Assembly: GCF_026616195.1 (NCBI RefSeq)
Contig: NZ_JANHDH010000001.1
Span: 1,178,001-1,242,000 of the forward strand
Reading direction: 5' to 3'
DNA: 64,000 nucleotides
Source: Haloarchaeobius amylolyticus
GTDB lineage: Archaea; Halobacteriota; Halobacteria; Halobacteriales; Natrialbaceae
Below are positions 1 to 64,000 of the stretch, piece by piece. The notes beneath the pieces were generated by a model. It saw only the letters and a list, made by a program, of their open reading frames with translations. It was not told where the DNA came from and ran no database searches. How positions within the stretch are numbered: position 1 is the first letter of the stretch; each line of letters begins with the position of its first letter. Both the position numbers and the translations under genes were made by a program.

Positions 1-76
1 AAATCTCTCGTGGTTCGTCGTCCGTCGAACCCGAGTTTCGATACGTTTTTGCCGCGTGTCACTCCACTGCACGACC

Positions 77-784
77 ATGAGCGACAGTCCACGGCGCAGC
101 CTCGCGACGAAGATCGCCGGCGAGGTGACCCTCTCGGAGGACCCCGGCGCGACGCTCCGGAAGTGGCGCACCGACTTCGGGGTGAGCCAGACCGACCTCG
201 CGGCCCACCTCGACGTCTCCTCGTCGGTCGTCTCCGACTACGAGAGCGGACGCCGCGAGAACCCCGGCATCGGGGTCGTGAGCCGCATGGTGAACGCGCT
301 GCTCGACATCGACGAGAGCCGCGGTGGCGACCACATCCGGCAGTACGCCCGCGTCCTCTCGGCCGGGTTCGAGAGCGACATCGTCCGCGACCTCCGGGAG
401 TACCCGACGACCATCCCGCTGTCGCGCTTCTACGACGCCATCGACGCCACCGAGGTCCACGCCGCCGAGGAGCGCCACATCTCGGGCCACACCGTCATCA
501 ACTCCATCGCGGCCATCACCCGGCTCTCCTCGGAGGAGTTCTACCGGCTCTACGGGCAGTCCACCTCGCGGGCGCTCATCTTCACCGAGATAACCCGCGG
601 GGAGTCCCCGCTGGTCGCGATGCGCGTCGTCACCCCGACCCCGAACGCGGTGGTCCTGCACGGTATCGAGGCCGACGAACTCTGGGAGCACGCGCCCAAG
701 CTCGCGCGTGCCGACGGCTTCTCGCTCGCGGTGACGCAGAAGCCGGCCGAGGAGATGGTCGACGCGCTGCGCGAACTCCCCTAG
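77..784 (+). CDS. XRE-type HTH transcriptional regulator (COG1709-like)
   Basis: The 235-residue protein carries an N-terminal Cro/C1-type helix-turn-helix at about residues 18-70; the recognition-helix region reads VSQTDLAAHLDVSSSVVSDYE. The remaining 160 residues form a conserved-looking domain without a motif I can name, resembling the archaeal HTH regulators of COG1709. It should bind DNA in the cytoplasm; the ligand and targets are unknown. I chose ATG 77 rather than the in-frame ATG 56, because ATG 77 gives a normal hydrophilic start (MSDSPRRS). It is convergent with the DoxX gene, 22 bp apart. The fold is secure, the role is not. Confidence 0.85.
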   Translation: MSDSPRRSLATKIAGEVTLSEDPGATLRKWRTDFGVSQTDLAAHLDVSSSVVSDYESGRRENPGIGVVSRMVNALLDIDESRGGDHIRQYARVLSAGFESDIVRDLREYPTTIPLSRFYDAIDATEVHAAEERHISGHTVINSIAAITRLSSEEFYRLYGQSTSRALIFTEITRGESPLVAMRVVTPTPNAVVLHGIEADELWEHAPKLARADGFSLAVTQKPAEEMVDALRELP

Positions 785-806
785 CCGGGGGATTCCGGAC
801 CGAGAA

Positions 807-1286
807 TCAGGCCGCGGGCCGCGCCGTCTTCTCTGCCTCGCGGTCGGCGAGCCAGTGCGCGACCGAGTACCGCCCGGGGTCGGTGAACACGAGCGAGACC
901 GACACGAGCAGCAACAGCAGGGCGAACTCGTAGCCCCCGTTCGAGACGACGAACCCGTTCGGCAGGTGGACCAGCAGGATGGCGCCCGTCATCACGACCG
1001 CGATGGCCGCCGCCCCGACCCGGCTGAACAGGCCGACGAGCACCAGCAGGCCGCCGATGGTCTCGGCGAACCCGACCAGCCACGCCGTCAGGATGGGCGC
1101 GGGCACCCCCAGACCGGCCAGGGCGAACGCGAACCCGTCGATGCCGGAGCCTGCGGGACCGGCCCCGGTGAGCTTGCCGAGCCCGTGGACGAGCATGATG
1201 AGCCCGACCCCGACCCGGAGCGAGAGGACGCTCACGTCCGCGTTCGACAGCCGGTCCAGCCCGAGTCGTCCGGTCACTGTGGACAT
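807..1286 (-). CDS. DoxX family membrane protein
   Basis: A 159-residue integral membrane protein with four predicted transmembrane stretches. The start of the fold shows the typical DoxX pattern (LSLRVGVGLIMLVHGLGKL at about residues 19-37), followed by helices near 60-80, 85-105 and 115-135. DoxX proteins are small four-helix membrane proteins, some linked to quinone or thiol redox chemistry; the substrate here is unknown. ATG 1286 was chosen because upstream alternatives only add a poorly conserved extension. The gene diverges from the lipoprotein gene at 1440; the 153-bp gap between them must hold both promoters. Confidence 0.85.
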   Translation of the reverse strand: MSTVTGRLGLDRLSNADVSVLSLRVGVGLIMLVHGLGKLTGAGPAGSGIDGFAFALAGLGVPAPILTAWLVGFAETIGGLLVLVGLFSRVGAAAIAVVMTGAILLVHLPNGFVVSNGGYEFALLLLLVSVSLVFTDPGRYSVAHWLADREAEKTARPAA

Positions 1287-1439
1287 ACCCGGAGAGACGC
1301 ACCACAGGAGCATTTGTGCTATCCTCGCTATCTGAGGAAAGAAACCCCAGGAGCCCGAGAAATCGGCCGATAGAGGTATGTACGAACGTCCGGGCCGGCC
1401 GTAGTGTTTACGTCGCCGTCCAGACGATTCGAAGACGAG

Positions 1440-2225
1440 ATGCGTGGCCGACCGACCCTCCTGTTGACCGTCGCCGTGCTGGTCGTGCTCGCGGGGTGCA
1501 GTGCGACGAGTTTCGCTGTCGGGCCGACGCCCACCCCGACCGAGTCCATCGACCCGGTCCAGGAGGAGCCGGTCCGTCTCACCGCGACGCCGGCTGACGC
1601 CGGGAGCACAGCAGCACCCCCGCACCCGGTCGGCCCCGCCGCCACGCCCGAGCCCACCCGGACCGTCCGCCACGAGGGCGACCTCGTCGTCACGGACCGG
1701 GTCCGCTTCGAGTCGGTCCGGCTCGTCGTCACCGGGCAGGTGCTCGTCGAAGACGGCGGGTCACTCGTGCTCGACGATTCCGTCCTCGAGTTCGACGCTT
1801 TGGGGAACACGAGTTCTGATTTCGCCGTCACCGTCCGCGGGCAAGGCACCCTCACGGCCGACACGGTCGCGGTCGTCGCCGAGTCGGGGACCTCGTTCAC
1901 CTACACCGACGACGCGACCGTCACCCTCCGGAACCTCTCCGACCGGACCGGCACGACCGTCCACCGGGTGACCGACGATGCCAGCCTCTCCGTCGTGGAG
2001 AGCCGGGTCACCCTCGTCGGAGCCGACTCGGCGACCATCGACGTGACGGCCTGTGACTGTCGCATGACGCTCTCCCTCCCGGACGACGCCCGCGCGTTCC
2101 CGGTGCCCGAGGGCTACACCGCCGACTCCCGGTTCGTGGTGTCCGGTGCCGACACCGCCGTCACGGTGCAGGTACGAGAATCGGTGCTCCGCGAGTCCTC
2201 TTCGGCGGCGGACCGGCGGGAGTAG
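1440..2225 (+). CDS. Predicted secreted lipoprotein, hypothetical
   Basis: The 261-residue protein begins with a hydrophobic signal that ends in a lipobox (VVLAGC, Cys20), so it is probably lipid-anchored outside the membrane. A Thr/Pro-rich, low-complexity spacer (about residues 25-80) precedes a segment rich in beta-strand-like repeats such as LVVTDRVRFESVRL and LVVTGQVLVEDGG, suggesting a small beta-helix or beta-sandwich. I recognise no enzyme motif. It ends 1 bp before the convergent metalloprotease candidate, so the two genes share their 3' ends tightly. Function unknown. Confidence 0.75.
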   Translation: MRGRPTLLLTVAVLVVLAGCSATSFAVGPTPTPTESIDPVQEEPVRLTATPADAGSTAAPPHPVGPAATPEPTRTVRHEGDLVVTDRVRFESVRLVVTGQVLVEDGGSLVLDDSVLEFDALGNTSSDFAVTVRGQGTLTADTVAVVAESGTSFTYTDDATVTLRNLSDRTGTTVHRVTDDASLSVVESRVTLVGADSATIDVTACDCRMTLSLPDDARAFPVPEGYTADSRFVVSGADTAVTVQVRESVLRESSSAADRRE

Positions 2226-2226
2226 C

Positions 2227-3144
2227 TCAGTTCTCGGTCGTGTTCTGGCCGGTACAGAGCCGGTAGTAGTAGCCGTGGTTCGCGTCCGGGAAGGTGAAGC
2301 CCGTCTCGTTCAGCCGGGTGCGGGTCGGCTCCGAGAGGAAGTCCCGCGGCCCGCCGTGGTCGCCGGCCAGCCAGCCCTCGCTGGTGTGGCCGTCCTCGCC
2401 GACCCGGCCGACGACGTTGTGGAGCAGTTCGTGCGTGATGACGCCCGCCACGCCGGTTCCGTTGTGAGCGTACCACGGCGCGTCGCGGTGGACGACGCTG
2501 GCGTACCCCGGCGCGTCCCCGAGCCCGAGGTACCGCCCCGCGTCGAGTTCGCCGACCGTCACGCCGTAGTAGGTGCACAGGCCGCCACCGAGTCGCTCGC
2601 GGGTGTACCCGCCCCGGACCGCCTCGGCGTCGACCGTCTCGACCGTCACCGCGTGGTCCAGCCGCTCGGTCTCGACGATGTGCAGGTCGATGCCCGTGGT
2701 CCCGTCCGGGTTCGCCACCGGCATCTCCGCCCAGATGCGTTTCAGTCGGACCTTCTCGCCCTGGGTCAGGCGTTCGACGTTCGAGCCGTAGCTGACGTGC
2801 ACGTAGATGTCCTTCTGGTCCGGGTCGGCGCCCGGCAGTGGCGTCCCGTCGGGCATTTCGCCGGCGCGCTCCCACGAGTCCGCGAGCAGGTCGCCGTCGC
2901 GGTCAGGGGAGGGGCGTTCGGGTGACCCGGCCGCCCCGTCGCCCAGGAACAGGCCGTCGCGAATCGTCGTCATCGTCTCGCTCCCGACCAGTCCGAGGTC
3001 TCTCGCGAGGTCCTTGCCGTCTTCGAGCAGGCCTCCCTCGTCGTCGTCCGCGACGACCACGACCGTCACACTCGTCAGTACACCCACCAGCAAAGCGACG
3101 GCGACGAGGACACCCAGACCTCGCCGCGTCGGTCGAGCCACCAT
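2227..3144 (-). CDS. Putative secreted zinc metalloprotease
   Basis: The 305-residue protein has an N-terminal membrane or signal segment (residues 9-31) after MVARPTRR, so it is exported or anchored. A calcium-binding-like stretch, DRDGDLLADSW, lies at 81-91. The key motif is HELLH at 238-242, with another histidine at 253 in GEDGHTSEGW, eleven residues after His242; this suggests a zincin active site although the spacing is not the classic HExxHxxGxxH. Substrate unknown. The sequence fits an uncharacterised haloarchaeal extracellular protease family. ATG 3144 is supported by a TATA-like box about 30 bases upstream. Confidence 0.7.
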   Translation of the reverse strand: MVARPTRRGLGVLVAVALLVGVLTSVTVVVVADDDEGGLLEDGKDLARDLGLVGSETMTTIRDGLFLGDGAAGSPERPSPDRDGDLLADSWERAGEMPDGTPLPGADPDQKDIYVHVSYGSNVERLTQGEKVRLKRIWAEMPVANPDGTTGIDLHIVETERLDHAVTVETVDAEAVRGGYTRERLGGGLCTYYGVTVGELDAGRYLGLGDAPGYASVVHRDAPWYAHNGTGVAGVITHELLHNVVGRVGEDGHTSEGWLAGDHGGPRDFLSEPTRTRLNETGFTFPDANHGYYYRLCTGQNTTEN

Positions 3145-3170
3145 CTGCCCGAGTTTGCGCAGGGGTATCG

Positions 3171-3180
3171 GTATAGGTTG
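3171..3180 (-). promoter_or_regulatory. TATA-like box of the metalloprotease gene
   Basis: On the minus strand the motif reads CAACCTATAC. It lies 27-36 bases before ATG 3144, the spacing of a haloarchaeal TATA box on a nearly leaderless transcript. Confidence 0.5.
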
Positions 3181-3227
3181 CGTATGGTATCAGTCCGGCC
3201 GGTCGCGGAAGAAAAAGACGGCTCGTG

Positions 3228-4565
3228 TTATTCCACGTACCGGTACTTGCGCTCGCCCATGCGGCCCCAGCCGTCGAAGGCGAACTCGTTCTCGGGCGCC
3301 GTGAACTCCTCGAGTTCCTTGTCCTTCTCGTGGTTGTGGCGGTCGTGGACCTCCTCGTACTCCGCCCAGGAGAGGTCGTAACGGGCGTCGATCTGCTCCT
3401 GCACGTCGAGCGCCTCGACCTCCTCCAGCCAGTTGTCACAGACGGTCTCGGCGTGGATCTCGGCCTGCGCACCCGAGCCGTAGGACCCGACGAGGAGCCG
3501 CTGGCCGGCGAGGTCCTCGCCCTGCTCTGCGGCGTGCATCAGCGCGGAGAGGCGGGCGATGTGGACCGACCCGGTGTACCAGTTCCCGACGTCGCGGGAG
3601 ATGCCGAGCGTCGGCTCGATGGTGCGGCCGTACCAGTCCTGGTACTGCTCGGTGCCCTTCAGCGCGTCCATGTACTCGCGAAGCGCCTCGGTGAACGCCT
3701 CGTCGTCGTCGAAGGCCTCCTGCCGGGGCTGGCGGCCGATCTCCTCGGCGAGTTCCTCCTCGACCTCGGTGTCGCGGATGATGTGGCGGTACGCCAGCAG
3801 CGCGGCCTTGCGGACCATGCCCGGGAACGGCGTGTGGAACGGCCCGTAGGCGAAGTCGTCGGGGTGGATCTTGCCCGCGACGGACTCGAAGTCCTCCAGC
3901 GCCTCGCGCATCCGGGCGAGGTAGACCTTCACCGAGCGCTTCCCGTCCACGCTGGGGAACTGCTGGTTCGGCTTCAGGAAGTCCGTCTCGTCGGCCGAGC
4001 CGTAGCCCTGCTCCATCGACAGCTCGACGAGGTCCGGGTCCTCGTCGATGAGCATCGCGACCGCGCCCGCACCCTGGGTCGCCTCGCCGGCGTCACCACG
4101 AGCGTACAGCGCCGTGTCGGTCGCGATGACGAGCGCCGCGCGCCCGCGGTTCCGGCCTGCGCGAATCCAGTTGTAGGCGTCGTCGATGGACTGCGTCCCC
4201 GCGATGCAGGCGAACTTGCGCTCGCCCTTGTTCGCGTGATGGAAGTCACCCTCGTACACCTGCTCGAGACACCCCGCGATGTACGTCGAGATGGGCTTGG
4301 AGTTGTCGAAACTGGACTCCGTGGCCACGTCGATTCGACCGATGTCGTCCGGCTCCAGCCCCTTTCGGTCCATCAACTTCTTCGCGGCGTTCGCCCCCAT
4401 CGTCACGATGTCCTCGTAGGAGTCCGGGAACGACGAGGCGTTCAGGCCGAGGCCCTTCGTGTACTTCTCGGGGTCCTCACCCTTCTCCGGCGCGAACGTG
4501 TTGGGCAGGTCCAGTTTGAGCTTCCCTGTCCAGATCTCCATGGCGTCGATGCCGACGGTGGTCAT
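3228..4565 (-). CDS. hmgB: Hydroxymethylglutaryl-CoA synthase
   Basis: The 445-residue enzyme condenses acetyl-CoA and acetoacetyl-CoA to HMG-CoA, the entry to the mevalonate pathway that supplies archaeal lipids and the carotenoids encoded elsewhere in this window. The three catalytic residues of the family are visible: Glu83 (VATESSFD), the nucleophile Cys120 (KFACIAGTQS) and His244 (GPFHTPFPG). Length and motif order match the long archaeal/eukaryotic-type enzyme (mvaS is the bacterial name). It appears to be a single-gene unit with its own leaderless promoter. The identification is firm. Confidence 0.95.
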   Translation of the reverse strand: MTTVGIDAMEIWTGKLKLDLPNTFAPEKGEDPEKYTKGLGLNASSFPDSYEDIVTMGANAAKKLMDRKGLEPDDIGRIDVATESSFDNSKPISTYIAGCLEQVYEGDFHHANKGERKFACIAGTQSIDDAYNWIRAGRNRGRAALVIATDTALYARGDAGEATQGAGAVAMLIDEDPDLVELSMEQGYGSADETDFLKPNQQFPSVDGKRSVKVYLARMREALEDFESVAGKIHPDDFAYGPFHTPFPGMVRKAALLAYRHIIRDTEVEEELAEEIGRQPRQEAFDDDEAFTEALREYMDALKGTEQYQDWYGRTIEPTLGISRDVGNWYTGSVHIARLSALMHAAEQGEDLAGQRLLVGSYGSGAQAEIHAETVCDNWLEEVEALDVQEQIDARYDLSWAEYEEVHDRHNHEKDKELEEFTAPENEFAFDGWGRMGERKYRYVE

Positions 4566-4589
4566 GATAGGAGAATGTGCGTGTCGGTT

Positions 4590-4600
4590 CTATATGATAT
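4590..4600 (-). promoter_or_regulatory. TATA box of HMG-CoA synthase gene
   Basis: The minus-strand sequence ATATCATATAG lies 25-35 bases before ATG 4565, which places the transcription start at or next to the start codon. Confidence 0.6.
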
Positions 4601-4642
4601 TGTCGACTGCGAGTTCGACGAGTGTCGAATACTCGGCGTCCG

Positions 4643-7210
4643 CTACTGAACTGTCACCGTCTGAGTAACCCCGTAGACCACATCGTCGACACGGAAGTAG
4701 ATGGTAATCGTGACCTGTCTCCCCGTCATATCCACGCGTTGGTAGCTTCCGCTGCTCCCACGCTCGTTGAAGAACTCGGTCAGGTACAGCGTCTGTTGTG
4801 CCCCCGATGGAAGCGGCGCAGACTGTCCATCGGATTCGAGGCTCATGTTCGCCGGAAGCACGTAACCACCGGTGGTGTCGGCACCGCCGACCAGCCCCGA
4901 GGAATTGTAGATTTCGACCTCGGCATACGCGGTGTTATCGCCATTGAGCAGGTCCACCTGGTTCGACGTTTCGTTTACCTTCACGGCGATGATTGTGACA
5001 TCGTCGTTCCGAGTGCTCTGGAACTCCTGTTGGATGTCGGAGTTACTCGATAACCACGTGTCAGTCTGTCCGTACGAGATACCACCGCCAGTGTGGATTT
5101 CCTTCGTGATGCTGCTCGTATCCCCGTCGTCGTCGGTCACGGTCAGGGTCACCGAGTAGGTCCCTGGCGGCGTGTACGTGTGACTCGTCGTCTGTCCGGG
5201 GTCACTCCCACCATCGCCGAAGTCCCACGAGTACGACGCTATCGAGCCATCCACATCGGACGAGCCGCGTCCATCGAACGAGCAGGTCGTCCCCGTGCAG
5301 TCCCAGTCGAAGGCTGCCGACGGCGGACGGTTGGTGACCGTGACAGTCTTGGCGATAGTGTCGGTCTGCCCCGCGCCGTCCGTCACACGTAGTGTGACCT
5401 GCTTTTGACCGTTGTCACCGTAGCTGTGGGTGGTTGTCTGTCCACTCTTCTCGTAGTTGCCATCGTCGTCGATGTCCCACTCGTAACTGGTGATGCCGTT
5501 GTCGTCACTCGAAACTGAGGCGTCGAACGTGATGCTCTCGGCTGTCCGCGGAGACGTGGGACTATAGCTGAAATCCGCAGACGGTGGTGAATCCGTCCCA
5601 CCGCCTCCACCGGCTCCCACGTTCGTCACCTCGACGAGTAGCCGGTCGCTCGAACCGCCGCTCGCAGCGTAGACGCCGACGGTCCCGTTGGCGGCCGCGG
5701 TCAGCGTCGTCTGCGCAGTCCCGGACCCGTCCGTCGAGTCCGAACTTGGTGAGACCGTGCCGACGCCGGTGTCGTTCACACCGAACTCGACCGTGAAGCC
5801 GTCGATACTGACGTTCAGGCCCGCGCTGAGGTCGAGTTGGTCGTCCGAGTCCGCGGAGACGTTCCACTCACAGGAGACGTCGTCGCAATTCGTTAGCGGA
5901 CCACTGGGGTTGTCGCCGTCTGGGTCGTTCCAGTTGATCGTGTATGCGCTCCCACCACCTCCGCCACCACCGGTTCCACTTCCGTCGGTGTTGGCTATCT
6001 GGACGGTGAACGAGACGTTCTCCGGGGCGTTCTCGTCGACGCCGCTACCGACGGCCGAGTCGAAACTGGCGTTGATGGTGTCGGTGTTCCCGGTGCCGCT
6101 GACGCTCGGGGCCTGGTACGTGACCGTGACCCTGCCATCGGTCCCGGTCTCCGCGGCGGCTGGGGTGACGGTCCCCCGGTCGGCACTCACGTTGACGGAC
6201 TCGCCGCCGACCGGGTTGTTGTACTGGTCCCTGACCTCGAGGACGAGCGACTGGTTCTGCCCCTCGGCGACGGTGGCGCCGTCACCCTGTATCGTGGTCA
6301 GATACGTGGCGTTCGGTTCGTCGATGCCCTCCGTCTCGCCGACACCGACCCGGGCCAGATCGAGTTCGTAGGTGACGGACTGTTCGAACTCCAGCGTGAC
6401 GAGGTTGAACTGCTGTCCAGAGACCGACTGGTACGTGACGCCGTGGACGTAAGCGTCGTTTCCGGCGTTCCCGGTCCCGTCGATTTCGGCGCCCATCGCG
6501 TCGCGCCACTGCGTCTCGTTGAGGTACGTCGGAATAGTGAGTGTCAGGTTCGACCCGGTTTCGTTGGTCACCGCGATGGTGTTCGAGGAGGCGCTCAGGC
6601 TGGCTACGTCGACCGTCGTCGTCCCGCCGGCGTTCGCCTCCAGTTCGCCACCGAGGGCGACGAGCGTTATCTCCCTGCCATCGACCATGCCCTGGCCGGC
6701 GACCGTGATATTGGCCGACCGATAGACGTTGTACAGCAGGGTGTTCTCGTACACCGTCGTCGGCCCGTTCTGGTAGACGTGGTACGTCGGCCGATAGACA
6801 AGCGCACCCGTCGAGAGGTTGTGGGCGCTCCCATCCCAGTAGTCGTCGATGTCGTCAGCGAGTGCAGTCCCATTTTCGATGGAGACGTTGATGCTCGCGT
6901 TGCGGGTTCCCACCGTACGGAACGATCCGGACGGCGGCGGGGGGTTCACGAAGAGCGTCCGGGATGGGTAGGTCGTCCCGAGCCGCACCGTTTCGGCCCC
7001 CTCGTCACCGGTCTTTGCTGCGGTGACGAGACCGTTGCGAACCTCCTGGAGCTGCTGTTGCACCTCCTGATTGTGGTTGTACTCGACCTCCGCGTTCTGG
7101 TCGGGTACCACCTCCGCCTGGTACATCGACAGCGAGATGACGATGAACGCGAGGAGGATGACCGCGCCGACCTGCACCGTGACGGCACGCTCGCTCCAGG
7201 GCTGCGCCAT
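4643..7210 (-). CDS. Giant pilin-like surface protein with Big_1 and two PKD domains
   Basis: This 855-residue protein starts with a short charged stretch followed by a hydrophobic helix (VTVQVGAVILLAF, about residues 10-30), like archaeal pilin-type or class III signals; processing is inferred. Residues about 30-285 form a conserved domain shared with the next gene. A Big_1-like Ig domain follows (VRDQYNNPVGGESVNVS, about 325-410), then glycine linkers, an unassigned beta-rich part, and two PKD domains at about 555-715 (ITSYEWDIDDDG, YSWDFGDGG). The last 140 residues are unassigned. Many N-x-S/T sites suggest glycosylation. It lies 135 bp downstream of its paralogue. Likely an extracellular adhesin or pilus-associated protein. 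Confidence 0.75.
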   Translation of the reverse strand: MAQPWSERAVTVQVGAVILLAFIVISLSMYQAEVVPDQNAEVEYNHNQEVQQQLQEVRNGLVTAAKTGDEGAETVRLGTTYPSRTLFVNPPPPSGSFRTVGTRNASINVSIENGTALADDIDDYWDGSAHNLSTGALVYRPTYHVYQNGPTTVYENTLLYNVYRSANITVAGQGMVDGREITLVALGGELEANAGGTTTVDVASLSASSNTIAVTNETGSNLTLTIPTYLNETQWRDAMGAEIDGTGNAGNDAYVHGVTYQSVSGQQFNLVTLEFEQSVTYELDLARVGVGETEGIDEPNATYLTTIQGDGATVAEGQNQSLVLEVRDQYNNPVGGESVNVSADRGTVTPAAAETGTDGRVTVTYQAPSVSGTGNTDTINASFDSAVGSGVDENAPENVSFTVQIANTDGSGTGGGGGGGSAYTINWNDPDGDNPSGPLTNCDDVSCEWNVSADSDDQLDLSAGLNVSIDGFTVEFGVNDTGVGTVSPSSDSTDGSGTAQTTLTAAANGTVGVYAASGGSSDRLLVEVTNVGAGGGGGTDSPPSADFSYSPTSPRTAESITFDASVSSDDNGITSYEWDIDDDGNYEKSGQTTTHSYGDNGQKQVTLRVTDGAGQTDTIAKTVTVTNRPPSAAFDWDCTGTTCSFDGRGSSDVDGSIASYSWDFGDGGSDPGQTTSHTYTPPGTYSVTLTVTDDDGDTSSITKEIHTGGGISYGQTDTWLSSNSDIQQEFQSTRNDDVTIIAVKVNETSNQVDLLNGDNTAYAEVEIYNSSGLVGGADTTGGYVLPANMSLESDGQSAPLPSGAQQTLYLTEFFNERGSSGSYQRVDMTGRQVTITIYFRVDDVVYGVTQTVTVQ

Positions 7211-7345
7211 TAGTGGTTGCTTTATTATTCATGCAAATAACGCTTATTGCCGATTTTTCGAGGATAGAACAGGTCAAGAAGAAATATTACGGTGTAGAGG
7301 TGGTCGAAATCGCTCTCTAAAGTTCGGAACACGGTGCGTTCAGCA

Positions 7346-9697
7346 TCAGCGGTTCAAGACACGAGCGACAATTTCACCGGAACGGTCGACCTGTCTTGAA
7401 GACTGTACGGCGGCCCCTCTCTCATTGTGAGGATAGCTGAGAATCATCGGATTGTTTTGGGTGGTGACCGTCTTCGATTGAGTCGCAGTGTTCCCTGCCT
7501 GATCGGTGGCGGTCACCGTAACCGTTAGAACCTCGTTGTTCCCCACGTCACTGGTCAGGTCGATACGCAGGTTGTTTCTGCTGAAACTGTTCTGGCCCCC
7601 TAGACCGGTGAACTGTCTCGATCCAATCTGGTTCCCATCGCTGTCGGACACGGTGACGGTTACCTCACTCAGACCCGTATTTCCGTCGTTGATGTCCAAC
7701 GTCCCAATCTCTACGTAGTCCGGGTTCGCCTTCGAGTCGGCGATGAGACCACTGAAATTCTGGATATTCGGCGGCGTGGTATCGGCACTCCCCGTGTCCC
7801 GAACCGTCACCGTCGCGGTGTCCGTGCTCGTCGCACCCTGGTCGTCGGTGACCGTTAACTGAACCGTCATATCCGTATCTGCACCGACGTTGGCGGGGGC
7901 ATTGTAGGTCGCGTTCGGGGTCGTGTTATCGGCATCCGTGATGCTCCCGGAACCGCTGATGACCTCCCAGTCGTAGGTGGCTATCGTCCCGTCGCTGTCA
8001 CTGCTCCCACTGCCGTTGAGAGTGACAGTACTGCCTTCGTCCACTGAGTACGGACCACCGGCGGCTGCCGTCGGCGCATTGTTCCCACCACCACCGCCGC
8101 CCCCGATGACCTTCAGCGTCATCGTCTCGGGGTCCTCGACCGCCGAGGCGAGCAGCCGAAGCGTCCCCGTCGGGTCGCCGTTCTCGAACGACAGCGTGGT
8201 CGTGCGGTTGCCGCTCCCGTCGGTCGCACCCTCGGACGGGTTGAAAGCCTTCACGATGGTGCTGTCGTTGTGGCCGAAGTCGACGAACACCTCGGAGGTC
8301 GACGGCGTCGTGTTGACACGCATGTCGAGGTTGTCGGAACTCGTCTGGCTGATATTGTAGACGCAGGTCTCGTTGGCGGCATAGCACGTCGTGTACGTGT
8401 TCTGGGTCTCGATGTAGTCGAAGTCCCACATCATGTCGTAGTTGCCTGCGCCACCGCCACCACTGCCGTCGAGATTGCGTATCTCCACGGTCGCGGAGAC
8501 GTTCTCGGGTTTGCTCGCGTTGATGCTCGTCGTCGAGGTGTTCACCGTGAAACTCGCGTCGACGGTGTCCGTGTTGTCGGTGCCGTCCACGTCACCCGGT
8601 GCCTGGTAGGAGAACGAGACTTTGCCGTCCGGCCCGGTCGTCTGCGGGTTCGAACTGGTGATGGTACCACGCGACGCACTCGCATTCACCGTGACACCAC
8701 TCACGGGGTTGTTGTACTGGTCGCGGACCTCGAACGTCACCGTGTCCGTCTCACCCTCACCAATCCGCGGGTCACCGACCACGGTGAGGTACGTCGCGTT
8801 CGTCTTGTCGGCGCCGTTCGTCTCCCCGACACCGACGCGTGCCATCTTGAGTTCGTACGTGGTGTCTCGTTCGAACTCCAGCGTGACGAGGTTGAACTGC
8901 TGGCCGGGCACCGGCTGGTATGTGACGGCGTGGATGTACGCGTCGTTGGAGCTGTTACCGGCCCCATCAACCTCGTCTTCCATCGCGTCACGCCACTGGC
9001 TCTCGTTGAGGTACGTGGGGATGGTTATCGTGAGGTTCGACCCGGTCTGGTTGGTCACCGCGATGGTGTTCGAGGAGGTGCTCAGGCTGGAGACGTCGAC
9101 GGTCCTGCTCCCACCGGAGTTCGCCTGCAACTCGCCACCGAGGGTGATCAGCGAGATCTCCTTGCCGTCGACCATGGTCTGCCCGGTGACAGTGATGTTC
9201 GCCGACCGGTAGACGTTGTACAGCATCGTGTTCTCGTACACCGTCGTCGGCCCGTTCTGGTAGACGTTGTAGTTCGGACGGTAGACGAGCGCGCCCGTCG
9301 AGAAGTTCCGGGCCGTGCCGTCCCAGTAGTCGTCGATGTCCCCGTCGACCGCACTGGCGTTCGCGACGGAGACGTTGATACTAGCGTTCTGTGTTCCCAC
9401 CGTCCGCAAGGACCCGGATGGTTGTGATGGATTCACGAAGATGGTCCGGGAGGGATAGGTCGTGCCGAGACTCACCGTCTGTGGCGGCGAGCTCCCCGTC
9501 GTTGCCGCCGTGACGATGCTGTTACGGACCTCCTGGAGCTGTTGCTGGACCTGCTGGTTGTGGTTGTACTCGACCTGCGAGTTCTGCTGGGGGACGACCT
9601 GGGCCTGGTAGGTCGCGATGGCGATGACGACGAACGCGAGAAGGATGACTGCGCCTACCTGCACGGTCACGGCGCGCTCGTCCCCGCAGCTATCCAT
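7346..9697 (-). CDS. Giant pilin-like surface protein, paralogue with one PKD-like domain
   Basis: The 783-residue product is a tandem paralogue of the protein encoded at 4643-7210. The first ~280 residues align almost position for position (VTVQVGAVILLAF; STGALVYRP; YQNGPTTVYENT; FNLVTLEFE), and a Big_1-like domain again follows (VRDQYNNPVSGVTVNAS). After the glycine linker the two proteins differ: here one PKD-like domain (APTAAAGGPYSVDEGS; VTDDQGATSTDTATV, about 540-640) is followed by another Ig-like domain (VTDQAGN-type strands) and a short basic tail ending RVLNR. N-glycosylation sequons are common. It is presumably exported and membrane-tethered by its N-terminal helix. Function is inferred only from the architecture. 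Confidence 0.75.
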   Translation of the reverse strand: MDSCGDERAVTVQVGAVILLAFVVIAIATYQAQVVPQQNSQVEYNHNQQVQQQLQEVRNSIVTAATTGSSPPQTVSLGTTYPSRTIFVNPSQPSGSLRTVGTQNASINVSVANASAVDGDIDDYWDGTARNFSTGALVYRPNYNVYQNGPTTVYENTMLYNVYRSANITVTGQTMVDGKEISLITLGGELQANSGGSRTVDVSSLSTSSNTIAVTNQTGSNLTITIPTYLNESQWRDAMEDEVDGAGNSSNDAYIHAVTYQPVPGQQFNLVTLEFERDTTYELKMARVGVGETNGADKTNATYLTVVGDPRIGEGETDTVTFEVRDQYNNPVSGVTVNASASRGTITSSNPQTTGPDGKVSFSYQAPGDVDGTDNTDTVDASFTVNTSTTSINASKPENVSATVEIRNLDGSGGGGAGNYDMMWDFDYIETQNTYTTCYAANETCVYNISQTSSDNLDMRVNTTPSTSEVFVDFGHNDSTIVKAFNPSEGATDGSGNRTTTLSFENGDPTGTLRLLASAVEDPETMTLKVIGGGGGGGNNAPTAAAGGPYSVDEGSTVTLNGSGSSDSDGTIATYDWEVISGSGSITDADNTTPNATYNAPANVGADTDMTVQLTVTDDQGATSTDTATVTVRDTGSADTTPPNIQNFSGLIADSKANPDYVEIGTLDINDGNTGLSEVTVTVSDSDGNQIGSRQFTGLGGQNSFSRNNLRIDLTSDVGNNEVLTVTVTATDQAGNTATQSKTVTTQNNPMILSYPHNERGAAVQSSRQVDRSGEIVARVLNR

Positions 9698-9747
9698 TTG
9701 TGACTCCTATCCAGTGTGAGACTAAAGACCTTGTTGCCAAATCCGCA

Positions 9748-10329
9748 CTACTCGTCGTCTTCCTCGACGACTTCGGGGTCCTCCATGGCAGACTGGAGGC
9801 TGGCGAGGCCGTTGAGCCACTCGGCGACGGGGCCGTACTCGAGGTCCTTGCCGAGTTCCGGCGAGAGGTTCTGGCCGTCGATGATGAGGGTCCCGGCCTT
9901 CACGAGGAAGCCGCGGGCGCTCTCGATGTCCTCTTCCTCCTCGGCGTCGGCGGCGGCCGCGACGTAGTCCTCGATGGTCGCCTCCTCGGCGGCGCCGGCG
10001 TGGATGTACTCCATGCAGGAGTGGAGGACGATGCTCAGGCTCTCCTGGACCGACCCGACGAGGAAGACCTTGTCCTCGTCGTCGAAGTCGGGCTCGGAGA
10101 AGACGATGTCGCCGATCTCGTTGATCTTCTCGGACGCCTCGTCCTCGTCGAGTTCGCCGTCGTCGTAGCTGGAGACGATCTTCGCGGCGGCGATGGCGGC
10201 GTCGTCCTGCATGAGGTCGAAGACGCGCATGGAGTCCTCGTCCTCGGCGTCGATCTCTTCGTCGCGGATGCGGTCCACCCAGTTCTGCCAACGTTCGGCC
10301 GAGTAGTACTCGGTCGGGGGCGTGCTCAT
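9748..10329 (-). CDS. DUF2150 family protein
   Basis: The 193-residue, strongly acidic soluble protein begins MSTPPTEYYSAERWQNWVDR and matches my recollection of DUF2150, an archaeal family of unknown function. It is predicted mostly helical, with an acidic tail (VVEEDDE) and no catalytic motif. It lies between the surface-protein pair and the TatD-like hydrolase, transcribed in the same direction as both but separated from them by about 50 and 100 bp. The family assignment is from memory of the sequence pattern. Confidence 0.7.
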   Translation of the reverse strand: MSTPPTEYYSAERWQNWVDRIRDEEIDAEDEDSMRVFDLMQDDAAIAAAKIVSSYDDGELDEDEASEKINEIGDIVFSEPDFDDEDKVFLVGSVQESLSIVLHSCMEYIHAGAAEEATIEDYVAAAADAEEEEDIESARGFLVKAGTLIIDGQNLSPELGKDLEYGPVAEWLNGLASLQSAMEDPEVVEEDDE

Positions 10330-10430
10330 ACGTCAACCTACCCCGGCGTAGTCAAATGCCTTTCTCTACCTGGCCCCCGTGGGGACGGTGCACATCCGTC
10401 TCGCCGGCGACGAACGGGGTGGCCGGACCG

Positions 10431-11270
10431 TCAGAGCGTCGCTTCGGTGTCGATATCGTAGACCATCGCGGGGGTCTCGACGTGCGCGCGACGAACCGCC
10501 TCGTCGTGGCCCTCGTCCAGCAGCCAGCGGACGCGCCGCGGGACGGTCTTCGGGCCCAGGACCGCGCCCGGGCGGTCGGGGTCGTCGACGAAGTCGGTCT
10601 CCATCAGGAAGGGGTCGTCGCGTTCGGCGGCGACCTCGAGGCGGTCCTTCTCGCTCATCACGCTCGGGACCGGGCCGGCGAGCGTCCCGCCCGAGTAGTG
10701 CTTCACCACGTGCGTGCGGTCGAGGCCGGCCTCCTCGGCCCACTCGGCGACCTCAGAGAGGTCGTCGGTACCCTCGGTGTGGAGCTGGACGGCGCACTTC
10801 TCGCGCGCGCCGAGTCGGAAGGCGTGGCGCATCACCTCGTTCGAGGCCTCCCAGACCGCGTCGGACACGTCGTAGTGCGGGCGCCCGGACTTGAGCGCGA
10901 GGGCCATCCCGTCGTCGACGTACTCGGCGGCGAGGTCGAGGCCGGCCTGCATGATGTCGCGGGCTGCCCCGGGAGAGTGGCCGGCGTCGACCAGCTGGGA
11001 GACGAGGGCGGGGTGGACGCCGAGGACCGGCCAGGCGCGCCCGGGGAGTTCGGCGGTGGCGTCCTCGACCACGTCGATGGTGGTCTCGAAGACGTGCCGG
11101 AAGTCGGCGCGCTCGCCGGGGAGGTCGCCGAGGTACCACGACGGCTTGTTCACCACGAGGAGGTGGGTGCCGCCGACGCGTGCGAAGTCCTTCACGGCCT
11201 CGATGCCACGCCCGTGTGCCGGGTCGAGGTGCAGGTGGTTGTCGAGCACCGGCGTATCGAGTTCGGTCAT
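10431..11270 (-). CDS. TatD-like metal-dependent hydrolase
   Basis: The 279-residue protein has the amidohydrolase/TatD signature at its N-terminus, HLH at residues 12-14 (LDNHLHLDP), with later metal-ligand candidates in GVHPALVSQ, HTEGTDD and METDFVDDPDRP. Such proteins are TIM-barrel hydrolases acting on phosphoesters or amides; the archaeal subgroup has no proven substrate. ATG 11270 was preferred over upstream starts because the extension to 11354 is arginine-rich and looks like noise, and MTELDTPVLDNHLHLD is the expected start of this fold. Confidence 0.8.
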   Translation of the reverse strand: MTELDTPVLDNHLHLDPAHGRGIEAVKDFARVGGTHLLVVNKPSWYLGDLPGERADFRHVFETTIDVVEDATAELPGRAWPVLGVHPALVSQLVDAGHSPGAARDIMQAGLDLAAEYVDDGMALALKSGRPHYDVSDAVWEASNEVMRHAFRLGAREKCAVQLHTEGTDDLSEVAEWAEEAGLDRTHVVKHYSGGTLAGPVPSVMSEKDRLEVAAERDDPFLMETDFVDDPDRPGAVLGPKTVPRRVRWLLDEGHDEAVRRAHVETPAMVYDIDTEATL

Positions 11271-11431
11271 CTTGCTGGTCGTGCGTGCGCGAGCGCGAGT
11301 CAAAAACCTGTTCCTGCCGTCGGCTCGCGCACCGGGACCGACTGCGCGCGCCACTGCGCCACCGACGATTTTCTACATCATCTGTTCTGAAAACTAGTGT
11401 CTGTTACATTTGGTTTAGCGCCCAGATTGGC

Positions 11432-11440
11432 AAAATATAA
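11432..11440 (+). promoter_or_regulatory. TATA box of first subtilase gene
   Basis: AAAATATAA ends 29 bases before ATG 11469. The same core, AAAATATAAG, occurs at the same relative place before the second subtilase gene, suggesting a shared mode of expression. Confidence 0.6.
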
Positions 11441-11468
11441 GTGGTAATCACCATTCGATGCAGATGGC

Positions 11469-13328
11469 ATGGCAGACGATAGCAACCAGCCGTCCCCAAG
11501 CCGACGTACCTTCCTCCAAGCAACCGGTCTCGCCGCAGGCGCGGCGGCAGTCCCCGGACTGGCCGCGGCGACCCCCGGCCGGTCGCCCGGCCCGAAGGAG
11601 AACGAACTGCTCGTCGGGGTCTCCGCGAGCGCGAGCGTCGCCGACGCGAAGGCGGCCGTCACGAACGACCTCCCGGCCAACGCGAACGTCGTCCACGAGA
11701 ACCGTGACCTCGGCTACATGGCGGTCGCGGTCGCAGAGCGCGACGGGCCCTCGACGATGGCCTCGGTGAAGGCCACGCTGGAGTCGAAGTCCCACGTGAA
11801 GTACGTCGAGCAGAACACGACGCACTACGCGATGGCGACACCGAACGACCCGAAGCTCGACAGCCAGTACGCGCCCCAGCAGGTCCGTGCCCCGAGCGCC
11901 TGGGACACGACGACGGGGAGTGCCGACGTGACCATCGCGGTCGTCGACCAGGGCGTCATGTACGACCACCCCGACCTCTCGGCCCGCTTCGGCGCCGACG
12001 AGGGCCAGGACTTCGTCGACAGCGACTCGGACCCGTACCCGGACTCGATGGCCGACGAGTACCACGGCACCCACGTCGCCGGCATCTGTGCGGGCACCAT
12101 CGACAACGACACCGGTATCGCCGGGATGTCGAACTCCACGCTCCTCTCCGGGCGCGCCCTCAGCGAGGAGGGCTCCGGCTCGACGGCGGACATCGCCGAC
12201 GCGGTCCAGTGGGCCGCAGACCAGGGCGCGGACATCATCAACATGTCCCTCGGTGGCGGCGGCTACACGGACACCATGAAGAACGCCGTCAGCTACGCCG
12301 TCGACAACGGTGCGCTGCCCATCTGTGCCGCCGGGAACGCGGGCGAGGGCTCCGTCGACTACCCTGCCGCGTACAACGAGTGTGTCGCGGTCTCCGCGGT
12401 CGACGAGAACGAGGACCTCGCGAGCTTCTCGAACTACGGCAGCAAGATCGACGTCGCGGCTCCCGGCGTGGACATCCTCTCGGCGTGGACCGAGTACAAG
12501 AGCGCCTACGGCGGCAAGTACAACGAGATCTCCGGCACGTCGATGGCCTGTCCCGCCGCGGCGGGCGTCGCGGCACTCGGCCTCGCCGCCGACCCGGGCC
12601 TCTCGGTCTCGGAACTCCGCTCGAAGTTGAAGAACACGGCCGTCGACATCGGCCTGTCCTCAGATAAGCAGGGCGCCGGCCGGGTCGACGCGGCGAATCT
12701 CGTCGGCGGTGGCGACGGGAACAGTGACCCGGTCGCCGACATCGCGGGCGGCTCGCGCACCGTCTCGGTCGACGAGACCGTCTCCTTCGACGGCTCCGGC
12801 TCGGGCGACTCCGACGGCTCCATCACCAGCTACGAGTGGGACTTCGGCGACGGTGCGACCGCGACCGGCGCGACGGCCTCGCACGCCTACGGCAGTGCGG
12901 GCGACTACACGGTCACGCTGACCGTCACCGACGACGACGGCGCGACCTCGTCGGCCGCGGTGACCGTGACGGTCGAGTCCGGCAGCGGCGGTGGCTCCTG
13001 TGGTGACACCACGTCCGGCGGCTCCGCGGACGGCTCGCTCTCGGGCTACTGGGACGGCGACAGCTACACCTACACCGCCGAGCTCGCCGACCCGTGCCAG
13101 ATTACGGTGACCCTCGACGGGCCGGCTGGCGCCGACTTCGACCTGTACGTGACGACCGACGGGCGCACGCCCTCGACCTCGGACTACGACGTGCGCTCCA
13201 TCACGCAGGACAGCAACGAGCAGATCGTCGTCGACACCGTGAGTTCCGGGCAGGACTTCGGCATCCTCGTCGATTCGTACTCCGGCTCCGGTAGCTACAC
13301 CGTCTCCGTCGAGGAACTCGGCACGTAA
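11469..13328 (+). CDS. Halolysin-like subtilase with PKD and PPC domains (first copy)
   Basis: This 619-residue protein is a Tat-exported serine protease. The twin-arginine signal is SRRTFLQAT (residues 11-19), ending near LAAATPG. The propeptide is about 40-120. The catalytic domain shows Asp160 (VVDQGV), His199 (HGTHVAG), oxyanion Asn290 (CAAGN) and Ser358 (SGTSMACP). A PKD domain (about 420-505, YEWDFGDGA) and a PPC-like C-terminal domain (about 520-619, DFDLYVTTDGR) follow. The usual DTG around the catalytic Asp is DQG here and in the second copy. Halolysins degrade extracellular protein at high salt; this role is by family. Confidence 0.9.
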   Translation: MADDSNQPSPSRRTFLQATGLAAGAAAVPGLAAATPGRSPGPKENELLVGVSASASVADAKAAVTNDLPANANVVHENRDLGYMAVAVAERDGPSTMASVKATLESKSHVKYVEQNTTHYAMATPNDPKLDSQYAPQQVRAPSAWDTTTGSADVTIAVVDQGVMYDHPDLSARFGADEGQDFVDSDSDPYPDSMADEYHGTHVAGICAGTIDNDTGIAGMSNSTLLSGRALSEEGSGSTADIADAVQWAADQGADIINMSLGGGGYTDTMKNAVSYAVDNGALPICAAGNAGEGSVDYPAAYNECVAVSAVDENEDLASFSNYGSKIDVAAPGVDILSAWTEYKSAYGGKYNEISGTSMACPAAAGVAALGLAADPGLSVSELRSKLKNTAVDIGLSSDKQGAGRVDAANLVGGGDGNSDPVADIAGGSRTVSVDETVSFDGSGSGDSDGSITSYEWDFGDGATATGATASHAYGSAGDYTVTLTVTDDDGATSSAAVTVTVESGSGGGSCGDTTSGGSADGSLSGYWDGDSYTYTAELADPCQITVTLDGPAGADFDLYVTTDGRTPSTSDYDVRSITQDSNEQIVVDTVSSGQDFGILVDSYSGSGSYTVSVEELGT

Positions 13329-13369
13329 GGCACCCCTGCCCTGCGGTCCCGGCTCGCCGGTCTAGACAC

Positions 13370-13407
13370 GGGTCGCCCGGGCCCTATCGACGCCCGCGGG
13401 CCGACCC
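13370..13407 (+). terminator. Imperfect hairpin after first subtilase gene
   Basis: The arms GGGTCGCCCGGGC and GCCCGCGGGCCGACCC pair with two single-base bulges, 42 bases after the stop codon. There is no strong T-tract, so its role as a terminator is tentative. Confidence 0.3.
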
Positions 13408-13640
13408 ATCTGTCCACTGCCGGCTTCCCTGCTTTCGTTCGCTCGTCGCAGTATCGCTGCTCGTACACGACGGGACGTCCCGTGGGTGTCCCTCACAATC
13501 ACGAAGCGAGGCGCTGCAGCCCCGGATACCGGAGAACAGCCCGCGATTTCAGTATCGTTTCTATCTGTAGCAGAACACAATTTTGTCCAGTATATCTCGG
13601 AACTAGCCTCAGTCTACTATAAATTTAGGCCAATTTTGTA

Positions 13641-13650
13641 AAAATATAAG
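13641..13650 (+). promoter_or_regulatory. TATA box of second subtilase gene
   Basis: AAAATATAAG begins 39 bases before ATG 13680, matching the element before the first subtilase gene. Confidence 0.6.
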
Positions 13651-13679
13651 TAGTGGTGGTACATCTGGTGGCCTGTGTC

Positions 13680-15548
13680 ATGACAGGCGACAACAGTCAA
13701 TCGTGGGCACGACGTACGTTCCTGAAGACGACGGGCGCAGCGGCTGGTGCTGCCGCGCTCGCCGGTATCACCTCGGCGACCCCGGGCCGGAACCCCGGAC
13801 CGAAGGAGAACGAACTCCTCGTCGGTGTCTCGGCGTCGACCAGCATGTCGACCGCACAGGCACGCGTCGAGGAGGCCATCCCGGCCAACGCACGCGTCGT
13901 CCACCAGAACTCGGACCTCGGCTACATGGCGGTCCGGCTCCCCGACCAGGCGTCGGCGCAGGCCAACTCCGCCGTCGCGGAGGCGATGAAGAAGAGATCG
14001 GGCGTGAAGTACGTCGAGGAGAACAAGACGCACTACGCGCTGGCGACCCCGAACGACCCCAAGTTCGACCAGCAGTACGCACCGCAGCAGGTCCGTGCTC
14101 CCGACGCGTGGGACACGGCCACGGGCGAGGGCGTCACCATCGCGGTCGTCGACCAGGGCGTCATGTACGACCACCCCGACCTCTCCGCCCAGTTCGGCTC
14201 GAACGAGGGCAAGGACTTCGTCGACTCCGACTCCGACCCGTACCCGGACTCGATGTCGAGCGAGTACCACGGCACCCACGTCGCCGGCATCTGTGCGGGA
14301 ACCACCGACAACAGCACGGGCATCGCGGGCATCTCGAACGCCTCCCTGCTCTCGGGTCGCGCGCTGAGCGAGGAAGGCTCCGGGTCGACCGCCGACATCG
14401 CGGACGCCGTGAAGTGGGCCGCAGACCAGGGCGCAGACATCGTCAACATGTCCCTCGGTGGCGGCGGCTACACGGACACCATGAAGAACGCCGTCAGCTA
14501 CGCCGCGAACGCGGGCGTCACCCTCATCTGCGCCTCGGGTAACGACGGCGCCAGCTCGGTCTCGTACCCGGCCGCCTACGACGAGTGTATCGCCGTGGGT
14601 GCGGTCGACGAGAACGAGGACCTCGCGAGCTTCTCGAACTACGGCAGCAAGCAGGGCGTCGTCGCCCCCGGCGTCGACATCCTCTCGGCGTGGACCGAGT
14701 ACAAGAGTTCCTACGGCGGTAAGTACAACCAGATCTCCGGCACTTCCATGGCCTGTCCGGCCGCCGCCGGTGTCGCCGCGCTCGGCCTCGCCGCGAACCC
14801 CGACTGGTCGAACACCAAGCTCCGGTCGAAGCTCAAGGAGACCGCGGTCGACATCGGCCTGTCCGCCGACCAGCAGGGTGCCGGTCGCGTCGACGCCGCG
14901 AACCTCGTCGGCAGTGGCGGCGGTGGTGGCGGTGGCGACGACAACACGGCCCCGACCGTCGACATCAGCGCCTCCTCGGCGACCGTGACGGTCGGCCAGG
15001 ACGTCACCTTCGACGGCTCCGGCTCCTCCGACTCCGACGGGTCCATCAGTTCCTACGAGTGGGACTTCGGCGACGGCGCGACCGCGACGGGTGCGACCGT
15101 CACCCACGCCTACAGCAGCGCGGGCGACTACACCGCGACGCTCACCGTCACCGACGACGACGGCGCGACCTCCTCGGACTCGGTCGCCATCACCGTCGAG
15201 TCCAGCAGCGGTGGCTCCTGCGGGGACGCCTCCTCCGGCGGCTCCGCCGAGGGCTACCTCTACGGCTACTACGACTCGGCCTCCTACACGTACGGCCTCG
15301 ACCTCGCCGACCCGTGTCAGGTCACCGTCACCCTGTCCGGCGGCGACTGGGCCGACTTCGACCTGTACGTGACGACCGACGGGCGCACCCCGAGCACGTA
15401 CGACTACGACAGGCGCTCCATCACGCAGGACAGCAACGAACAGATCGTCATCGAGGCCGTCGAGGCCGGCCAGAGCATCGGCATCCTCGTCGACTCCTAC
15501 TCCGGCTCCGGCAGCTACACCGTCGAGGTCGAAGAACTCGGCAAGTAA
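13680..15548 (+). CDS. Halolysin-like subtilase with PKD and PPC domains (second copy)
   Basis: The 622-residue product is a close paralogue of the first subtilase with the same order of parts: Tat signal ARRTFLKTT (residues 10-18), propeptide, S8 catalytic domain with Asp158 (VVDQGV), His197 (HGTHVAG), Asn288 (CASGN) and Ser356 (SGTSMACP), a Gly-rich linker near 417-430, a PKD domain (YEWDFGDGA) and a PPC-like domain (DFDLYVTTDGR). ATG 13680 is preferred to the earlier in-frame start because it gives a compact Tat signal directly after the TATA box. It is presumably secreted folded and active in the medium. Sequence identity with copy 1 is highest in the catalytic core. Confidence 0.9.
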   Translation: MTGDNSQSWARRTFLKTTGAAAGAAALAGITSATPGRNPGPKENELLVGVSASTSMSTAQARVEEAIPANARVVHQNSDLGYMAVRLPDQASAQANSAVAEAMKKRSGVKYVEENKTHYALATPNDPKFDQQYAPQQVRAPDAWDTATGEGVTIAVVDQGVMYDHPDLSAQFGSNEGKDFVDSDSDPYPDSMSSEYHGTHVAGICAGTTDNSTGIAGISNASLLSGRALSEEGSGSTADIADAVKWAADQGADIVNMSLGGGGYTDTMKNAVSYAANAGVTLICASGNDGASSVSYPAAYDECIAVGAVDENEDLASFSNYGSKQGVVAPGVDILSAWTEYKSSYGGKYNQISGTSMACPAAAGVAALGLAANPDWSNTKLRSKLKETAVDIGLSADQQGAGRVDAANLVGSGGGGGGGDDNTAPTVDISASSATVTVGQDVTFDGSGSSDSDGSISSYEWDFGDGATATGATVTHAYSSAGDYTATLTVTDDDGATSSDSVAITVESSSGGSCGDASSGGSAEGYLYGYYDSASYTYGLDLADPCQVTVTLSGGDWADFDLYVTTDGRTPSTYDYDRRSITQDSNEQIVIEAVEAGQSIGILVDSYSGSGSYTVEVEELGK

Positions 15549-15659
15549 GCTCCCTCACCCCCGTCAGCGACCACGGCCGCGGTCGTCTCCCCCGACGACC
15601 GCACTCTCGTTGCTCGTTTCTGTCGCCGTCACTCGACCCCAGCGACGGCCATCTCGAAT

Positions 15660-16115
15660 CTACAGGACGGTGGCGTCGTTCGCGGCGTTCTGGAGCGCGT
15701 CCGAGCGCCCGTACTCGCCGGGCGCGATGGCGATCGTCCGGACGCCGTGGCGGCCCGCGGTCTCGAGGACGGGCTTGAAGTCGGTGTCGCGGGAGACGAC
15801 CGCGAGCGTGTCGATAGCCTCGCTCACGGCCGTCTCGGTCGCGTCGATGGCGAGTTTCACGTCGACGTCGCCGCTGGTCACCACGACCTCGAACCCCCGC
15901 GCCTCGGCGGCCTGGATGAGGCCCGGCGTCGCGTGTTCGTCGAGGTAGAGTCGCGTCACGACGAGGTCGCCCTCCACGCGTGCTGCCTCGCGCACGTCGT
16001 CGAGGTCGACGTCGAACTCGTCGCGGAGCACGTTCGGCCCGTCCACGAACACCCCCACCCGGGGCCTGGGATGGGGTTCGGTGCCGGGCAGGAGCCGTCT
16101 GAACCGCTCGTTCAT
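15660..16115 (-). CDS. NYN-domain (PIN-like) protein
   Basis: The 151-residue protein has the NYN/LabA (DUF88) pattern: VGVFVDGPNVL with acidic Asp25 and Asn28, a central VVTSGDVDVKLAIDA, and VVSRDTDFKPVLE, which together give the acidic cluster of a PIN-like nuclease site. NYN proteins are predicted RNases; the target is unknown. ATG 16115 is used; a TTG 27 bases further upstream would add nine residues. It lies between the second and third subtilase genes on the opposite strand, with no evident link to proteolysis. Confidence 0.8.
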   Translation of the reverse strand: MNERFRRLLPGTEPHPRPRVGVFVDGPNVLRDEFDVDLDDVREAARVEGDLVVTRLYLDEHATPGLIQAAEARGFEVVVTSGDVDVKLAIDATETAVSEAIDTLAVVSRDTDFKPVLETAGRHGVRTIAIAPGEYGRSDALQNAANDATVL

Positions 16116-16387
16116 GGTCCAGAGTATCTTGCTCCCGGCCAAAGCGATGGCGGTTTCGAGCGGGCGTCGAGCGGGAATCGAGTGGGGGGTGCGCGCTGGC
16201 CCGACCCGGAGAGATTTCTGGACTCACTCGATAAAACCAACGCTCTGAATCATAAGAACTAGGTTCTGTCCTCGCGAGACCAGCGTTACATTTTTATAGC
16301 GATTGGAAATAGCCATCGGAAATTAGACATTTGTTGCAGCCGTTTCGTAACTGTTTAATAGTATCTCGCGGACCGCTATCTCGTCTC

Positions 16388-17968
16388 ATGCCAAATGATG
16401 ACACCCCACAGTTCGGGCGGCGACAGTTCGTGAAGGCAACCGGCGCAGTCGCAGGTGCAGCCGCACTCGGCGGCGTCGCCAGTGCGACCCCGGGACGCAA
16501 ACCGGGTCCGAAGGAGGACGAGGTCCTCGTCGGTGTCTCCGCGAGCGTCGCCGACCGACGGGCGACGGTCGCACAGGCGGTCCCCGGCAACGCCGAGATC
16601 GTCCACGAGAACGACACACTCGGCTACGTCTCGGTGAAGTTCCCGAGCACGGCCAGCGACAGGGCCCGCGAGAACTTCATCGAGGCGGTCACGAAGCAAG
16701 ACGGCGTGAAGTACGCCGAGAAGAACACGACGCACAGCACCTCGGCGACCCCGAGCGACCCCAAGTTCGACCAGCAGTACGCCCCACAGCAGGTCGGGTC
16801 CGACCAGGCGTGGGACACCACGTTCGGTGACTCCGCGGTCACCATCGCCATCGTCGACACGGGCGCACAGTACGACCACCCCGACCTGCAGGGCAACTTC
16901 AAGTCCGACCCCGGCAAGGACTTCGTCGACAACGACTCCGACCCGTATCCGGACGTCCCGTCCGACGAGTACCACGGCACCCACGTCTCCGGGTGTGCCG
17001 CGGCCGTCGTCGACAACGGCACCGGCGTCGCCGGGCAGGGCAACTCCTCGCTCATCAACGGGCGTGCCCTCGACGAGAACGGCAGCGGGTCCACCAGCGA
17101 CATCGCGGACGCCGTCCAGTGGGCGGCAGACCAGGGCGCGGACGTCATCAACATGTCCCTCGGTGGCGGCGGCTACACGGACACCATGAAGAACGCCGTC
17201 AGCTACGCGCAGAACAACGGCTCGCTCATCATCTGTGCGGCGGGCAACGACGGCTCCGGCTCGGTGTCGTACCCGGCGGCCTACAGCGAGTGTATGGCCA
17301 TCTCCGCGGTCGACGACAACGAGAACCTCGCGAGCTTCAGCCAGTACGGCGACAGCGTCGAGCTCTGTGCCCCCGGCGTGGACGTCCTCTCGACGACGAC
17401 CGAGACCCGCGGGAGCTACGAGAAGCTCTCGGGTACCTCGATGGCGACGCCGGTCACCTCCGGCGTGGCCGGGCTCACCCTCGCGAAGTGGTCGAGCCTC
17501 GCCAACAACGAACTCCGGAGCCACCTGAAGAACACGGCCGAGGACATCGGCCTCTCCTCCCAGGAGCAGGGCAGCGGCCAGGTCGACGCCTACGCCGCGG
17601 TCACGACCGACCCGTCCGGCGACGGCGGTGGTGGCGGCGGTGACGGCGATTCCACCTCCGGCAGCGTCAGCGGCACCCTCGACGGCTACTGGGACTACGA
17701 CGACTACACCTGGGCGTGGGAGTACAGCGACCCGAGCCAGGTCGTCGTCGAACTCGACGGGCCGAGCGACGCCGACTTCGACCTCTACATCAACACCGGG
17801 ACGACGACGAACGCCAGTCCGTCGAACTACGACTACGCCTCGACGAGCACCGACAGCCAGGAGTCCATCACCATCGACAACCCCGACGACTCCACCGACA
17901 TGCAGATCGACGTGGACTCGTACTCCGGCTCCGGCAGCTACACCCTGACCATCACGGAGTACCAGTAA
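16388..17968 (+). CDS. Halolysin-like subtilase lacking PKD (third copy)
   Basis: At 526 residues this copy is about 95 residues shorter than its two neighbours because the PKD domain is absent. The Tat signal is GRRQFVKAT (10-18). The catalytic residues are Asp157 (IVDTGA, the normal DTG form), His196, Asn287 (CAAGN) and Ser351 (SGTSMATP). A Gly/Asp linker near 412-424 leads straight into a PPC-like domain (DFDLYINTG). It is more diverged than copies 1 and 2 but shares with them an identical 61-bp block. ATG 16388 follows a TTTAATAG box near 16354. Confidence 0.9.
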   Translation: MPNDDTPQFGRRQFVKATGAVAGAAALGGVASATPGRKPGPKEDEVLVGVSASVADRRATVAQAVPGNAEIVHENDTLGYVSVKFPSTASDRARENFIEAVTKQDGVKYAEKNTTHSTSATPSDPKFDQQYAPQQVGSDQAWDTTFGDSAVTIAIVDTGAQYDHPDLQGNFKSDPGKDFVDNDSDPYPDVPSDEYHGTHVSGCAAAVVDNGTGVAGQGNSSLINGRALDENGSGSTSDIADAVQWAADQGADVINMSLGGGGYTDTMKNAVSYAQNNGSLIICAAGNDGSGSVSYPAAYSECMAISAVDDNENLASFSQYGDSVELCAPGVDVLSTTTETRGSYEKLSGTSMATPVTSGVAGLTLAKWSSLANNELRSHLKNTAEDIGLSSQEQGSGQVDAYAAVTTDPSGDGGGGGGDGDSTSGSVSGTLDGYWDYDDYTWAWEYSDPSQVVVELDGPSDADFDLYINTGTTTNASPSNYDYASTSTDSQESITIDNPDDSTDMQIDVDSYSGSGSYTLTITEYQ

Positions 17969-18038
17969 GACAGGCGCCACACCCACCCCACGGCCGACCC
18001 CCACTCCCGTCGACGACCGCCTGTCGGCAGACCACCAT

Positions 18039-18134
18039 CGACACACTCCCGGCATTCACCCTGCCGACACACTCCCTGCCACCACACGCCCGGCAGGCGC
18101 CCGCGACGGGACCCACGACACACTCCCTGCCACC
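18039..18134 (+). repeat. Short direct repeats downstream of third subtilase
   Basis: The 19-bp sequence CGACACACTCCCTGCCACC occurs perfectly at 18064-18082 and 18116-18134, with a 12-bp partial copy at 18039-18050. The period is 52 bp for the full copies. No gene covers them. Confidence 0.75.
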
Positions 18135-18139
18135 TGTTC

Positions 18140-18162
18140 GCCGGACCGGCCGCCGGTCCGGC
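18140..18162 (+). terminator. Perfect GC hairpin before adk
   Basis: GCCGGACCGG and CCGGTCCGGC form a perfect 10-bp stem with a CCG loop. A run GTTTCTTT follows 11 bases later. It could end the subtilase transcript or act on the adk promoter that starts about 15 bases downstream. Confidence 0.5.
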
Positions 18163-18174
18163 AGCGCTCGCTCG

Positions 18175-18192
18175 TTTCTTTAACTCTTTACG
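18175..18192 (+). promoter_or_regulatory. TATA-like region of adk
   Basis: TTTCTTTAACTCTTTACG holds two overlapping T/A-rich boxes, 23-40 bases before ATG 18215. The second (CTTTACG) has the better spacing for a leaderless start. Confidence 0.5.
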
Positions 18193-18214
18193 TCGTCACC
18201 GTGATGCCCCGCAC

Positions 18215-18865
18215 ATGAGCAAGCCGCATATCCTCATCCTCGGCGCACCCGGGGCAGGCAAGGGCACACAGTCCAAGCACATCGTCGAGACGTTCGGCGT
18301 CGAGCACGTCACCACGGGTGACGCGCTGCGCTCGAACAAGGACATGGACATCAGCGACATGGACACGGAGTACGACACGCCGCGAGCGTACATGGAGCAG
18401 GGCGACCTGGTCCCCGACGAGGTCGTCAACGCCATCGTCGAGGAGGCGCTCTCCAGTGCCGACGGCTACGTCCTCGACGGCTACCCGCGCAACATCGAGC
18501 AGGCCGAGGAACTCGCCGAGATGACCGACCTCGACGTCATCCTCCACCTCGACGTGGACCGCGACGAACTCACCGACCGCCTCACCGGCCGCCGCGTCTG
18601 CACGGAGTGCGGGACGAACTACCACGTCAAGTACAACCAGCCCGAGGAGGCGGGCGTCTGTGACGAGTGCGGTGGCGAACTCCACCAGCGCGACGACGAC
18701 ACCGAGGAAGCCGTCGCCAACCGCCTCGACGTGTTCGAGGAGAACACCGTCCCCGTCATCGAGTTCTACGAGGGCCGCGACGAGTTCGCCGCCATCGACG
18801 GCAACCAGGCCCCCGACGCCGTCTGGGAAGACGTGAAGGCCGCCATCGACGCGCGCGCAGAGTAA
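18215..18865 (+). CDS. adk: Adenylate kinase
   Basis: The 216-residue cytoplasmic enzyme interconverts ATP, AMP and ADP. Its P-loop is GAPGAGKGT (residues 10-18). AMP-site and core motifs include TTGDALR, DGYPRN and the GRRVC start of the lid. The lid contains two CxxC pairs, Cys129/Cys132 and Cys149/Cys152, so it is the zinc-binding long form. It heads a same-strand run of housekeeping genes (DUF106, cmk, pseudouridine synthase), a neighbourhood that in many archaea lies near ribosomal protein genes. Assignment firm. Confidence 0.95.
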
Positions 18866-18901
18866 AAGCTTCTTACCTACTCGTTTCTAACAGCAATCCA
18901 T

Positions 18902-19810
18902 ATGGCGTGGACAGCGGACAAAGTGGCCTCCTTCATCGAGGACAACCCCGAGATGGCCGAGGCGCTCACCGTCCTCATGGACGCGAGCGACGACGGCGAG
19001 AAGGCCCTCGAGTGGAAGGACGTCAAGGACAAGAACGGTGTGGACAGCGGCCGGTGGGGCCGCCTCATCCAGACCGACCTGCTCGTCGACAGCGACGACG
19101 GGTTCAAGATCGCCGACCCCGAGGCGGTCGAGAAGGCGCTCGAGGGCGACCTCACGGTCAGTTCCAGTAGCGTCGACCTCGACGATGCCAGTAGCGGGTC
19201 GAGCTGGCGGACCGAGGACAAGGTCGCCGGCGTGGTCGCGCTCGCGATGATGGCCGGGTACTACTTCACCCCCATCCGGAGCGTCGTCGGCAGCACCATC
19301 GACGTGGTGTTCCAGCCCCTGAACAACGTGCTCCCGTTCTACGCGGTCATCCTCGCGATCGCCCTGCTCACCGGCCTGTACTCGACGCTCCTGCAGGCGA
19401 ACATGGTCGACCAGAGCAAGGTCAAGGGCATCCAGCAGAAGATGCAGAACATCAACGAGCGCGAGAAGGCCGCCAAGGAGCGCGGCGACGACGACGCCCT
19501 CGAGAAGATCCAGGAGGAGAAGATGGACGCACTGGGCGACCAGGGCGAGATGATGAAGGAGAACTTCCGCCCGATGGCGTGGATCATGCTCCTGACCATC
19601 CCCGCGTTCCTCTGGATGTACTGGATGATCCGCGACGGCCACCTCGACACGGCCATCGAGGGCGGCATGGTGATGCCCATCTTCGGCGAACACGGCTGGC
19701 AGGAGGGCGTCGGCCCGATGCCGGCGTGGATCGTCTGGTACTTCCTGTGCTCGATGGGCTTCACCCAGCTCATCCGGAAGACGCTGGACCTCGACGCGAC
19801 GCCGACGTAG
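18902..19810 (+). CDS. DUF106/EMC3-like YidC-family membrane protein
   Basis: The 302-residue protein belongs to the archaeal DUF106 group, distant relatives of YidC/Oxa1/Get1/EMC3 that help insert membrane proteins. A soluble acidic N-terminal part (1-100) precedes membrane helices near 108-125, 135-160, 225-245 and 275-295. Between helices two and three lies a charged coiled-coil region (KGIQQKMQNINEREKAAKER), typical of this family. Its place between adk and cmk matches the conserved archaeal neighbourhood of these genes. It starts 36 bases after adk. Confidence 0.85.
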   Translation: MAWTADKVASFIEDNPEMAEALTVLMDASDDGEKALEWKDVKDKNGVDSGRWGRLIQTDLLVDSDDGFKIADPEAVEKALEGDLTVSSSSVDLDDASSGSSWRTEDKVAGVVALAMMAGYYFTPIRSVVGSTIDVVFQPLNNVLPFYAVILAIALLTGLYSTLLQANMVDQSKVKGIQQKMQNINEREKAAKERGDDDALEKIQEEKMDALGDQGEMMKENFRPMAWIMLLTIPAFLWMYWMIRDGHLDTAIEGGMVMPIFGEHGWQEGVGPMPAWIVWYFLCSMGFTQLIRKTLDLDATPT

Positions 19811-19910
19811 GCCTCGCCCGCGGCCGTTCCACACCGCGAACCACCGCAACTGGGCGTGACACGCCACCGCGTGCCCGCCCGAAGTCACAATATCTTTTAC
19901 CGGCACGCTC

Positions 19911-19915
19911 GGAGG
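19911..19915 (+). promoter_or_regulatory. Shine-Dalgarno-like GGAGG before cmk
   Basis: GGAGG lies six bases before ATG 19922 and directly abuts an alternative ATG at 19916. The spacing favours 19922 as the start. A TATA-like ATATCTTTTA at 19888-19897 also fits a start near 19920. Confidence 0.45.
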
Positions 19916-19921
19916 ATGGAT

Positions 19922-20497
19922 ATGTTACTCACCGTCTCCGGCCCGCCGGGCACCGGGAAGAGCACGACAGCTGCCGGACTGGCAGACGCGTTCGACCTGG
20001 AGCACATCTCGGGCGGCGACATCTTCCGCGAGCTGGCCGCCGAGCGGGACATGACCCCCCTCGAGTTCAACAAGCTCGCCGAGGAGGACGAGCAGATAGA
20101 CATCGACCTCGACCGACGCCTCCGCGAGATCGCCCACGAGCGCGACGGGGTCGTCCTCGAATCCCGCCTCGCCGGCTGGCTGGCCGGCGACGCCGCGGAC
20201 TTCCGCTTCTGGCTCGACGCCCCGCTCTCGGTCCGCGGCGAGCGCATCGCCGACCGCGAGGAGAAGTCGCCCGAGGTCGCCGCCGAGGAGACCCAGGCCC
20301 GCGAGGCCAGCGAGGCCAAGCGCTACGAGGAGTACTACGGTATCGACATCGGCGACCGCTCCATCTACGACCTCTGTGTCAACACCGCCCGCTGGGACGC
20401 CGAGACGGTCGTCGACATCCTCGTCCGCGCCGTCGACGCCTACGACGGGGACCTCGACGAGGGCAAGTACCCCGCCGAGTTCGACTACGAGTTCTGA
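19922..20497 (+). CDS. cmk: Cytidylate kinase
   Basis: The 191-residue enzyme phosphorylates CMP and dCMP with ATP. The P-loop is [13 protein letters not shown] (about residues 4-16), followed by the archaeal Cmk motifs [23 protein letters not shown]-like ([10 protein letters not shown]) and REEKSPE. It starts [10 protein letters not shown] at ATG 19922; an in-frame ATG six bases earlier would add two residues. The next gene starts one base after its stop, so the two are almost certainly cotranscribed. Confidence 0.93.
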
Positions 20498-20498
20498 G

Positions 20499-21374
20499 AT
20501 GAGTCTGCGCGCACCGCCAGACGACCGCACGCCCGAGGAACTCCTCGAGTTCGGCGTCGTCAACCTCGACAAACCGCCCGGCCCGTCGGCCCACCAGGTC
20601 GCGGCGTGGGTCCGCGACGAGGCCGGCGTCGAGCAGGCCGCCCACTCGGGCACGCTCGACCCGAAGGTCACGGGCTGTCTGCCGATGCTGCTCGGCGACG
20701 CCACCCGCATGGCCCAGGTGTTCCTCGAGGGCTCGAAGGAGTACGTCAGCGTCCTCGAACTCCACGGGACCGCCCCGGGCGACCTCGCGGCCACCGTCGC
20801 CGAGTTCGAGGCACCGATCTACCAGAAGCCGCCCCGCAAGAGCGCGGTCTCGCGGCGCCTCCGCGTGCGCGAGGTGTACGACCTCGACGTACTCGAGATC
20901 GAGGACCGCAAGGCCCTCCTCCGCGTCGAGTGCGAGGCCGGCACCTACATCCGCAAGCTCTGCCACGACATCGGCCTCGCGGCCGGCACCGGCGCCCACA
21001 TGGGCCACCTCCGGCGCACCGCGACCGACCCCTTCGACGACGCGACGCTCGTGACGCTGGAGGACCTCTGGGACGCCCTCGCGTTCTACCGCGAGGAGGA
21101 CGACGACTCCTGGCTCCGCGAGGTCGTCCAGCCCGCCGAGCGCGCGCTGACGCATCTCCCGACGGTGACCATCGCACCGAACGCCGCCGAGCAGGTCGCC
21201 AACGGCGCACCCGTCTACGCCCCCGGCGTCATCGACGTCGAGGGCGAGCCCGAGGAGGGTGCTCTGGTTGCCTGCTTCGCACCGCAAGGGACGGCCATCT
21301 GTCTCGGTCACTTCGTGGGTGATGTGGATGCCGAAACCGGTGTCGTCGTCGAGTTAGAGCGGGTGCTCGTCTGA
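20499..21374 (+). CDS. cbf5: tRNA/rRNA pseudouridine synthase (TruB/Cbf5 family)
   Basis: The 291-residue enzyme isomerises uridine in RNA; the archaeal Cbf5 form works with H/ACA guide RNPs and on tRNA U55. The catalytic aspartate is Asp54 in HSGTLDPKVTG, preceded by the family motif VVNLDKPPGPSAHQV. Further TruB motifs are YQKPPRKSAV and GTYIRKLCHDIG. A PUA-like C-terminal domain (about 210-291) carries NGAPVYAPGV. The gene begins one base after cmk and ends 70 bp before tRNA-Pro, which fits an RNA-processing context. Confidence 0.93.
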   Translation: MSLRAPPDDRTPEELLEFGVVNLDKPPGPSAHQVAAWVRDEAGVEQAAHSGTLDPKVTGCLPMLLGDATRMAQVFLEGSKEYVSVLELHGTAPGDLAATVAEFEAPIYQKPPRKSAVSRRLRVREVYDLDVLEIEDRKALLRVECEAGTYIRKLCHDIGLAAGTGAHMGHLRRTATDPFDDATLVTLEDLWDALAFYREEDDDSWLREVVQPAERALTHLPTVTIAPNAAEQVANGAPVYAPGVIDVEGEPEEGALVACFAPQGTAICLGHFVGDVDAETGVVVELERVLV

Positions 21375-21409
21375 GTGCCTGTACCTCTCACAGTGCAGAC
21401 GAAACGACA

Positions 21410-21420
21410 CCCTTAAACGG
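21410..21420 (+). promoter_or_regulatory. TATA-like box of tRNA-Pro
   Basis: ACCCTTAAACG lies 25-35 bases before the mature tRNA start at 21445. Confidence 0.5.
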
Positions 21421-21444
21421 CAGACGGGCATGGTTCTGAATACA

Positions 21445-21515
21445 GGGACCGTGGGGTAGTGGTATCCTCTGCGGATGGGGTCCGTAGGACCCGAGTTCAA
21501 TTCTCGGCGGTCCCA
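21445..21515 (+). tRNA. tRNA-Pro, anticodon GGG
   Basis: The 71-base sequence folds as a cloverleaf. The acceptor arms GGGACCG and CGGTCCC pair perfectly, with discriminator A. The anticodon stem TGCGG/CCGTA encloses the loop ATGGGGT, giving anticodon GGG and so proline. The T arm is CCGAG-TTCAATT-CTCGG. There is no intron and no encoded CCA. The gene follows the pseudouridine synthase gene and is followed by repeats that contain its 3' end. Confidence 0.93.
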
Positions 21516-21660
21516 CTTTTTGCGAAGCAAAATGGTCCAAGTCGCGAACGTAGTGAGCGACTGCGGTCCCATTTTCTGCAACGAAACGGAGCGATAGCGG
21601 AGTGTAGTGGAAGAAAATGGGAGCAGGTTGCGAGCGTAGCGAGCGACCGAGGTCCCATTC
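21507..21660 (+). repeat. Repeats of the tRNA 3' end and of a 33-bp unit
   Basis: GCGGTCCCACTTTTTGC, spanning the tRNA end (21507-21523), recurs as GCGGTCCCATTTTCTGC at 21563-21579 (15 of 17 bases). A 21-bp unit, GTCGCGAACGTAGTGAGCGAC at 21541-21561, recurs at 21627-21647 (18 of 21), and each copy is followed two or three bases later by GGTCCCATT. An 11-bp perfect inverted repeat, TCCCATTTTCT (21567-21577) and AGAAAATGGGA (21612-21622), lies inside. It resembles debris of site-specific integration or of local duplication at a tRNA. The rest of the gap up to 21820 holds no gene. Confidence 0.7.
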
Positions 21661-21820
21661 TCGAACTGCTAACCGGTTATATCCGCAAGCGGTTTTCTCG
21701 CCACATAACGCTGTCTCCTACATCCATTTTTAGAACGGCAGAACGACATCCAATCGGAGTAGCTAGCGCTATCCGAAGAATTAGTGTGAAAGAATGGACC
21801 GTCCGAATGCTACCTAAGCG

Positions 21821-22282
21821 TCAGGGTAGCTGGCCGGTCGCGATGATGTTCGACTTGTCGCCGCTAGAGGACTCCCACACGACCTGGATTTTATCGCCGG
21901 AAGCATACCCAGACGGCTCGGTGCCGCCCCAGTACGTGCTGCTGTTCAGCTCGAACGTTTTCGACTGTCCAGCACTCCAGGTGTCGGTCATTGACGTGTT
22001 CGCTTGGTTGGAGAAGCGCACCGTCAGCGCGGATGCGTCGATGTCGTCACCACCCTCGTGCGTGATGGTGAAGTTCTCGGTTTGGGTGTCGCTCCAACCG
22101 TCCCCGCCATCGTCGTAGCTGAACGCGAGGTTCGCCTGCGGAGCCGCTTCCTGCGAGCCACCGATGTTCAGCACGAACGCGCCGATAACTGCTGCGAGAA
22201 TCACGGTGATGGCAACCATGAGTATCACCCCAATAACAGGTGACACTGCGTCCTCGTCCGTGAAGAGTTTCTTCAAATCCAT
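21821..22282 (-). CDS. Archaeal type IV pilin
   Basis: The 153-residue protein has the archaeal pilin N-terminal domain: a short charged leader [12 protein letters not shown] followed by the hydrophobic helix [20 protein letters not shown]. The prepilin peptidase is expected to cut just before or near the AVSPVIG motif. The C-terminal beta-rich head contains N-x-S/T sites and ends with [14 protein letters not shown]. It is the second gene of an operon, starting one base after the stop of the pilin gene upstream. Codon choice is visibly less GC-rich than in the neighbouring housekeeping genes. Probably a structural subunit of an adhesion pilus. Confidence 0.9.
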
Positions 22283-22283
22283 G

Positions 22284-23366
<1,083 letters not shown>

Positions 23367-24188
23367 GTGCCTCGCGACGACCCCACCGGCCCCCTCCTCG
23401 AACTCGTCGCGCTCACCCTCGTCCCCGTCGTCCTGGCGGCGATCCACATCGCCATCCCGACCGCCCGCCACACCCTCGCGCTGTCCCACGACGACCTGAC
23501 GCTGGTGACCGTCTGGTCCTCGGCGTTCGTCCACGTCGACAGCCAGCACCTGCTCTCGAACCTCACCGGGTACTTCCTCGCGGTCGTGCCGACGTACCTG
23601 CTCTACGTGCACTGGGACCGCAGGCGGCTCTTCTGGCACAGTATCCTGCTCGCGCTCCTCGTCGTCCCACCCGTCGTCAACCTCGGGAGCAACGTGTACT
23701 TCACGTCGCAGGGGGTGGCCGACGGGACCGTCTCCCGGGGGTTCTCCGGCGTCGTCGGCGCGTTCGCGGGGATGGGGCTCGCGTCGGTGGTCGCCTTCGT
23801 CGCGGAGGTGTACGGCCTCCGCCGGGCGTACTGGCTGGCGCAGGCGGTCGTCCTCGCGGCGGGCGGGGTCATCCTCGTCGGGTTGGTCGGCCGGCTCGAA
23901 CCGCTCCACGCGGGGCTGGTCGGTGTGGGATTGCTCCTCTCGATAACGGGACTGGTCAGGGCCGAGCGCCACGGGCTGGCGAGCCTTCGCGCGCACTCGA
24001 CGACGCTGCTCGTCCTCGGCTACACGGTCGGGATGTCGCTGGTGGTGGTCTACCTGCTGTTCCCCTCGGACGTGGTCACCGAGGGTGGCGTGACGAACGT
24101 GGTCGCGCACGCGACGGGCGTGGTCGTCGGGAGCCTCCTCCCCGGGGTGGCCAGGGTGGTCACCGGCGCGAAGGTGCTCCTCGAGTAG
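23367..24188 (+). CDS. Rhomboid-like intramembrane serine protease
   Basis: With the GTG at 23367 the product has 273 residues and six or seven membrane helices. The three rhomboid signatures appear in order: HLLSN (His61-Asn65) in the second membrane segment, GFSG with candidate nucleophile Ser127, and AHATG with candidate catalytic His248 followed by GxxxG-type packing (VVVGSLLPG). Rhomboids cut transmembrane segments of other proteins; the substrate here is unknown. Longer in-frame starts (to 23133) add an arginine/proline-rich stretch that looks non-coding, and TTTACC near 23335 supports the GTG. Confidence 0.8.
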   Translation: MPRDDPTGPLLELVALTLVPVVLAAIHIAIPTARHTLALSHDDLTLVTVWSSAFVHVDSQHLLSNLTGYFLAVVPTYLLYVHWDRRRLFWHSILLALLVVPPVVNLGSNVYFTSQGVADGTVSRGFSGVVGAFAGMGLASVVAFVAEVYGLRRAYWLAQAVVLAAGGVILVGLVGRLEPLHAGLVGVGLLLSITGLVRAERHGLASLRAHSTTLLVLGYTVGMSLVVVYLLFPSDVVTEGGVTNVVAHATGVVVGSLLPGVARVVTGAKVLLE

Positions 24189-24251
24189 TCGGTGAAGAAC
24201 TGCCGCGACACCGGCTGGTCGGGCCGGGCCGACCCCGGCCCGATGGTTCGG

Positions 24252-25025
24252 TTACGACTGGTCCGAGTCGTCGGTCCGCCCGAACCGGCTACCCGGCCCC
24301 CCGCCGTTGCTCCCCCACGGGTACGGCCGCGGTCGTGGGAACGGGTCGGGCCGGGGGCGTGGCCGGAAGCCGTCGTCATCGTCGTCGTCGAACGGCCAGG
24401 GCCGCGGGCGGTAGCCACGCCGGCAGACGTAGGCGTTCAGCCGCGGGCTGTACCGGCACTGGAGCCGGCGCGCCCAGTAGCCGCGCGGACGACGGCTGCA
24501 GATGTAGGCGTCGAACCGGCGGCTGTACCGGCAGAACTGCGGGCCGCCGCCGTTCCCGCCATCCCCGCCGTCGTCGTCGCGCTCCCGGCAGATGAACGCC
24601 TGGCGACGGGGGCTGTACCGGCACTGGAACCGCGGGCTCCGTGGCGGTCGCTGGCAGACGTACGCCTCGATCCGGGAGTCGTACTGGCAGTCGCGCGGAC
24701 CGGGCCCCGGCCGGTCGGAGTCGTCGTCGACCCGCCGGCAGAGGTAGACGTTGTACTGCTCGATGTATCGACACCGGATGAGCCCGGTGGTTATCGGCCG
24801 TTCCTGGCAGATGTACGCGTCGAGCCGGGAGCTGTAGATACAGCCCTGCAGGCTGTATCGCCCGCGCTCGTCGCGGTCGCGGTCGTCGTACTGTGCCGGG
24901 CGACCGCTCCCCCGGCCCCGGTGTGCCGCCGCGGCGGCGCCGCTCCCGAGGCCGAGACCGATGCTCCCGACGCCGATCGTTCGGACGAGGTCTCGCCTCG
25001 TCACCCCGCTTCGTGATCCTCTCAT
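24252..25025 (-). CDS. Tat-exported protein with six C-x10-C repeats
   Basis: I do not recognise this family. The 257-residue protein begins with a twin-arginine signal, VTRRDLVRTIGVGS, then a hydrophobic run and AAAAA. The body has six copies of a 12-residue unit, C-[RQI]-Y-x6-[YF]-[IVL]-C (for example CRYSPRLNAYVC), with cysteines at 62/73, 85/96, 113/124, 135/146, 165/176 and 190/201. The linkers are Arg, Asp, Gly and Pro rich. The tail after residue 205 is Pro/Arg/Asp rich. Twelve evenly paired cysteines in a folded-export substrate suggest disulfides or metal or heme binding. It has no lipobox. It is convergent with the rhomboid gene. Confidence 0.75.
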   Translation of the reverse strand: MRGSRSGVTRRDLVRTIGVGSIGLGLGSGAAAAAHRGRGSGRPAQYDDRDRDERGRYSLQGCIYSSRLDAYICQERPITTGLIRCRYIEQYNVYLCRRVDDDSDRPGPGPRDCQYDSRIEAYVCQRPPRSPRFQCRYSPRRQAFICRERDDDGGDGGNGGGPQFCRYSRRFDAYICSRRPRGYWARRLQCRYSPRLNAYVCRRGYRPRPWPFDDDDDDGFRPRPRPDPFPRPRPYPWGSNGGGPGSRFGRTDDSDQS

Positions 25026-25184
25026 GGTTGGTGAGGCAGGTATCGTCCCCCTCACCAGAATCGACGTGATTGGCGGGAATAGGCTCGCGGCGAAGTCGAC
25101 GTAACCGGGCAACCACCGAGTTTCCCGACGTGACGTGATTTCCGGGCGGTCAGTCACCGCGAGCGAGACGAATTCTCTCGTCTC

Positions 25185-26006
25185 CTACATCGTGCCCGCC
25201 GGGACCGTCCCGGTCGCGAGCAACGTCAGGTTCCCGCCCATCCAGAGCAGGACGATGAGCCCGACGAGCTGGGCGTGCGAGAGGTCGAGCCCGACCCGGC
25301 GGAGCAGTCGCCGACGCGTCGGCGGGACCGAGAACAGCCCCGAACCGGTCGCGAGGATGCCCGAGAGGAACACGCCGGGGTTGAGCGTCGAGAACGCGAT
25401 GAGGAGGACGCCCACGCCGGAGAGCAGGGCGACGAGGCCGAAGCCCCACGCGACGACGGTCGAGAGGGTCCCGAACAGCCCGCGGGAAGAACTCGTGGTC
25501 GCCGGGTCCTCCCACTCGTCCGCCCAGGCGTCGGCGGCCTCGCGGACCTCCCGGATGGGTGCGAGGTCGGTGCCGCCGCAGTTCGGGCAGCTGTCCTTCT
25601 CGGTCGGATAGCGCGCCCCGCAGGCCTTGCAGAGGTGTTCGACCGACTGGGCGGTCGCCTGCTGCTGGCCGGTCGCGGTCCGGCCCCCGGACGTGGAACC
25701 GCGGTCGTCCCCGGGGTCGCCCCAGTCGTCGTCGATCCAGTGGTCGGAGTCGGAACCGGTATCCTCCGGCTCTGCGGTCCCGGTATCGGCCCACTCGAAG
25801 CCGTCGCTCCGGTCGTCCGCGGGCGTCGCGTCGGTCGCGCCACCAGGTTCCGTCTCGTCGGCAGCCTCGCGCTCGCCACCACCCTCGTCTGCCGCCCCGA
25901 CCCGGACGAGGTTCTCGCCGGCACAGCGCAGGCAGGGCGGGTTGTGCGACTCGTGGATGTGCCCACAGTTGGCACAGCGCCATCGGTCGTCGCCACCAGT
26001 GTCCAT
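25185..26006 (-). CDS. Double zinc-ribbon membrane protein
   Basis: The 273-residue protein has two zinc-ribbon-like clusters: CANCGHIHESHNPPCLRC (residues 11-28) and CKACGARYPTEKDSCPNC (about 126-143), separated by a long acidic Ser/Thr/Gly-rich linker. The C-terminal third has membrane helices near 182-210 and 245-265. Proteins of this layout are common in haloarchaea, with unknown roles, perhaps nucleic-acid or protein contacts at the membrane. It diverges from the PP2C-like gene across 120 bp. Confidence 0.7.
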   Translation of the reverse strand: MDTGGDDRWRCANCGHIHESHNPPCLRCAGENLVRVGAADEGGGEREAADETEPGGATDATPADDRSDGFEWADTGTAEPEDTGSDSDHWIDDDWGDPGDDRGSTSGGRTATGQQQATAQSVEHLCKACGARYPTEKDSCPNCGGTDLAPIREVREAADAWADEWEDPATTSSSRGLFGTLSTVVAWGFGLVALLSGVGVLLIAFSTLNPGVFLSGILATGSGLFSVPPTRRRLLRRVGLDLSHAQLVGLIVLLWMGGNLTLLATGTVPAGTM

Positions 26007-26126
26007 GTCGTCTCTGTGTCACTCCGTGACGACAAAGGTTCCGACTGCGGGACCGCGAGACTGGGCGAACTCGCCCCGGACTCGCCCGGCACCAGCTACT
26101 TGCACGCAGCGCGTGACCGTACACGT

Positions 26127-26987
26127 ATGCGAGCAGACTGCGCGACGGCCCACATCGACGCGGGCGTCGGCGTCAACGAGGACGTGGCGACGGTGACCCG
26201 CGGTGCGGCGTGGGCCATCGACGGGGCGACCGGCCTCGGCGGCGAGAGCCACACGCCGGGGGCGACCGACGCGACCTGGTACGTCGACCGGGTGGACAGC
26301 TACCTCCGCGAGCACGTCCACGACGACGTCCCCCTCGAGACCGTCCTTCGGAACTGCGTCGAGTCGGTCGCCGCGGCGTTCGCGACCCTCGTCGGCGATG
26401 CCGACGTGGACCCGGCGAACGAACCCTCGGCCGCCGTCGCGATAGCGCGCTGGCCCGAGGACGACGCCGACGGCCCGGTCGAGTACGCGGTCCTGGGCGA
26501 CGCGAGCGTGGTGTTCCGGTTCCCGAGCGGCGAGGTGGAGACGGTCCACGGCCACGGCCCGCGCGACCAGGACGCCGCCGCCATCGACGAACTCGTCCGG
26601 CTGAAGCGCGAGGAGGGCCTGACCCACGACGAGGCGTTCGAGGCACTGTTGCCCCGGTTGCGCGAGGTCCGGGCCGCGAAGAACACGCCCGGGGGGTACT
26701 GGGCGCTGAGCCTCGACCCGGCCGCGACCGACCACGCGACGACCGGCGCCGTCGAGAACGTCGCCGGCGCCACCCTCTTCACCGACGGGTTCGAGCCCCT
26801 GGTCGACGCCTACGAGGTGTTCGGCGACTGGGCCGAGGCGACCAGTTTCGTCCACGAGCGCGGGCCCGCTGCGGCCGTCTCGCACCTCCGGGAGTTCGAG
26901 CGAGCCGACGCGGACTGCGAGACCCACCCGCGGTTCAAGGTCCACGACGACGTCGGGGTCGCCGTGGTGTCCTTCCAGCGCGAGTGA
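26127..26987 (+). CDS. PP2C-like protein phosphatase
   Basis: The 286-residue cytoplasmic protein shows the metal-site motifs of PPM/PP2C phosphatases in the correct order: VNEDVA (16-21), AIDGATG (30-36), TDGF (219-222) and the terminal HDDVGVAVV (about 273), where DD replaces the usual DN. These residues bind the two Mn/Mg ions that attack Ser/Thr-phosphates. This points to an active but atypical phosphatase; no partner kinase is adjacent. ATG 26127 gives the normal family start (MRADCATAHIDAGVGVNED). Confidence 0.75.
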   Translation: MRADCATAHIDAGVGVNEDVATVTRGAAWAIDGATGLGGESHTPGATDATWYVDRVDSYLREHVHDDVPLETVLRNCVESVAAAFATLVGDADVDPANEPSAAVAIARWPEDDADGPVEYAVLGDASVVFRFPSGEVETVHGHGPRDQDAAAIDELVRLKREEGLTHDEAFEALLPRLREVRAAKNTPGGYWALSLDPAATDHATTGAVENVAGATLFTDGFEPLVDAYEVFGDWAEATSFVHERGPAAAVSHLREFERADADCETHPRFKVHDDVGVAVVSFQRE

Positions 26988-27057
26988 CGGTCAGGGACAC
27001 CGACAGTCCTAAGTCTGTCAGTGTCCGTCTATTCTATGACTTCGAACGGGGACCACC

Positions 27058-27741
27058 GTGTCTGGTACATTCACCGACGTTCTCCCGCCCGCAGTGCTCT
27101 CCCGGCACCGCGACCTGCTCGTCGCCGGCCCGAGTCGCGAGACCGTCTGGCCGGTACCGAGTCGCATCCTCGCCAGCACGGTCGCCCCCGATGACGGCCT
27201 CACCGCCGTCACGACCCGCACCGCCGCCCGTACGATGGTCGACCGGCTGGTCCGCGACGTGCCCGCACTGGCGCGCGAGCGGACCGGCGTCGTCGACTGC
27301 ACGCCGAGCCACGACGAGGTCCGGGCGAGCCCCCGGGAGCGCTACTGGAGCGTCCCCTCGCCGGTCGACCTGACCGGGACGAGCATGGCGGTCCACGACT
27401 GCATGGAGACGCTGGGTGAGCAGGGCGCCGGGGACCGACACCTGGTGTTCGACTCGCTGTCGAACCTGCTCATGTCGACCGACTCCGAGACCGTCACCCG
27501 GTACGCCCACCAGCTCCTCCTGCTCGCGGACGCCACCGACGCGATGTCGGTGTTCCCCATCTACACGAACGTCACCGACGGGACCGACTTCGAGCGCCTC
27601 AAACACCTCTTCGACGGGATGATACGGGTTCGACGCCGGGACGGGACCCGAGAGGTGCGCTGTGTCGGCATCGCGGGAGCGGCCGACGGCTGGGTCCGCC
27701 TCCCCGACGTCGGGACCGCCCCCGGCGCCGAGGCAGACTGA
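27058..27741 (+). CDS. RecA/KaiC-like protein with lost P-loop
   Basis: The 227-residue protein starts at a GTG placed about 20-29 bases after CTATTCTATG, fitting a leaderless transcript. The central strand HLVFDSLSNLLM resembles the Walker B strand of RecA/KaiC ATPases, followed by a KaiC-like ending (HLFDGMIRVRRRDGTREVRC). The Walker A loop expected near residue 20 is replaced by DLLVAGPSRETVW, without Gly-Lys-Thr, so ATP hydrolysis is unlikely. It resembles a haloarchaeal group of degenerate KaiC-like proteins of possible signalling function. Confidence 0.65.
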   Translation: MSGTFTDVLPPAVLSRHRDLLVAGPSRETVWPVPSRILASTVAPDDGLTAVTTRTAARTMVDRLVRDVPALARERTGVVDCTPSHDEVRASPRERYWSVPSPVDLTGTSMAVHDCMETLGEQGAGDRHLVFDSLSNLLMSTDSETVTRYAHQLLLLADATDAMSVFPIYTNVTDGTDFERLKHLFDGMIRVRRRDGTREVRCVGIAGAADGWVRLPDVGTAPGAEAD

Positions 27742-27827
27742 CGGACGCTCGGCTGTCGATTCGGCCCGTCGAATCGGCGCGTTGAGGGACGCTTCGCCTT
27801 ATCAGGGAGTCTCGCCTAGGTGATTAC

Positions 27828-28106
27828 ATGGTCGAAATCGAGACAGAAGAACAGAAGACACGGGCGGAGATCGCCGCGTGTCTCCGCATCCTCGCCGACC
27901 AGTTCGAGCGAGACGGCGAGGTCCGGGTCCGCCTCGGCGGCGAGGACGTGACCTTCGACCCGGCCGACACCGTGAACGTCAGGCTGGAGACCGAGTCGGA
28001 GCTCTCACCGGAGTCCGTCCGGATGTACCGCCGTGTCGGGTTCGACATCGAGTGGCTCCAGCCGGTCCCGGTGCGGTCCGACCCGGTCGACAGCCGGAAC
28101 CGGTGA
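27828..28106 (+). CDS. Amphi-Trp domain protein
   Basis: The 92-residue protein fits the small haloarchaeal amphi-Trp domain: KTRAEIAACLRILADQFERDG, then a strand pair around VRVRLGGEDVTFDP, and FDIEWLQP with the characteristic Trp at the end. The domain is often found alone and its function is unknown. A TATA-like CCTTATCAGG lies about 28 bases before ATG 27828. Its last 102 bases overlap the 3' end of the convergent membrane-protein gene. Confidence 0.75.
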   Translation: MVEIETEEQKTRAEIAACLRILADQFERDGEVRVRLGGEDVTFDPADTVNVRLETESELSPESVRMYRRVGFDIEWLQPVPVRSDPVDSRNR

Positions 28107-29753
28107 GCCGGCGCCAGCCCTGTCTTCTCCGGTGTCGTCGCCTGTGACCGCGACCACCACCACCTCCTCGTTCTCGTACGCGATGGTGTAGCGCTCGCTC
28201 TCGACCAGCGACTCGCGCATCTCGGGGGACTGGTGCTCGAGCATCCCGCGGACGGTGTAGCCCTGTTTCGGGACGTAGACGTACTCCGGCGCGTAGTCGT
28301 ACTGCTCCAGCGTGGCCGTGATGCAACTGGCGTCCTCACACGTCGAGATGTCCCGGTAGGTCGAGAGGTGGTGTTCGTACTGGGCGGGGGTGGTCCACTC
28401 GACGCCCCAGGGCCCGAGGAGGATGCTCCGCCCGGACTGCTGGGGGAACCACTCCGCGGCGTCGCCGAGCACCACGAAGTCGGCCGACGCGGCGGTGTTC
28501 GCCTCGGCCCACTCCATCGCCTCGACGTCGTGCTCGTCGACGAACGCGGGCTGTGACGGGTCGCCGTGGTGGGTGTCGACCACGCCGCCGGCGTAGGTGA
28601 CGCCGACCGCGACCGCCGAGAGCGACAGCAGCGCGATGGTGAGGAACGACGCGGTCTGTCGCCAGCCCGGGACGGTCCCGTCGTCGAGGCGGTCCGCGAG
28701 GGCCGGGACGACCTCGAAGACGAACTGGGCGACGAGGATGCCGCCCGCGAGGAACTGGAAGCGGGTCTTCCCGAGGACCCACGCCGACACGAACAGCCAC
28801 GTCGGCAGGAGGAACCGGCGCTTCCAGAGCGCGTACAGCCCCGCCAGGTAGGTCGCGACGAAGAAGGGCGTGACCGCGTCCGCGACGGCGAGGGGCTGGA
28901 CGAACTCGTCGTAGAGCCGGCCGGTCCCGCCGCCGAGGCCGGAGTGGGTCCCCGCGGCGCCGAAGAACACGTCGAAGCCGTGGTGCGAGGCGACGGTCAG
29001 CCACCACGGTGCGGTGAGGAGGACGCCGCCGACGGCCACTATCGCCCCGTGGACCAGCCCGACGGGGGACCGGTCGAACGCGGCGTAGAGCAACAGGAAG
29101 TTCAGCCCGAAGCTAACCGCGTAGAGCGGGTGCGTGAGGATGGTCAGCGCGAACAGCACCAGCCCGGGGGCGAGCCAGCGACGGTCGCCGTCGCGGAACA
29201 GCCGGAGGCCGGCGAACACCCCGGCGACGACGAAGAGGAACGCGGGCGCCCGGTTGATACCGCCCGCCGAGAGGTGCCACTGCAGCACCGGCGGGGCGAC
29301 CGCGAACACCAGCGAGGCGAAGGCGGCCCGGCGGGGCGACCCGAGGAACTCACGTGCCACGTAGAAGTACGGGACGACGGTCGCGAGCACGACGAGGCCG
29401 GGGAGCAGCCGACTCAGCAGGAAGGCGTCGACCCCGGTCAGGTCGCGGATGACCCCGACCACGTAGAACATGAGGGGTGGGTACGCCAGGGGGACGCCCT
29501 CGGCGGTGTAGCCGGGTACCGTGGGTGGGAGCCCGTAGCCGTGGGCGCTGATGGTGTCGGCGATCTGGACGTACAGGCCGGCCCCGAAGGCGGGGTACCG
29601 GTGCGTGACGAGGTAGCTGGCGTAGACCAGCAGGCCCGCGACCAGCGCGAGGCCGAGCCACGGTTTCTCGCCGAACCGGCTCGTGGCCAGTCGTGTCGCG
29701 ATACGGGTCGTGAGAGATGTCGAGGTCGAGTCTCGCGTGGTAGAATGTCCCAT
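28005..29753 (-). CDS. GT-C-like polytopic membrane protein
   Basis: The 582-residue protein has about eleven hydrophobic segments up to residue 400, then an extracellular soluble domain. The first loop carries FGAGLYVQIADTISAHGYGLPP, in the position of the GT-C (dolichol-phosphate-sugar transferase, GT39-like) catalytic loop, although I do not see a clear acidic pair. The soluble part includes FVVLGDAAEWFPQQSGR. The last 40 residues are low-complexity Asp/Arg/Gly/Pro and are encoded opposite the amphi-Trp gene, which suggests a run-on past an older stop codon. Likely acts in surface glycan assembly, judging also from the neighbouring sulfotransferase-like gene. Confidence 0.65.
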   Translation of the reverse strand: MGHSTTRDSTSTSLTTRIATRLATSRFGEKPWLGLALVAGLLVYASYLVTHRYPAFGAGLYVQIADTISAHGYGLPPTVPGYTAEGVPLAYPPLMFYVVGVIRDLTGVDAFLLSRLLPGLVVLATVVPYFYVAREFLGSPRRAAFASLVFAVAPPVLQWHLSAGGINRAPAFLFVVAGVFAGLRLFRDGDRRWLAPGLVLFALTILTHPLYAVSFGLNFLLLYAAFDRSPVGLVHGAIVAVGGVLLTAPWWLTVASHHGFDVFFGAAGTHSGLGGGTGRLYDEFVQPLAVADAVTPFFVATYLAGLYALWKRRFLLPTWLFVSAWVLGKTRFQFLAGGILVAQFVFEVVPALADRLDDGTVPGWRQTASFLTIALLSLSAVAVGVTYAGGVVDTHHGDPSQPAFVDEHDVEAMEWAEANTAASADFVVLGDAAEWFPQQSGRSILLGPWGVEWTTPAQYEHHLSTYRDISTCEDASCITATLEQYDYAPEYVYVPKQGYTVRGMLEHQSPEMRESLVESERYTIAYENEEVVVVAVTGDDTGEDRAGAGSPVPAVDRVGPHRDRLEPLDVEPDTAVHPDGLR

Positions 29754-29799
29754 GAGTGACGGTGCGTGGGTAGTGCGGGGGTGGTGTGGGGGTGGTGAG

Positions 29800-31248
29800 T
29801 CAGTCGCGGTGCAGTTCGAGCGGCTGCTGGACCGAGACGGAGTAGGGGGTCCAGCGGAGTTCGAGGACGGCCCAGACGAGCAGCGAGACGGTCCCGACGA
29901 CGAGGGCCGCGACCTCCAGCGCGCCCATCCAGATCGGTTTGACGTACATCAGGGCGTTGAACACCTTGCCCGGCAGGAGGCCCTTGAACGCGAGCCAGAG
30001 GCTCCCGAGGAGGCCGGCGCTGTCGGTGTTGCCGGTCGACCCGGCACCGTCGTCGTCGCCCGCGCCGGGACCAGCACCGCCGTCACCGGCCGAGCCGTTC
30101 GTGGCCGAGTCGTCGTCGCCGGTACTGGATTCGCCACCGATGGCCTGCATGCTCTGGCCGCCGGTACTCTCGTCACCGGTCCCGAGGCGCTCGGCCTCGT
30201 AGGGGAACGCCACGTCGACGCTCCAGACGACCTCGCCCTGCGGGTTCACCTCGAAGACCCTGTTCCCGTTGGAGTCGGTGATGAGCGTGTTCCCGTTCGG
30301 GAGGCGGTCGGCGTCGCGGGGCCACTGGGCGCGGGCGTCGCTCCACGTCCACGACCGGGTCCAGTTCCCGTCGGTCCGCTGGTACTCGACGATGCGGTTG
30401 TTCTCGGAGTCGGCGACCAGCACGGCCGGGCCGCCGTTCTCCGCCGGGATGTAGTCCGGGTTGTGCTGCTCGTAGATGGTGTCGTGGTCCCCGTCCTCGC
30501 CCAGCGTCCAGTTCTCGACGAGGCCGGTCTCGCGGTCGAGGAAGACGACCTGGTCCTGGTTGCGCAGGCTGGCCATGATCCGGCCGTCCTGGACGACCTC
30601 GACGTCGTTGACGTGGGTCCAGTCCTCCGGGTAGGGGCCGCCGCTGGTGCGCGGATAGGCGGCCTGGGCGTCCCACGACCACTCGACCAGCTCGGTGCTG
30701 GTGTTCACGACGAACACGCGGTCCTGGGCGATGTCGGCGACGACGTACCGGGTGTCGTTCAGGCGGTCGCCGTCGTGCCACCGCGTCGAGTGCTTGCCCG
30801 GCGTGACCCGGGAGTAGACGTCGGTGACGTTCCCGGTCGTGAGGTTGACGCGTTCGATACCGTTCCGGGTACAGACCGAGTCGCTGTTGCACTCCTCGGC
30901 CGGCAGGTGGTCGGCGTAGAGGTACTCGACGGTCGCGTTCGTGCCCTCGACCGGGTCGACGTCCCAGTAGCGGGTATGGGAGTCGTTGTAGTACAGCGTA
31001 CTCCCGTCTTCGGCGAACGCGACGAGCTCGGCGTTCGAGCGCGGCCCCTCCTGGGCCGAGCCGAGGAACGTGTTCGAGTCGGTCGCGATGACGGTGATTC
31101 CGTCGCGGGGCGGGGCGGCCTGGGTGTGCGAACCGGTGTCGGCGAAGTCGCTCGTCCGGTCGGCCGTGACCAGGCCGAACGTGAGCGTCAGGACGGAGAG
31201 CAGGACGACGACTCCGAGCGCGACACGGCACCCTCGTCTCGTGAGCAT
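29800..31248 (-). CDS. Arylsulfotransferase-like beta-propeller protein
   Basis: The 482-residue protein has an N-terminal signal or anchor (residues 8-28), a beta-propeller region with repeated strand patterns (VFVVNTSTELVEWSWDA, HVNDVEVVQDGRIMASLRN, HNPDYIPAENGG, PNGNTLITDSNGNRVFEV) typical of arylsulfate sulfotransferase (ASST) and NHL proteins, a Gly/Asp/Ser linker (about 365-410) and a C-terminal transmembrane helix near 440-465. ASST enzymes transfer sulfate between phenolic groups, but many archaeal homologues are untested. It is transcribed toward the GT-C-like gene 46 bp away, so the two may form an operon. Confidence 0.75.
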   Translation of the reverse strand: MLTRRGCRVALGVVVLLSVLTLTFGLVTADRTSDFADTGSHTQAAPPRDGITVIATDSNTFLGSAQEGPRSNAELVAFAEDGSTLYYNDSHTRYWDVDPVEGTNATVEYLYADHLPAEECNSDSVCTRNGIERVNLTTGNVTDVYSRVTPGKHSTRWHDGDRLNDTRYVVADIAQDRVFVVNTSTELVEWSWDAQAAYPRTSGGPYPEDWTHVNDVEVVQDGRIMASLRNQDQVVFLDRETGLVENWTLGEDGDHDTIYEQHNPDYIPAENGGPAVLVADSENNRIVEYQRTDGNWTRSWTWSDARAQWPRDADRLPNGNTLITDSNGNRVFEVNPQGEVVWSVDVAFPYEAERLGTGDESTGGQSMQAIGGESSTGDDDSATNGSAGDGGAGPGAGDDDGAGSTGNTDSAGLLGSLWLAFKGLLPGKVFNALMYVKPIWMGALEVAALVVGTVSLLVWAVLELRWTPYSVSVQQPLELHRD

Positions 31249-31412
31249 CTACCGGGACGTGGGGAGTGAGGGGGTTTACTATAGAGCCGGTAACCGCGGG
31301 ACGTGGACACACAGAAACCGTCCTGAACAGTTGGGCTCGACCGGCGGGTCCCCGTCCCGTCCCGCTTAAACCGTTCATAATAATCCCCACGCCCGGAGAA
31401 CGGGACCGACGA

Positions 31413-32732
31413 ATGGGACGCGTCTCGCGCAGCCGGCTCGTGCTCGCGCTCGCCCTCGTGGCCGCGGTCGCGGCGCTGGGTTTCGACGCCCGGCCCCGGT
31501 CGGACCCGGCCACGGAGAGCGCGAAGTCTCCGGCGGAGGTGAAGCTCCAGCCGGTCGAGGAGAACGGGTCCACCGCCCTGTGGCCCTTCACGAGCCGGGC
31601 GACGCGCTTCGAGACGCTCACGCTCCCCATCAACGTCGTCGTCCGGGAGGACCCGGCGGTCGTCCGGGCGATGCTGACGCGCGAGGCGACCGACGGCTCG
31701 GGCTCGCTCGACCGCGACGGCGAACAGCGCGTGCTGCCCGACCTCGGCGGCGACGTGTGGGGCCGGACCCACGGCGCGACCCGCTACACCTACGTCCACG
31801 ACCGGCGCACCGACGAGGGGTCCTGGCAGACCGAGTACGCCCAGTTGCACGTCGGGACCTACCTCGGCAGCCGCCAGCACGTCCGGCTGTACGCCGTCCC
31901 CGGCGAGGACGGGCGAGCGACCGCGATCCAGGCCCACCGCGAGCACTGGGACTGGTTCCGCCTGCGCCACACCGTGGGGAGCACGGCCGCGGGCCAGACC
32001 TACCTCGAACGCCAGTTCTACGGCGTCCCCACCGTCGAGGAGGTGAGCCGCGAGCGCTACGCGAACGGGGGCATCCTCGACGCCGACGGCTGGGCGACGG
32101 TGGTCGACGTCCGCGAGCGACCGGCGCTGCCGCCCGAGGGCGTCGGCGGCGGCAGTACGCCCGCGAGCCTCGTGATGGCGGCTGCGACGCTCGGCGGCCT
32201 GGTCGCCATCGCCGGCGGGTTCGCCGAGGACGAGATCGACGAGGTGCGCCGGGAGGCCGCCGACGCCCTCGCCGAGTTCCGGTCGGACCTCGACGTGACG
32301 CGGGGACACCTCCTGCTGTTCGGGAGCCTCGCGACCATCCCGGTCGCCGTCCGCGCCGGGAGCGTCGCCGTCGAACGCCTCGGCGTCGTGGCGAACCCGA
32401 AGCTCGTCGCGGCCGTCTTCTACCCCCTGCTCGTCTGCGGCCTGCCCCTCTGTGCGTATCGCTTCGCGACCCGGCTCGGGTTCGCCGAGAGCGCCCTCGT
32501 CGCCGTCCTCGGGCTCCTGACCGGCGTCGTCGCGGAGTACACCTACCTCGGCATCGAGGTCATCCCGCGGTACGTGCTCGTCCAGCGCGCCCTCCTGCTC
32601 GGTGCCATCGCCGTCGTCGCCGCCGCCGGGACCGTCCGGCACGAGCGGCGGTGGCGCGAGAACGAACTCCTCGCCCTCGGCGTCGCCTGCTGGGCCATCG
32701 CCGTGGCGTGGCCCCTGCTCGACCTCCTCTGA
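31413..32732 (+). CDS. Membrane protein with possible LssY_C-like domain
   Basis: The 439-residue protein has an N-terminal anchor (8-24), a large extracytoplasmic domain to about residue 245, a helix at 248-268, a charged cytosolic loop and about five more helices to the end. The outer domain (LPINVVV, QLHVGTYLGSRQHVRLY, AIQAHREHWDWFRLRHTV) resembles the LssY C-terminal domain that is often linked to PAP2 phosphatases; this is a tentative resemblance. The PAP2 gene two places downstream supports it. The next gene starts four bases after its stop. It diverges from the ASST-like gene. Confidence 0.65.
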   Translation: MGRVSRSRLVLALALVAAVAALGFDARPRSDPATESAKSPAEVKLQPVEENGSTALWPFTSRATRFETLTLPINVVVREDPAVVRAMLTREATDGSGSLDRDGEQRVLPDLGGDVWGRTHGATRYTYVHDRRTDEGSWQTEYAQLHVGTYLGSRQHVRLYAVPGEDGRATAIQAHREHWDWFRLRHTVGSTAAGQTYLERQFYGVPTVEEVSRERYANGGILDADGWATVVDVRERPALPPEGVGGGSTPASLVMAAATLGGLVAIAGGFAEDEIDEVRREAADALAEFRSDLDVTRGHLLLFGSLATIPVAVRAGSVAVERLGVVANPKLVAAVFYPLLVCGLPLCAYRFATRLGFAESALVAVLGLLTGVVAEYTYLGIEVIPRYVLVQRALLLGAIAVVAAAGTVRHERRWRENELLALGVACWAIAVAWPLLDLL

Positions 32733-32736
32733 GACC

Positions 32737-34614
32737 ATGACAGACCCGCCCGACCCGCCTCCGACAGCCGAATCGACACGCGACCAGGACCACCCCCGCG
32801 AGACGCGGCCGACCCTCGACCGCCGGACGCTACTCGGCGGGCTGGCGAGCGCCGGCATGGCCGCGACAGCCGGCTGTGCGAAGAAGGCCCACTCGATGCT
32901 GAACCGACCGACGCCCGAGCAGGTGTCGCTCTCGGTGAAGACCGTCCCCGCCGACGACGACCCGGTCGCGACCCGCATCGCGCGCTACCTCGTGACCAGA
33001 CTCCAGCAGGTCGGCATCGACGCGTCGGTGCAGCTGCTCCGGCGCGAGGACCTCCTCATCGACGTGCTGTTCAAGCAGTCGTTCGACCTGTACGTGTGGC
33101 GCCTGCCCGACCTGTCAGACCCCGACCGGCTCCGGTCGCTGCTGCACTCCCGGTTCGCGGTCGAGCCGGGCTGGCAGAACCCGTTCGGGTACGCCAACCT
33201 CGGCGTCGACGACCTGCTGACCCGCCAGCGCCGGCTGCCCGGGTCGCGCCGCCAGCGCGTCCTCGCGACGCTCCAGCGGCAGGTCGCCCGGACGCTCCCG
33301 TTCGTCACCATCGCGTTCCCGAGCGAGGTCCGGGCGGTCCGGAACGACGCGGTCGCCCACGTCGGGGACCCCTCGCTCCACTCGCCGCTGAGTTACTGTC
33401 GCCTCGACGCGACCGACCCCGACGCGACGACCGGCGCGGCCGAACCGGAGACCACGACCGAGTCCGACCGGCGGACGCTGACCGCGACGCTCAGCGACGC
33501 GCGCCAGACCGAGAGTCTGAACCCCCTCGCGACGGAGTACCGCGACGACTGGACCATCCCGGAACTGCTGTACGACCCGCTCGCGCGGGCCGTCGGCGGT
33601 CGGCTCCGGCCGTGGCTGGCCCGGTACGTCGACTGGCACAGCGACGCGGGCGACGGCGGCCCGGTCGCGACGCTGACCCTCCGCGAGGGCTGCACCTGGC
33701 ACGACGGTACCCCGGTCACGGCCGACGACGTGGCGTTCACCTACCGCTTCCTCTCGGACACCTCGCTCGGTAGGATGGAGAGCCCGCTCCCCGCGCCGGC
33801 GTTCCGCGGCCGGACGACGCTCGTCGACTCGGCGATGCCGCTGGACGACCGGCGCGTCCGCCTCTCGTTCGTGCCGGCCAGCCGGCGGGTCGCCCGCCGG
33901 GCACTGACCGTGCCCATCCTGCCCCGGCACGACTGGGAGGACAGCAGCGAGCAGGCGAACGTCCCCGGCGTGCAGAACGGCCCGGTGACCAGGGCGCTCG
34001 TCCGGGACAACTTCCCCCCGGTCGGGAGCGGCCCGCTGCGCTACGAGTCCCGGAAGATCCGGAACTCCCTGACGCTGGTCCGCAACGACGAGCACTTCCT
34101 CCACCGCGGGGACACCGGCGGCCTGCCGACCGCGGTCGACGGCTTCGACGTGGACGCGCTCCGGTTCCGGGTGGTCCCGTCGGGCGCCGTCGCCCGCGAC
34201 CTCGTCCTCGACGGCGAGGCCGACCTCTCGGCCAGTCCCCTCTCGCCCGACGCGGTCCGGCCGGTCGGCGAGTCGAACGAGGTCACCCTGCACGTCCAGG
34301 AGTCGCACTCGCCGTACCACGTCGGGTTCGACGTCCGGTCCGCGCCGCTCAGCAACGGCCGGTTCCGGCAGGCCGTCGCCCAGCTGCTCGACCGTACGCA
34401 CATCGTCGACGAGTTCCTCGACGAGTTCGCCCGCCCCGCGGTGAGCCCGCTGGCGGCGACCGGGAGCGTCCCGGCGAAACTGCAGTGGTCGGGCGAGGAC
34501 CCGCTGTTCCCGTTCCCCGGGTCGGACGGCGAACTGGCCGTCGACCGCGCGAGACAGGCGTTCGTCGACGCCGGGTACCGCTACAGCGACGACGGCGAAC
34601 TCCTCGCACGATGA
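32737..34614 (+). CDS. Solute-binding lipoprotein, family 5-like, apparently circularly permuted
   Basis: The 625-residue protein has a Tat signal with lipobox (DRRTLLGGL, ATAGC, Cys47), so it is a lipid-anchored exported protein. Two parts resemble peptide/nickel-binding proteins (SBP family 5). Residues about 246-625 match the normal N-terminal lobe, with CTWHDGTPVTADDVAFTYRF (320-338), FRQAVAQLLDRTHIVDEF (543-560) and a final DRARQAFVDAGYRYSDDG. The normal C-terminal lobe, which should follow, is instead at residues 62-222 (VATRIARYLVTRLQQVGIDA, SFDLYVWRLPDLSDP, NPFGYANLGVDDLL). No permease or ATPase gene is nearby. Ligand unknown. Confidence 0.75.
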   Translation: MTDPPDPPPTAESTRDQDHPRETRPTLDRRTLLGGLASAGMAATAGCAKKAHSMLNRPTPEQVSLSVKTVPADDDPVATRIARYLVTRLQQVGIDASVQLLRREDLLIDVLFKQSFDLYVWRLPDLSDPDRLRSLLHSRFAVEPGWQNPFGYANLGVDDLLTRQRRLPGSRRQRVLATLQRQVARTLPFVTIAFPSEVRAVRNDAVAHVGDPSLHSPLSYCRLDATDPDATTGAAEPETTTESDRRTLTATLSDARQTESLNPLATEYRDDWTIPELLYDPLARAVGGRLRPWLARYVDWHSDAGDGGPVATLTLREGCTWHDGTPVTADDVAFTYRFLSDTSLGRMESPLPAPAFRGRTTLVDSAMPLDDRRVRLSFVPASRRVARRALTVPILPRHDWEDSSEQANVPGVQNGPVTRALVRDNFPPVGSGPLRYESRKIRNSLTLVRNDEHFLHRGDTGGLPTAVDGFDVDALRFRVVPSGAVARDLVLDGEADLSASPLSPDAVRPVGESNEVTLHVQESHSPYHVGFDVRSAPLSNGRFRQAVAQLLDRTHIVDEFLDEFARPAVSPLAATGSVPAKLQWSGEDPLFPFPGSDGELAVDRARQAFVDAGYRYSDDGELLAR

Positions 34615-34635
34615 CCGGCACGGAGGGTCGCTGAG

Positions 34636-35436
34636 ATGGGCGTCGTCGCCGTCGCCAGCAGCGTCCTCGTCATCGACCTGCTGCTGTTCACCGTCGCCGG
34701 CGTCGTGCTGTTCGACCGGCCCGCACTGGCCCGTGCCCGCGGCCACATCGGGTCGCGCCTGCGCGAGGTCGTCCCCTACGTCGTCGTCCTGGGCGGGGTC
34801 CTGCTGGTCAACCGGGTCGCCCGCGAGGCGGGGCCGGACCTCTCGTACGTCATCGGCTGGAACCTCACCGACGAGCTGTACGCCATCGAGGGGACGCTGG
34901 TCGCGACCATCCAGACCGTCCAGCATCCCCTCCTGACCCGGTACTTCTCGTTCATCTACCTGCCGGGCTACGTCTTCCTTCTGACGTTCCCGCCCGTGCT
35001 GTACGTCGTCGCCCGGGACCCCCGCCCCCTGAAGGAGACGATACTGACGTTCACGCTGAACTACTCGCTCGGGCTGGTGTGTTACATCCTGTTCATTTCA
35101 TACGGCCCGCGGAACCTGCTCCCCGAGGCCGTCGAGCCCCTGCTCTACTCGACCTACCCCGACACGCAGGTCCTCACCGGCGAGGTGAACTCGAACTCGA
35201 ACGTGTTCCCGTCGCTGCACGCCTCGCTGTCGGTGTCGGCCGCGACGCTGGCGGTCCGGCACCACGACGCCTACCCGAAGTGGACGCCCATCGCGGTCTG
35301 GGGGGCCGCCAGCGTCTGTCTCGCGACGATGTACCTCGGCATCCACTGGGCGACCGACGTGGCGGCCGGTATCGTGCTCGGCGTCGGGAGCGTGTGGCTG
35401 GCGGGGCGGGTGGTCGACTGGGAGGAGCGTCGTTAG
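34636..35436 (+). CDS. PAP2-family membrane phosphatase
   Basis: The 266-residue protein has six or seven membrane helices and the second and third PAP2 phosphatase motifs: FPSLHAS (about 191-197) and YLGIHWATD (about 214-222), with the catalytic His pair. A first motif (KxxxxxxRP) is not clear, but ARDPRPLKET may fill the role. The family dephosphorylates lipid phosphates such as undecaprenyl- or dolichyl-type carriers or phosphatidic acid. It starts 21 bases after the solute-binding gene; the last four bases overlap the convergent lipoprotein gene. Confidence 0.85.
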   Translation: MGVVAVASSVLVIDLLLFTVAGVVLFDRPALARARGHIGSRLREVVPYVVVLGGVLLVNRVAREAGPDLSYVIGWNLTDELYAIEGTLVATIQTVQHPLLTRYFSFIYLPGYVFLLTFPPVLYVVARDPRPLKETILTFTLNYSLGLVCYILFISYGPRNLLPEAVEPLLYSTYPDTQVLTGEVNSNSNVFPSLHASLSVSAATLAVRHHDAYPKWTPIAVWGAASVCLATMYLGIHWATDVAAGIVLGVGSVWLAGRVVDWEERR

Positions 35437-35903
35437 GCGTCGTCTCTGAACGGGGCGAGCACGTTGCAGTGGTCCTGGTAGAAGACCTGCGCGAACGAGA
35501 GTCGGCCGGTGTAGGAGTGGCCGACCCCCAGATTGAGACAGCCATCCCTCGGCAGGAGCCGCGAGCAGTCCACTTCGTGGACGTTCGATTCATCATCGAC
35601 CCGAACCCTGACGAGCCAGTCGCCGACGACCGACTCGAAATCGGGCGGTGAGACGAGCGCGTTGTACGCCCGCTGGTCGGTCCGACCGCGGATCGGAATC
35701 GACTCCTCGAACTGCAGGTCCCCATCTCGCCACAGTTCGAGATGGTACGTGTGAGGCTCACCGGACGGGTCCTCGTTTTCCACAACCACGGAAACCAGTC
35801 GGTAGGGTGGGTTTGACGGTTCACCGCCAAGGCAGCCAGCCACCGCACTGGCCACCCCTGCCGAGACACTCCTGAGGAGAATACGTCGAGAAATCGGCCG
35901 CAT
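35433..35903 (-). CDS. Small predicted lipoprotein, hypothetical
   Basis: The 156-residue protein has a Tat-like signal, ISRRILLRSVSAG, and a lipobox ending VAGC (Cys23), so it is probably exported folded and lipid-anchored. The mature part is a beta-rich domain with LVSVVVENEDPSGEPHTYHLELWRDG and three later cysteines. I recognise no enzyme motif. It overlaps the convergent PAP2 gene by four bases. Function unknown. Confidence 0.7.
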   Translation of the reverse strand: MRPISRRILLRSVSAGVASAVAGCLGGEPSNPPYRLVSVVVENEDPSGEPHTYHLELWRDGDLQFEESIPIRGRTDQRAYNALVSPPDFESVVGDWLVRVRVDDESNVHEVDCSRLLPRDGCLNLGVGHSYTGRLSFAQVFYQDHCNVLAPFRDDA

Positions 35904-35979
35904 CGTGCCCCTCTGGAGGCCGAGAACGAGAATAAACTAGCTACTTGATATGTCGTGGGCGAAAGAACGGGGAGAGCAG

Positions 35980-37707
35980 TTACTCCCGCTTCGCGCCGGG
36001 GTTGCTCACCGCGCCGTTCGCGGCAGAGCCGAAGTCACGGCAGTACTTCGCGAGCACGCCGGTCGTGTACGACGGTTCCGGCTCCTCGCGCGCGTCGAGG
36101 CGCTCCTGCAGTTCCTCGTCGGAGACATCCACCGACAGCTCGCGCTCGGGGATGTCGACGGTGACGACGTCGCCGTCTTGGAGCGCGCCGATGGGGCCGC
36201 CGGCGTAGGACTCGGGCGCGACGTGGCCGATCATCGGGCCCCGGGTCGCGCCGGAGAACCGACCGTCGGTCAGGAGCGCCACGTCGTCCTCGTGGCCGGC
36301 GCCGACGACGGCCGCGGTGACGCCGAGCATCTCGCGCATGCCGGGGCCGCCCTGCGGGCCCTCGTTCCGGATGGCGATGACGTCGCCCGATTCGATGTGG
36401 CCCTCCTGGACGTACTGCATCGCGTCCTCCTCGTTCTCGAAGACGCGGACCGGGCCCTCGTGGTAGAAGTTGTCCTCGCCGGTGACCTTCAGGACCGCGC
36501 CGTCGGGGGCGAGGTTCCCGGTCAGGATCTTGATGGCACCCTCCTCGTGGAGCGGGTCGTCGACAGGGTAGAGGAAGTCCACGTCGATGTTCTCGTCGGC
36601 GGGGAGGTCGCCCTGCTCTTCGAGGTGCGAGATCTCCTCGGCCATGGTGCGGCCGGTGACGGTCATGGCGTCGCCGTGGAGGTAGCCACCGTCGAGCAGG
36701 CGGCGGAGCACGACCGGGACGCCACCGACCTCGTGGAGGTCGTTCATGACCTTCGTGCCGCCGGGCTGGAGGTCGGCGATCTTCGGCGTCCGCTTGCTTA
36801 TCTCGTCGAACTCCTCGATGGAGAGGTCGACACCGGCCTCCGCGGCGAGTGCGAGCAGGTGGAGCACGGCGTTGGTGGAGCCGCCGATGGCGACCTGCAG
36901 CGCGATGGCATTCTCGAAGGATTCCTTCGTGAGGATGTCGGAGGGGCGGCGGTCTTCCTCGACCACTTCGAGGGCGAGTTCGCCGGCGCGGCGGGCGACC
37001 GCGTAGCGCTCTTCGTCCTCGGCGGGCGGACTGGCCGAGCCGAGGGGGGCCATCCCGAGCGCCTCGGAGATGGAGGCCATCGTGTTCGCGGTGAACATCC
37101 CACCACAGGAGCCCGCGCCGGGGCAGGCGTGGCGTTCGAGGTCGTCGAGTTCGTCCTCGGTCATCGAGCCCTCGGCGACCGCGCCGACGCCCTCGAAGAC
37201 GTTCTGGATGGTCACCTCGCGGCCCTCGTGCTGGCCGGGCATGATGGAGCCGCCGTAGAGGAAGACGGAGGGCAGGTCGGTCCGGATGGAGGCCATCAGC
37301 ATCCCGGGGAGGTTCTTGTCGCAGCCCGCGACGGTGACGAGCGCGTCCATGCGCTCGCCGAAACTGACCAGCTCGACGGAGTCGGCGATGACCTCGCGGG
37401 AGATGAGCGAGGCCTTCATGCCCTCGGTCCCCATCGAGATGGCGTCCGAGATGGTGATGGTGCCGAACTCGATGGGCATACCCTCGGCGTTCTCGACGCC
37501 CTCGATGGCGGCGTCGGCCACGTCGTCTAAGTGGACGTTACAGGGTGTGATGTCGGCGGCGGGGTTCGCGACGCCCACCATCGGGGAGGAGAGGTCGGCG
37601 TCGTCGTACCCCATCGCGCGGAACATCGCCCGGTGCGGGGCGCGCTCCGGTCCCTCCGTGACCTCGCGGCTGCGGAGGTGCTCTGGTTTCTCCGGTCGGT
37701 CGTTCAT
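35980..37707 (-). CDS. ilvD: Dihydroxy-acid dehydratase
   Basis: The 575-residue enzyme dehydrates dihydroxy-acids in valine, leucine and isoleucine synthesis. Hallmarks visible: [10 protein letters not shown] with the first cluster Cys, [12 protein letters not shown] with the second, [19 protein letters not shown] with the third, and the terminal [18 protein letters not shown]. Three cysteines for an iron-sulfur cluster are in place. ATG 37707 was chosen over an upstream in-frame start; a minus-strand CTTAAG at about 37729-37734 sits at TATA distance from it. It looks monocistronic. Confidence 0.95.
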
Positions 37708-37900
37708 GCTCGGGTGGTAGCCACGAGGCGTCTTAAGTCCCGCCGACGGGACAGATGTTGCTGTCGGACGGCGGTCGACAGCCACGACCGGGCTACCGCG
37801 ACCACCGCCCCCCGTATCGACTCACGTCGGCGCTCGCTGTTTCGCCCCGTTCCTCTCGGATTTCAAAACCTTCTTGCGCGGCGCTAGTGGACGAACTGCT

Positions 37901-38857
37901 ATGGACCCCGTCGTCGCCGTCGCCCACTACCCCGAAGGAGCGGGCCACGCCACACGCATGCTCGCCGTGGCACAGGCCCTCGAAGCCCGGGGTGCAACCG
38001 TCCACCTCGCCGGAGGCGGCCCCGGGCAGAAGTTCGTCGAGGCCCAGGGCTACGACGAGTTCGTCCCCGCGACCGTCGACTACATCGGTGACTACCAGGA
38101 CGGTGGCAACCTCCTCCGCGTCTGCACCCACAGCGTCCCCATGAGCGGGAAGCGCGTCCTCGACTACGTCCGCTGGCTCCGCCGGCTCGAACCGGACGCC
38201 ATCGTCACCGACGACATGTTCGCGGCGATGGCCGCCACCATGACCGGCACGCCCCTCCACGTGCTCACGCACAACTCGCCGCACTTCTACGACGCCGTCG
38301 TCGAGGAGGTGTTCACCTGGCTGCTGACGAAGTACCAGCTCGGCACCGGCGAGCAGTTCCTCTACCCGTCGGTCTGGCCGGCCTGCGCCGCCGACCCGAA
38401 GGGCGTCACGCACATCCCGCCCATCGCGCTGGAGGGGAACGGCGAGGCCGACCCCGACCCGATGGACGCCATCCTCGTCCCCAGTCACTACTCCCACGGG
38501 TTCGACGCGCTGGAGCGGACGCTCGCCGAGGCGGGCCACGACGTGACCCGCGTCGGCGACGACGACTGGGAGCCCGTCCCGGCGATGCTCCCGTACCTCG
38601 AGGCCGCCGACGTGGTCGTCTGCTCGGGCTACTCGACCGTGATGGAGGCTGCCGTCGCCGGCACGCCGTGTGTCATCTGGCCGTTCACCGACGAGCAACA
38701 CGGCGTCTCCCGCGTCATCGAGAAGACCGGCGTCGCGGGCTTCCAGGTCGAACACTCCATCCCCCACGTGGCGCGGGCGGTTCGACAGCCACCCGAGGAG
38801 CCGGAGTTCGAGAACGGCGACGACCTCGCCGCCGAGCGGATCATCCGGGCGCTCTGA
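37901..38857 (+). CDS. GT-B glycosyltransferase (MurG/UGT-like)
   Basis: The 318-residue protein has the GT-B layout of UDP-sugar transferases: an N-terminal domain beginning VVAVAHYPEGAGHATRM with a His in the flexible loop, and a C-terminal donor-binding motif VVCSGYSTVMEAAVAGTPC followed by IWPFTDEQHGVS. This pattern is typical of the MGT/MurG-like group in archaea that modifies lipids or glycans; donor and acceptor cannot be read from sequence. It is followed 94 bp later by the beta-RFAP synthase-like gene on the same strand. Confidence 0.8.
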   Translation: MDPVVAVAHYPEGAGHATRMLAVAQALEARGATVHLAGGGPGQKFVEAQGYDEFVPATVDYIGDYQDGGNLLRVCTHSVPMSGKRVLDYVRWLRRLEPDAIVTDDMFAAMAATMTGTPLHVLTHNSPHFYDAVVEEVFTWLLTKYQLGTGEQFLYPSVWPACAADPKGVTHIPPIALEGNGEADPDPMDAILVPSHYSHGFDALERTLAEAGHDVTRVGDDDWEPVPAMLPYLEAADVVVCSGYSTVMEAAVAGTPCVIWPFTDEQHGVSRVIEKTGVAGFQVEHSIPHVARAVRQPPEEPEFENGDDLAAERIIRAL

Positions 38858-38951
38858 GCAGGCAGGACTCACCTCCCCGACCCGCCGTGCCGACACCGGA
38901 TACCGTTGCCACCGCCGCAACCGTTTCTCACGTCCCCTCGTAGGTGTGGGT

Positions 38952-39944
38952 ATGGCAGTCGTCTCGACCGGTGCGCGTCTCCACTTCGGCTTCCAGAACC
39001 TCTCGCTGGCGCACGAGCGCCTCTACGGGGGACTGGGCGTCGGCCTCGCGGAGCCGCGGGCACGCATCGAGGCGACACGCGCAGACGACCTCCGGTGTGC
39101 GGACCCGGACGTCGAGCGCTACGCGACACGGGTGCTCGACGTACTCGACCTCCCCGGCGCAGACGTCAGCGTCGAGGACCGGCTCCCCCGGCACGTCGGC
39201 CTCGGGAGCGGGACCCAACTCGCGCTGGCGACGCTGGTCGCGATCGCCGAGGCGTACGGCCGCGAGGTCGACGTCCGTGCGCTTGCGCCACAGCTCGGGC
39301 GTGGCGGGCGCTCCGGGGTCGGCGTGGCGACGTTCGAGGCTGGCGGCTTCGTGGCCGACGCCGGGCACCCGACGACGCGGTTCACGACCGCACCGCCGGC
39401 CGACGGCGAGTGGGAGGTGCCCGCCGTCGCGGCCCGGCACGCCCTCCCGGAGGACTGGCGGTTCGTCCTGACGGTTCCGGACGTGCCGGCCGGGCGCAGC
39501 GGCTCGCGCGAGGAGGAGAGCATGCGGTCCGTGGTCGAGCGCGCCGACGCCGGGGTCGCCGACGACATCGCCGGCATCGTCACGCGGCGGCTGCTCCCGG
39601 CGGTCGCGGAGGGCCGACTCGACGACTTCGGCGCGGCGGTCGCCGAGATCGGCCGCCTCAACGGCGCGTGGTACGCCGACGAGCAGGGCGGCGTGTTCCG
39701 CCCGCCGGTCGGGACCATCGTCGGCGAACTCGCGGCGTCGGACGCGTTCGCCGGCGCCGGCCAGTCGTCGTGGGGGCCGACGGTCTACGGCCTGACGGAC
39801 AGCTCGCGGGTCGACGAGGCTCGCGAGGCCGCAGCGCAGGCGCTCTCGGTGGCCGACGTGGAGGGGCGGGTGCTGGTCTGTCGGCCCGGCAACGCCGGGG
39901 CGTGGGTCGACGCCGGGAGGCGCGTCGACACCGGGTTGCGGTGA
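38952..39944 (+). CDS. Beta-ribofuranosylaminobenzene 5'-phosphate synthase-like protein
   Basis: The 330-residue protein belongs to the GHMP-kinase superfamily and matches the beta-RFAP synthase pattern: start VVSTGARLHFGFQNLS, the glycine-rich GHMP motif LPRHVGLGSGTQLALATL (about residues 77-94), GRGGRSGVGVATFEAGGF, and the C-terminal QSSWGPTVYGL. The methanogen enzyme joins PRPP and 4-aminobenzoate in methanopterin synthesis. Haloarchaea use folate-type cofactors, so the product may be a related pterin or an untested role. ATG 38952 follows a short spacer. Confidence 0.85.
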   Translation: MAVVSTGARLHFGFQNLSLAHERLYGGLGVGLAEPRARIEATRADDLRCADPDVERYATRVLDVLDLPGADVSVEDRLPRHVGLGSGTQLALATLVAIAEAYGREVDVRALAPQLGRGGRSGVGVATFEAGGFVADAGHPTTRFTTAPPADGEWEVPAVAARHALPEDWRFVLTVPDVPAGRSGSREEESMRSVVERADAGVADDIAGIVTRRLLPAVAEGRLDDFGAAVAEIGRLNGAWYADEQGGVFRPPVGTIVGELAASDAFAGAGQSSWGPTVYGLTDSSRVDEAREAAAQALSVADVEGRVLVCRPGNAGAWVDAGRRVDTGLR

Positions 39945-40447
39945 CGGTGGTCTCGCGGCGGCGTGCTGGATAGCGAACAGACGGCGCGCTGGGTTCGTGC
40001 GAGGGGTCGCCGTACAACCGCGGACCGTCGCACGATGGTTCGTCAGAGCATGGCGGGTCTGGTCTCGTTCTTCTACTTGAACGGTGAGGTGGTCATCGAA
40101 CTGGGAGGTCGGCCGCGTCAGCGATGTCGTGATGGCTGGTGTCGAGAAGCGGTTCACTGATCGCTGGTGTCGAGGAACGATTCACTCGCGCTGGCGGCAT
40201 GGAGACGGCCCCGCACAGCACCGCCACCGCCACAGCACCGCACCACGCCCTCCCCAGCCGATTCCGGTCCTCGCTCCGTTCCGCGCTGCTCCACTCCGCT
40301 CCGGTCCTCATCCCTCGCACGGTTCCGCCTCGCAGCCTCACTGGCGTTCGGCTCGCTCGGCCGCGCGCGCCACCCGGATGGACGCGGGACAGCACCGCCA
40401 TCCAACCCGCCGTAACCGTTACTTGTACCCGTCACGACTGCCGGGGT
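39945..40447. other. Repeat-bearing intergenic region
   Basis: No gene is visible in these 503 bases. It contains two near-identical 27-28 bp units (40135-40189) and a stretch at about 40210-40400 of Ser/Arg/Pro-like low-complexity DNA with GC-rich, purine/pyrimidine-biased composition. A likely promoter for the next gene (TAACCGTTACTTG) lies near 40410-40425. Confidence 0.6.
40135..40189 (+). repeat. Two tandem imperfect 27-28 bp units
   Basis: Unit one (40135-40162) and unit two (40163-40189) both read GCTGGTGTCGAG, then a variable two bases, then a GTTCACT or ATTCACT end. A partial third start, GCTGG, follows at 40190. They lie in a non-coding gap. Confidence 0.7.
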
Positions 40448-41281
40448 ATGGAGCGGCTGCCGATGGGCATCTCGCGGCTGGATTCGATGATAGGCGGGGG
40501 CGCACCCCCGGGGAGCGTCGTCCTTCTCGCGGGTGAGGTCGGGGCTGGCGCCCGCGAGTTCGTGTACACGAGCATCGCGATGAACGGGCTCGCCCAGTCG
40601 GACGCAGAGCTGTTCGACCTCTACTACGGGAGCCTGCACAGCAACGCGACGGTCCCGCGGGACATCCACTACGTCTCGTTCACCGCCGGGGAGGACGCCC
40701 TCGTCGAGGAGATGGGGTTCACGATGGACGAGGAACTCGTCGCGTCGGGGACCCGGCCGGTCGAGTTCGTGGACCTCTCCCAGCACTACTTCCAGCTCTC
40801 ACAGGTGCCCCGGGAGTGGTACTCGGACGCGACGACGGACATCACGTCCCTCGGCGACCGCGACCGCCGGAACACGCTCGACGCGGTCGGCGAGTACCTC
40901 AACCGGAACGCCGCCGGGAGCCTGGTCGTCATCGACTCCGTCACGGACCTGCTGAGCGCGGCCGAAGAGCACATGGACTGGAACGAGATCACCCTGCTGA
41001 TGAAGGGCCTGAAGAAGGCCTCCTATCGGTGGGGCGGGCTCATCCTGCTGCTGGTCAACATCGAGGCCCTCTCCGAGCACCAGCTCGGCCGGCTGATGGA
41101 CGCCGTCGACGGGTCGCTCGTGTTCCGGTGGGAGTCGGGCGGCTCGGAGCGTGCCCGGACCCTCGTCGTCAAGCAGTTCCGGGGCGTGCTCTCCCGGCTG
41201 GAGGACGAGAACATCATCCAGTTCGAGACCGAGATACACGACGGCGGTTTCGACATCAGCGACGTCCGCAAAATCCGGTGA
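40448..41281 (+). CDS. KaiC/RecA-like protein with degenerate P-loop
   Basis: The 277-residue protein follows the KaiC pattern: MERLPMGISRLDSMIGGGAPPGSVVLLAGEVGAG is the classic entry, but the expected GxxGxGKT is GEVGAGARE, lacking the lysine and threonine. A Walker B-like strand LVVIDSVTDLL (about 160-170) and a KaiC-like end (VDGSLVFRWESGG, LVVKQFRG) are kept. It probably binds partners or nucleotides without hydrolysis. ATG 40448 is the natural start after the TAACCGTTACTTG promoter; a longer frame runs back to 40139 but has low-complexity composition. Confidence 0.8.
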   Translation: MERLPMGISRLDSMIGGGAPPGSVVLLAGEVGAGAREFVYTSIAMNGLAQSDAELFDLYYGSLHSNATVPRDIHYVSFTAGEDALVEEMGFTMDEELVASGTRPVEFVDLSQHYFQLSQVPREWYSDATTDITSLGDRDRRNTLDAVGEYLNRNAAGSLVVIDSVTDLLSAAEEHMDWNEITLLMKGLKKASYRWGGLILLLVNIEALSEHQLGRLMDAVDGSLVFRWESGGSERARTLVVKQFRGVLSRLEDENIIQFETEIHDGGFDISDVRKIR

Positions 41282-41337
41282 GGACATGGTTTCGTCGGCG
41301 ACAATCCTTAAGAGTATCCCCACCCAAGTCCGGCTGA

Positions 41338-42216
41338 ATGGCGAGCGAGGAGCAGGTCGACCTCTCCGTGCAGCTGCCGCCGGAACTGGGTGAGTGGTTG
41401 CACGAACAGGCTGCCGAGCACGACGCCGACCCGAACGAACTCCTCCAGCAGTTGCTGTCTGCGTACCGGACCGTGTCGGAGCTCGACGACGAGCGACCGT
41501 CGTACGACCTGCCCGAACTCCTCGACGCCCACAGCGAGGAACTCGACGCCCGCTTCGAGGCCCAGCACGAGGACTTCATGGAGCTCATCCAGGACGTCCG
41601 CGAGCGGGTCATCCAGGTCAAACACGAGACCGACGAGAAGGCGCCGGCCGACCACGCTCACCCGGAACTCGAGGAGTCACTCGCCCGGCTCGACGACCTC
41701 GCCGGGACCGTCGAGGCCCTGGACGAGCGCGTCGAGGCGGTCCGCGAGGACCTCGACGCCGGCTTCGAGAACTACGAGGACATCCTGGAGTACCTCGTCG
41801 CGACGACCGACGACATCGACGGGAAGCTCCTGAAACTGGCCCGCGTGACCGTCGACGTCCGCGAGGAGGTCAGCCGGCTCGCGGCGGCCGAATCGCGCCG
41901 GGCGGAGGTCGAGGCGCTCAAGCTCGCGGCCAACCGCGAGGGCATCAAGCAGGCGGTCTGCGAGGAGTGCGACTCCTCGGTGACCATCTCGCTCCTGACC
42001 GAGCCGGCGTGTCCCCACTGTGCGAGTTCGTTCAGCGACGTGGAGCGCAAGGGGTCGTTCGGCCCCTTCGGCTCGCACACGTTGCTGACGGGCGACCCGC
42101 CCGCGCTCCCCGAGAGCGACACGCCGACCATCGACGACGACCTCCCCGAGGACTTCTTCGACGACGAGGGCGAGAGCGCCCCCGCGTTCCAGACCGGGGG
42201 TGACCACGATGAGTGA
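41338..42216 (+). CDS. Coiled-coil protein with zinc ribbon
   Basis: The 292-residue acidic protein begins with a CopG/ribbon-helix-helix-like segment (VDLSVQLPPELGEWLHEQAAE). Residues about 55-195 form a long heptad-rich coiled coil (LARLDDLAGTVEALDERVEAVRED). A zinc ribbon follows with Cys208/Cys211 and Cys225/Cys228 (CEECDSS, CPHCASS). The last 50 residues are acidic. The next gene overlaps it by eight bases and transcription factor S follows, so a link to transcription is possible. A CCTTAAGA box at 41306-41313 fits ATG 41338. Confidence 0.75.
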   Translation: MASEEQVDLSVQLPPELGEWLHEQAAEHDADPNELLQQLLSAYRTVSELDDERPSYDLPELLDAHSEELDARFEAQHEDFMELIQDVRERVIQVKHETDEKAPADHAHPELEESLARLDDLAGTVEALDERVEAVREDLDAGFENYEDILEYLVATTDDIDGKLLKLARVTVDVREEVSRLAAAESRRAEVEALKLAANREGIKQAVCEECDSSVTISLLTEPACPHCASSFSDVERKGSFGPFGSHTLLTGDPPALPESDTPTIDDDLPEDFFDDEGESAPAFQTGGDHDE

Positions 42217-42772
42217 CGACGGCGATGGCGACGACGGCGTCCCCCTGGCCGACCTCGCCGACGAGGTCGGGGACCGAGAGACGGGTGCAGATTCGGAGTC
42301 CGACGACGGCTCCGGAGACGACACCGAACTCCCCCCCGAACTCGTCGGTGACGGCGAGGACGACGCGGTTCCGGCGATTCCGGGCGACACCCTCGGCAGC
42401 GACGACGACGGCCCGGGGGTCCGGTCGGGGCCGCTCAGCGACATGGCCGACGACCTCGACGACCGCCAGCGCGACGTGACGCCCGAGGACGACGACCTGT
42501 TCGAGTCGGTCGACGTCGGCGAGGTCGACCCGGACGAACTCTGGGAGCAGGTCGACGCCGAGGGCCCGAGCGTCGACGCGGAACCGCACCAGGAGGAGGT
42601 CCGGACCATCAAGAAGAGCAAGTACTGCCAGCGCTGTGAGTACTTCGCGGAGCCGCCGGAGGTCGCGTGCCACCACGACGGGACCACCATCCGCAAGGAG
42701 GCGGACATGGAACACTTTGAAGTGGTGGACTGCCCGAAGATTCTCGAAGACGAGCGTCTCGAGAACGTCTGA
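42209..42772 (+). CDS. Acidic protein with C-terminal Cys/His cluster
   Basis: The 187-residue product is very acidic (Asp/Glu/Ser) over the first 130 residues. The C-terminal 50 carry Cys140, Cys143, Cys154, His155, His156 and Cys175 (KYCQRCEYF, VACHHDG, VVDCPKI), a plausible metal site. I know no name for the family. It overlaps the preceding gene by eight bases and ends four bases before transcription factor S, so the three are one operon. ATG 42209 was preferred over a GTG at 42200. Confidence 0.75.
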   Translation: MSDDGDGDDGVPLADLADEVGDRETGADSESDDGSGDDTELPPELVGDGEDDAVPAIPGDTLGSDDDGPGVRSGPLSDMADDLDDRQRDVTPEDDDLFESVDVGEVDPDELWEQVDAEGPSVDAEPHQEEVRTIKKSKYCQRCEYFAEPPEVACHHDGTTIRKEADMEHFEVVDCPKILEDERLENV

Positions 42773-42776
42773 AACC

Positions 42777-43100
42777 ATGCAATTCTGTGACGACTGCGGT
42801 TCGATGATGAAGGCACAGGGCGACGAATGGGTCTGTTCGAGCTGTGGCGCCACCGAGGCGCGCGACCGCGACGACGAGGCCGATATGGTCACGACCGAAG
42901 CACAGACCGACAGCGAGGTCATCGAGACCGAGGAGAACGCCGAGTTCGAGGGGAAGCCGACCGCGACCGACGTGACCTGTGACAACTGCGGCACCCAGAA
43001 GGCGTGGTACTACATCCAGCAGACCGCCTCCGCCGACGAGCCGCCGACGCGCTTCTTCAAGTGCACCGAGTGCGGGAAGAAGTGGCGCGGGTACAACTGA
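42777..43100 (+). CDS. tfs: Transcription factor S (TFIIS-like)
   Basis: The 107-residue protein has two zinc ribbons: N-terminal Cys4, Cys7, Cys20, Cys23, and C-terminal Cys68, Cys71, Cys96, Cys99. The catalytic acidic hairpin motif, ADEPPTRFFKC, supplies Asp87-Glu88. In archaea it stimulates RNA cleavage in backtracked RNA polymerase and relieves arrest. It is the third gene of a close-packed operon. Start ATG 42777 gives MQFCDDCGSMM, the expected archaeal TFS beginning. Assignment firm. Confidence 0.93.
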   Translation: MQFCDDCGSMMKAQGDEWVCSSCGATEARDRDDEADMVTTEAQTDSEVIETEENAEFEGKPTATDVTCDNCGTQKAWYYIQQTASADEPPTRFFKCTECGKKWRGYN

Positions 43101-43164
43101 CTGTCCGCGAACATCACGAATTTTTACTCCACTTCGAGTGGCAATTTTCTCTTCTGACTGGACC

Positions 43165-43172
43165 ATTATAGG
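43165..43172 (+). promoter_or_regulatory. TATA box of ppc
   Basis: CATTATAG lies 23-30 bases before ATG 43195, giving a leaderless transcript. Confidence 0.6.
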
Positions 43173-43194
43173 GCGTGGTCACGAATAGCGTGAT

Positions 43195-45882
43195 ATGACC
43201 TTGCACGACAGGGACGTGCGACAGGACGTCAGGGAGCTCGGGGCCCTCCTCGGCGACGTACTCGAGACGCAGGCCTCCCGCGGTGCGTTCGAGACCGTCG
43301 AATCGATCCGCGAGGACGCCATCGACTACCGACGCGGCGAACTCGACAGCCGCGACGAACTGCAGCGCCAGCTCGACACGCTCACCCCCGAACTCGAGAG
43401 CGTCGTCGCCCGCGCGTTCACGACCTACTTCGAACTCATCAACCTCGCGGAGGAACGCGAGCGCGTCCGCGCCGTCCGCCGGGCCAGCCAGGACGGCATC
43501 CCCGCCGACGGCGTCGAACACGCCGTCGAACAGCTGGCCGAGGCCGACCCGGAGACGGTCCAGCAGGTGCTCGACGACGTGCTCATCGAGCCGACGTTCA
43601 CCGCCCACCCGACCGAGGCCCGCCGGAAGACGGTGAAGGCGAAGCTCCGCTCGGTCGCGGGCCACCTCGAGACGCTCGACGAGCGCCGACTCACCGACGA
43701 CGGGAAAGAGCGCGTCGAGCGCGACCTCGAGGCCGAGGTGACGAGCCTCTGGCAGACGCCGCAGGTCCGCAAGCGCCGCCCGCACCCGACCGACGAGGCC
43801 CGGAACGTCCAGTGGTACCTCGAGAACACGCTGTTCGACGTGGTCGGCGAGGTGTACGACGACCTCGAGGAGGCCCTCGGCGAGGAGTTCGAGGACCTCG
43901 ACGTGGACAAGTTGTTCGAGTTCCGCTCGTGGGCCGGGAGCGACCGCGACGGCAATCCCTTCGTCACGCCCGAGGTCACGACCGAGACGCTGGAGCGCCA
44001 GCGCCGCGTCGTCCTCGACCGCTACCGGCGCGAGCTGAAGTCCCTCTCGGGTATCCTGAGCCAGGACGGCGCCCGCGTCGAGGTCGGCGAGCAGTTCACC
44101 GAGTCCCTCGAGGCCGACCGCGAGCGCCTCCCCGGCGTCGCCGACACGGCCGAGGAGCGCTACCCGAACGAGCCCTACCGCCAGAAACTGAAGCTCATGC
44201 GCGAGAAGCTCGACCGGGTGACCGACGTCCGCCCCGGCGGCTACGACTCCGCCGATGGACTCGCGGCCGACCTCGACGTGCTCGTCGAGAGCCTGGAGGC
44301 CAACGGCGCGGACTCGGTCGTCGGCTCCCACCTCGAACCGGTCCGCCGGCAGGTCGCGACGTTCGGCTTCTCGCTGGCCAGCCTGGACCTGCGCGACCAC
44401 CAGGAGAACCACACCGAGGCGGTCGCCGAGGCCCTCTCCCGCAGTGGCATCGACTACCGCGAGAAGAGCGAGGACGAGCGCGTCGAGCTGCTCACCGAGG
44501 CCGTCCTGCAGGACGACCCCATCGTCGACGTGACCGACCGCGAGGACGTCTCCGAGACCACCGAGCGCGTCCTGCGCCGGTTCGACTGCCTCGCCGACTG
44601 GCAGGACGAGTACGGTACCCACGCCATCGACACCTACGCCATCTCGATGACGGACGAGCCTTCACACGTCCTCGAGGTGCTGTTCCTCGCCGACCAGGCG
44701 GGCGTCGTCCAGCTCCCCGAGTACTGCGGGCTCGACATCGTCCCCCTGCTGGAGACCGAGCGCGCCCTCTCGGGGGCCCGCCGCATCATGGGCACCCTGT
44801 ACGAGAACGAGGCCTACGAGCAGGTGCTCGACGCCCGCGGCGGAACGCAGGAGATCATGCTCGGGTACTCCGACTCGAACAAGGAGAACGGCTTCCTCGC
44901 GGCGAACTGGTCGCTGTACAAGAACCAGCGCCGCCTCGCCGACATCTGTGAGGAGTTCGACGTGACGCTGCGGCTGTTCCACGGGCGCGGGGGCTCCATC
45001 TCCCGCGGCGGCGGCCCGATGAACGAGGCGCTGCTCGCGCTGCCGAACCGCACCATCACCGGCCAGGTGAAGTTCACCGAGCAGGGCGAGGCCATCGCCG
45101 AGAAGTACGCCAACCGCCGGGTCGCAAAGCGCAACATCGAGCAGATGCTCAACGCCCAGCTCCGGGCGCGCAAGAACGCCATCGAGAACCCCGAGGAGTC
45201 CATCCCCGAGGAGTGGCTCGACGCCATGGAGACGATGGCCGACGCGGCCCGCGACGAGTACCGCGGGCTCCTCGAGACGGACGGCTTCGTCCAGTACTTC
45301 GAGCAGGCGACACCCATCACGGTCATCGAGGACCTCAACCTCGGCTCCCGGCCGGCCTCGCGCTCGGGCGAGCGCACCGTTGAGGACCTCCGGGCCATCC
45401 CGTGGGTGTTCTCGTGGACCCAGTCCCGGTGTATCCTGCCGGGCTGGTACTCGCTCGCGACCGGGCTGGACGCCTACCTCGACGACGGCGGCGACGTCGA
45501 GACGCTCCAGGAGATGTACGACTCCTGGCCGTTCTTCCGGTCGATGCTCGACAACGCGGCGCTCGCGCTCGCCCGGACCGACCTCGACATCACGGAACAC
45601 TACGCCGAACTCGCCGACCCCGAGCTGCGCGAGCGGTTCTTCCCGCGCCTCAGTGGCGAGTACGAACGCGCGACCGACCTCGTGACGACCATCGCGGACC
45701 GCGACGAGCTGTACGCCCGCGAGTGGTTCGGCGAGAGCCTGGAGCGCCGGAATCCCTACGTCGACCCGCTGAACATGCTCCAGACCCGGCTGCTCCGCCA
45801 GACCCACCGGACCGAGGAGGAAGAACAGACCCTGCGGCTCACGGTGAAGGGCATCGCCGCCGGGATGAAGAACACCGGGTGA
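43195..45882 (+). CDS. ppc: Phosphoenolpyruvate carboxylase
   Basis: The 895-residue enzyme adds bicarbonate to PEP to form oxaloacetate, refilling the TCA cycle. It is the bacterial-type long form, not the shorter archaeal PpcA. Catalytic signatures are FTAHPTEARRKT with His138, the PEP site FHGRGGSISRGGGP with His596 and Arg598, GYSDSNKENG, and the family C-terminus LRLTVKGIAAGMKNTG. Length and motif order are complete. A leaderless promoter precedes it and a hairpin lies three bases after the stop, so it is probably monocistronic. Confidence 0.96.
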   Translation: MTLHDRDVRQDVRELGALLGDVLETQASRGAFETVESIREDAIDYRRGELDSRDELQRQLDTLTPELESVVARAFTTYFELINLAEERERVRAVRRASQDGIPADGVEHAVEQLAEADPETVQQVLDDVLIEPTFTAHPTEARRKTVKAKLRSVAGHLETLDERRLTDDGKERVERDLEAEVTSLWQTPQVRKRRPHPTDEARNVQWYLENTLFDVVGEVYDDLEEALGEEFEDLDVDKLFEFRSWAGSDRDGNPFVTPEVTTETLERQRRVVLDRYRRELKSLSGILSQDGARVEVGEQFTESLEADRERLPGVADTAEERYPNEPYRQKLKLMREKLDRVTDVRPGGYDSADGLAADLDVLVESLEANGADSVVGSHLEPVRRQVATFGFSLASLDLRDHQENHTEAVAEALSRSGIDYREKSEDERVELLTEAVLQDDPIVDVTDREDVSETTERVLRRFDCLADWQDEYGTHAIDTYAISMTDEPSHVLEVLFLADQAGVVQLPEYCGLDIVPLLETERALSGARRIMGTLYENEAYEQVLDARGGTQEIMLGYSDSNKENGFLAANWSLYKNQRRLADICEEFDVTLRLFHGRGGSISRGGGPMNEALLALPNRTITGQVKFTEQGEAIAEKYANRRVAKRNIEQMLNAQLRARKNAIENPEESIPEEWLDAMETMADAARDEYRGLLETDGFVQYFEQATPITVIEDLNLGSRPASRSGERTVEDLRAIPWVFSWTQSRCILPGWYSLATGLDAYLDDGGDVETLQEMYDSWPFFRSMLDNAALALARTDLDITEHYAELADPELRERFFPRLSGEYERATDLVTTIADRDELYAREWFGESLERRNPYVDPLNMLQTRLLRQTHRTEEEEQTLRLTVKGIAAGMKNTG

Positions 45883-45885
45883 GCC

Positions 45886-45901
45886 CCGGCCGAGCGGCCG
45901 G
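45886..45901 (+). terminator. Short hairpin after ppc
   Basis: CCGGCC and GGCCGG form a 6-bp stem with loop GAGC, three bases after the ppc stop codon. There is no T-tract, so termination is only possible. Confidence 0.35.
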
Positions 45902-45976
45902 TCGACACCTCCGTTCGCTCGAATCGTAGGTACAACCCTTACAAGTGCCCGTCGAGAAGTCGGAATCGAAGGACCC

Positions 45977-46165
45977 ATGCAACAGACGGATGCAACCACG
46001 GCGGAATCACAGCAGCAGGCTGCGAACGCGTGTGCAGTCTGTGGTGATCCAGTGGCGACGACCGAATGGCATCCGGCGACGACTGAGACGACCCCGGACG
46101 GCGACGTGGTCATCGTCTCCTTCTGTGGCCAGACCTGTCGCGACCACTGGGTAGAGGCCGACTGA
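45977..46165 (+). CDS. Small zinc-finger protein
   Basis: The 62-residue protein has Cys19-x2-Cys22 (ACAVCGDPV) and Cys50-x3-Cys54 (SFCGQTCRDHW), a treble-clef or MYM-like pattern common among small haloarchaeal zinc proteins. It begins MQQTDATTAES with an acidic, Gln/Thr-rich leader. No partner is evident. It is convergent with the large regulator gene at 46416, with a hairpin between them. Function unknown. Confidence 0.75.
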   Translation: MQQTDATTAESQQQAANACAVCGDPVATTEWHPATTETTPDGDVVIVSFCGQTCRDHWVEAD

Positions 46166-46288
46166 CTGGGATTCCCGTCGCAGGCGTTCTCACCCGGTCA
46201 CGCGCGCTGCTGTTCGACGAGTGACCACACCGACACGATTCGTGTCCCCCTGGGACCGGTAGCGGCGGCTCGAGAAGAGAGAACGGCA

Positions 46289-46311
46289 GGCGGCCGTACC
46301 GACCGGCCGCC
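46289..46311. terminator. Hairpin between convergent genes
   Basis: GGCGGCCG and CGGCCGCC form a perfect 8-bp stem with loop TACCGAC. It lies between the convergent small zinc-finger and PAS/GAF regulator genes and could act on both strands. Confidence 0.4.
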
Positions 46312-46415
46312 CGGCATGGGGGGAATAGGGTGCCTGGAACCAGGACGGGTCGTCCCGGTATCTCCGGCTACACGTCGCGAGCGCAAGGCGACGGCCCCTG
46401 ACGCGTTAGGGCGTG

Positions 46416-48746
46416 TCACTCGACGTCCTGGACGTCCTGCACGTACTCGGTGTCGCCATCGAAGAGGTCGGTGAGCAGTTTCTGTTCGGCCGTCCGAAGG
46501 TGTTCGTGGAACGTCGGCGAGGAGATACCGAGCGCCTCGGCGATGTCCTCGGCGTCGCTCCGGCGGGGCCACTCGAAGTAGCCCGCGTAGAGGGCGGTCT
46601 CGATCGCCTCGCGCTGGCGGTCGGTGAGTTCGTTCTCCAGCGCCGACCGGAGTTCCGCGACGCGGCGTTCCGGGCGCTGGTGCTCACGTTTCGCCCGCAT
46701 GTCGGCACGCTCGAACAGCTCGTCGAGCGACTGGACGATGGAGCGGATGGAGGCCGACTGGGGGAGTTCGGCGACCAGCCGCGCCGTCTCGCCGTCGATC
46801 TCCAGCGTCCGCAACGTCCCGCCGTGGTCGGCGAGCAGCGTCGAGATGGGTGGGTCGACGATGGTGAGCGTGAGCAGCGTCTCGTCCCCCTGCTCGGTGA
46901 CGATGGAGACGTCCTCGATGGCGTCGGCCGCCGTCGCCTGCTCCCGGAGGAGGTCGGCGTCGCCGCTGGTCACGGTGAAGTACTCGACGAAGGTGTGGTC
47001 GTCGACGGCGCTGGCCCCGTCGAGTTCGAGGCGGGCGTCCGCGTCGGCGACGGCGTCGAAGAACGCCGAGTCCCCGACGAGTTCGAGTTCGAGTTCGATG
47101 GTCTGGTCGGCGATGAGGGCGGCCCGGCGCTCGGTCGCGCTGAAGGCGAGACCGACGACGTTCCGGAGCTGCGAGAGCGCGTCGACGACCCCCTCGGTGA
47201 ACGCGCCGGGACTCTCCGCGTAGATGTTGAGGACGCCGAAGAGGGTGTCCTTGTAGACGAGCGGAATCGCGGCCGCGGAGGTGAAGTCCGCATCGCGGAC
47301 CGCGCCACAGCACGGGTCGAACGCGTCGGCGGCGTCGATGTCGTCGACGACCTGGAGCGTCTGCGTCTCGGCGGCGACCGCGGCCGGCGTCTCGGCACCC
47401 GACGAGGGGTCCGACTCGACGGCGATGTCCGCCGGCGCCGGCCCGTCACCCGCGGCCGCGACCGGGTCGATGCCCCGCCGCGGTTGGCGGGTCCGGCCGA
47501 GCCAGACGTAGTCGAACTGGGGCGACTCGGCCAGCTCCTCGCAGACGAGTCGTTCGACCGCCTCGTGGCTGGCCGCCTCGACCAGCGCCTCGTTGATGCC
47601 GTGGACGACCCGGTTGAGCTGGGCGACGCTCTCCAGTTCGGCCCGGCGCTGGCGCAGTTCCTGTTCGCGCTCCTTGCGCTCGGTGACGTCCTGGAAGTAC
47701 ACCGAGAGCCCCGTCTCGGACGGGTACGCCCGCACCGAGAACCACGTCTCCAGCGGCGGGAAGTACTCCTCGAACGACACCGACTCCTGCGTCTCCATCG
47801 CCTTCTCGTACTGTTCCTGGAAGGTGGAGTTGACCGCCCCGGGGAACCGGTCCCAGACGTTGTCGCCGACCACCGTCTCGGGATGGACGCCGAGGAGTTC
47901 AGCGGCGTGGTCGTTGACGTACCGGAAGTCGAAGTCCGTGTCCAGCGCGAAGAACGCGTCCGTCACGCGCTCGAAGTGCGATTCGAGTTCGGTCTCGAGC
48001 CGCTTGCGCTCGGAGATGTCGCGGATGATTCCGGTGTAGTACCGGCCGTCCGCGTCGCTGAAGGTGCCGAACGTGGCGAGGACCGGCACCTCGTGGCCCT
48101 CGGCGTGTGCCACGTCGAGCTGGACGGTCTGCCACTGGAGCGACGGCGTCGACGCCTCGTCGGTCATGGGCGACAGGACGGCGTCGGTGGCGTCCGACTC
48201 GGCGAACACGAGCGAGAGCGGTTCCCCGACCAGTTCCTCGCTCTCGTACCCGAACAGCGTCGAGGCGGCGGGGTTCACGTCCGAGATGTGGCCGTCCTCG
48301 TCGGCGGTGACGACGGCGTCCCGTGAGTGCCGGGCGAAGACGCCGAACCGGTCGGCCGTGGTGCCCTCGTCGACCGCCCCCTCGAGGTCGCTCGTCGCCG
48401 AGACGTACGTGGCGAGTTCGCGGAAGGGGACCTGCTGGTCCGGTTCGACCGTGTGGACGATGCTGTCGGCGAAGGCGTCGGTCGGCACGGAGTCGCTCCC
48501 GTCCGAGAGGAGGATGAACGGGACGTCGCCGAACTCGTCGCGGACCGCGTCGAGGACCGACGGGTCGCCGGTGTCGGTCGCCCCGACGTCGGCGATGACG
48601 CAGTCGAACTCCTCGGACCGGAGTCGCTCGGTCACCGCCGGAATCGAGTCTTCGGTGACCACCGAGAGTGGGTGCCCGCCGCCGGGCGCAGGGGACGACG
48701 GTGCACCCCCGTTCGTCAGGAAGAGGACGCTGAACTCGCTCGGCAT
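46416..48746 (-). CDS. PAS/GAF bacterio-opsin-activator-type regulator
   Basis: The 776-residue protein has an N-terminal receiver-like domain (about 1-115, DCVIADVGA) that looks degenerate, two PAS domains (about 135-260, ARHSRDAVVTADEDGHISDVNPAA; about 265-375), a GAF-like domain (about 410-560, AIPLVYKDTLFGVLNIYAES) and the Bat-type output: a bacterio-opsin activator region and an HTH_10 helix-turn-helix near the end (LTDRQREAIETALYAGYFEWPR). No histidine-kinase domain is present. It should sense a small signal and control transcription directly. It lies downstream of the HalX regulator on the same strand, 150 bp away. Confidence 0.85.
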   Translation of the reverse strand: MPSEFSVLFLTNGGAPSSPAPGGGHPLSVVTEDSIPAVTERLRSEEFDCVIADVGATDTGDPSVLDAVRDEFGDVPFILLSDGSDSVPTDAFADSIVHTVEPDQQVPFRELATYVSATSDLEGAVDEGTTADRFGVFARHSRDAVVTADEDGHISDVNPAASTLFGYESEELVGEPLSLVFAESDATDAVLSPMTDEASTPSLQWQTVQLDVAHAEGHEVPVLATFGTFSDADGRYYTGIIRDISERKRLETELESHFERVTDAFFALDTDFDFRYVNDHAAELLGVHPETVVGDNVWDRFPGAVNSTFQEQYEKAMETQESVSFEEYFPPLETWFSVRAYPSETGLSVYFQDVTERKEREQELRQRRAELESVAQLNRVVHGINEALVEAASHEAVERLVCEELAESPQFDYVWLGRTRQPRRGIDPVAAAGDGPAPADIAVESDPSSGAETPAAVAAETQTLQVVDDIDAADAFDPCCGAVRDADFTSAAAIPLVYKDTLFGVLNIYAESPGAFTEGVVDALSQLRNVVGLAFSATERRAALIADQTIELELELVGDSAFFDAVADADARLELDGASAVDDHTFVEYFTVTSGDADLLREQATAADAIEDVSIVTEQGDETLLTLTIVDPPISTLLADHGGTLRTLEIDGETARLVAELPQSASIRSIVQSLDELFERADMRAKREHQRPERRVAELRSALENELTDRQREAIETALYAGYFEWPRRSDAEDIAEALGISSPTFHEHLRTAEQKLLTDLFDGDTEYVQDVQDVE

Positions 48747-48896
48747 TTCGTGGGCGGTACTGGGGCCTATAACCTGTTAAATGCATCGCGCCCGGAGGTG
48801 TTCGGGAGCGGCCCACACGACCGGCTCTACGGCGGTTTCAGCGGACGCCTCTCGCCGGCATTCGACCGTCTTCTCGGCGTCGCGAGCACCCGGGAC

Positions 48897-49499
48897 TCAC
48901 TGTTCGAGTTCGCACGGGGGCAGGTCGATGGGCAGGGCCGCGAGCTCGGCCTCGTCGACCGCCTCGCAGACCGCCTCGCGCTTGCGACCGAGTCGGCCGC
49001 GCAACCGCTCCAGCTGGTCGTTCGCCTCGGCGTCGCGGTACTCCAGTCGCTCAAGGATGGACAGCGTCGACTGGAGGGCGTAGTACTCGCGGAGGGGCTC
49101 CACGCCGACGTCGGCGAGGGCGGCGAGTCGCTCGACCGTCTCCAGCACGCCCTCGCGGTCGACCGGCTTCAGCAGGTACTCGTCGAACGGGACGTCGAGG
49201 AGGTCGAACGCCGGGCCGACCGCCGTGACGATGGCGATGAGACACGATGAGTCCCGTGTCCGGAGTTCCCGGGCGACCTCGTCGCCCGAGACCGATGGCA
49301 TCCGCCGGTCGAGCAGCACCACGTCGACCGCCGGGTCGTAGCGTTCGAGGGCGGTCTCGCCGTCGTTCGCGACCCTGACGTCGTAGTCACTCCCGAGCCA
49401 GAGCGCGTAGGTTTCGGCGAGGTCTTCGTCGTCGTCGACGACGAGTACGGTCGTTTCCCCACCCGCGGACCCGTCGTCTGGAGCATCACCCTGTGTCAT
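48897..49499 (-). CDS. HalX-type response regulator
   Basis: The 200-residue protein has a complete receiver domain: acidic pocket VDDDED (Asp22-24), phospho-acceptor Asp64 (VVLLDRRMP), Thr/Ser near 92 and Lys111 (LLKPVD). A C-terminal HalX-like domain (about 130-200, ALQSTLSILERLEYRDAEAND) follows, a haloarchaeal output module of unknown mechanism. No cognate histidine kinase is in the window. ATG 49499 is the only sensible start. Confidence 0.88.
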   Translation of the reverse strand: MTQGDAPDDGSAGGETTVLVVDDDEDLAETYALWLGSDYDVRVANDGETALERYDPAVDVVLLDRRMPSVSGDEVARELRTRDSSCLIAIVTAVGPAFDLLDVPFDEYLLKPVDREGVLETVERLAALADVGVEPLREYYALQSTLSILERLEYRDAEANDQLERLRGRLGRKREAVCEAVDEAELAALPIDLPPCELEQ

Positions 49500-49613
49500 T
49501 GACTTCCCCAGTTGTCACCTGTTTGTTACTGCTTCCCCCAGTTACCACAGCCTATACACCTTGGGGCGGGCGAGACCGCCGACTCTTTGAGTGGCGAGCC
49601 CCCACCACCGACG

Positions 49614-50120
49614 ATGAGCGATTCCCGGCGCGTCGAGGTCCACCCCGGCTGCGAGGTCGTCGTCGACTTCGACCCCGAGTTGACCTTCGAGTGCGTCGAC
49701 GACTGCACGTGGTGTTGCACCCACGGCGTCCTGCTGTACGAGCCGGACTTCTTCGAGCTGGCGAAACACGCCGACCTCAGCGAGGCGACCACCGACTTCC
49801 GCGGCCACGACTTCGTCCCGACCGAGGAGAAAGACCGCGAGGAGCACGTCGACGAGGACGGCCGCGCCTGCTACTTCCTGCGCGAGGACGGGCTCTGCTC
49901 GCTCCACCTCGAGCACGACTGGAAGCCCGCGCGCTGTTCGGTGTTCCCCCTCGCGGTGACCGTCGAGGACGACGGCCTGCACGTCGACATCCGCGACTCG
50001 GCCCACGAGCACTGCGAGGGGCTGGACGTCTCCGAGCGGAAGGTCATCGACAACCTCGACGCCTTCCTGCCCGAGGTCCTGTGGGAGATCGACGACCCGA
50101 CCAGCGACGTGGCGCTGTAG
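49614..50120 (+). CDS. YkgJ-like Cys-cluster protein
   Basis: The 168-residue protein has the YkgJ pattern of clustered cysteines: CVDDCTWCCTHGVLL (about 27-41), ACYFLREDGLCSLH, and PARCSVFPLAV. These cysteines probably bind an iron-sulfur cluster or zinc. The family is widespread, mostly uncharacterised. It is divergent from the HalX regulator, about 115 bp apart, and followed by a small same-strand gene 53 bases downstream. ATG 49614 gives a normal hydrophilic start. Confidence 0.85.
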   Translation: MSDSRRVEVHPGCEVVVDFDPELTFECVDDCTWCCTHGVLLYEPDFFELAKHADLSEATTDFRGHDFVPTEEKDREEHVDEDGRACYFLREDGLCSLHLEHDWKPARCSVFPLAVTVEDDGLHVDIRDSAHEHCEGLDVSERKVIDNLDAFLPEVLWEIDDPTSDVAL

Positions 50121-50172
50121 GCCATCCTGTCTAGGCAGGACTCCCTTCGGGCTCGCGGGACTGGCTTCGCAC

Positions 50173-50502
50173 ATGGCGCGAGACACCGACGACACCCAGA
50201 CCGCGGAGACGCTCACGACCGCCTACGACTGGCCGGAGGACCACCCGCGCGAGGACGTCGAACACGTCGGTATCCTCGAGAAGGGCACGAACGTCTTCTA
50301 CGAGTCCGGCACCTCGATGTTCTTCCACACGGAACTCGACGAGGAGCGGGAGGAACACACCTTCGTCGAGGGCTCGGAGCGCGAGCTCCAGCCGCAGGAG
50401 ACGCTGGCCGACGCCATCGAGTCCATCGGCGAGACGACGGGCTGGGACTCGCTGAGCGAGTGGGCAGAGGAACATCTGGAATCGGACGACGAAGAGAGCT
50501 AA
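50173..50502 (+). CDS. Small acidic hypothetical protein
   Basis: The 109-residue acidic protein (YDWPEDHPREDVEHVG, SMFFHTELDEEREEHTF, ending ESDDEES) has no motif I can name. It is a plausible haloarchaeal gene by composition and by its position in a same-strand pair with the YkgJ-like gene. The mixed hydrophobic and acidic pattern suggests a small folded soluble domain with a helical tail. It is convergent with the ZIP transporter, 9 bp apart. Confidence 0.65.
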   Translation: MARDTDDTQTAETLTTAYDWPEDHPREDVEHVGILEKGTNVFYESGTSMFFHTELDEEREEHTFVEGSERELQPQETLADAIESIGETTGWDSLSEWAEEHLESDDEES

Positions 50503-50511
50503 CCAACCGAC

Positions 50512-51405
50512 TCAGCCGACGAGCAGCCACGCCACGAAGACGACGCCGCCGCCGAGCAGCGTGCTGCCGACCGCGTGGTACCGGAGTTCGTCGAGCAGGT
50601 GGTGTGCGTTCTCCGAGACCTGCGCGACCTCGTACACCTCGCCGCCGATCTCGCACTTCGGCAGGAAGTCCATCGCGACGTGGAGGAACACACCCGCGGC
50701 GAAGCCGAAGACGGCCGCGGTGATCAGCGGGTCACCGGAGAGGTCGAGGAAGCTCGCCGGGATGGCCGTCAGGCCGACGCCGGTCGCCGGCAGCAGCAGG
50801 ACCGTCGGGGACTTCCCGTTCGCGGCGAGGCGGCGGGCCGCGGCGTAGCCGGCGGGCCCCTTGTGCGAGACGATGGCGAGCCCGAGGCCGATGCCGATGG
50901 CCGGCATGGTCCCGTAGACGATGCCGATGATGACGCCGGCCGCGAGGGCGTGTGCGGAGAGTTCGACCGCGGTGTGGTCGAAGCCGAGGTCGAGGTGGCC
51001 AAAGCGGTGCGCGATGGTGTGCGAGCCGAAGCCGGTGAGGAGGCCGGCCGCGACGCCGACGCCGGCATACTTCATCCCGACCGCCGGGTTCGCGGCGCCC
51101 TGTGCGAGCCCGAACGCCTGCGGGAGGAGGAACATCGCGGCGCTGACGACCATCGCGCCGGAGGCGAGGCCGTAGCCCCAGACCAGCGTCTTCGCGTGCT
51201 GGTTCTTCGCACGGACGCCCAGCGGGATGGCGAGCGCCATCGCGAAGAAGGCGACCCAGCCGATGCCGACCGGCTTGAGCGCGGCCGTGGAGTCAGAAAG
51301 CACGACTGCGGCGACGGAGAAGGCGAGGAGGAGACCGACAGCGCCGAGGCCGACCGACGCGCCGGTCCGCCCGGCCCTGGAGACGAGAGACTGCGTACTG
51401 CCCAT
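50512..51405 (-). CDS. ZIP family metal transporter
   Basis: The 297-residue protein has about eight membrane helices. The metal-pathway motifs of ZIP transporters are present: HALAAGVIIGIVYG in helix 4 (about 151-164) and VSHKGPAGYAAAR in helix 5 (about 179-191), with histidines in the loop GSHTIAHRFGH. ZIP proteins bring Zn, Fe or Mn into the cytoplasm. The promoter has a palindrome between the TATA box and the start, a possible metal-regulator operator. It is monocistronic. Confidence 0.85.
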   Translation of the reverse strand: MGSTQSLVSRAGRTGASVGLGAVGLLLAFSVAAVVLSDSTAALKPVGIGWVAFFAMALAIPLGVRAKNQHAKTLVWGYGLASGAMVVSAAMFLLPQAFGLAQGAANPAVGMKYAGVGVAAGLLTGFGSHTIAHRFGHLDLGFDHTAVELSAHALAAGVIIGIVYGTMPAIGIGLGLAIVSHKGPAGYAAARRLAANGKSPTVLLLPATGVGLTAIPASFLDLSGDPLITAAVFGFAAGVFLHVAMDFLPKCEIGGEVYEVAQVSENAHHLLDELRYHAVGSTLLGGGVVFVAWLLVG

Positions 51406-51411
51406 GGTATT

Positions 51412-51440
51412 ACTAGCTAGTGCGAACCGATTAATAACAC
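51412..51440 (-). promoter_or_regulatory. ZIP promoter with palindromic operator candidate
   Basis: On the minus strand a TATA-like GTTATTAATC lies 24-35 bases before ATG 51405. Between it and the start sits the perfect 10-bp palindrome ACTAGCTAGT at 51412-51421, directly over the expected transcription start. A bound regulator there would block transcription. Confidence 0.5.
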
Positions 51441-51489
51441 GTTCGATTGACCGAGTCGCAGCCGTCGGGGCGCCGTGAACCGGTCCGGG

Positions 51490-52182
51490 CTAGCGCGTCG
51501 CCGTCTTCCACTCGCGGAGTCCGACCACCTTGCCGGCGAGGTCCTCGGCCGGGCACTCGGTGGCCGCCCAGGCGAACATCGGGGCCACGTCGGCCGGGTC
51601 GCGCCCGCCGGGGCCCGACAGGTCGGTCGCGACCTGTCCGGGGTCGACACAGCCGGCGACGTAGTCGGTGTCGGCGGCGAACTGCCGGGCGACCGCCTCG
51701 GCGGCCGCCTTCGAGACGGCGTAGGAGCCGATGCCGGGCTTGGCGTCGCGGGCGATCTTCCCCGTCGGCACCAGCAGTCGTGCGCCCTCGTTCAGGTGCG
51801 GGACCGCCTCGGATAGCGTGGCGAACACGCCGCGGACGTTGGTCCGGAGGTGGTCGTCGAACCCCGAGTACGACTCGTCCTGGATGGGCGTCTCGCCCGG
51901 CGTGCCGTGGTAGACGCCCGCGTTGGCGACGACCACGTCGATACCGCCGCCGACCCGGGAGGCGGTCTCCAGCAGGCGCTCCACGTCGTACTCGTCGCGG
52001 ACGTCGGCCCGCATCGCAGTCGCCGCCCCGCCCGCCGACTCGATGTCGTCGGCGACGGCGTCGGCGTCCTCGGCACTGCGAGCGCACAGGACCACGTGTG
52101 CGCCCCGGTCCGCGAACTCGTGTGCGATTGCCGCGCCGATGCCACGGCTCGCGCCGGTGACGACTGCTGTGAGGTCGTTCAT
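51490..52182 (-). CDS. Short-chain dehydrogenase/reductase
   Basis: The 230-residue protein has the SDR NAD(P)-binding motif TGASRGIG (about 9-16), VVANAG, and the catalytic YxxxK in GSYAVSKAAAE. The serine that normally sits about 13 residues before the tyrosine is in a changed context (LLVPTGKIARD), where Thr may replace it. NADPH use is suggested by Arg in ASRG and CARS. Substrate unknown. It lies divergent from crtD, 116 bp apart, but I see no evidence that it acts on carotenoids. ATG 52182 was chosen over an upstream in-frame ATG. Confidence 0.85.
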   Translation of the reverse strand: MNDLTAVVTGASRGIGAAIAHEFADRGAHVVLCARSAEDADAVADDIESAGGAATAMRADVRDEYDVERLLETASRVGGGIDVVVANAGVYHGTPGETPIQDESYSGFDDHLRTNVRGVFATLSEAVPHLNEGARLLVPTGKIARDAKPGIGSYAVSKAAAEAVARQFAADTDYVAGCVDPGQVATDLSGPGGRDPADVAPMFAWAATECPAEDLAGKVVGLREWKTATR

Positions 52183-52266
52183 ACCACCCGGTTGGCACTG
52201 TATCCGCAGGAAAGCATCGGTCGCGGCACCGTCCCGGCGCGACATCCCCGAACGAGTCTGGCACCG

Positions 52267-52275
52267 GGTTTATGC
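52267..52275 (+). promoter_or_regulatory. TATA box of the bacterioruberin operon
   Basis: GGTTTATGC lies 24-32 bases before ATG 52299, as expected for a leaderless transcript covering crtD, lyeJ and cruF. Confidence 0.55.
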
Positions 52276-52298
52276 CCGTCTCATTACTACAGGAACAC

Positions 52299-53786
52299 AT
52301 GACTTCCCTCTCTGGAACGTCGGTGGTCGTCGTCGGCTCCGGGTTCGGCGGCCTCTCGACTGCCTGCTATCTCGCTGACGCCGGTGCCGACGTCACGGTC
52401 CTCGAGAAGAACGAACAGCTCGGCGGCCGCGCCTCCGTGCTGGAGAAAGACGGCTTCCGCTTCGACATGGGCCCGTCGTGGTACCTGATGCCCGACGTGT
52501 TCGAGCGCTTCTTCGGGCACTTCGACCGCACCCCCACGGACTACTACGGCCTCGAACGGCTCGACCCCCACTACCGCATCTTCTTCAAGGACGGCGACGA
52601 GGTCGACATCACCGCCGACATCGAGCGGACCAAGCAGGTCTTCGAGTCCTACGAGGCGGGCGCGGGCGAGGCGCTCGAACGCTACCTCGACAAGTCCGAG
52701 GAGAACTACGACGTCGGGATGGAGCACTTCGTCTACGAGGACCGCTCCTCGCTCCGGGACTTCATCGACATCGACGTGGCGCGGCAGGCCCGCGGCCTCT
52801 CGCTGCTGGGGTCGATGCAGGACCACGTCGAGAAGTACTTCGACCACCCGAAGCTCCAGCAGATCATGCAGTACACGCTGGTCTTCCTCGGCGGCTCGCC
52901 GAAGAACACGCCGGCGCTGTACAACCTCATGAGCCACGTCGACTTCAACCTCGGCGTCTGGTACCCCGAGAACGGGCTGGGCGGCGTGGTCGACGGTATC
53001 GTCGAGATGGCCGAGGAACTGGGCGTCGAGTTCTACGTCGACGAACCCGTGACGGCCATCAAGGGCCGCGGCGGCGGCTTCCTCGTCGAGACGGCCCACG
53101 GCCACAAGTACCCGGCCGACCTCGTGGTCTCCGACGCCGACTACGCCCACACCGAGCAGGAGCTCCTGCCCGAGGAGAAGCGCCAGTACGACGCGGAGTA
53201 CTGGGACTCGCGGACCTACGCCCCCTCGGCGTTCCTCATGTACATGGGCGTCGAGGGCGACGTGGACGAACTCGCTCACCACACCCTCGTCCTCCCGACC
53301 GACTGGGAGGAGCACTTCGACAAGATATTCGAGGACCCCGAGTGGCCCGAGGACCCCGCGTACTACCTCTGTGTCCCCTCCGAGACCGACGATTCCGTGG
53401 CCCCCGAGGGCCACAGCAACCTGTTCGTGCTCGTGCCCATCGCGCCGGGGCTGGACGACGACGAGGAGACGCGCCAGTGGTACCGCGACCTCGTCCTCGA
53501 CGACATCGCACAGAACACCGGCGTCGACCTGCGCGACCGCCTCGTCGTCGAGGAGATGTTCTCCGTCTCGGAGTTCGGCGAGCGCTACAACTCGATGCAG
53601 GGGACCGCACTCGGGATGGCACACACGCTGCGCCAGACCGCACTGTTCCGGCCGCCACACCGCTCGAAGAAGGTCGACGGCCTGTACTTCACCGGCTCGT
53701 ACACCACGCCCGGCATCGGCGTCCCGATGTGCCTCATCTCGGGTGACCTGACGGCCGACTGCATCCTGGAGGACCACGCGAACTGA
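52299..53786 (+). CDS. crtD: Carotenoid 3,4-desaturase (CrtI/CrtD family)
   Basis: The 495-residue flavoenzyme has the dinucleotide-binding start VVVVGSGFGGLSTACYLADA (about 9-28), LEKNEQLGGRA, and the carotenoid desaturase C-terminus YFTGSYTTPGIGVPMCLISG. By gene order (crtD-lyeJ-cruF) it matches the haloarchaeal bacterioruberin operon described in Haloarcula japonica, where this enzyme desaturates the 3,4 bond of the elongated carotenoid. A role as phytoene desaturase cannot be excluded from sequence. The stop codon overlaps the start of lyeJ (TGATG). Confidence 0.88.
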   Translation: MTSLSGTSVVVVGSGFGGLSTACYLADAGADVTVLEKNEQLGGRASVLEKDGFRFDMGPSWYLMPDVFERFFGHFDRTPTDYYGLERLDPHYRIFFKDGDEVDITADIERTKQVFESYEAGAGEALERYLDKSEENYDVGMEHFVYEDRSSLRDFIDIDVARQARGLSLLGSMQDHVEKYFDHPKLQQIMQYTLVFLGGSPKNTPALYNLMSHVDFNLGVWYPENGLGGVVDGIVEMAEELGVEFYVDEPVTAIKGRGGGFLVETAHGHKYPADLVVSDADYAHTEQELLPEEKRQYDAEYWDSRTYAPSAFLMYMGVEGDVDELAHHTLVLPTDWEEHFDKIFEDPEWPEDPAYYLCVPSETDDSVAPEGHSNLFVLVPIAPGLDDDEETRQWYRDLVLDDIAQNTGVDLRDRLVVEEMFSVSEFGERYNSMQGTALGMAHTLRQTALFRPPHRSKKVDGLYFTGSYTTPGIGVPMCLISGDLTADCILEDHAN

Positions 53787-54664
53787 TGACGGACGTGGCG
53801 ACCCGACTCGCATCGGCGGTCCCCTCCGAGGAGACGCTCCCGGGCTACCTCCTCCGGCTCTCGAGGCCGCGGTTCTGGTTCTACCTCGCCGGCCCGGTGG
53901 TCGTGGGCGTCGCCTACGCCGCCGGCTCCTCGGCCGAGCTGTTCGCGCCCGTCGCGGTCGCGCTGTTCCTGTACTTCACGTTCCCCGCGAACGTCTTCCT
54001 CTACGGCGTCAACGACGTGTTCGACCGCGACGTCGACGAGTACAACCCGAAGAAGGAGGGCAAGGAGGTCCGGTACCGCGACAGCCCGACCGTGAACGTC
54101 CTGATACTCGCGTCGGGCGTCGTCGGGCTCCCGTTCGTCTTCGTGCTCTCGCAGGAGGCTGGCATCGCCATGGCCGCGTACTACGTCCTCGCGGTGCAGT
54201 ACAGCGCGCCACCCTTCCGGTTCAAGACGAAGCCCCTGTTCGACTCGCTGTCGAACGGCCTGTACGTCCTGCCCGGCGTGGTCGCCTACGCCGCGCTCGC
54301 GGGCGAGTTCCCGCCCCTGCTGGCGGTCGCCGGCGGCTGGCTCTGGACGATGGGGATGCACACGTTCTCGGCCATCCCGGACATCGAGCCCGACCGCGAG
54401 GCCGGCATCCGCACCACCGCGACGTTCCTCGGCGAGGCCCGGACCTACCTCTACTGCGGGCTGACGTGGCTCGCCGCCGCGGGCGCGTTCGCCCTCGTCG
54501 ACTGGCGCCTCGGCCTCTTGCTCGGCGTCTACCCGGTGTTCGTCGCCGGTATCGCCCTCTCGGACGTGGCCGTCGACCGCGCCTACTGGTGGTTCCCGTT
54601 CGTGAACACGGTCGTCGGGATGCTGATGACGATGGGTGCGCTGTGGGTGATGGTGCATGGATAG
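53786..54664 (+). CDS. lyeJ: Lycopene elongase/1,2-hydratase (UbiA family)
   Basis: The 292-residue membrane protein is a UbiA-type prenyltransferase with two Asp-rich motifs: NDVFDRDVDEYN (Asn76-Asn87) and DIEPDREAG (Asp199-Gly207), which bind the Mg-diphosphate of the prenyl donor. Eight to nine membrane helices are visible. In Haloarcula and Halobacterium the homologue adds C5 units to lycopene and hydrates them on the way to C50 bacterioruberin. It overlaps crtD by one base and cruF by eight, so translation is probably coupled. Confidence 0.9.
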   Translation: MTDVATRLASAVPSEETLPGYLLRLSRPRFWFYLAGPVVVGVAYAAGSSAELFAPVAVALFLYFTFPANVFLYGVNDVFDRDVDEYNPKKEGKEVRYRDSPTVNVLILASGVVGLPFVFVLSQEAGIAMAAYYVLAVQYSAPPFRFKTKPLFDSLSNGLYVLPGVVAYAALAGEFPPLLAVAGGWLWTMGMHTFSAIPDIEPDREAGIRTTATFLGEARTYLYCGLTWLAAAGAFALVDWRLGLLLGVYPVFVAGIALSDVAVDRAYWWFPFVNTVVGMLMTMGALWVMVHG

Positions 54665-55541
54665 GCTGGGCGGTGGCGGCGGGTTCGACCGCCGGCGTCT
54701 CGAGGCGCGTTTCGACGCCCTCGTGCGGGAGCACCGCTTCACCATCGCGGTCGTGTTCCCCGCGGTCGGCGCCGTCTCGCTGGTCGCCAGTGCCGAGGGG
54801 CTCCTGCCCGAGTTCATGGCCTACAACGCGCTGTTCATCATGTTCGGCGTGGTCGTCATGCGCCTGCCCCTCATCGCGGGCGTCCTGCCCGTCCTCGGGA
54901 AGAAGGGCCTCGCCAGCATCGGCCTGCTGACGCTCTACGCCTACGGTATCGAGCTGATAGGGGTCCGCACCGGCTGGCCCTATGGGCACTTCGAGTACGA
55001 GATATCGCTCGGGCCGATGCTGTTCGGGGAGATACCCATCGGGCTCCCGGTGTTCTTCTTCCCCCTGGTGCTGAACGCCTACCTGCTCACCATCCTGCTG
55101 CTCGAGGACTACGCGAAGAACCGGGCGGTCCGCCTGCTCGCGACCATCGCGGCCGTCCTCGCCATCGACCTCGTTCTCGACCCGGGCGCGGTCGCGGTGA
55201 ACTTCTGGGAGTACGCGGCCCACCCCGACGGCGTCGGCGGCTACTACGGCGTCCCGGCCTCGAACTACCTGGGGTGGGTACTCTCCGCGACGGTCGCCGT
55301 CGTGCTGTTCGACGTCGCGTTCGAGGGCACCGACCTGCGCGGGCGGCTGGACTCCTGTGAGTTCATGCTCGACGACCTCGTCAGTTTCGTGGTCCTGTGG
55401 GGCAGCATCAACGCGTTCTACGCCAACTGGATCCCCGCGTTCCTGGCCGTCGGGTTCGGCATCGGCCTCCTCCAGACCGACCGCTTCGACTTCGAGGTCG
55501 GCGACAGCGCGCTGGTCCAGGTCGTGAGACGGGCGTTCTGA
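54657..55541 (+). CDS. cruF: Bisanhydrobacterioruberin hydratase (CruF family)
   Basis: The 294-residue membrane protein has seven or so helices and CruF-like stretches (YAYGIELIGVRTGWPYGHFEYE, FFFPLVLNAYLL, EYAAHPDGVGGYYGVPASNYLGW). The family hydrates carotenoid end groups; the haloarchaeal member adds water to the C50 intermediate to give bacterioruberin. Gene order next to crtD and lyeJ is the strongest evidence. It ends one base before a convergent small gene. Confidence 0.88.
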   Translation: MDRLGGGGGFDRRRLEARFDALVREHRFTIAVVFPAVGAVSLVASAEGLLPEFMAYNALFIMFGVVVMRLPLIAGVLPVLGKKGLASIGLLTLYAYGIELIGVRTGWPYGHFEYEISLGPMLFGEIPIGLPVFFFPLVLNAYLLTILLLEDYAKNRAVRLLATIAAVLAIDLVLDPGAVAVNFWEYAAHPDGVGGYYGVPASNYLGWVLSATVAVVLFDVAFEGTDLRGRLDSCEFMLDDLVSFVVLWGSINAFYANWIPAFLAVGFGIGLLQTDRFDFEVGDSALVQVVRRAF

Positions 55542-55542
55542 G

Positions 55543-55677
55543 TCACTCCGACAGTGCCTCGTAGTCGACGTGCTGCCAGCAGGTCCTCTCGGGGCTGCTG
55601 ACCTCCCTGCCGCACGGGGTCCCGTCTTCGCATTCCACACCGCACCGGTACGGGGTCGACTCCTCTGTCTCCGACAT
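55543..55677 (-). CDS. 44-residue zinc-finger-like protein
   Basis: This small frame on the minus strand starts with ATG at 55677 and ends with TGA at 55543. The product, starting MSETEESTPYRCGVEC, has Cys12, Cys16, Cys22, Cys33 and His36 in a C-x3-C-x5-C-x10-C-W-x-H pattern, like small DUF5763-type zinc modules. It is convergent with cruF, with a 1-bp gap. A real gene is supported by its Cys/His pattern, the good ATG and the tight placement. Function unknown. Confidence 0.6.
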   Translation of the reverse strand: MSETEESTPYRCGVECEDGTPCGREVSSPERTCWQHVDYEALSE

Positions 55678-55779
55678 CTACCGTATCACGCGCCTGGAGA
55701 CTGAAAAGCCCTAATTTTACTCACACAATCAAAACAGTCGGGGCACCGATGCGCCCAGCCTCCGGGGTCACGAGACGCG

Positions 55780-56232
55780 TCAGTCACAGCGAACCTGTTC
55801 TGCGTCGGTCGGCCCGGTCACGGGTCGGCGAGCCCCGTACGCGAGCGTCCCGACCAGCACGAGGATGGCGGTGAACGCGATGAGCGAGAGGTTCGGGATG
55901 GTCAACACCCCGAACAGCTGGTACTGGATCGAGGCACAGAACGACGAGCACATCAGCGTGTCCCCCGCGACCTGCGCGTAGGAGTGGTAGGCCGCGACGA
56001 CCCACCCGACCGCGGCGAGGGGCAGCGCGGTCCGGTACACCGCGGCCCGGTTCTCGATGGCCGCGATGCCGAGGACGACCACCAGCGGGTACATGAGGAT
56101 GCGCTGGTACCAGCAGAGTTCACACGGGAACAGCCCCATACCGTACCGGAAGTAGAGGCTCCCCACCGTCGCGACGGTCGCGACGAGGGTCGCCGCGAGG
56201 AGGACGTGGCGCTGCAAGCGGGACGAGTTCAT
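55780..56232 (-). CDS. dsbB: Disulfide bond formation protein DsbB
   Basis: The 150-residue membrane protein has four helices and both cysteine pairs of DsbB: CELC (Cys37-Cys40) after FPCELCWYQR, and Cys95/Cys99 in LMCSSFCAS. DsbB reoxidises a thiol oxidase outside the membrane and passes electrons to quinone. In this window the Tat-exported six-repeat cysteine protein is a possible beneficiary, though unlinked. ATG 56232 gives the normal start. Confidence 0.9.
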   Translation of the reverse strand: MNSSRLQRHVLLAATLVATVATVGSLYFRYGMGLFPCELCWYQRILMYPLVVVLGIAAIENRAAVYRTALPLAAVGWVVAAYHSYAQVAGDTLMCSSFCASIQYQLFGVLTIPNLSLIAFTAILVLVGTLAYGARRPVTGPTDAEQVRCD

Positions 56233-56304
56233 ACCTGCTAGTTCGCGACCATCTCGGATAGCCTCTCTATCAGGCGGGTGAGGGACCGGGCGACGACCGC
56301 CGGT

Positions 56305-57093
56305 TCAGCGGGCGTCTGCCGGCGGTGCTGCCTCGTGTTCCTCCACGAACCGCCGGGTCCCGCGCCGCACGAGGAACGGGAACCGCTGGGCCGCCCACAG
56401 CCCGAGTCTGGTGACCCGGTCGGTGAAGACGACCGGCTTGCGCGACTCGATCTTGCGGGCCAGTTTCCGCCCCACGTCGGTCGGGTCGCGCAGCTGCGAG
56501 TCGGGGTAGCCGAGGTCGAGTGCGGACCGGGTGGCTGCCAGCCGGGGGTGCATCACGGTCACGGCGACGCCCGTGTCCTGCAGTTCGAGCCGGAGCGACT
56601 TCGTGAACGCCTCGATGGCGCCCTTGCTCGCGCCGTACCCCGTCAGGCCCGGGTTGCCGACCAGACCGACGCCGGAACTCACGTTGTGGATGATGCCCAC
56701 GTTCCGGGCCCGCATGTGGGGCAACACGGCGTGGATTGTCCGCAGGTAGCCGAAGACGTTCACGTCGAAGACCGTATTCGCGTCGTCGAGCGTCTGGTCC
56801 TCGAAGAAGCCGAAGTGCAGTATCGCGGCGTTGTTGACGAGGATGTCTATCCGACCCCACTCGTCGAGGACGGCGTCGACGGCCGCCTGGACGTCCGCGT
56901 CGCTGGTCACGTCGCACTCGTGGTATCGCAGGCTGTCGGGGTGGGCGTCCTGTAGCGGTTCGAGGTTCGACACGTCGATATCCAGCCCCGCGACGCGATA
57001 GCCGTCGTCGAGGAGCGTCCGCAGCATGTGGTGGCCGATACCCTCGTTCGCACCGGTGAGGACGACGACCCGTCGGGTCGCAGCGTGGTCCAT
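56305..57093 (-). CDS. Short-chain dehydrogenase/reductase
   Basis: The 262-residue protein has the SDR motifs TGANEGIGHH (about 14-23), LVNNAAIL, NVSSGVG, and the catalytic YGASKGAIEAF. The C-terminal region (PVVFTDRVTRLGLWAAQRFPF) is typical of membrane-associated lipid or retinol SDRs. Its place between dsbB and crtB could hint at a lipid or isoprenoid substrate but nothing proves it. I used ATG 57093; an in-frame ATG at 57105 is also possible. Confidence 0.85.
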   Translation of the reverse strand: MDHAATRRVVVLTGANEGIGHHMLRTLLDDGYRVAGLDIDVSNLEPLQDAHPDSLRYHECDVTSDADVQAAVDAVLDEWGRIDILVNNAAILHFGFFEDQTLDDANTVFDVNVFGYLRTIHAVLPHMRARNVGIIHNVSSGVGLVGNPGLTGYGASKGAIEAFTKSLRLELQDTGVAVTVMHPRLAATRSALDLGYPDSQLRDPTDVGRKLARKIESRKPVVFTDRVTRLGLWAAQRFPFLVRRGTRRFVEEHEAAPPADAR

Positions 57094-57193
57094 GATACCG
57101 CCCATACGCCGCGCGAGACAATCACCGCCGTGATGCTTCTCGGAAGTGGAGAACCGGCAGAGAACGGGGAACACCGAGAGAACGGCGGGCGCC

Positions 57194-58159
57194 CTACCGC
57201 GTCGGCAGCCAGCGCGTCCAGCCCCGGCCGTGTTCGTGGTGGCTCGTGTCCTCGCTGGCGGGCACCGCGCTCACGCGGTGGAAGATGGCTTCCGGGTCCT
57301 TGTTCCAGAGCCAGTGCCAGCGGGTCTTCGCCACGAGCGAGAGCTTGCGGGCCAGCGAGAGGTCGGGCTCGTGGTCGATGGTGTTGTAGTCGACCGCCCG
57401 GATGGCGCGGTGGTGTTCGGCGTAGAGCACCGCGGCGAGCAGGACCGCGAACTGGCAGTCCTCGGGGAGGTAGCGGATGCCGGCGACGCCCTCGCGGTAG
57501 AGGTCCTCGGCGCGGGAGACCTCCTCGCGGACGGCGTCGCGGAACTCGGGCGACGATTCGAGGTTCAGGACCTCCTCGACGTCGACGTCGTGGCGCTCCA
57601 GGGTCTCGATGGGCAGGTAGACGCGGTCACGGTCGACCACGTCCTCGCGGACGTCCCGGAGGAAGTTCGAGAGCTGGAACGCTTCCCCGAGCTTGACGGC
57701 GTGGGGGAGCGCGCGCTCGTACTCCTCCTCCGAGAGGTCCATGATGTCGGTCATCATCACGCCGACGGCGGCCGCGGAGCCGCGCATGTAGTCCTCGAGT
57801 TCCTGGTACGTCTCGTACCGGTCGGTGTCGATGTCGGCGGCCATCGCGTCGACGAACTCGTTCACCCACTCGTCGTCGATGTCGTGCTCGTCGCACAGCT
57901 CGCAGAAGGCCTGCATGACCGGATCGTCGGTCGGTTCTTCGCCGAGCGCCTGTGCACGGAGGGTTTCGAGGCGGGCGGCCTGTTCGTCGGGCGACGTGCC
58001 GTCCGGGTCGTCGACGACCTCGTCGGCGATACGGAAGAACCCGTAGAGGACGTACGTCGGATGGCGGATGCGCTGGGGGAGGAGCCGGGTCGCGATGTGG
58101 AACGTCTTTCCAGTCTTGCGCTGGATGGCCTTCCCCGCGTTGACCTGTGTTTTCTTCAT
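57194..58159 (-). CDS. crtB: Phytoene synthase
   Basis: The 321-residue enzyme condenses two geranylgeranyl diphosphates to phytoene, the first carotenoid-specific step. The two Asp-rich motifs that hold Mg-diphosphate are DEVVD (46-50) and DVRED (169-173) in LSNFLRDVREDVVDRDRVYLP-like context. The start is a clear ATG at 58159. It lies about 1.7 kb beyond the crtD-lyeJ-cruF operon on the opposite strand, with dsbB and an SDR between them. Confidence 0.93.
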   Translation of the reverse strand: MKKTQVNAGKAIQRKTGKTFHIATRLLPQRIRHPTYVLYGFFRIADEVVDDPDGTSPDEQAARLETLRAQALGEEPTDDPVMQAFCELCDEHDIDDEWVNEFVDAMAADIDTDRYETYQELEDYMRGSAAAVGVMMTDIMDLSEEEYERALPHAVKLGEAFQLSNFLRDVREDVVDRDRVYLPIETLERHDVDVEEVLNLESSPEFRDAVREEVSRAEDLYREGVAGIRYLPEDCQFAVLLAAVLYAEHHRAIRAVDYNTIDHEPDLSLARKLSLVAKTRWHWLWNKDPEAIFHRVSAVPASEDTSHHEHGRGWTRWLPTR

Positions 58160-58280
58160 ATGTAGCTTCGGTGTTCGAAAGACCCGTGAGAGCGTGCTTC
58201 CGTGGTAATGGTTACGGCATCGACGGGAATAGCCTGCGTCGGTAACCAGTTAGGCTCCCGTCGCGTGCTGGTGGTTCTGC

Positions 58281-59615
58281 TCATCGCAGGTACCCCCACG
58301 AGAGGAGTCTGTCGCCGTCGTTCACCCAGCGGTCGCCGATGTCGTCACGGTAGTACATGTTCGGGAGGATGATGTCCTGGATACGGTCGTACACCTGCTT
58401 CTGGGCCGCTCGCATCGAGGTGCCAGCGCCGGTGACGACCAGTGGGATGCCGGAGGAGCCGGAGACGCGCCACTGGCCGTTGGCCGGGGTGACGCCCTCG
58501 GCAGTCCCGTCGGGGCCGACGCGCTTTGCGTCCTCGATGTGGACTCCGGGCGGGCGCTCGCCCTCGAAGGCCTCCCGGAAGACGATGGCCGCGTTCTTCG
58601 AGTTCTCGTCGAAGGTGGCCTCGTCGTTGAACGGGAACGGGGGGAGGCAGACGCGGACGCCCACCTGGAAGCCGCGGTGGACCTCGAGGTCGGGGTCGGT
58701 CCCGTGTGCGAGGTCGTACAGGAACTGCGAGATGGGTGTCTTCATCCCCTCTTCCTGGATGAAGATGCCCGGGTAGCCGAACCGCGGCGTGAACTCGAGC
58801 GGGTAGATACCCCGCCCGTTGACGATGCAGTTCAGGTCGATGTAGCCGACGTACCCCTCCTCGGCGAGCGTCTCCTCCAGCGGCCGGAGGGTGCGTTCGA
58901 ACAGGCTCGTCGGCTCGGTCCAGAACATCGAGGTGCCCATCTCCCCGGTCGGCGGGCCGACGTTGCCGGGGAAGAGCTTCTTGTGCTCGAAGTTGACGTT
59001 GACCGGTTCGACGAACGCGGTGCCGTCGAAGAACGCTCCGATGGCGACCTCGACGCCGTCGGCGCGGCGCTGGAGTTCGAACGACTGCATGCGGTGGCCC
59101 CAGGCCTTCTTGTACGCCCGGAGCACGTCGACCACGTCGCCGCCGTCGTCGTCCTCGCCGACGTACACCAGTCGCTTGACGTTCTGGACCTCGCCGGAGG
59201 GTTTGATGACGTAGCGGTCGGGGTTGTCCTGGACGAACGAGACGGCCTCGTCGAAGTCGGTGAACCGGCGACGGGGCAGGATGTTCACGCCGTGGTCGGC
59301 CAGTTCCTCCTGTCCGAACCCCTTGTCCTCCTCCAGCCTGTCGGTGTACTCGGTCCCGCCGACGACCGCGTGGCCTTCCTCGCGGAGGTGTTCCGCGTGG
59401 GTGCCGTGGCCGAACACGTCGTCGAAGACGACGACGTCGGCCCACTCGACCTCGGCCTCCCAGTCCTCCGTCTTCTCGACGAACCCGTTCGCGATCTCGC
59501 GCTCGGATTCGCTCTCGATGAAGTACCGGACGTCGTGGCCCTGCTGGCGGACGCGCCAGGCCACGTCTCCGATGAGTCCATCGATGGAGACGAAGAGGAA
59601 GTTGCGTCGGTCCAT
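58281..59615 (-). CDS. PurD-like ATP-grasp protein
   Basis: The 444-residue protein follows phosphoribosylamine-glycine ligase (GARS/PurD) in layout: an N-terminal Rossmann-like domain (NFLFVSIDGLIGDVAWRV), ATP-grasp core with RYVIKPSGEVQNVKRLVY (about 134-151), GYIDLNCIVNGRGIYPLEFTPRFGYPG and a C-terminal domain with GIPLVVTGAGTSMRAAQKQVYDRI. It lacks the exact PurD start (VLVVGSGGREHA), so it may act in a different ligation. Assignment to the superfamily is secure, to purine synthesis not. Confidence 0.75.
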   Translation of the reverse strand: MDRRNFLFVSIDGLIGDVAWRVRQQGHDVRYFIESESEREIANGFVEKTEDWEAEVEWADVVVFDDVFGHGTHAEHLREEGHAVVGGTEYTDRLEEDKGFGQEELADHGVNILPRRRFTDFDEAVSFVQDNPDRYVIKPSGEVQNVKRLVYVGEDDDGGDVVDVLRAYKKAWGHRMQSFELQRRADGVEVAIGAFFDGTAFVEPVNVNFEHKKLFPGNVGPPTGEMGTSMFWTEPTSLFERTLRPLEETLAEEGYVGYIDLNCIVNGRGIYPLEFTPRFGYPGIFIQEEGMKTPISQFLYDLAHGTDPDLEVHRGFQVGVRVCLPPFPFNDEATFDENSKNAAIVFREAFEGERPPGVHIEDAKRVGPDGTAEGVTPANGQWRVSGSSGIPLVVTGAGTSMRAAQKQVYDRIQDIILPNMYYRDDIGDRWVNDGDRLLSWGYLR

Positions 59616-59926
59616 ACCACAACCGGGGACGGAGACGGGGTAAGTGTTTGGGAGGTGGTAGTCCTCTGGGGCTGAACGGTCACTCCCACCCGTACACCGT
59701 CGTCCCGTGATGGAACGCCAGCCAGGGGAACCAGAACGTGGTCGACGTGTCGGCCGCAGAGACGAGGTACGGGCCTCGCCGTCCCCGCGGCGGTCCCGTG
59801 GCTCGTGCGACCCGGGGACACGACCAGAACGGTCCGACGAATACCTTCCTTACGCCCGGAAAGACAGTAACAGGACGTGAGAGGAACCAGCGAAATTTAA
59901 GTAAGCACGCCCGGGATGCTCAACCA
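59616..59926. other. Intergenic region before the PGF-CTERM gene
   Basis: No complete gene is visible in these 311 bases. On the minus strand an open frame without a start ends at about 59676 with the hydrophobic peptide STTFWFPWLAFHHGTTVYGW, which could be a gene remnant. The right end carries GAAATTTAAG near 59892-59901, a TATA-like box at the right distance from ATG 59927. Confidence 0.5.
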
Positions 59927-61177
59927 ATGCGCTTGACAGCCATCGTACTCGGCCTCGTCCTGCTGCTCGCACCGCTCACAGGTGTCGCGGCTGCCGACGG
60001 CTCCACACCCGACGTCGCCCTCCGGATCACCGTCGTCTCCGAGACGGGTGACCCCGTCGGCAACGCCAACGTGACCATCACGTACGGCGACGAGCAGAAG
60101 ACGCGCGAGACCGTCTCGAACGGCGAGGTCCTGTTCGACGTCCCGGAAGGTGCTGACGTCGGCGTGGAGGTCGACCACCCATCGCTGGTCCGCAATCACC
60201 CCACGTCGCTGGCGAACGTCCAGGACGGCGACGAGTTGACCGTGAAGATGTACGAGAGCGCGAGTGCGACCCTCAGCGTCGAGGACCGTGACGGGGCGGT
60301 CGCCGACGCGAAGGTGACCGTCAAGAAGAGCGACCAGCGCCCCGCGGCGACCGGTACCACGGGCAGCGACGGGGCGTTCGAGACGGGTGAGATAGAGGCC
60401 GGGGAGTACACCGTGACCATCGCCAAGTCGGGGTACTACCGGGAGCAGACCACCATCGTCGCGGGTGACTCGACCACGGAGACCGTCTCCATACGCGAGG
60501 GCAGCGTGAACGTCGAGTTCGGCGTGGTCGACCCGTACTTCAACGAGTCGCGACCGCTCCAGGCGTCCATCGCCATCGACGGCGTCGGGACGTTCCAGAC
60601 CGACAAGAACGGCAACCGCACCGTGAGCCTCGGCGTGAACACGGAGTACCCCGTGACGGTCACGAAGGACGGCTACCAGAGCTACAGCGGCACCTTCACC
60701 GTCGGAGAGTCCGCGAAGACGGTCACCTACGAGCTCACGCGCGAGCCGGCACTCTCGCTCGAACCGGCGAACACGCAGGTCGTCGTCGGCCAGAACCTCC
60801 GCGTGACGGTGACCGACGAGTACGGTGAGCCCGCCGAGGGCGTCGACGTCCGTGTCGACGGGAGTTCGAAGGCCACGACCGGCGCCGACGGCGGTGCGAC
60901 CGTCGAGATAACCTCCGCAGGCGAGGTCGAACTCTCGGCGGCGAACGGCTCCGTGACCTCGGACGTGGTGACCATCGAGGGCGTCCAGCCCGCGACCGAT
61001 TCTTCCGATGGAACCACGACCGCGGACACGACCGACCAGACCACGGCGACGACCGCACCCGGCACCGAGACCACGGGTGAGGACGGCGGCGGCGGTGGCG
61101 CGACGCCCGGCTTCGGTATCGGCGTCGCTCTCGTCGCGCTGCTCGGGAGTCTGCTCGTGCTGCAGAAGCGAGGCTGA
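59927..61177 (+). CDS. PGF-CTERM surface protein with carboxypeptidase-regulatory-like domains
   Basis: The 416-residue protein has a Sec signal (MRLTAIVLGLVLLLAPL, cleavage near VAAADG), at least three Ig/CarboxypepD_reg-like repeats (PVGNANVTITYGDE; DGAVADAKVTVKK; PAEGVDVRVDGSS), a Thr-rich stalk (about 350-385) and a C-terminal PGF-CTERM sorting signal: TPGFGIGVALVALLGSLLVLQKRG. ArtA-type archaeosortase is expected to remove the helix and attach the protein to a lipid; archaeosortase is not in this window. N-x-S/T sites are present. Role unknown. Confidence 0.85.
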   Translation: MRLTAIVLGLVLLLAPLTGVAAADGSTPDVALRITVVSETGDPVGNANVTITYGDEQKTRETVSNGEVLFDVPEGADVGVEVDHPSLVRNHPTSLANVQDGDELTVKMYESASATLSVEDRDGAVADAKVTVKKSDQRPAATGTTGSDGAFETGEIEAGEYTVTIAKSGYYREQTTIVAGDSTTETVSIREGSVNVEFGVVDPYFNESRPLQASIAIDGVGTFQTDKNGNRTVSLGVNTEYPVTVTKDGYQSYSGTFTVGESAKTVTYELTREPALSLEPANTQVVVGQNLRVTVTDEYGEPAEGVDVRVDGSSKATTGADGGATVEITSAGEVELSAANGSVTSDVVTIEGVQPATDSSDGTTTADTTDQTTATTAPGTETTGEDGGGGGATPGFGIGVALVALLGSLLVLQKRG

Positions 61178-61233
61178 GGCCGCCGCGGCGTTCCGTCTTC
61201 GACCTGTTCTCTTCTCTCTGACCCGCTCGTCGC

Positions 61234-61752
61234 CTACTCGAACAGTTCCTCGTGCCGGGACGCGAGGTCCGTGTAGGCACCTGAGGAGTACGCGTCTGCG
61301 ATCTCCTCGGGGTCGACCGTCGTCTCCGACAGCGGGACCACCTCGGCCGGGACACCCCGGACGAACGACTCTGCGGGGATGGTGAAGCCGTCCGGGACGA
61401 CGGTCCCCGACGCGACGATGGTCCGCTCGCCGACCGACACGTCGGAGTTGAGCGTGGCGTTGATGCCGACCAGCGAGCCCGTCGCCACGTCGGCGTCGTT
61501 CAGGACGGCCCCGTGGCCGATCATCACGCGCTCCTGGATGCGGGAGTCGTGCAGGACCGCCGTGTCGCCGACGTGCGAGCTCTCGCCGATGCGGACGGGC
61601 CCGATGTCGCCCCGGAGGACGACGCCCGGCCAGACGCTGGCGTCCGCCTCCACCGTGACGTCGCCGACGAGCGTCGCGTCCCGGGCGACGAACGCCGAGT
61701 CGTGGATTCTGGGGGCCTCTCCTTCGAACTCGTAGTGGCGACGGTCTACCAT
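61234..61752 (-). CDS. Gamma-carbonic-anhydrase-like protein
   Basis: The 172-residue protein is a left-handed beta-helix of hexapeptide repeats (DATLVGDVTVEADASVWPGVVLRGD). The three zinc ligand histidines of this family are expected around HVGD, HDS and HGAVLNDA; ESSHVGDTAVLHDS and GHGAVLND supply them. Members are carbonic anhydrases or related acyltransferase-like proteins with unknown substrates. ATG 61752 was chosen; the longer frame to 61932 is unlike the family. Confidence 0.85.
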   Translation of the reverse strand: MVDRRHYEFEGEAPRIHDSAFVARDATLVGDVTVEADASVWPGVVLRGDIGPVRIGESSHVGDTAVLHDSRIQERVMIGHGAVLNDADVATGSLVGINATLNSDVSVGERTIVASGTVVPDGFTIPAESFVRGVPAEVVPLSETTVDPEEIADAYSSGAYTDLASRHEELFE

Positions 61753-62159
61753 GGTGCATGGCGACACGCGCCACGCTGAAAACCGTTTCCCTGACCGACA
61801 TCGACCGCACGATGGCCCCGGTTTCGACGGTCTGCCGGCGCCGCCGCTGCCGGTTCCTCGCCCCATCCCGAACCGGGGTCTGCGCGGGTCGAGGCTGGGG
61901 TCGTCGTGGCACCGGTCCGCCGGTAACGACACGTTCGCCGGTTCAATCGGTCGTGGAAGCGCCCGAACCGGGCACTCGGGTCGTTCTCACGCGCGCTACT
62001 GGTAATTGGTAACAACCAGCAATTTTAACTTCAGAAACATAGAACGTTCCGCCACCAACGTATCTGGTTTTCCCTGATTTTCTCGCATTAGAGCATCCTA
62101 ACGTAACAATCTCGCAAAGCTTTACGTCACCACACCGCGTATCCTATCAACATATATTG
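61753..62159. other. AT-rich gap before the secretion ATPase
   Basis: These 407 bases hold no supportable gene. The right half is AT-rich, with GGTAATTGGTAA near 61998-62012 and the TATA-like AAAGCTTTACG near 62115-62125, about 35 bases before ATG 62160. It probably holds the promoter region of the ATPase operon. Confidence 0.5.
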
Positions 62160-64000
62160 ATGAATTCCTACGAGAAAACCGACGAGGGGGAGGACCGCAC
62201 GGACACCACCGACGGGGGTTGGGCGGTGACCGATGTCGAGTCGACGTCGACGGGTGAGTCGGCCGAGACGGAGACCGGGGGAGACGAGGCCGCAGCAGGC
62301 CCGGAATACGGCCCACAGGTCGCCGAGGCAGCCACGGCCGAGGAGGCAGTGGACGCCGAGGAGACCGACAGCGACGAGACAGACGCTGCCGAGTCGACGA
62401 CCGAGACCGAAGCCGGGGCGGCGACCGAGAGCGAATCACTCGTGCCCTCGGAGGAGACCGACGAGGAGCTGGAGCGACACCGCGGGGTCTCGACCATCTT
62501 CGAGGACGGCGAGACGGACGAGGAGGACGCCGAGGGGGCCGCGTCCGAAGAACTCGTCCGCCGCGAGGAGGACCCGGAGACCGACGAGGCGACCGACGCA
62601 CCCTCCGAGGAGCTGGTCCTCCGCGAGGAGGACCCGGAGACCGACGAGGACGACGACGAGGACCCGACCGAGTTCGGGCCCGACGACCTCGTGCTGTGGG
62701 TCGAACAGCGCCAGACCGCGGCGCCCCGGGACATCGTCAAGGAGATACTGGACGACGTGAAGGCGTACTACGCCTCGGTCACGCTCGACACCGGCTTCGC
62801 CGAGCGACCAACCGACGAGTTCATCGAGGAGCGCTGGTTCGACTTCTCGTACCTCGAGGACCTCGTCGAGGTCGAACGTTACTGGGTCAACCGCCCCTAC
62901 GCGTACGTCTCCATCATGTTCGACCGGGCGGCCAAGGAGTTCCGCTACGAGGTCACCGAGGTCGACCTCGACGGCTTCGAGCGCTACGTCCGTGAGGACC
63001 TCACGCGCATCCTGCGCAACAGTCTGATGTACCACGACATCGAGTCCGAGCGCGGCCGCGAGTTCGTCTTCGAGGAGAAGGCCAAGGAGATCATCGCGGA
63101 ACACGCCGCCACGGTCGAGGACGGCAGCATCTACAAACTGCTGTACTACCTGCTGCGTGACTTCCTCGACTTCGGGAAGATAGACGCGATGATGCGCGAC
63201 GAGAACCTGGAGGACATCTCGTGTGACGGCATCGACGTCCCGGTGTTCGTCTACCACGGCGACTACCGCGACCTGCGCTCGAACGTCGTCTTCGACAAGG
63301 ACCGCCTGAACTCCTTTACGGTCAGGCTCGCCCAGCGCGCCGGCAAGCACATCTCCGTCTCCGACCCGCTCATCGACGCGAGCCTGCCGGACGGCTCGCG
63401 CATCCAGCTGACGCTGGGGTCGGACATCGCGACCCGCGGGTCGAACTTCACCATCCGCAAGTTCGCGGAGGTGCCGTACACCCCGGTCGACCTCATCAAG
63501 TGGAACACGTTCGACGTCGACCAGATGGCGTACTTCTGGCTCGCCATCGAGAACAACAAGTCGCTCGTGTTCGCGGGCGGTACGGGTTCAGGGAAGACGA
63601 CCTCGATGAACGCCATCGGGTTCTTCATCCCGCCGAACTCGAAGGTCGTCTCCATCGAGGACACCCGCGAGATCACGCTGCCCCACGACAACTGGATCCA
63701 GTCCGTCTCGCGCCCCGCCGTCACCGACGGTGGCCGCGGCGAGGTCTCGATGTACGAACTGCTCCAGGCGTCGCTCCGGCAGCGCCCCGAGTACCTGCTC
63801 GTCGGCGAGGTCCGCACCGAACAGCGCGTCGCCCTGACGTTCTTCAACGCCATCGCGACCGGCCACACCTCGTACACGACCATCCACGCCGACTCCGTCG
63901 AGGGCGCACTCGCACGCCTGGAGAACGCGCCGCTGTCGGTCCCGGTCCAGATGATACAGGACCTCGACGTGCTGGCCATCCAGAAGCAGATATTCACCGA
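62160..64000 (+). CDS. Type II/IV secretion system ATPase (partial, cut by window end)
   Basis: The first 613 codons are present. Residues 1-185 are a long acidic, Ser/Thr-rich region with two copies of SEELVRREEDPETDE-like sequence (129-143 and 149-163). Then comes the PilB/GspE-type ATPase: Walker A GGTGSGKTT (473-481), ED-type Asp box (SIEDTREITL), Walker B-like EYLLVGEVRTE (about 547-557) and the His box TGHTSYTTIHAD (about 566-577). It should power pilus or archaellum assembly. The long acidic N-terminus fits archaeal PilB rather than FlaI, but this is not proven. A membrane partner (PilC-like) is expected beyond the window. Confidence 0.85.
   Translation, partial: MNSYEKTDEGEDRTDTTDGGWAVTDVESTSTGESAETETGGDEAAAGPEYGPQVAEAATAEEAVDAEETDSDETDAAESTTETEAGAATESESLVPSEETDEELERHRGVSTIFEDGETDEEDAEGAASEELVRREEDPETDEATDAPSEELVLREEDPETDEDDDEDPTEFGPDDLVLWVEQRQTAAPRDIVKEILDDVKAYYASVTLDTGFAERPTDEFIEERWFDFSYLEDLVEVERYWVNRPYAYVSIMFDRAAKEFRYEVTEVDLDGFERYVREDLTRILRNSLMYHDIESERGREFVFEEKAKEIIAEHAATVEDGSIYKLLYYLLRDFLDFGKIDAMMRDENLEDISCDGIDVPVFVYHGDYRDLRSNVVFDKDRLNSFTVRLAQRAGKHISVSDPLIDASLPDGSRIQLTLGSDIATRGSNFTIRKFAEVPYTPVDLIKWNTFDVDQMAYFWLAIENNKSLVFAGGTGSGKTTSMNAIGFFIPPNSKVVSIEDTREITLPHDNWIQSVSRPAVTDGGRGEVSMYELLQASLRQRPEYLLVGEVRTEQRVALTFFNAIATGHTSYTTIHADSVEGALARLENAPLSVPVQMIQDLDVLAIQKQIFT

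Follow-up and report, generated by a model that had tools for sequence, protein, structure and literature searches.

In Halobacteria, a gene for a binding lipoprotein with permuted lobes (gene B) and a gene for a PAP2_3-type membrane enzyme (gene C) form a near-obligate pair, the constant core of a three-gene set. The third member, the membrane protein gene A, is often unlinked from the pair yet co-inherited with it. We tentatively propose, at somewhat less than an even chance, that the trio is a single haloarchaeal envelope module that operates on the outer side of the membrane and takes no part in nutrient import. The set consists of known folds; the combination is permuted and importer-free. 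RefSeq labels B "ABC transporter substrate-binding protein" and A "hypothetical," and the misleading import label on B has hidden a module that is present in 94 of the 145 Halobacteria genomes sampled.

The trio lies in a window of 64,000 nucleotides from Haloarchaeobius amylolyticus, whose genome comprises 4.6 Mb in six contigs. An earlier note on this window had described three tightly packed genes, and this description was confirmed. A (31413-32732), B (32737-34614) and C (34636-35436) are complete plus-strand frames with no internal stops, separated by gaps of 4 and 21 bases, and a codon-usage gene caller returned the identical three frames with identical starts. A encodes a membrane protein of 439 aa with relatives in 88 of 145 genomes, B a circularly permuted family-5 solute-binding lipoprotein of 625 aa, and C a PAP2_3-type, AUR1/IPC-synthase-like membrane enzyme of 266 aa. 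The 164 bases between the trio and a divergent neighbor pair (31249-31412) are likely to be the trio promoter region. A small lipoprotein-like gene of 156 aa (35433-35903, minus strand) lies tail to tail with C and had no Pfam or NCBIfam match. PADLOC assigned A, B and C to no defense-system family, and a defense-system reading of the trio was dropped on that result.

B matched SBP_bac_5 (PF00496) at 129 bits (cut-off, 32.4), covering only profile positions 2 to 286 of 368; seven of the eight other SBP_bac_5 matches in the same genome reach positions 360 to 365, and one reaches 327. The term "permuted" in the earlier note is right because the C-lobe missing from the profile match sits at the N terminus of B. 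Profile alignments equate residues 56 to 231 (32902-33429, plus strand) with the C-terminal part of ordinary family-5 proteins, and profile alignments together with the structural model equate residues 232 to 625 (33430-34611, plus strand) with the N-terminal part. A profile built from 38 B relatives matched AppA (1xoc) as two stretches in swapped order: profile positions 234 to 548 aligned with AppA 36 to 317, and positions 43 to 186 aligned with AppA 356 to 496 (i-Evalue of 2.3e-6 for the latter). When B was aligned as is by hhalign with four ordinary binding proteins of its own genome, it likewise gave two swapped matches (E values of 3e-28 and 6e-5) and hence departed from the conventional SBP_bac_5 lobe order. 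Exchanging the two segments of B yielded a single continuous match of 469 columns (E value of 1.7e-32). In hhalign, the N-terminal segment (56 to 231) aligned with template positions 386 to 551. The template consisted of four cleanly trimmed proteins (L244, L245, L247 and L249); the other four ordinary binding proteins were left out, having no lipobox in range. An earlier, cruder HMM of all eight, four of them over-long read-through ORFs, had given a mean gain of less than 1 bit and an N-segment E value of at least 0.038. The AlphaFold model of B (mean pLDDT, 84.8) superposes over residues 241 to 625 on AppA 17 to 356 (Z of 21.9, rmsd of 3.2, 331 aligned).

The N terminus of B carries a twin-arginine pair (residues 29 and 30) and a lipobox with Cys 47, as read from the sequence (32737-32877, plus strand). 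Residues 29 to 47 read RR...TAGC, a prokaryotic lipoprotein signal with its lipobox. Twin arginine and lipobox occur together in 33 of the 38 aligned B proteins, that of the window included, and several of the five relatives without the signal are short proteins whose starts were called late. Profile-profile alignment and the lipobox signal together confirm B as a permuted binding lipoprotein: it is a family-5 binding fold with circularly permuted lobes. B relatives almost always keep the lobe motif G-W-Q-N-P-[FY]-G, a pattern that would fit one fixed ligand type.

The claim that no permease accompanies the binding protein was borne out. Among 44 matches to BPD_transp_1 (PF00528) in the genome, the closest one on the contig of B lies about 56 kb off; a permease lies within about 1 kb at seven of the eight other SBP_bac_5 matches. 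A permease HMM was built from 28 proteins of this genome and run over 120 B loci, 40 of them spanning as much as 20 kb and 80 taken with flanks of at most 4 kb per side. Any match was found in just 3 of the 120, and none inside the B operon, so the search for permeases linked to B elsewhere also favored a permease-free setting (117 of 120 loci). The three matches were about 9 kb away, weak (9e-4), and about 3 kb downstream of B, respectively. The same HMM fired in seven of eight ordinary SBP loci, whose nearby proteins were partly in its training set. B therefore does not have the linked permease of an ABC importer binding protein, and nutrient import was judged the less likely reading on these linkage data. 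Another SBP_bac_5 gene of this genome, at C2:103732-104961, likewise has no permease nearby; it has the normal lobe order and covers profile positions 1 to 360.

C scored 63 bits against PAP2_3 (PF14378; cut-off, 27) and 44 bits against PAP2, which is also over the cut-off; PAP2_3 fits better. In an alignment of 33 relatives, the motifs of C are GPRN (residues 157 to 160), PSLH (192 to 195) and HWATD (237 to 241), encoded within 35104-35358 on the plus strand. PSLH, HxxxD and GPR[NQ] are present in all 33 proteins. We take K-x6-R-P, P-S-x-H and S-R-x5-H-x3-D to be the PAP2 motifs named C1, C2 and C3. The His/His/Asp catalytic core of canonical PAP2 phosphatases (P-S-x-H of C2 and H-x3-D of C3) is thus found in 33 of 33, while neither canonical C1 nor canonical C3 with its arginine was found in any of the 33. 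AUR1 transfers headgroups and does not merely hydrolyze them, and it is not known to carry motif C1. Judged by its motifs, C looks like a member of the AUR1/inositol-phosphorylceramide-synthase branch. With C1 and canonical C3 both missing, C appears more like an AUR1-type phospho-headgroup transferase, and the earlier description of a lipid-phosphate phosphatase was not supported in the form given. C and AUR1 have the PAP2_3 model and the PSLH and HxxxD core in common, with no canonical C1 in C, although the match between them is weak. Against PDB sequences, the C profile found PgpB (1.5e-6), YodM, LpxE and, weakly, AUR1 (0.005). Two Haloarcula plasmids in GenBank annotate C as "inositol phosphorylceramide synthase," and RefSeq records call it "phosphatase PAP2 family protein." Haloarchaea build their membranes from ether lipids and are not known to make sphingolipids, so the substrate of C must differ from that of AUR1.

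Co-occurrence was scored in the whole draw of 145 Halobacteria genomes. Strong B and strong C matches were found in the identical 94. The full tally for B was 96; G121 and G131 were excluded as weak (6e-22 and 9e-30), with no strong C and no listed place. The tally for C was 105, of which 11 genomes with weak matches only (E value of 5e-16 or worse) were treated as carrying other PAP2 proteins; the C match of G136 (7.2e-45) was counted and is absent from the places listed. Among the matches listed, C lies directly downstream of B on the same strand at 115 of 135 B places, mostly within 100 bases, and at 15 of the other 20 places the B is the latter of the two in a B-C-B array. B and C adjoin in 91 of 94 genomes with a listed B place, which is above chance. 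Adjacency was taken from 102 of the 150 matches listed for A and 135 of 150 for B, second pieces of one gene being omitted, and from all 150 for C. The trees of B and C correlated across 33 pairs (Spearman coefficient of 0.64); this mirror-tree comparison had no species-tree control and is not counted as evidence.

Of the 94 B/C genomes, 88 contain A, which none of the 51 others does. Among the matches listed, 26 genomes have it no more than 2.5 kb upstream of B-C, 29 have it at most 5 kb from B, and it is remote in the rest. In ten genera that are polymorphic for the pair, A is present in 19 of 19 B/C-positive genomes and missing from 23 of 23 negative ones, among those listed; four of these genera have A on a different contig from B or at a distance of over 50 kb. 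This within-genus concordance is the better argument for A because Fisher p values ignore kinship. A full A is missing from six of the 94 genomes, and A went undetected in four B/C genomes. Two members of one genus (G027 and G011; L259 and L260) retain a short stretch of A just upstream of B, a remnant that marks decay of A in that genus. The expectation of a conserved, permease-free trio thus held, with the qualification that B-C forms the constant core and that A, frequently at a separate locus, is inherited along with it.

A has no recognizable function by fold. Its model (mean pLDDT, 79.8) has one N-terminal helix, an alpha/beta domain at residues 43 to 234 and several C-terminal helices. 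The soluble domain (31539-32114, plus strand), delimited by invariant columns and by the model, has the pattern R-x-H-[IV]-R-x-Y ... Q-x-H ... D-W-F among relatives; the membrane helices of the model span residues 279 to 435 (32247-32717, plus strand). Given the arginine-rich N terminus and the positive-inside rule, the soluble domain is predicted most likely to lie outside the membrane. The suggested likeness to LssY_C was weakly upheld among relatives, 10 of 31 of which matched LssY_C at an E value of 5 or less (best, 1.7e-4, below membership by our standard). It was not upheld for the A protein of the window itself, which had no match to any Pfam family, LssY_C (PF14067) included, nor did a search of its own genome with LssY_C return any. 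We draw no function from the fold of A, as Foldseek found no PDB match to the model at an E value of 0.001 or less and VIA-align gave nothing above a Z of 7.5, which is within the noise of the tool for such models. In LssY, the C-terminal domain gives Pfam its LssY_C family and is said to be joined to PAP2. This joining recalls the pairing of A and C in the operon, and the soluble domain of A resembles LssY_C in those same relatives. Unlike LssY, A has membrane helices of its own and no PAP2 part, and the window copy lies below LssY_C detection. The soluble domain of A also stands alone in two genomes of the phylum from outside Halobacteria (L257, 6325-7314; L258, 6375-7625), as a secreted-type protein adjoining a small multi-helix protein, i.e., the architecture of A split in two.

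Divergent from the trio lie a gene for an arylsulfotransferase-like protein (29800-31248, minus strand; PF05935, 38.5 bits) and one for a multi-TM protein (28005-29753, minus strand), which scored 21.6 bits against PTPS_related, below the cut-off of 26.4, and which we read as GT-C-like. The best 13 matches of the arylsulfotransferase-like gene in the 145 genomes, itself included, all adjoin B, in 13 genomes, and the four that rank next come from genomes that have no B. Among 40 B loci, at least 11 have the arylsulfotransferase-like gene (it is not present in 29) and at least 10 have the multi-TM gene; these are lower bounds because L102 had no gene calls and B was missed at some of the 40 loci. 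The 123 neighbors of B loci include nine arylsulfotransferases and four GT4-type genes (grouped by clustering, from the two loci L093 and L107), while the 25 most frequent families among 105 genes further out include neither. In L093 and L107 the GT4-type genes stand on the flanks of B-C, and in L110 and L127 such genes lie close to A. Phosphohexose mutase genes adjoin in L104 and L073, and a phosphoglucosamine mutase gene does so in Haloferax gibbonsii and in Haladaptatus halobius, the latter also with glmS nearby. For some lineages this pattern favors a product that bears sugar; it has no bearing on the rest.

In the envelope module that we propose, C would act at the outer face on a polar lipid or a polyprenol carrier, whose phospho-headgroup it would move or remove. 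B, tethered beside C, would bind the water-exposed part (sugar or headgroup) of the donor, acceptor or product, and bound B could present the ligand or gate the C reaction, much like LpqW. A would be a partner in the membrane onto which B or the lipid docks. A lipid-linked ligand is suggested by gene content and by the LpqW precedent. In some lineages the product is probably a (sulfated) glycolipid or lipid-linked glycan, given that sulfotransferase-like, GT-like and phosphohexose mutase genes join the set there; the variation of these neighbors between lineages speaks against a universal glycan link.

LpqW (PDB 2grv) is among the fold matches of B (Z of 19.5, rmsd of 4.2, 327 aligned). In the model superposition its residues 25 to 385 align in conventional order with B 244 to 625. 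Passages of PMC3229680 and PMC10928101 describe LpqW as a mycobacterial lipoprotein that steers AcPIM4 towards lipomannan/LAM, and the reference list of PMC12041525 has an entry for the LpqW work. LpqW and B are alike in carrying the family-5 binding fold on a lipoprotein, the role of LpqW being in envelope lipoglycan synthesis. A regulator of the LpqW kind would control a polyprenol-dependent GT-C pathway; a candidate GT-like neighbor accompanies B in at least 10 of 40 loci. Unlike LpqW, B is permuted, has a Tat-type signal and is paired with a PAP2_3 gene, and LpqW may serve as a precedent by fold, not as a claimed orthologue or relative. Several points weigh against the module. The list of fold matches that includes LpqW runs to 50 of nearly equal Z, mostly ordinary ABC binding proteins; PgpB-type phosphatases outrank AUR1 for C; and remote permeases may serve orphan binding proteins, the gene at C2:103732 being another without one nearby.

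Three other explanations draw on the same data. B might be an orphan binding protein for a remote peptide or sugar ABC permease, with C and A as unrelated neighbors. Orphan binding proteins served by remote permeases exist, B keeps the family-5 fold, and the genome offers 44 permease matches. With AppA/OppA/NikA-type SBP_bac_5 proteins B has both lobes and the fold in common, but its lobe order is swapped, which shifts the lobe ends, and it has no linked permease. C follows B at most of the places listed and the two occupy identical genomes, A tracks B even when unlinked, and permeases are near B at very few loci, which together make this reading improbable. The alternative that C is a plain polyprenyl or lipid phosphate phosphatase recycling a carrier, with B and A sensing or chaperoning the released carrier, has in its favor the PAP2 score, the PDB matches to PgpB, YodM and LpxE, and the invariant PSLH and HxxxD. 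We regard it as rather unlikely because C1 and the C3 arginine are missing throughout, PAP2_3 outscores PAP2, and some records name C an IPC synthase.

The trio might also be a sensory unit, in which B binds an outside ligand and signals via A while C adjusts lipids or is incidental. A does combine a soluble domain with membrane helices, and haloarchaeal chemotaxis provides a precedent in BasT and CosT, where binding proteins act as receptors without permeases. However, searches of A detected no kinase, HAMP, methyl-accepting or output domain, and the constant adjacent partner of B is C and not A. We consider a sensory unit quite improbable.

Returning to the envelope module, a bolder version is possible, if on balance unlikely: that the set marks a hitherto undescribed archaeal envelope-lipid pathway comprising an AUR1-type lipid phosphotransferase, a dedicated permuted lipoprotein and an LssY_C-like partner acting in cis or in trans. 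In such a pathway B would deliver or withhold the water-exposed substrate of the AUR1-type enzyme, and the permutation would mark the exit of a family-5 protein from ABC import into enzyme service. Literature searches, with preprints and most subscription journals outside their scope, found no description of the module and surfaced Legionella lss. If the envelope-module proposal is true, B would join LpqW as a second case of a binding-protein fold that left import for envelope synthesis, one that carries a recognizable structural mark, and the set would give a first handle on the role of AUR1-like genes in ether-lipid cells.

The best 80 of 167 B loci in a species-genome collection and all 12 of the plasmid records with B are haloarchaeal. 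Haloferax gibbonsii ARA6, a laboratory haloarchaeon, has the trio on its plasmid pHG2. In a phylum-wide draw, B was found at an E value of 1e-30 or less in 18 of 33 Halobacteria and in none of 163 other genomes, the 33/163 split being taken from table order. In Haladaptatus salinisoli, B and A are on separate plasmid records (NZ_CP085333 and NZ_CP085330), with A in trans. Within the family to which the window belongs, tandem B-C-B or B-C-B-C arrays occur in L083, L091, L095, L096, L097 and others.

Follow-up and report, generated by a model that had tools for sequence, protein, structure and literature searches.

The window, that is, the whole 64,000-nucleotide stretch of DNA analyzed here, encodes a protein related to the family-5 solute-binding proteins, a large and well-studied class, whose chain stops where ordinary family-5 proteins go on. 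The locus raises the question of where the missing part is to be found, and what a protein built in this way does. The preliminary description had read it as a circular permutant with its lobes in swapped order, with a C-lobe-like part at residues 62–222 and a chain that ends exactly where the C-lobe should begin. The open reading frame starts with an ATG at 32737 and stops with a TGA at 34612–34614, and the signal and lipobox residues R29, R30, G46, and C47 show no variation among 28 aligned relatives. The features of the locus are collected in Table 1.

Table 1. Features of the binding-protein locus (positions are those of the window)
Feature	Position	Strand	Basis
Aryl-sulfate sulfotransferase-like protein	29800..31248	-	Pfam PF05935/PF14269
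Conserved hypothetical protein, membrane helices at its C-terminus; gene lies 4 bases ahead of the binding-protein gene	31266..32732	+	Homologs in 7/28 clade-A loci
Family-5 solute-binding lipoprotein, 625 aa, almost certainly circularly permuted	32737..34614	+	Open reading frame; relatives collinear over nearly full length
Tat-type signal and lipobox (RR...AGC), predicted lipidated Cys47	32815..32877	+	Sequence
N-terminal segment, residues 60-228, equivalent to the second C-lobe half and chain end of ordinary family-5 proteins	32914..33420	+	hhalign
Variable linker from ancestral C-terminus to ancestral N-terminus	33421..33465	+	Gappy alignment columns, low pLDDT
C-terminal segment, residues 244-625, equivalent to the N-lobe and first C-lobe half, ending in DAGYRYSDDGELLAR	33466..34611	+	hhalign, structure match
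PAP2_3-family membrane enzyme, conserved partner gene	34636..35436	+	Pfam PF14378, E 4e-17

Order of the segments in the binding protein

Relatives of the protein were aligned, the alignment was split at the linker, and each part was compared by profile-profile alignment (hhalign) with ordinary family-5 proteins, for which eight such proteins of the same genome served as templates. Residues 240–625 aligned with template columns 78–405 (E = 5e-37) and residues 60–228 with columns 407–552 (E = 4e-8); the two segments therefore meet at 405/407 and tile the template in reversed order. When the halves were rearranged in silico to the ancestral order, they gave a single 460-column alignment (E = 5e-43). 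Searching the halves separately, as the preliminary description had advised, thus placed them on the C- and N-parts of one template with the order reversed, and the possibility that the N-terminal part would align to nothing in the C-lobe did not materialize. The C-lobe homology that it had assigned to residues 62–222 holds, with the range shifted to about 60–228.

Profile searches gave a similar picture. The Pfam match to SBP_bac_5 (PF00496) scored 129 bits, above the curated cut-off of 32.4, and placed residues 290–621 on about positions 2–286 of the 368 positions of the profile, indicating that the profile's final fifth is absent from its usual place. In several relatives, profile positions 2–287 were matched and positions 287–363 were found upstream in the same frame. 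Together with the hhalign results, both halves of the SBP_bac_5 profile are present, but in reversed order, so we regard the protein as a permuted derivative of the family and not as a standard member. A search of NCBIfam returned no family above cut-off for the window protein. The profile of the N-terminal segment alone matched solved family-5 proteins in their C-terminal region (for example, 5u4o 371–499; E = 2.6e-6), and a Nitratireductor relative aligned with solved CtaP (5isu) through residues 211–523 on 27–337 and residues 50–173 on 359–477. Sequence identity between the N-terminal part and ordinary C-lobes is low, at about 20%. Among PDB chains, none with both halves in the permuted order was found, a search in which a weak match could be missed.

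Predicted structures were examined for the full protein (pLDDT 76.7; pTM 0.77) and for the N-terminal segment folded alone (pLDDT 79; pTM 0.60). In the full model, residues about 243–625 match family-5 structures (e.g., 1xoc 17..356, Z 20.5) and the linker has low pLDDT at residues 230–244, where the alignment of relatives is gappy as well. The model of the N-terminal segment matches the rest of the same template (1xoc 356..520, Z 8.9). The structure matches listed for both models are family-5 (cluster C) proteins, those listed for the N-terminal segment in the same region, and Foldseek gave no match below E 0.001 for that segment. No cluster B chain is among the listed matches, an absence that carries no weight. 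Since the Z of 8.9 is modest and Foldseek adds no match, the smaller half draws its structural support from consistency. The cut is equivalent to about residues 356–361 of OppA (OppA 1..361 for the full model; 356..486 for the N-terminal segment), which lies inside lobe III. The new termini are inside the C-lobe, so the lobes have not been exchanged as blocks and the C-lobe is built from both segments. The initial wording of swapped lobes is therefore imprecise, and the end of the chain falls midway through the C-lobe instead of at its start. We had also considered whether the protein has lost the Asp to which the peptide amino group binds in DppA/OppA, but alignment in that region is not reliable enough for such a claim.

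A chain that stops early could also come from an ordinary protein whose C-terminal end was altered by a frameshift, a truncation, or an error of assembly. The probability of such an artifact is practically nil, since 28 aligned relatives share the same C-terminal end position, the missing half is found at the N-terminus in reversed tiling, and the best 80 named relatives, all haloarchaeal, are permuted without exception (80/80), with a PAP2 gene downstream in 79. Full-length relatives occur in 119 of the host family's 125 genomes, covering all 29 genera, and their alignment shows a conserved C-terminal pattern, AARxAFExAGFRYDxDGxL. A second C-lobe downstream, which the preliminary description had named as a finding that would overturn its claim, is not there; the PAP2 gene begins 22 bases on. 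Partial profile matches in two genomes (G044 and G045) had looked like unpermuted copies; these were rejected, as both are permuted with an insertion. Taken over the profile alignments, the two predicted structures, and the conservation across many relatives, the proposed circular permutation is borne out and the window protein is almost certainly a genuine family-5 circular permutant. Separately, genome G155 encodes an unusually long family-5 protein (L175:1-2379; about 830 aa) with its N-part before its C-part, possibly a third permuted type.

Permuted relatives beside ABC permeases and the origin of the permutation

Scans with two-part HMMs revealed a second, divergent permuted set in haloarchaea (clade B), a sister group to the branch of the window protein (clade A). 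The two clades aligned end to end (E = 4e-80), and clade B, too, matched ordinary proteins with its segments reversed (E = 6e-48 and 1e-13). Permease genes were present in 19/21 clade-B loci and PAP2 genes in 0/21; three clade-B loci scanned with Pfam contained BPD_transp_1 permeases (two genes), with oligo_HPY ATPases in two of the three. Collinear relatives were also found in Alphaproteobacteria (tblastn on plasmids), and the four examined had the permuted order (L192, L193, L195, and L196, from Nitratireductor, Ketogulonicigenium, Roseomonas, and Microvirga). The three annotated genes among them (Nitratireductor, Ketogulonicigenium, and Roseomonas) are followed by ABC permease genes. M20/M28 peptidase or hydantoinase genes were seen near the Ketogulonicigenium and Roseomonas genes. 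With these HMMs, the halves were found in the ordinary order at three further loci from Halobacteriota, as in ordinary proteins. An ordinary-order haloarchaeal protein (L162) was the top ordinary scorer against the sister-group profile and is a candidate for the nearest unpermuted relative.

We built a tree after restoring the ancestral order of the segments in each permuted sequence. In this tree, one branch separates all permuted rows (UFBoot 85/SH-aLRT 99), and clade A is supported at 100/100. Trees from each half alone were weak; the permuted rows cluster in both, and two to three order changes are needed, so that a single origin is favored, not proven. We consider it likely that one old permutation event gave rise to the haloarchaeal and alphaproteobacterial groups. 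Such an event would have happened once, in a binding protein of an ABC importer, with permease-linked descendants surviving in haloarchaea and Alphaproteobacteria. The N-terminal segment might alternatively be a C-lobe fragment acquired independently from another binding-protein gene by domain fusion and truncation, an alternative of the kind that the authors of the TpMglB-2 study raise for their own protein (PMC4990184) and with which the low identity to ordinary C-lobes and the weak half-trees are compatible. Against this, the two parts cover a single template with no overlap and the permuted rows cluster in the trees of both halves separately, and we hold such a fusion to be quite improbable; it would yield a permuted fold anyway.

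The PAP2 gene and other neighbors

Enzymes of the PAP2_3 family include phosphatases and transferases. The PAP2 partners keep the motifs GPRN, FPSLH, and HxxxD; among 39 of their sequences H195, H237, and D241 do not vary, and the partner gene in the window has the catalytic His/His/Asp motifs of PAP2_3. In clade A the PAP2 gene usually overlaps the binding-protein gene or lies within a few bases of it. The two genes are also adjacent in Halobaculum, Haladaptatus, Haloarcula, Natronorubrum, and Haloferax gibbonsii, overlapping by a few bases in the last three, and Natronorubrum has two tandem pairs. Among clade-A loci of at least 8 kb, PAP2 was present in 26/28 and dppB or dppC in 0/28; one of the 80 best named loci had a match to the dppB profile. 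In a check of 25 genomes, 22/25 clade-A genes adjoined one of 26 strong PAP2 matches.

The pairing extends to whole genomes. Profiles for the binding protein and for PAP2 were run over 293 genomes of the order and the resulting sets were compared by eye: the former was found in 173 and the latter in 171, with identical presence or absence in 291/293, a count over genomes that share ancestry. A Fisher value disregards this ancestry and is given no weight as a sign of independence. The two mismatches are a genome in which the binding protein lies at a contig end (G138) and one whose match is a sister-group protein (G284). Within the window's genus, both genes occur in G000 and G005, and neither the binding protein nor a close PAP2 relative in G001–G004, indicating joint gain or joint loss of the two genes among its species. 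The few clade-A copies without PAP2 are those at L119 and L123 and second tandem copies. Tandem pairs or arrays of binding protein, PAP2, and binding protein were observed at L073, L062, and L063, the last copy at L062 and L063 being without PAP2. No fusion of the two genes was seen among the loci examined.

Other genes distinguish the surroundings of the two clades. Arylsulfotransferase-like genes were found in 11/28 clade-A loci vs. 0/16 clade-B loci, a PMT_2-type glycosyltransferase-like gene in 12/28 vs. 0/16, and homologs of the window's upstream hypothetical gene in 7/28 vs. 0/16. A YdjM-family membrane gene lies near the PAP2-less clade-A genes at L119 (5135–5629) and L123, and its product is a possible substitute partner where PAP2 is missing. 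These neighbors (sulfotransferase, PMT_2-type glycosyltransferase, and YdjM) point to the cell envelope.

Possible role and comparison with known systems

The explanation that we favor, with some confidence, is that a permuted family-5 protein, ancestrally a subunit of an ABC importer, has been re-used as the extracellular ligand-binding partner of a PAP2 enzyme. In this arrangement the tethered protein would capture an extracellular ligand, either a solute or a lipid head group, and present it to, or gate, the PAP2 enzyme, which would act on a membrane lipid or a lipid-linked glycan by transferring or removing phosphate, thereby modifying the envelope; the clade-A protein would then not be an importer subunit. 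For the partner function of the clade-A protein taken by itself, we infer a chance slightly better than even. The permutation shifts the tether from the N-lobe to the C-lobe, which may suit a membrane-enzyme partner. It appears to be older than the PAP2 partnership, so the partnership does not explain it. The broader proposition, that the permuted class, which could be named "cluster Cc", spans haloarchaea and Alphaproteobacteria and that one haloarchaeal branch has abandoned ABC transport and now serves, obligately and outside the cell, as the ligand-binding subunit of a phosphotransferase of PAP2 type acting on lipids or lipid-glycans, is evenly balanced.

The clade-A protein could still be an importer subunit whose permease is encoded elsewhere, with PAP2 acting extracellularly on that same nutrient, for instance by dephosphorylating it ahead of uptake. 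Its sister group is ABC-linked, orphan binding proteins are generally known to share permeases, and it could be served by a permease encoded at another locus. Among linked genes, however, an adjacent permease was found in 0/28 clade-A loci vs. 19/21 clade-B loci, the former spanning at least 8 kb, and the near-perfect genome-level co-occurrence with PAP2 and the neighboring envelope enzymes also speak against import, which we therefore judge unlikely. The PAP2 partner, the missing ABC permease, and the ABC-linked sister group were all absent from the preliminary description.

Compared with ordinary SBP_bac_5 proteins (PF00496, cluster C: OppA, DppA, AppA, NikA/NikZ, and CtaP), the window branch is alike in fold, in the sequence of both halves, and in the lipobox, and its sister group occurs in Dpp/Opp-type operons; it differs in its reversed segments, in having no adjacent permease, and in its PAP2 partner. 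The preliminary description knew of no described permuted member, and we likewise found no description of a permuted family-5 protein in the PDB structures searched or in the literature, where few subscription journals were reached; a literature search of the same reach gave nothing relevant on PAP2 with a binding protein in haloarchaea. The permuted class thus appears to be widespread and undescribed, and profile annotation reports it as ordinary family 5. Chain ends placed within the C-lobe, and a tether attached to the opposite lobe, are compatible with the family-5 fold, a point of relevance to the design of biosensors and to how tethered binding proteins dock. The PAP2 pairing offers a testable case of a membrane enzyme re-using a binding protein, in a setting, haloarchaeal lipid and glycan head-group chemistry, that is poorly mapped.

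The nearest precedent is TpMglB-2 (Tp0684) from Treponema pallidum, a cluster B permutant published as "Type Ic/Cluster Bc" (PMC4990184). Like the window protein, it is a natural circularly permuted, membrane-tethered ABC-type binding protein; it has the cluster B (glucose/galactose) fold, next to the cluster C matches listed for the window protein, and it is cut elsewhere, with three N-lobe sheet strands moved near the C-terminus. On the enzyme side, the partner shares FPSLH and HxxxD with its family, PAP2_3 (PF14378) and inositol phosphorylceramide synthase-like enzymes, for which no family-5 binding partner is described in the searchable literature. By analogy, the clade-A protein would work like LpqW, without being LpqW, a mycobacterial lipoprotein with a family-5-like region that channels or regulates membrane lipid-glycan synthesis (PMC3229680). 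LpqW (PDB 2grv) matches the profile of the N-terminal segment (E = 1.5e-5), but with the matched segment in its ordinary place, at 407–482, and it is reported with PimE and lipomannan synthesis instead of PAP2.
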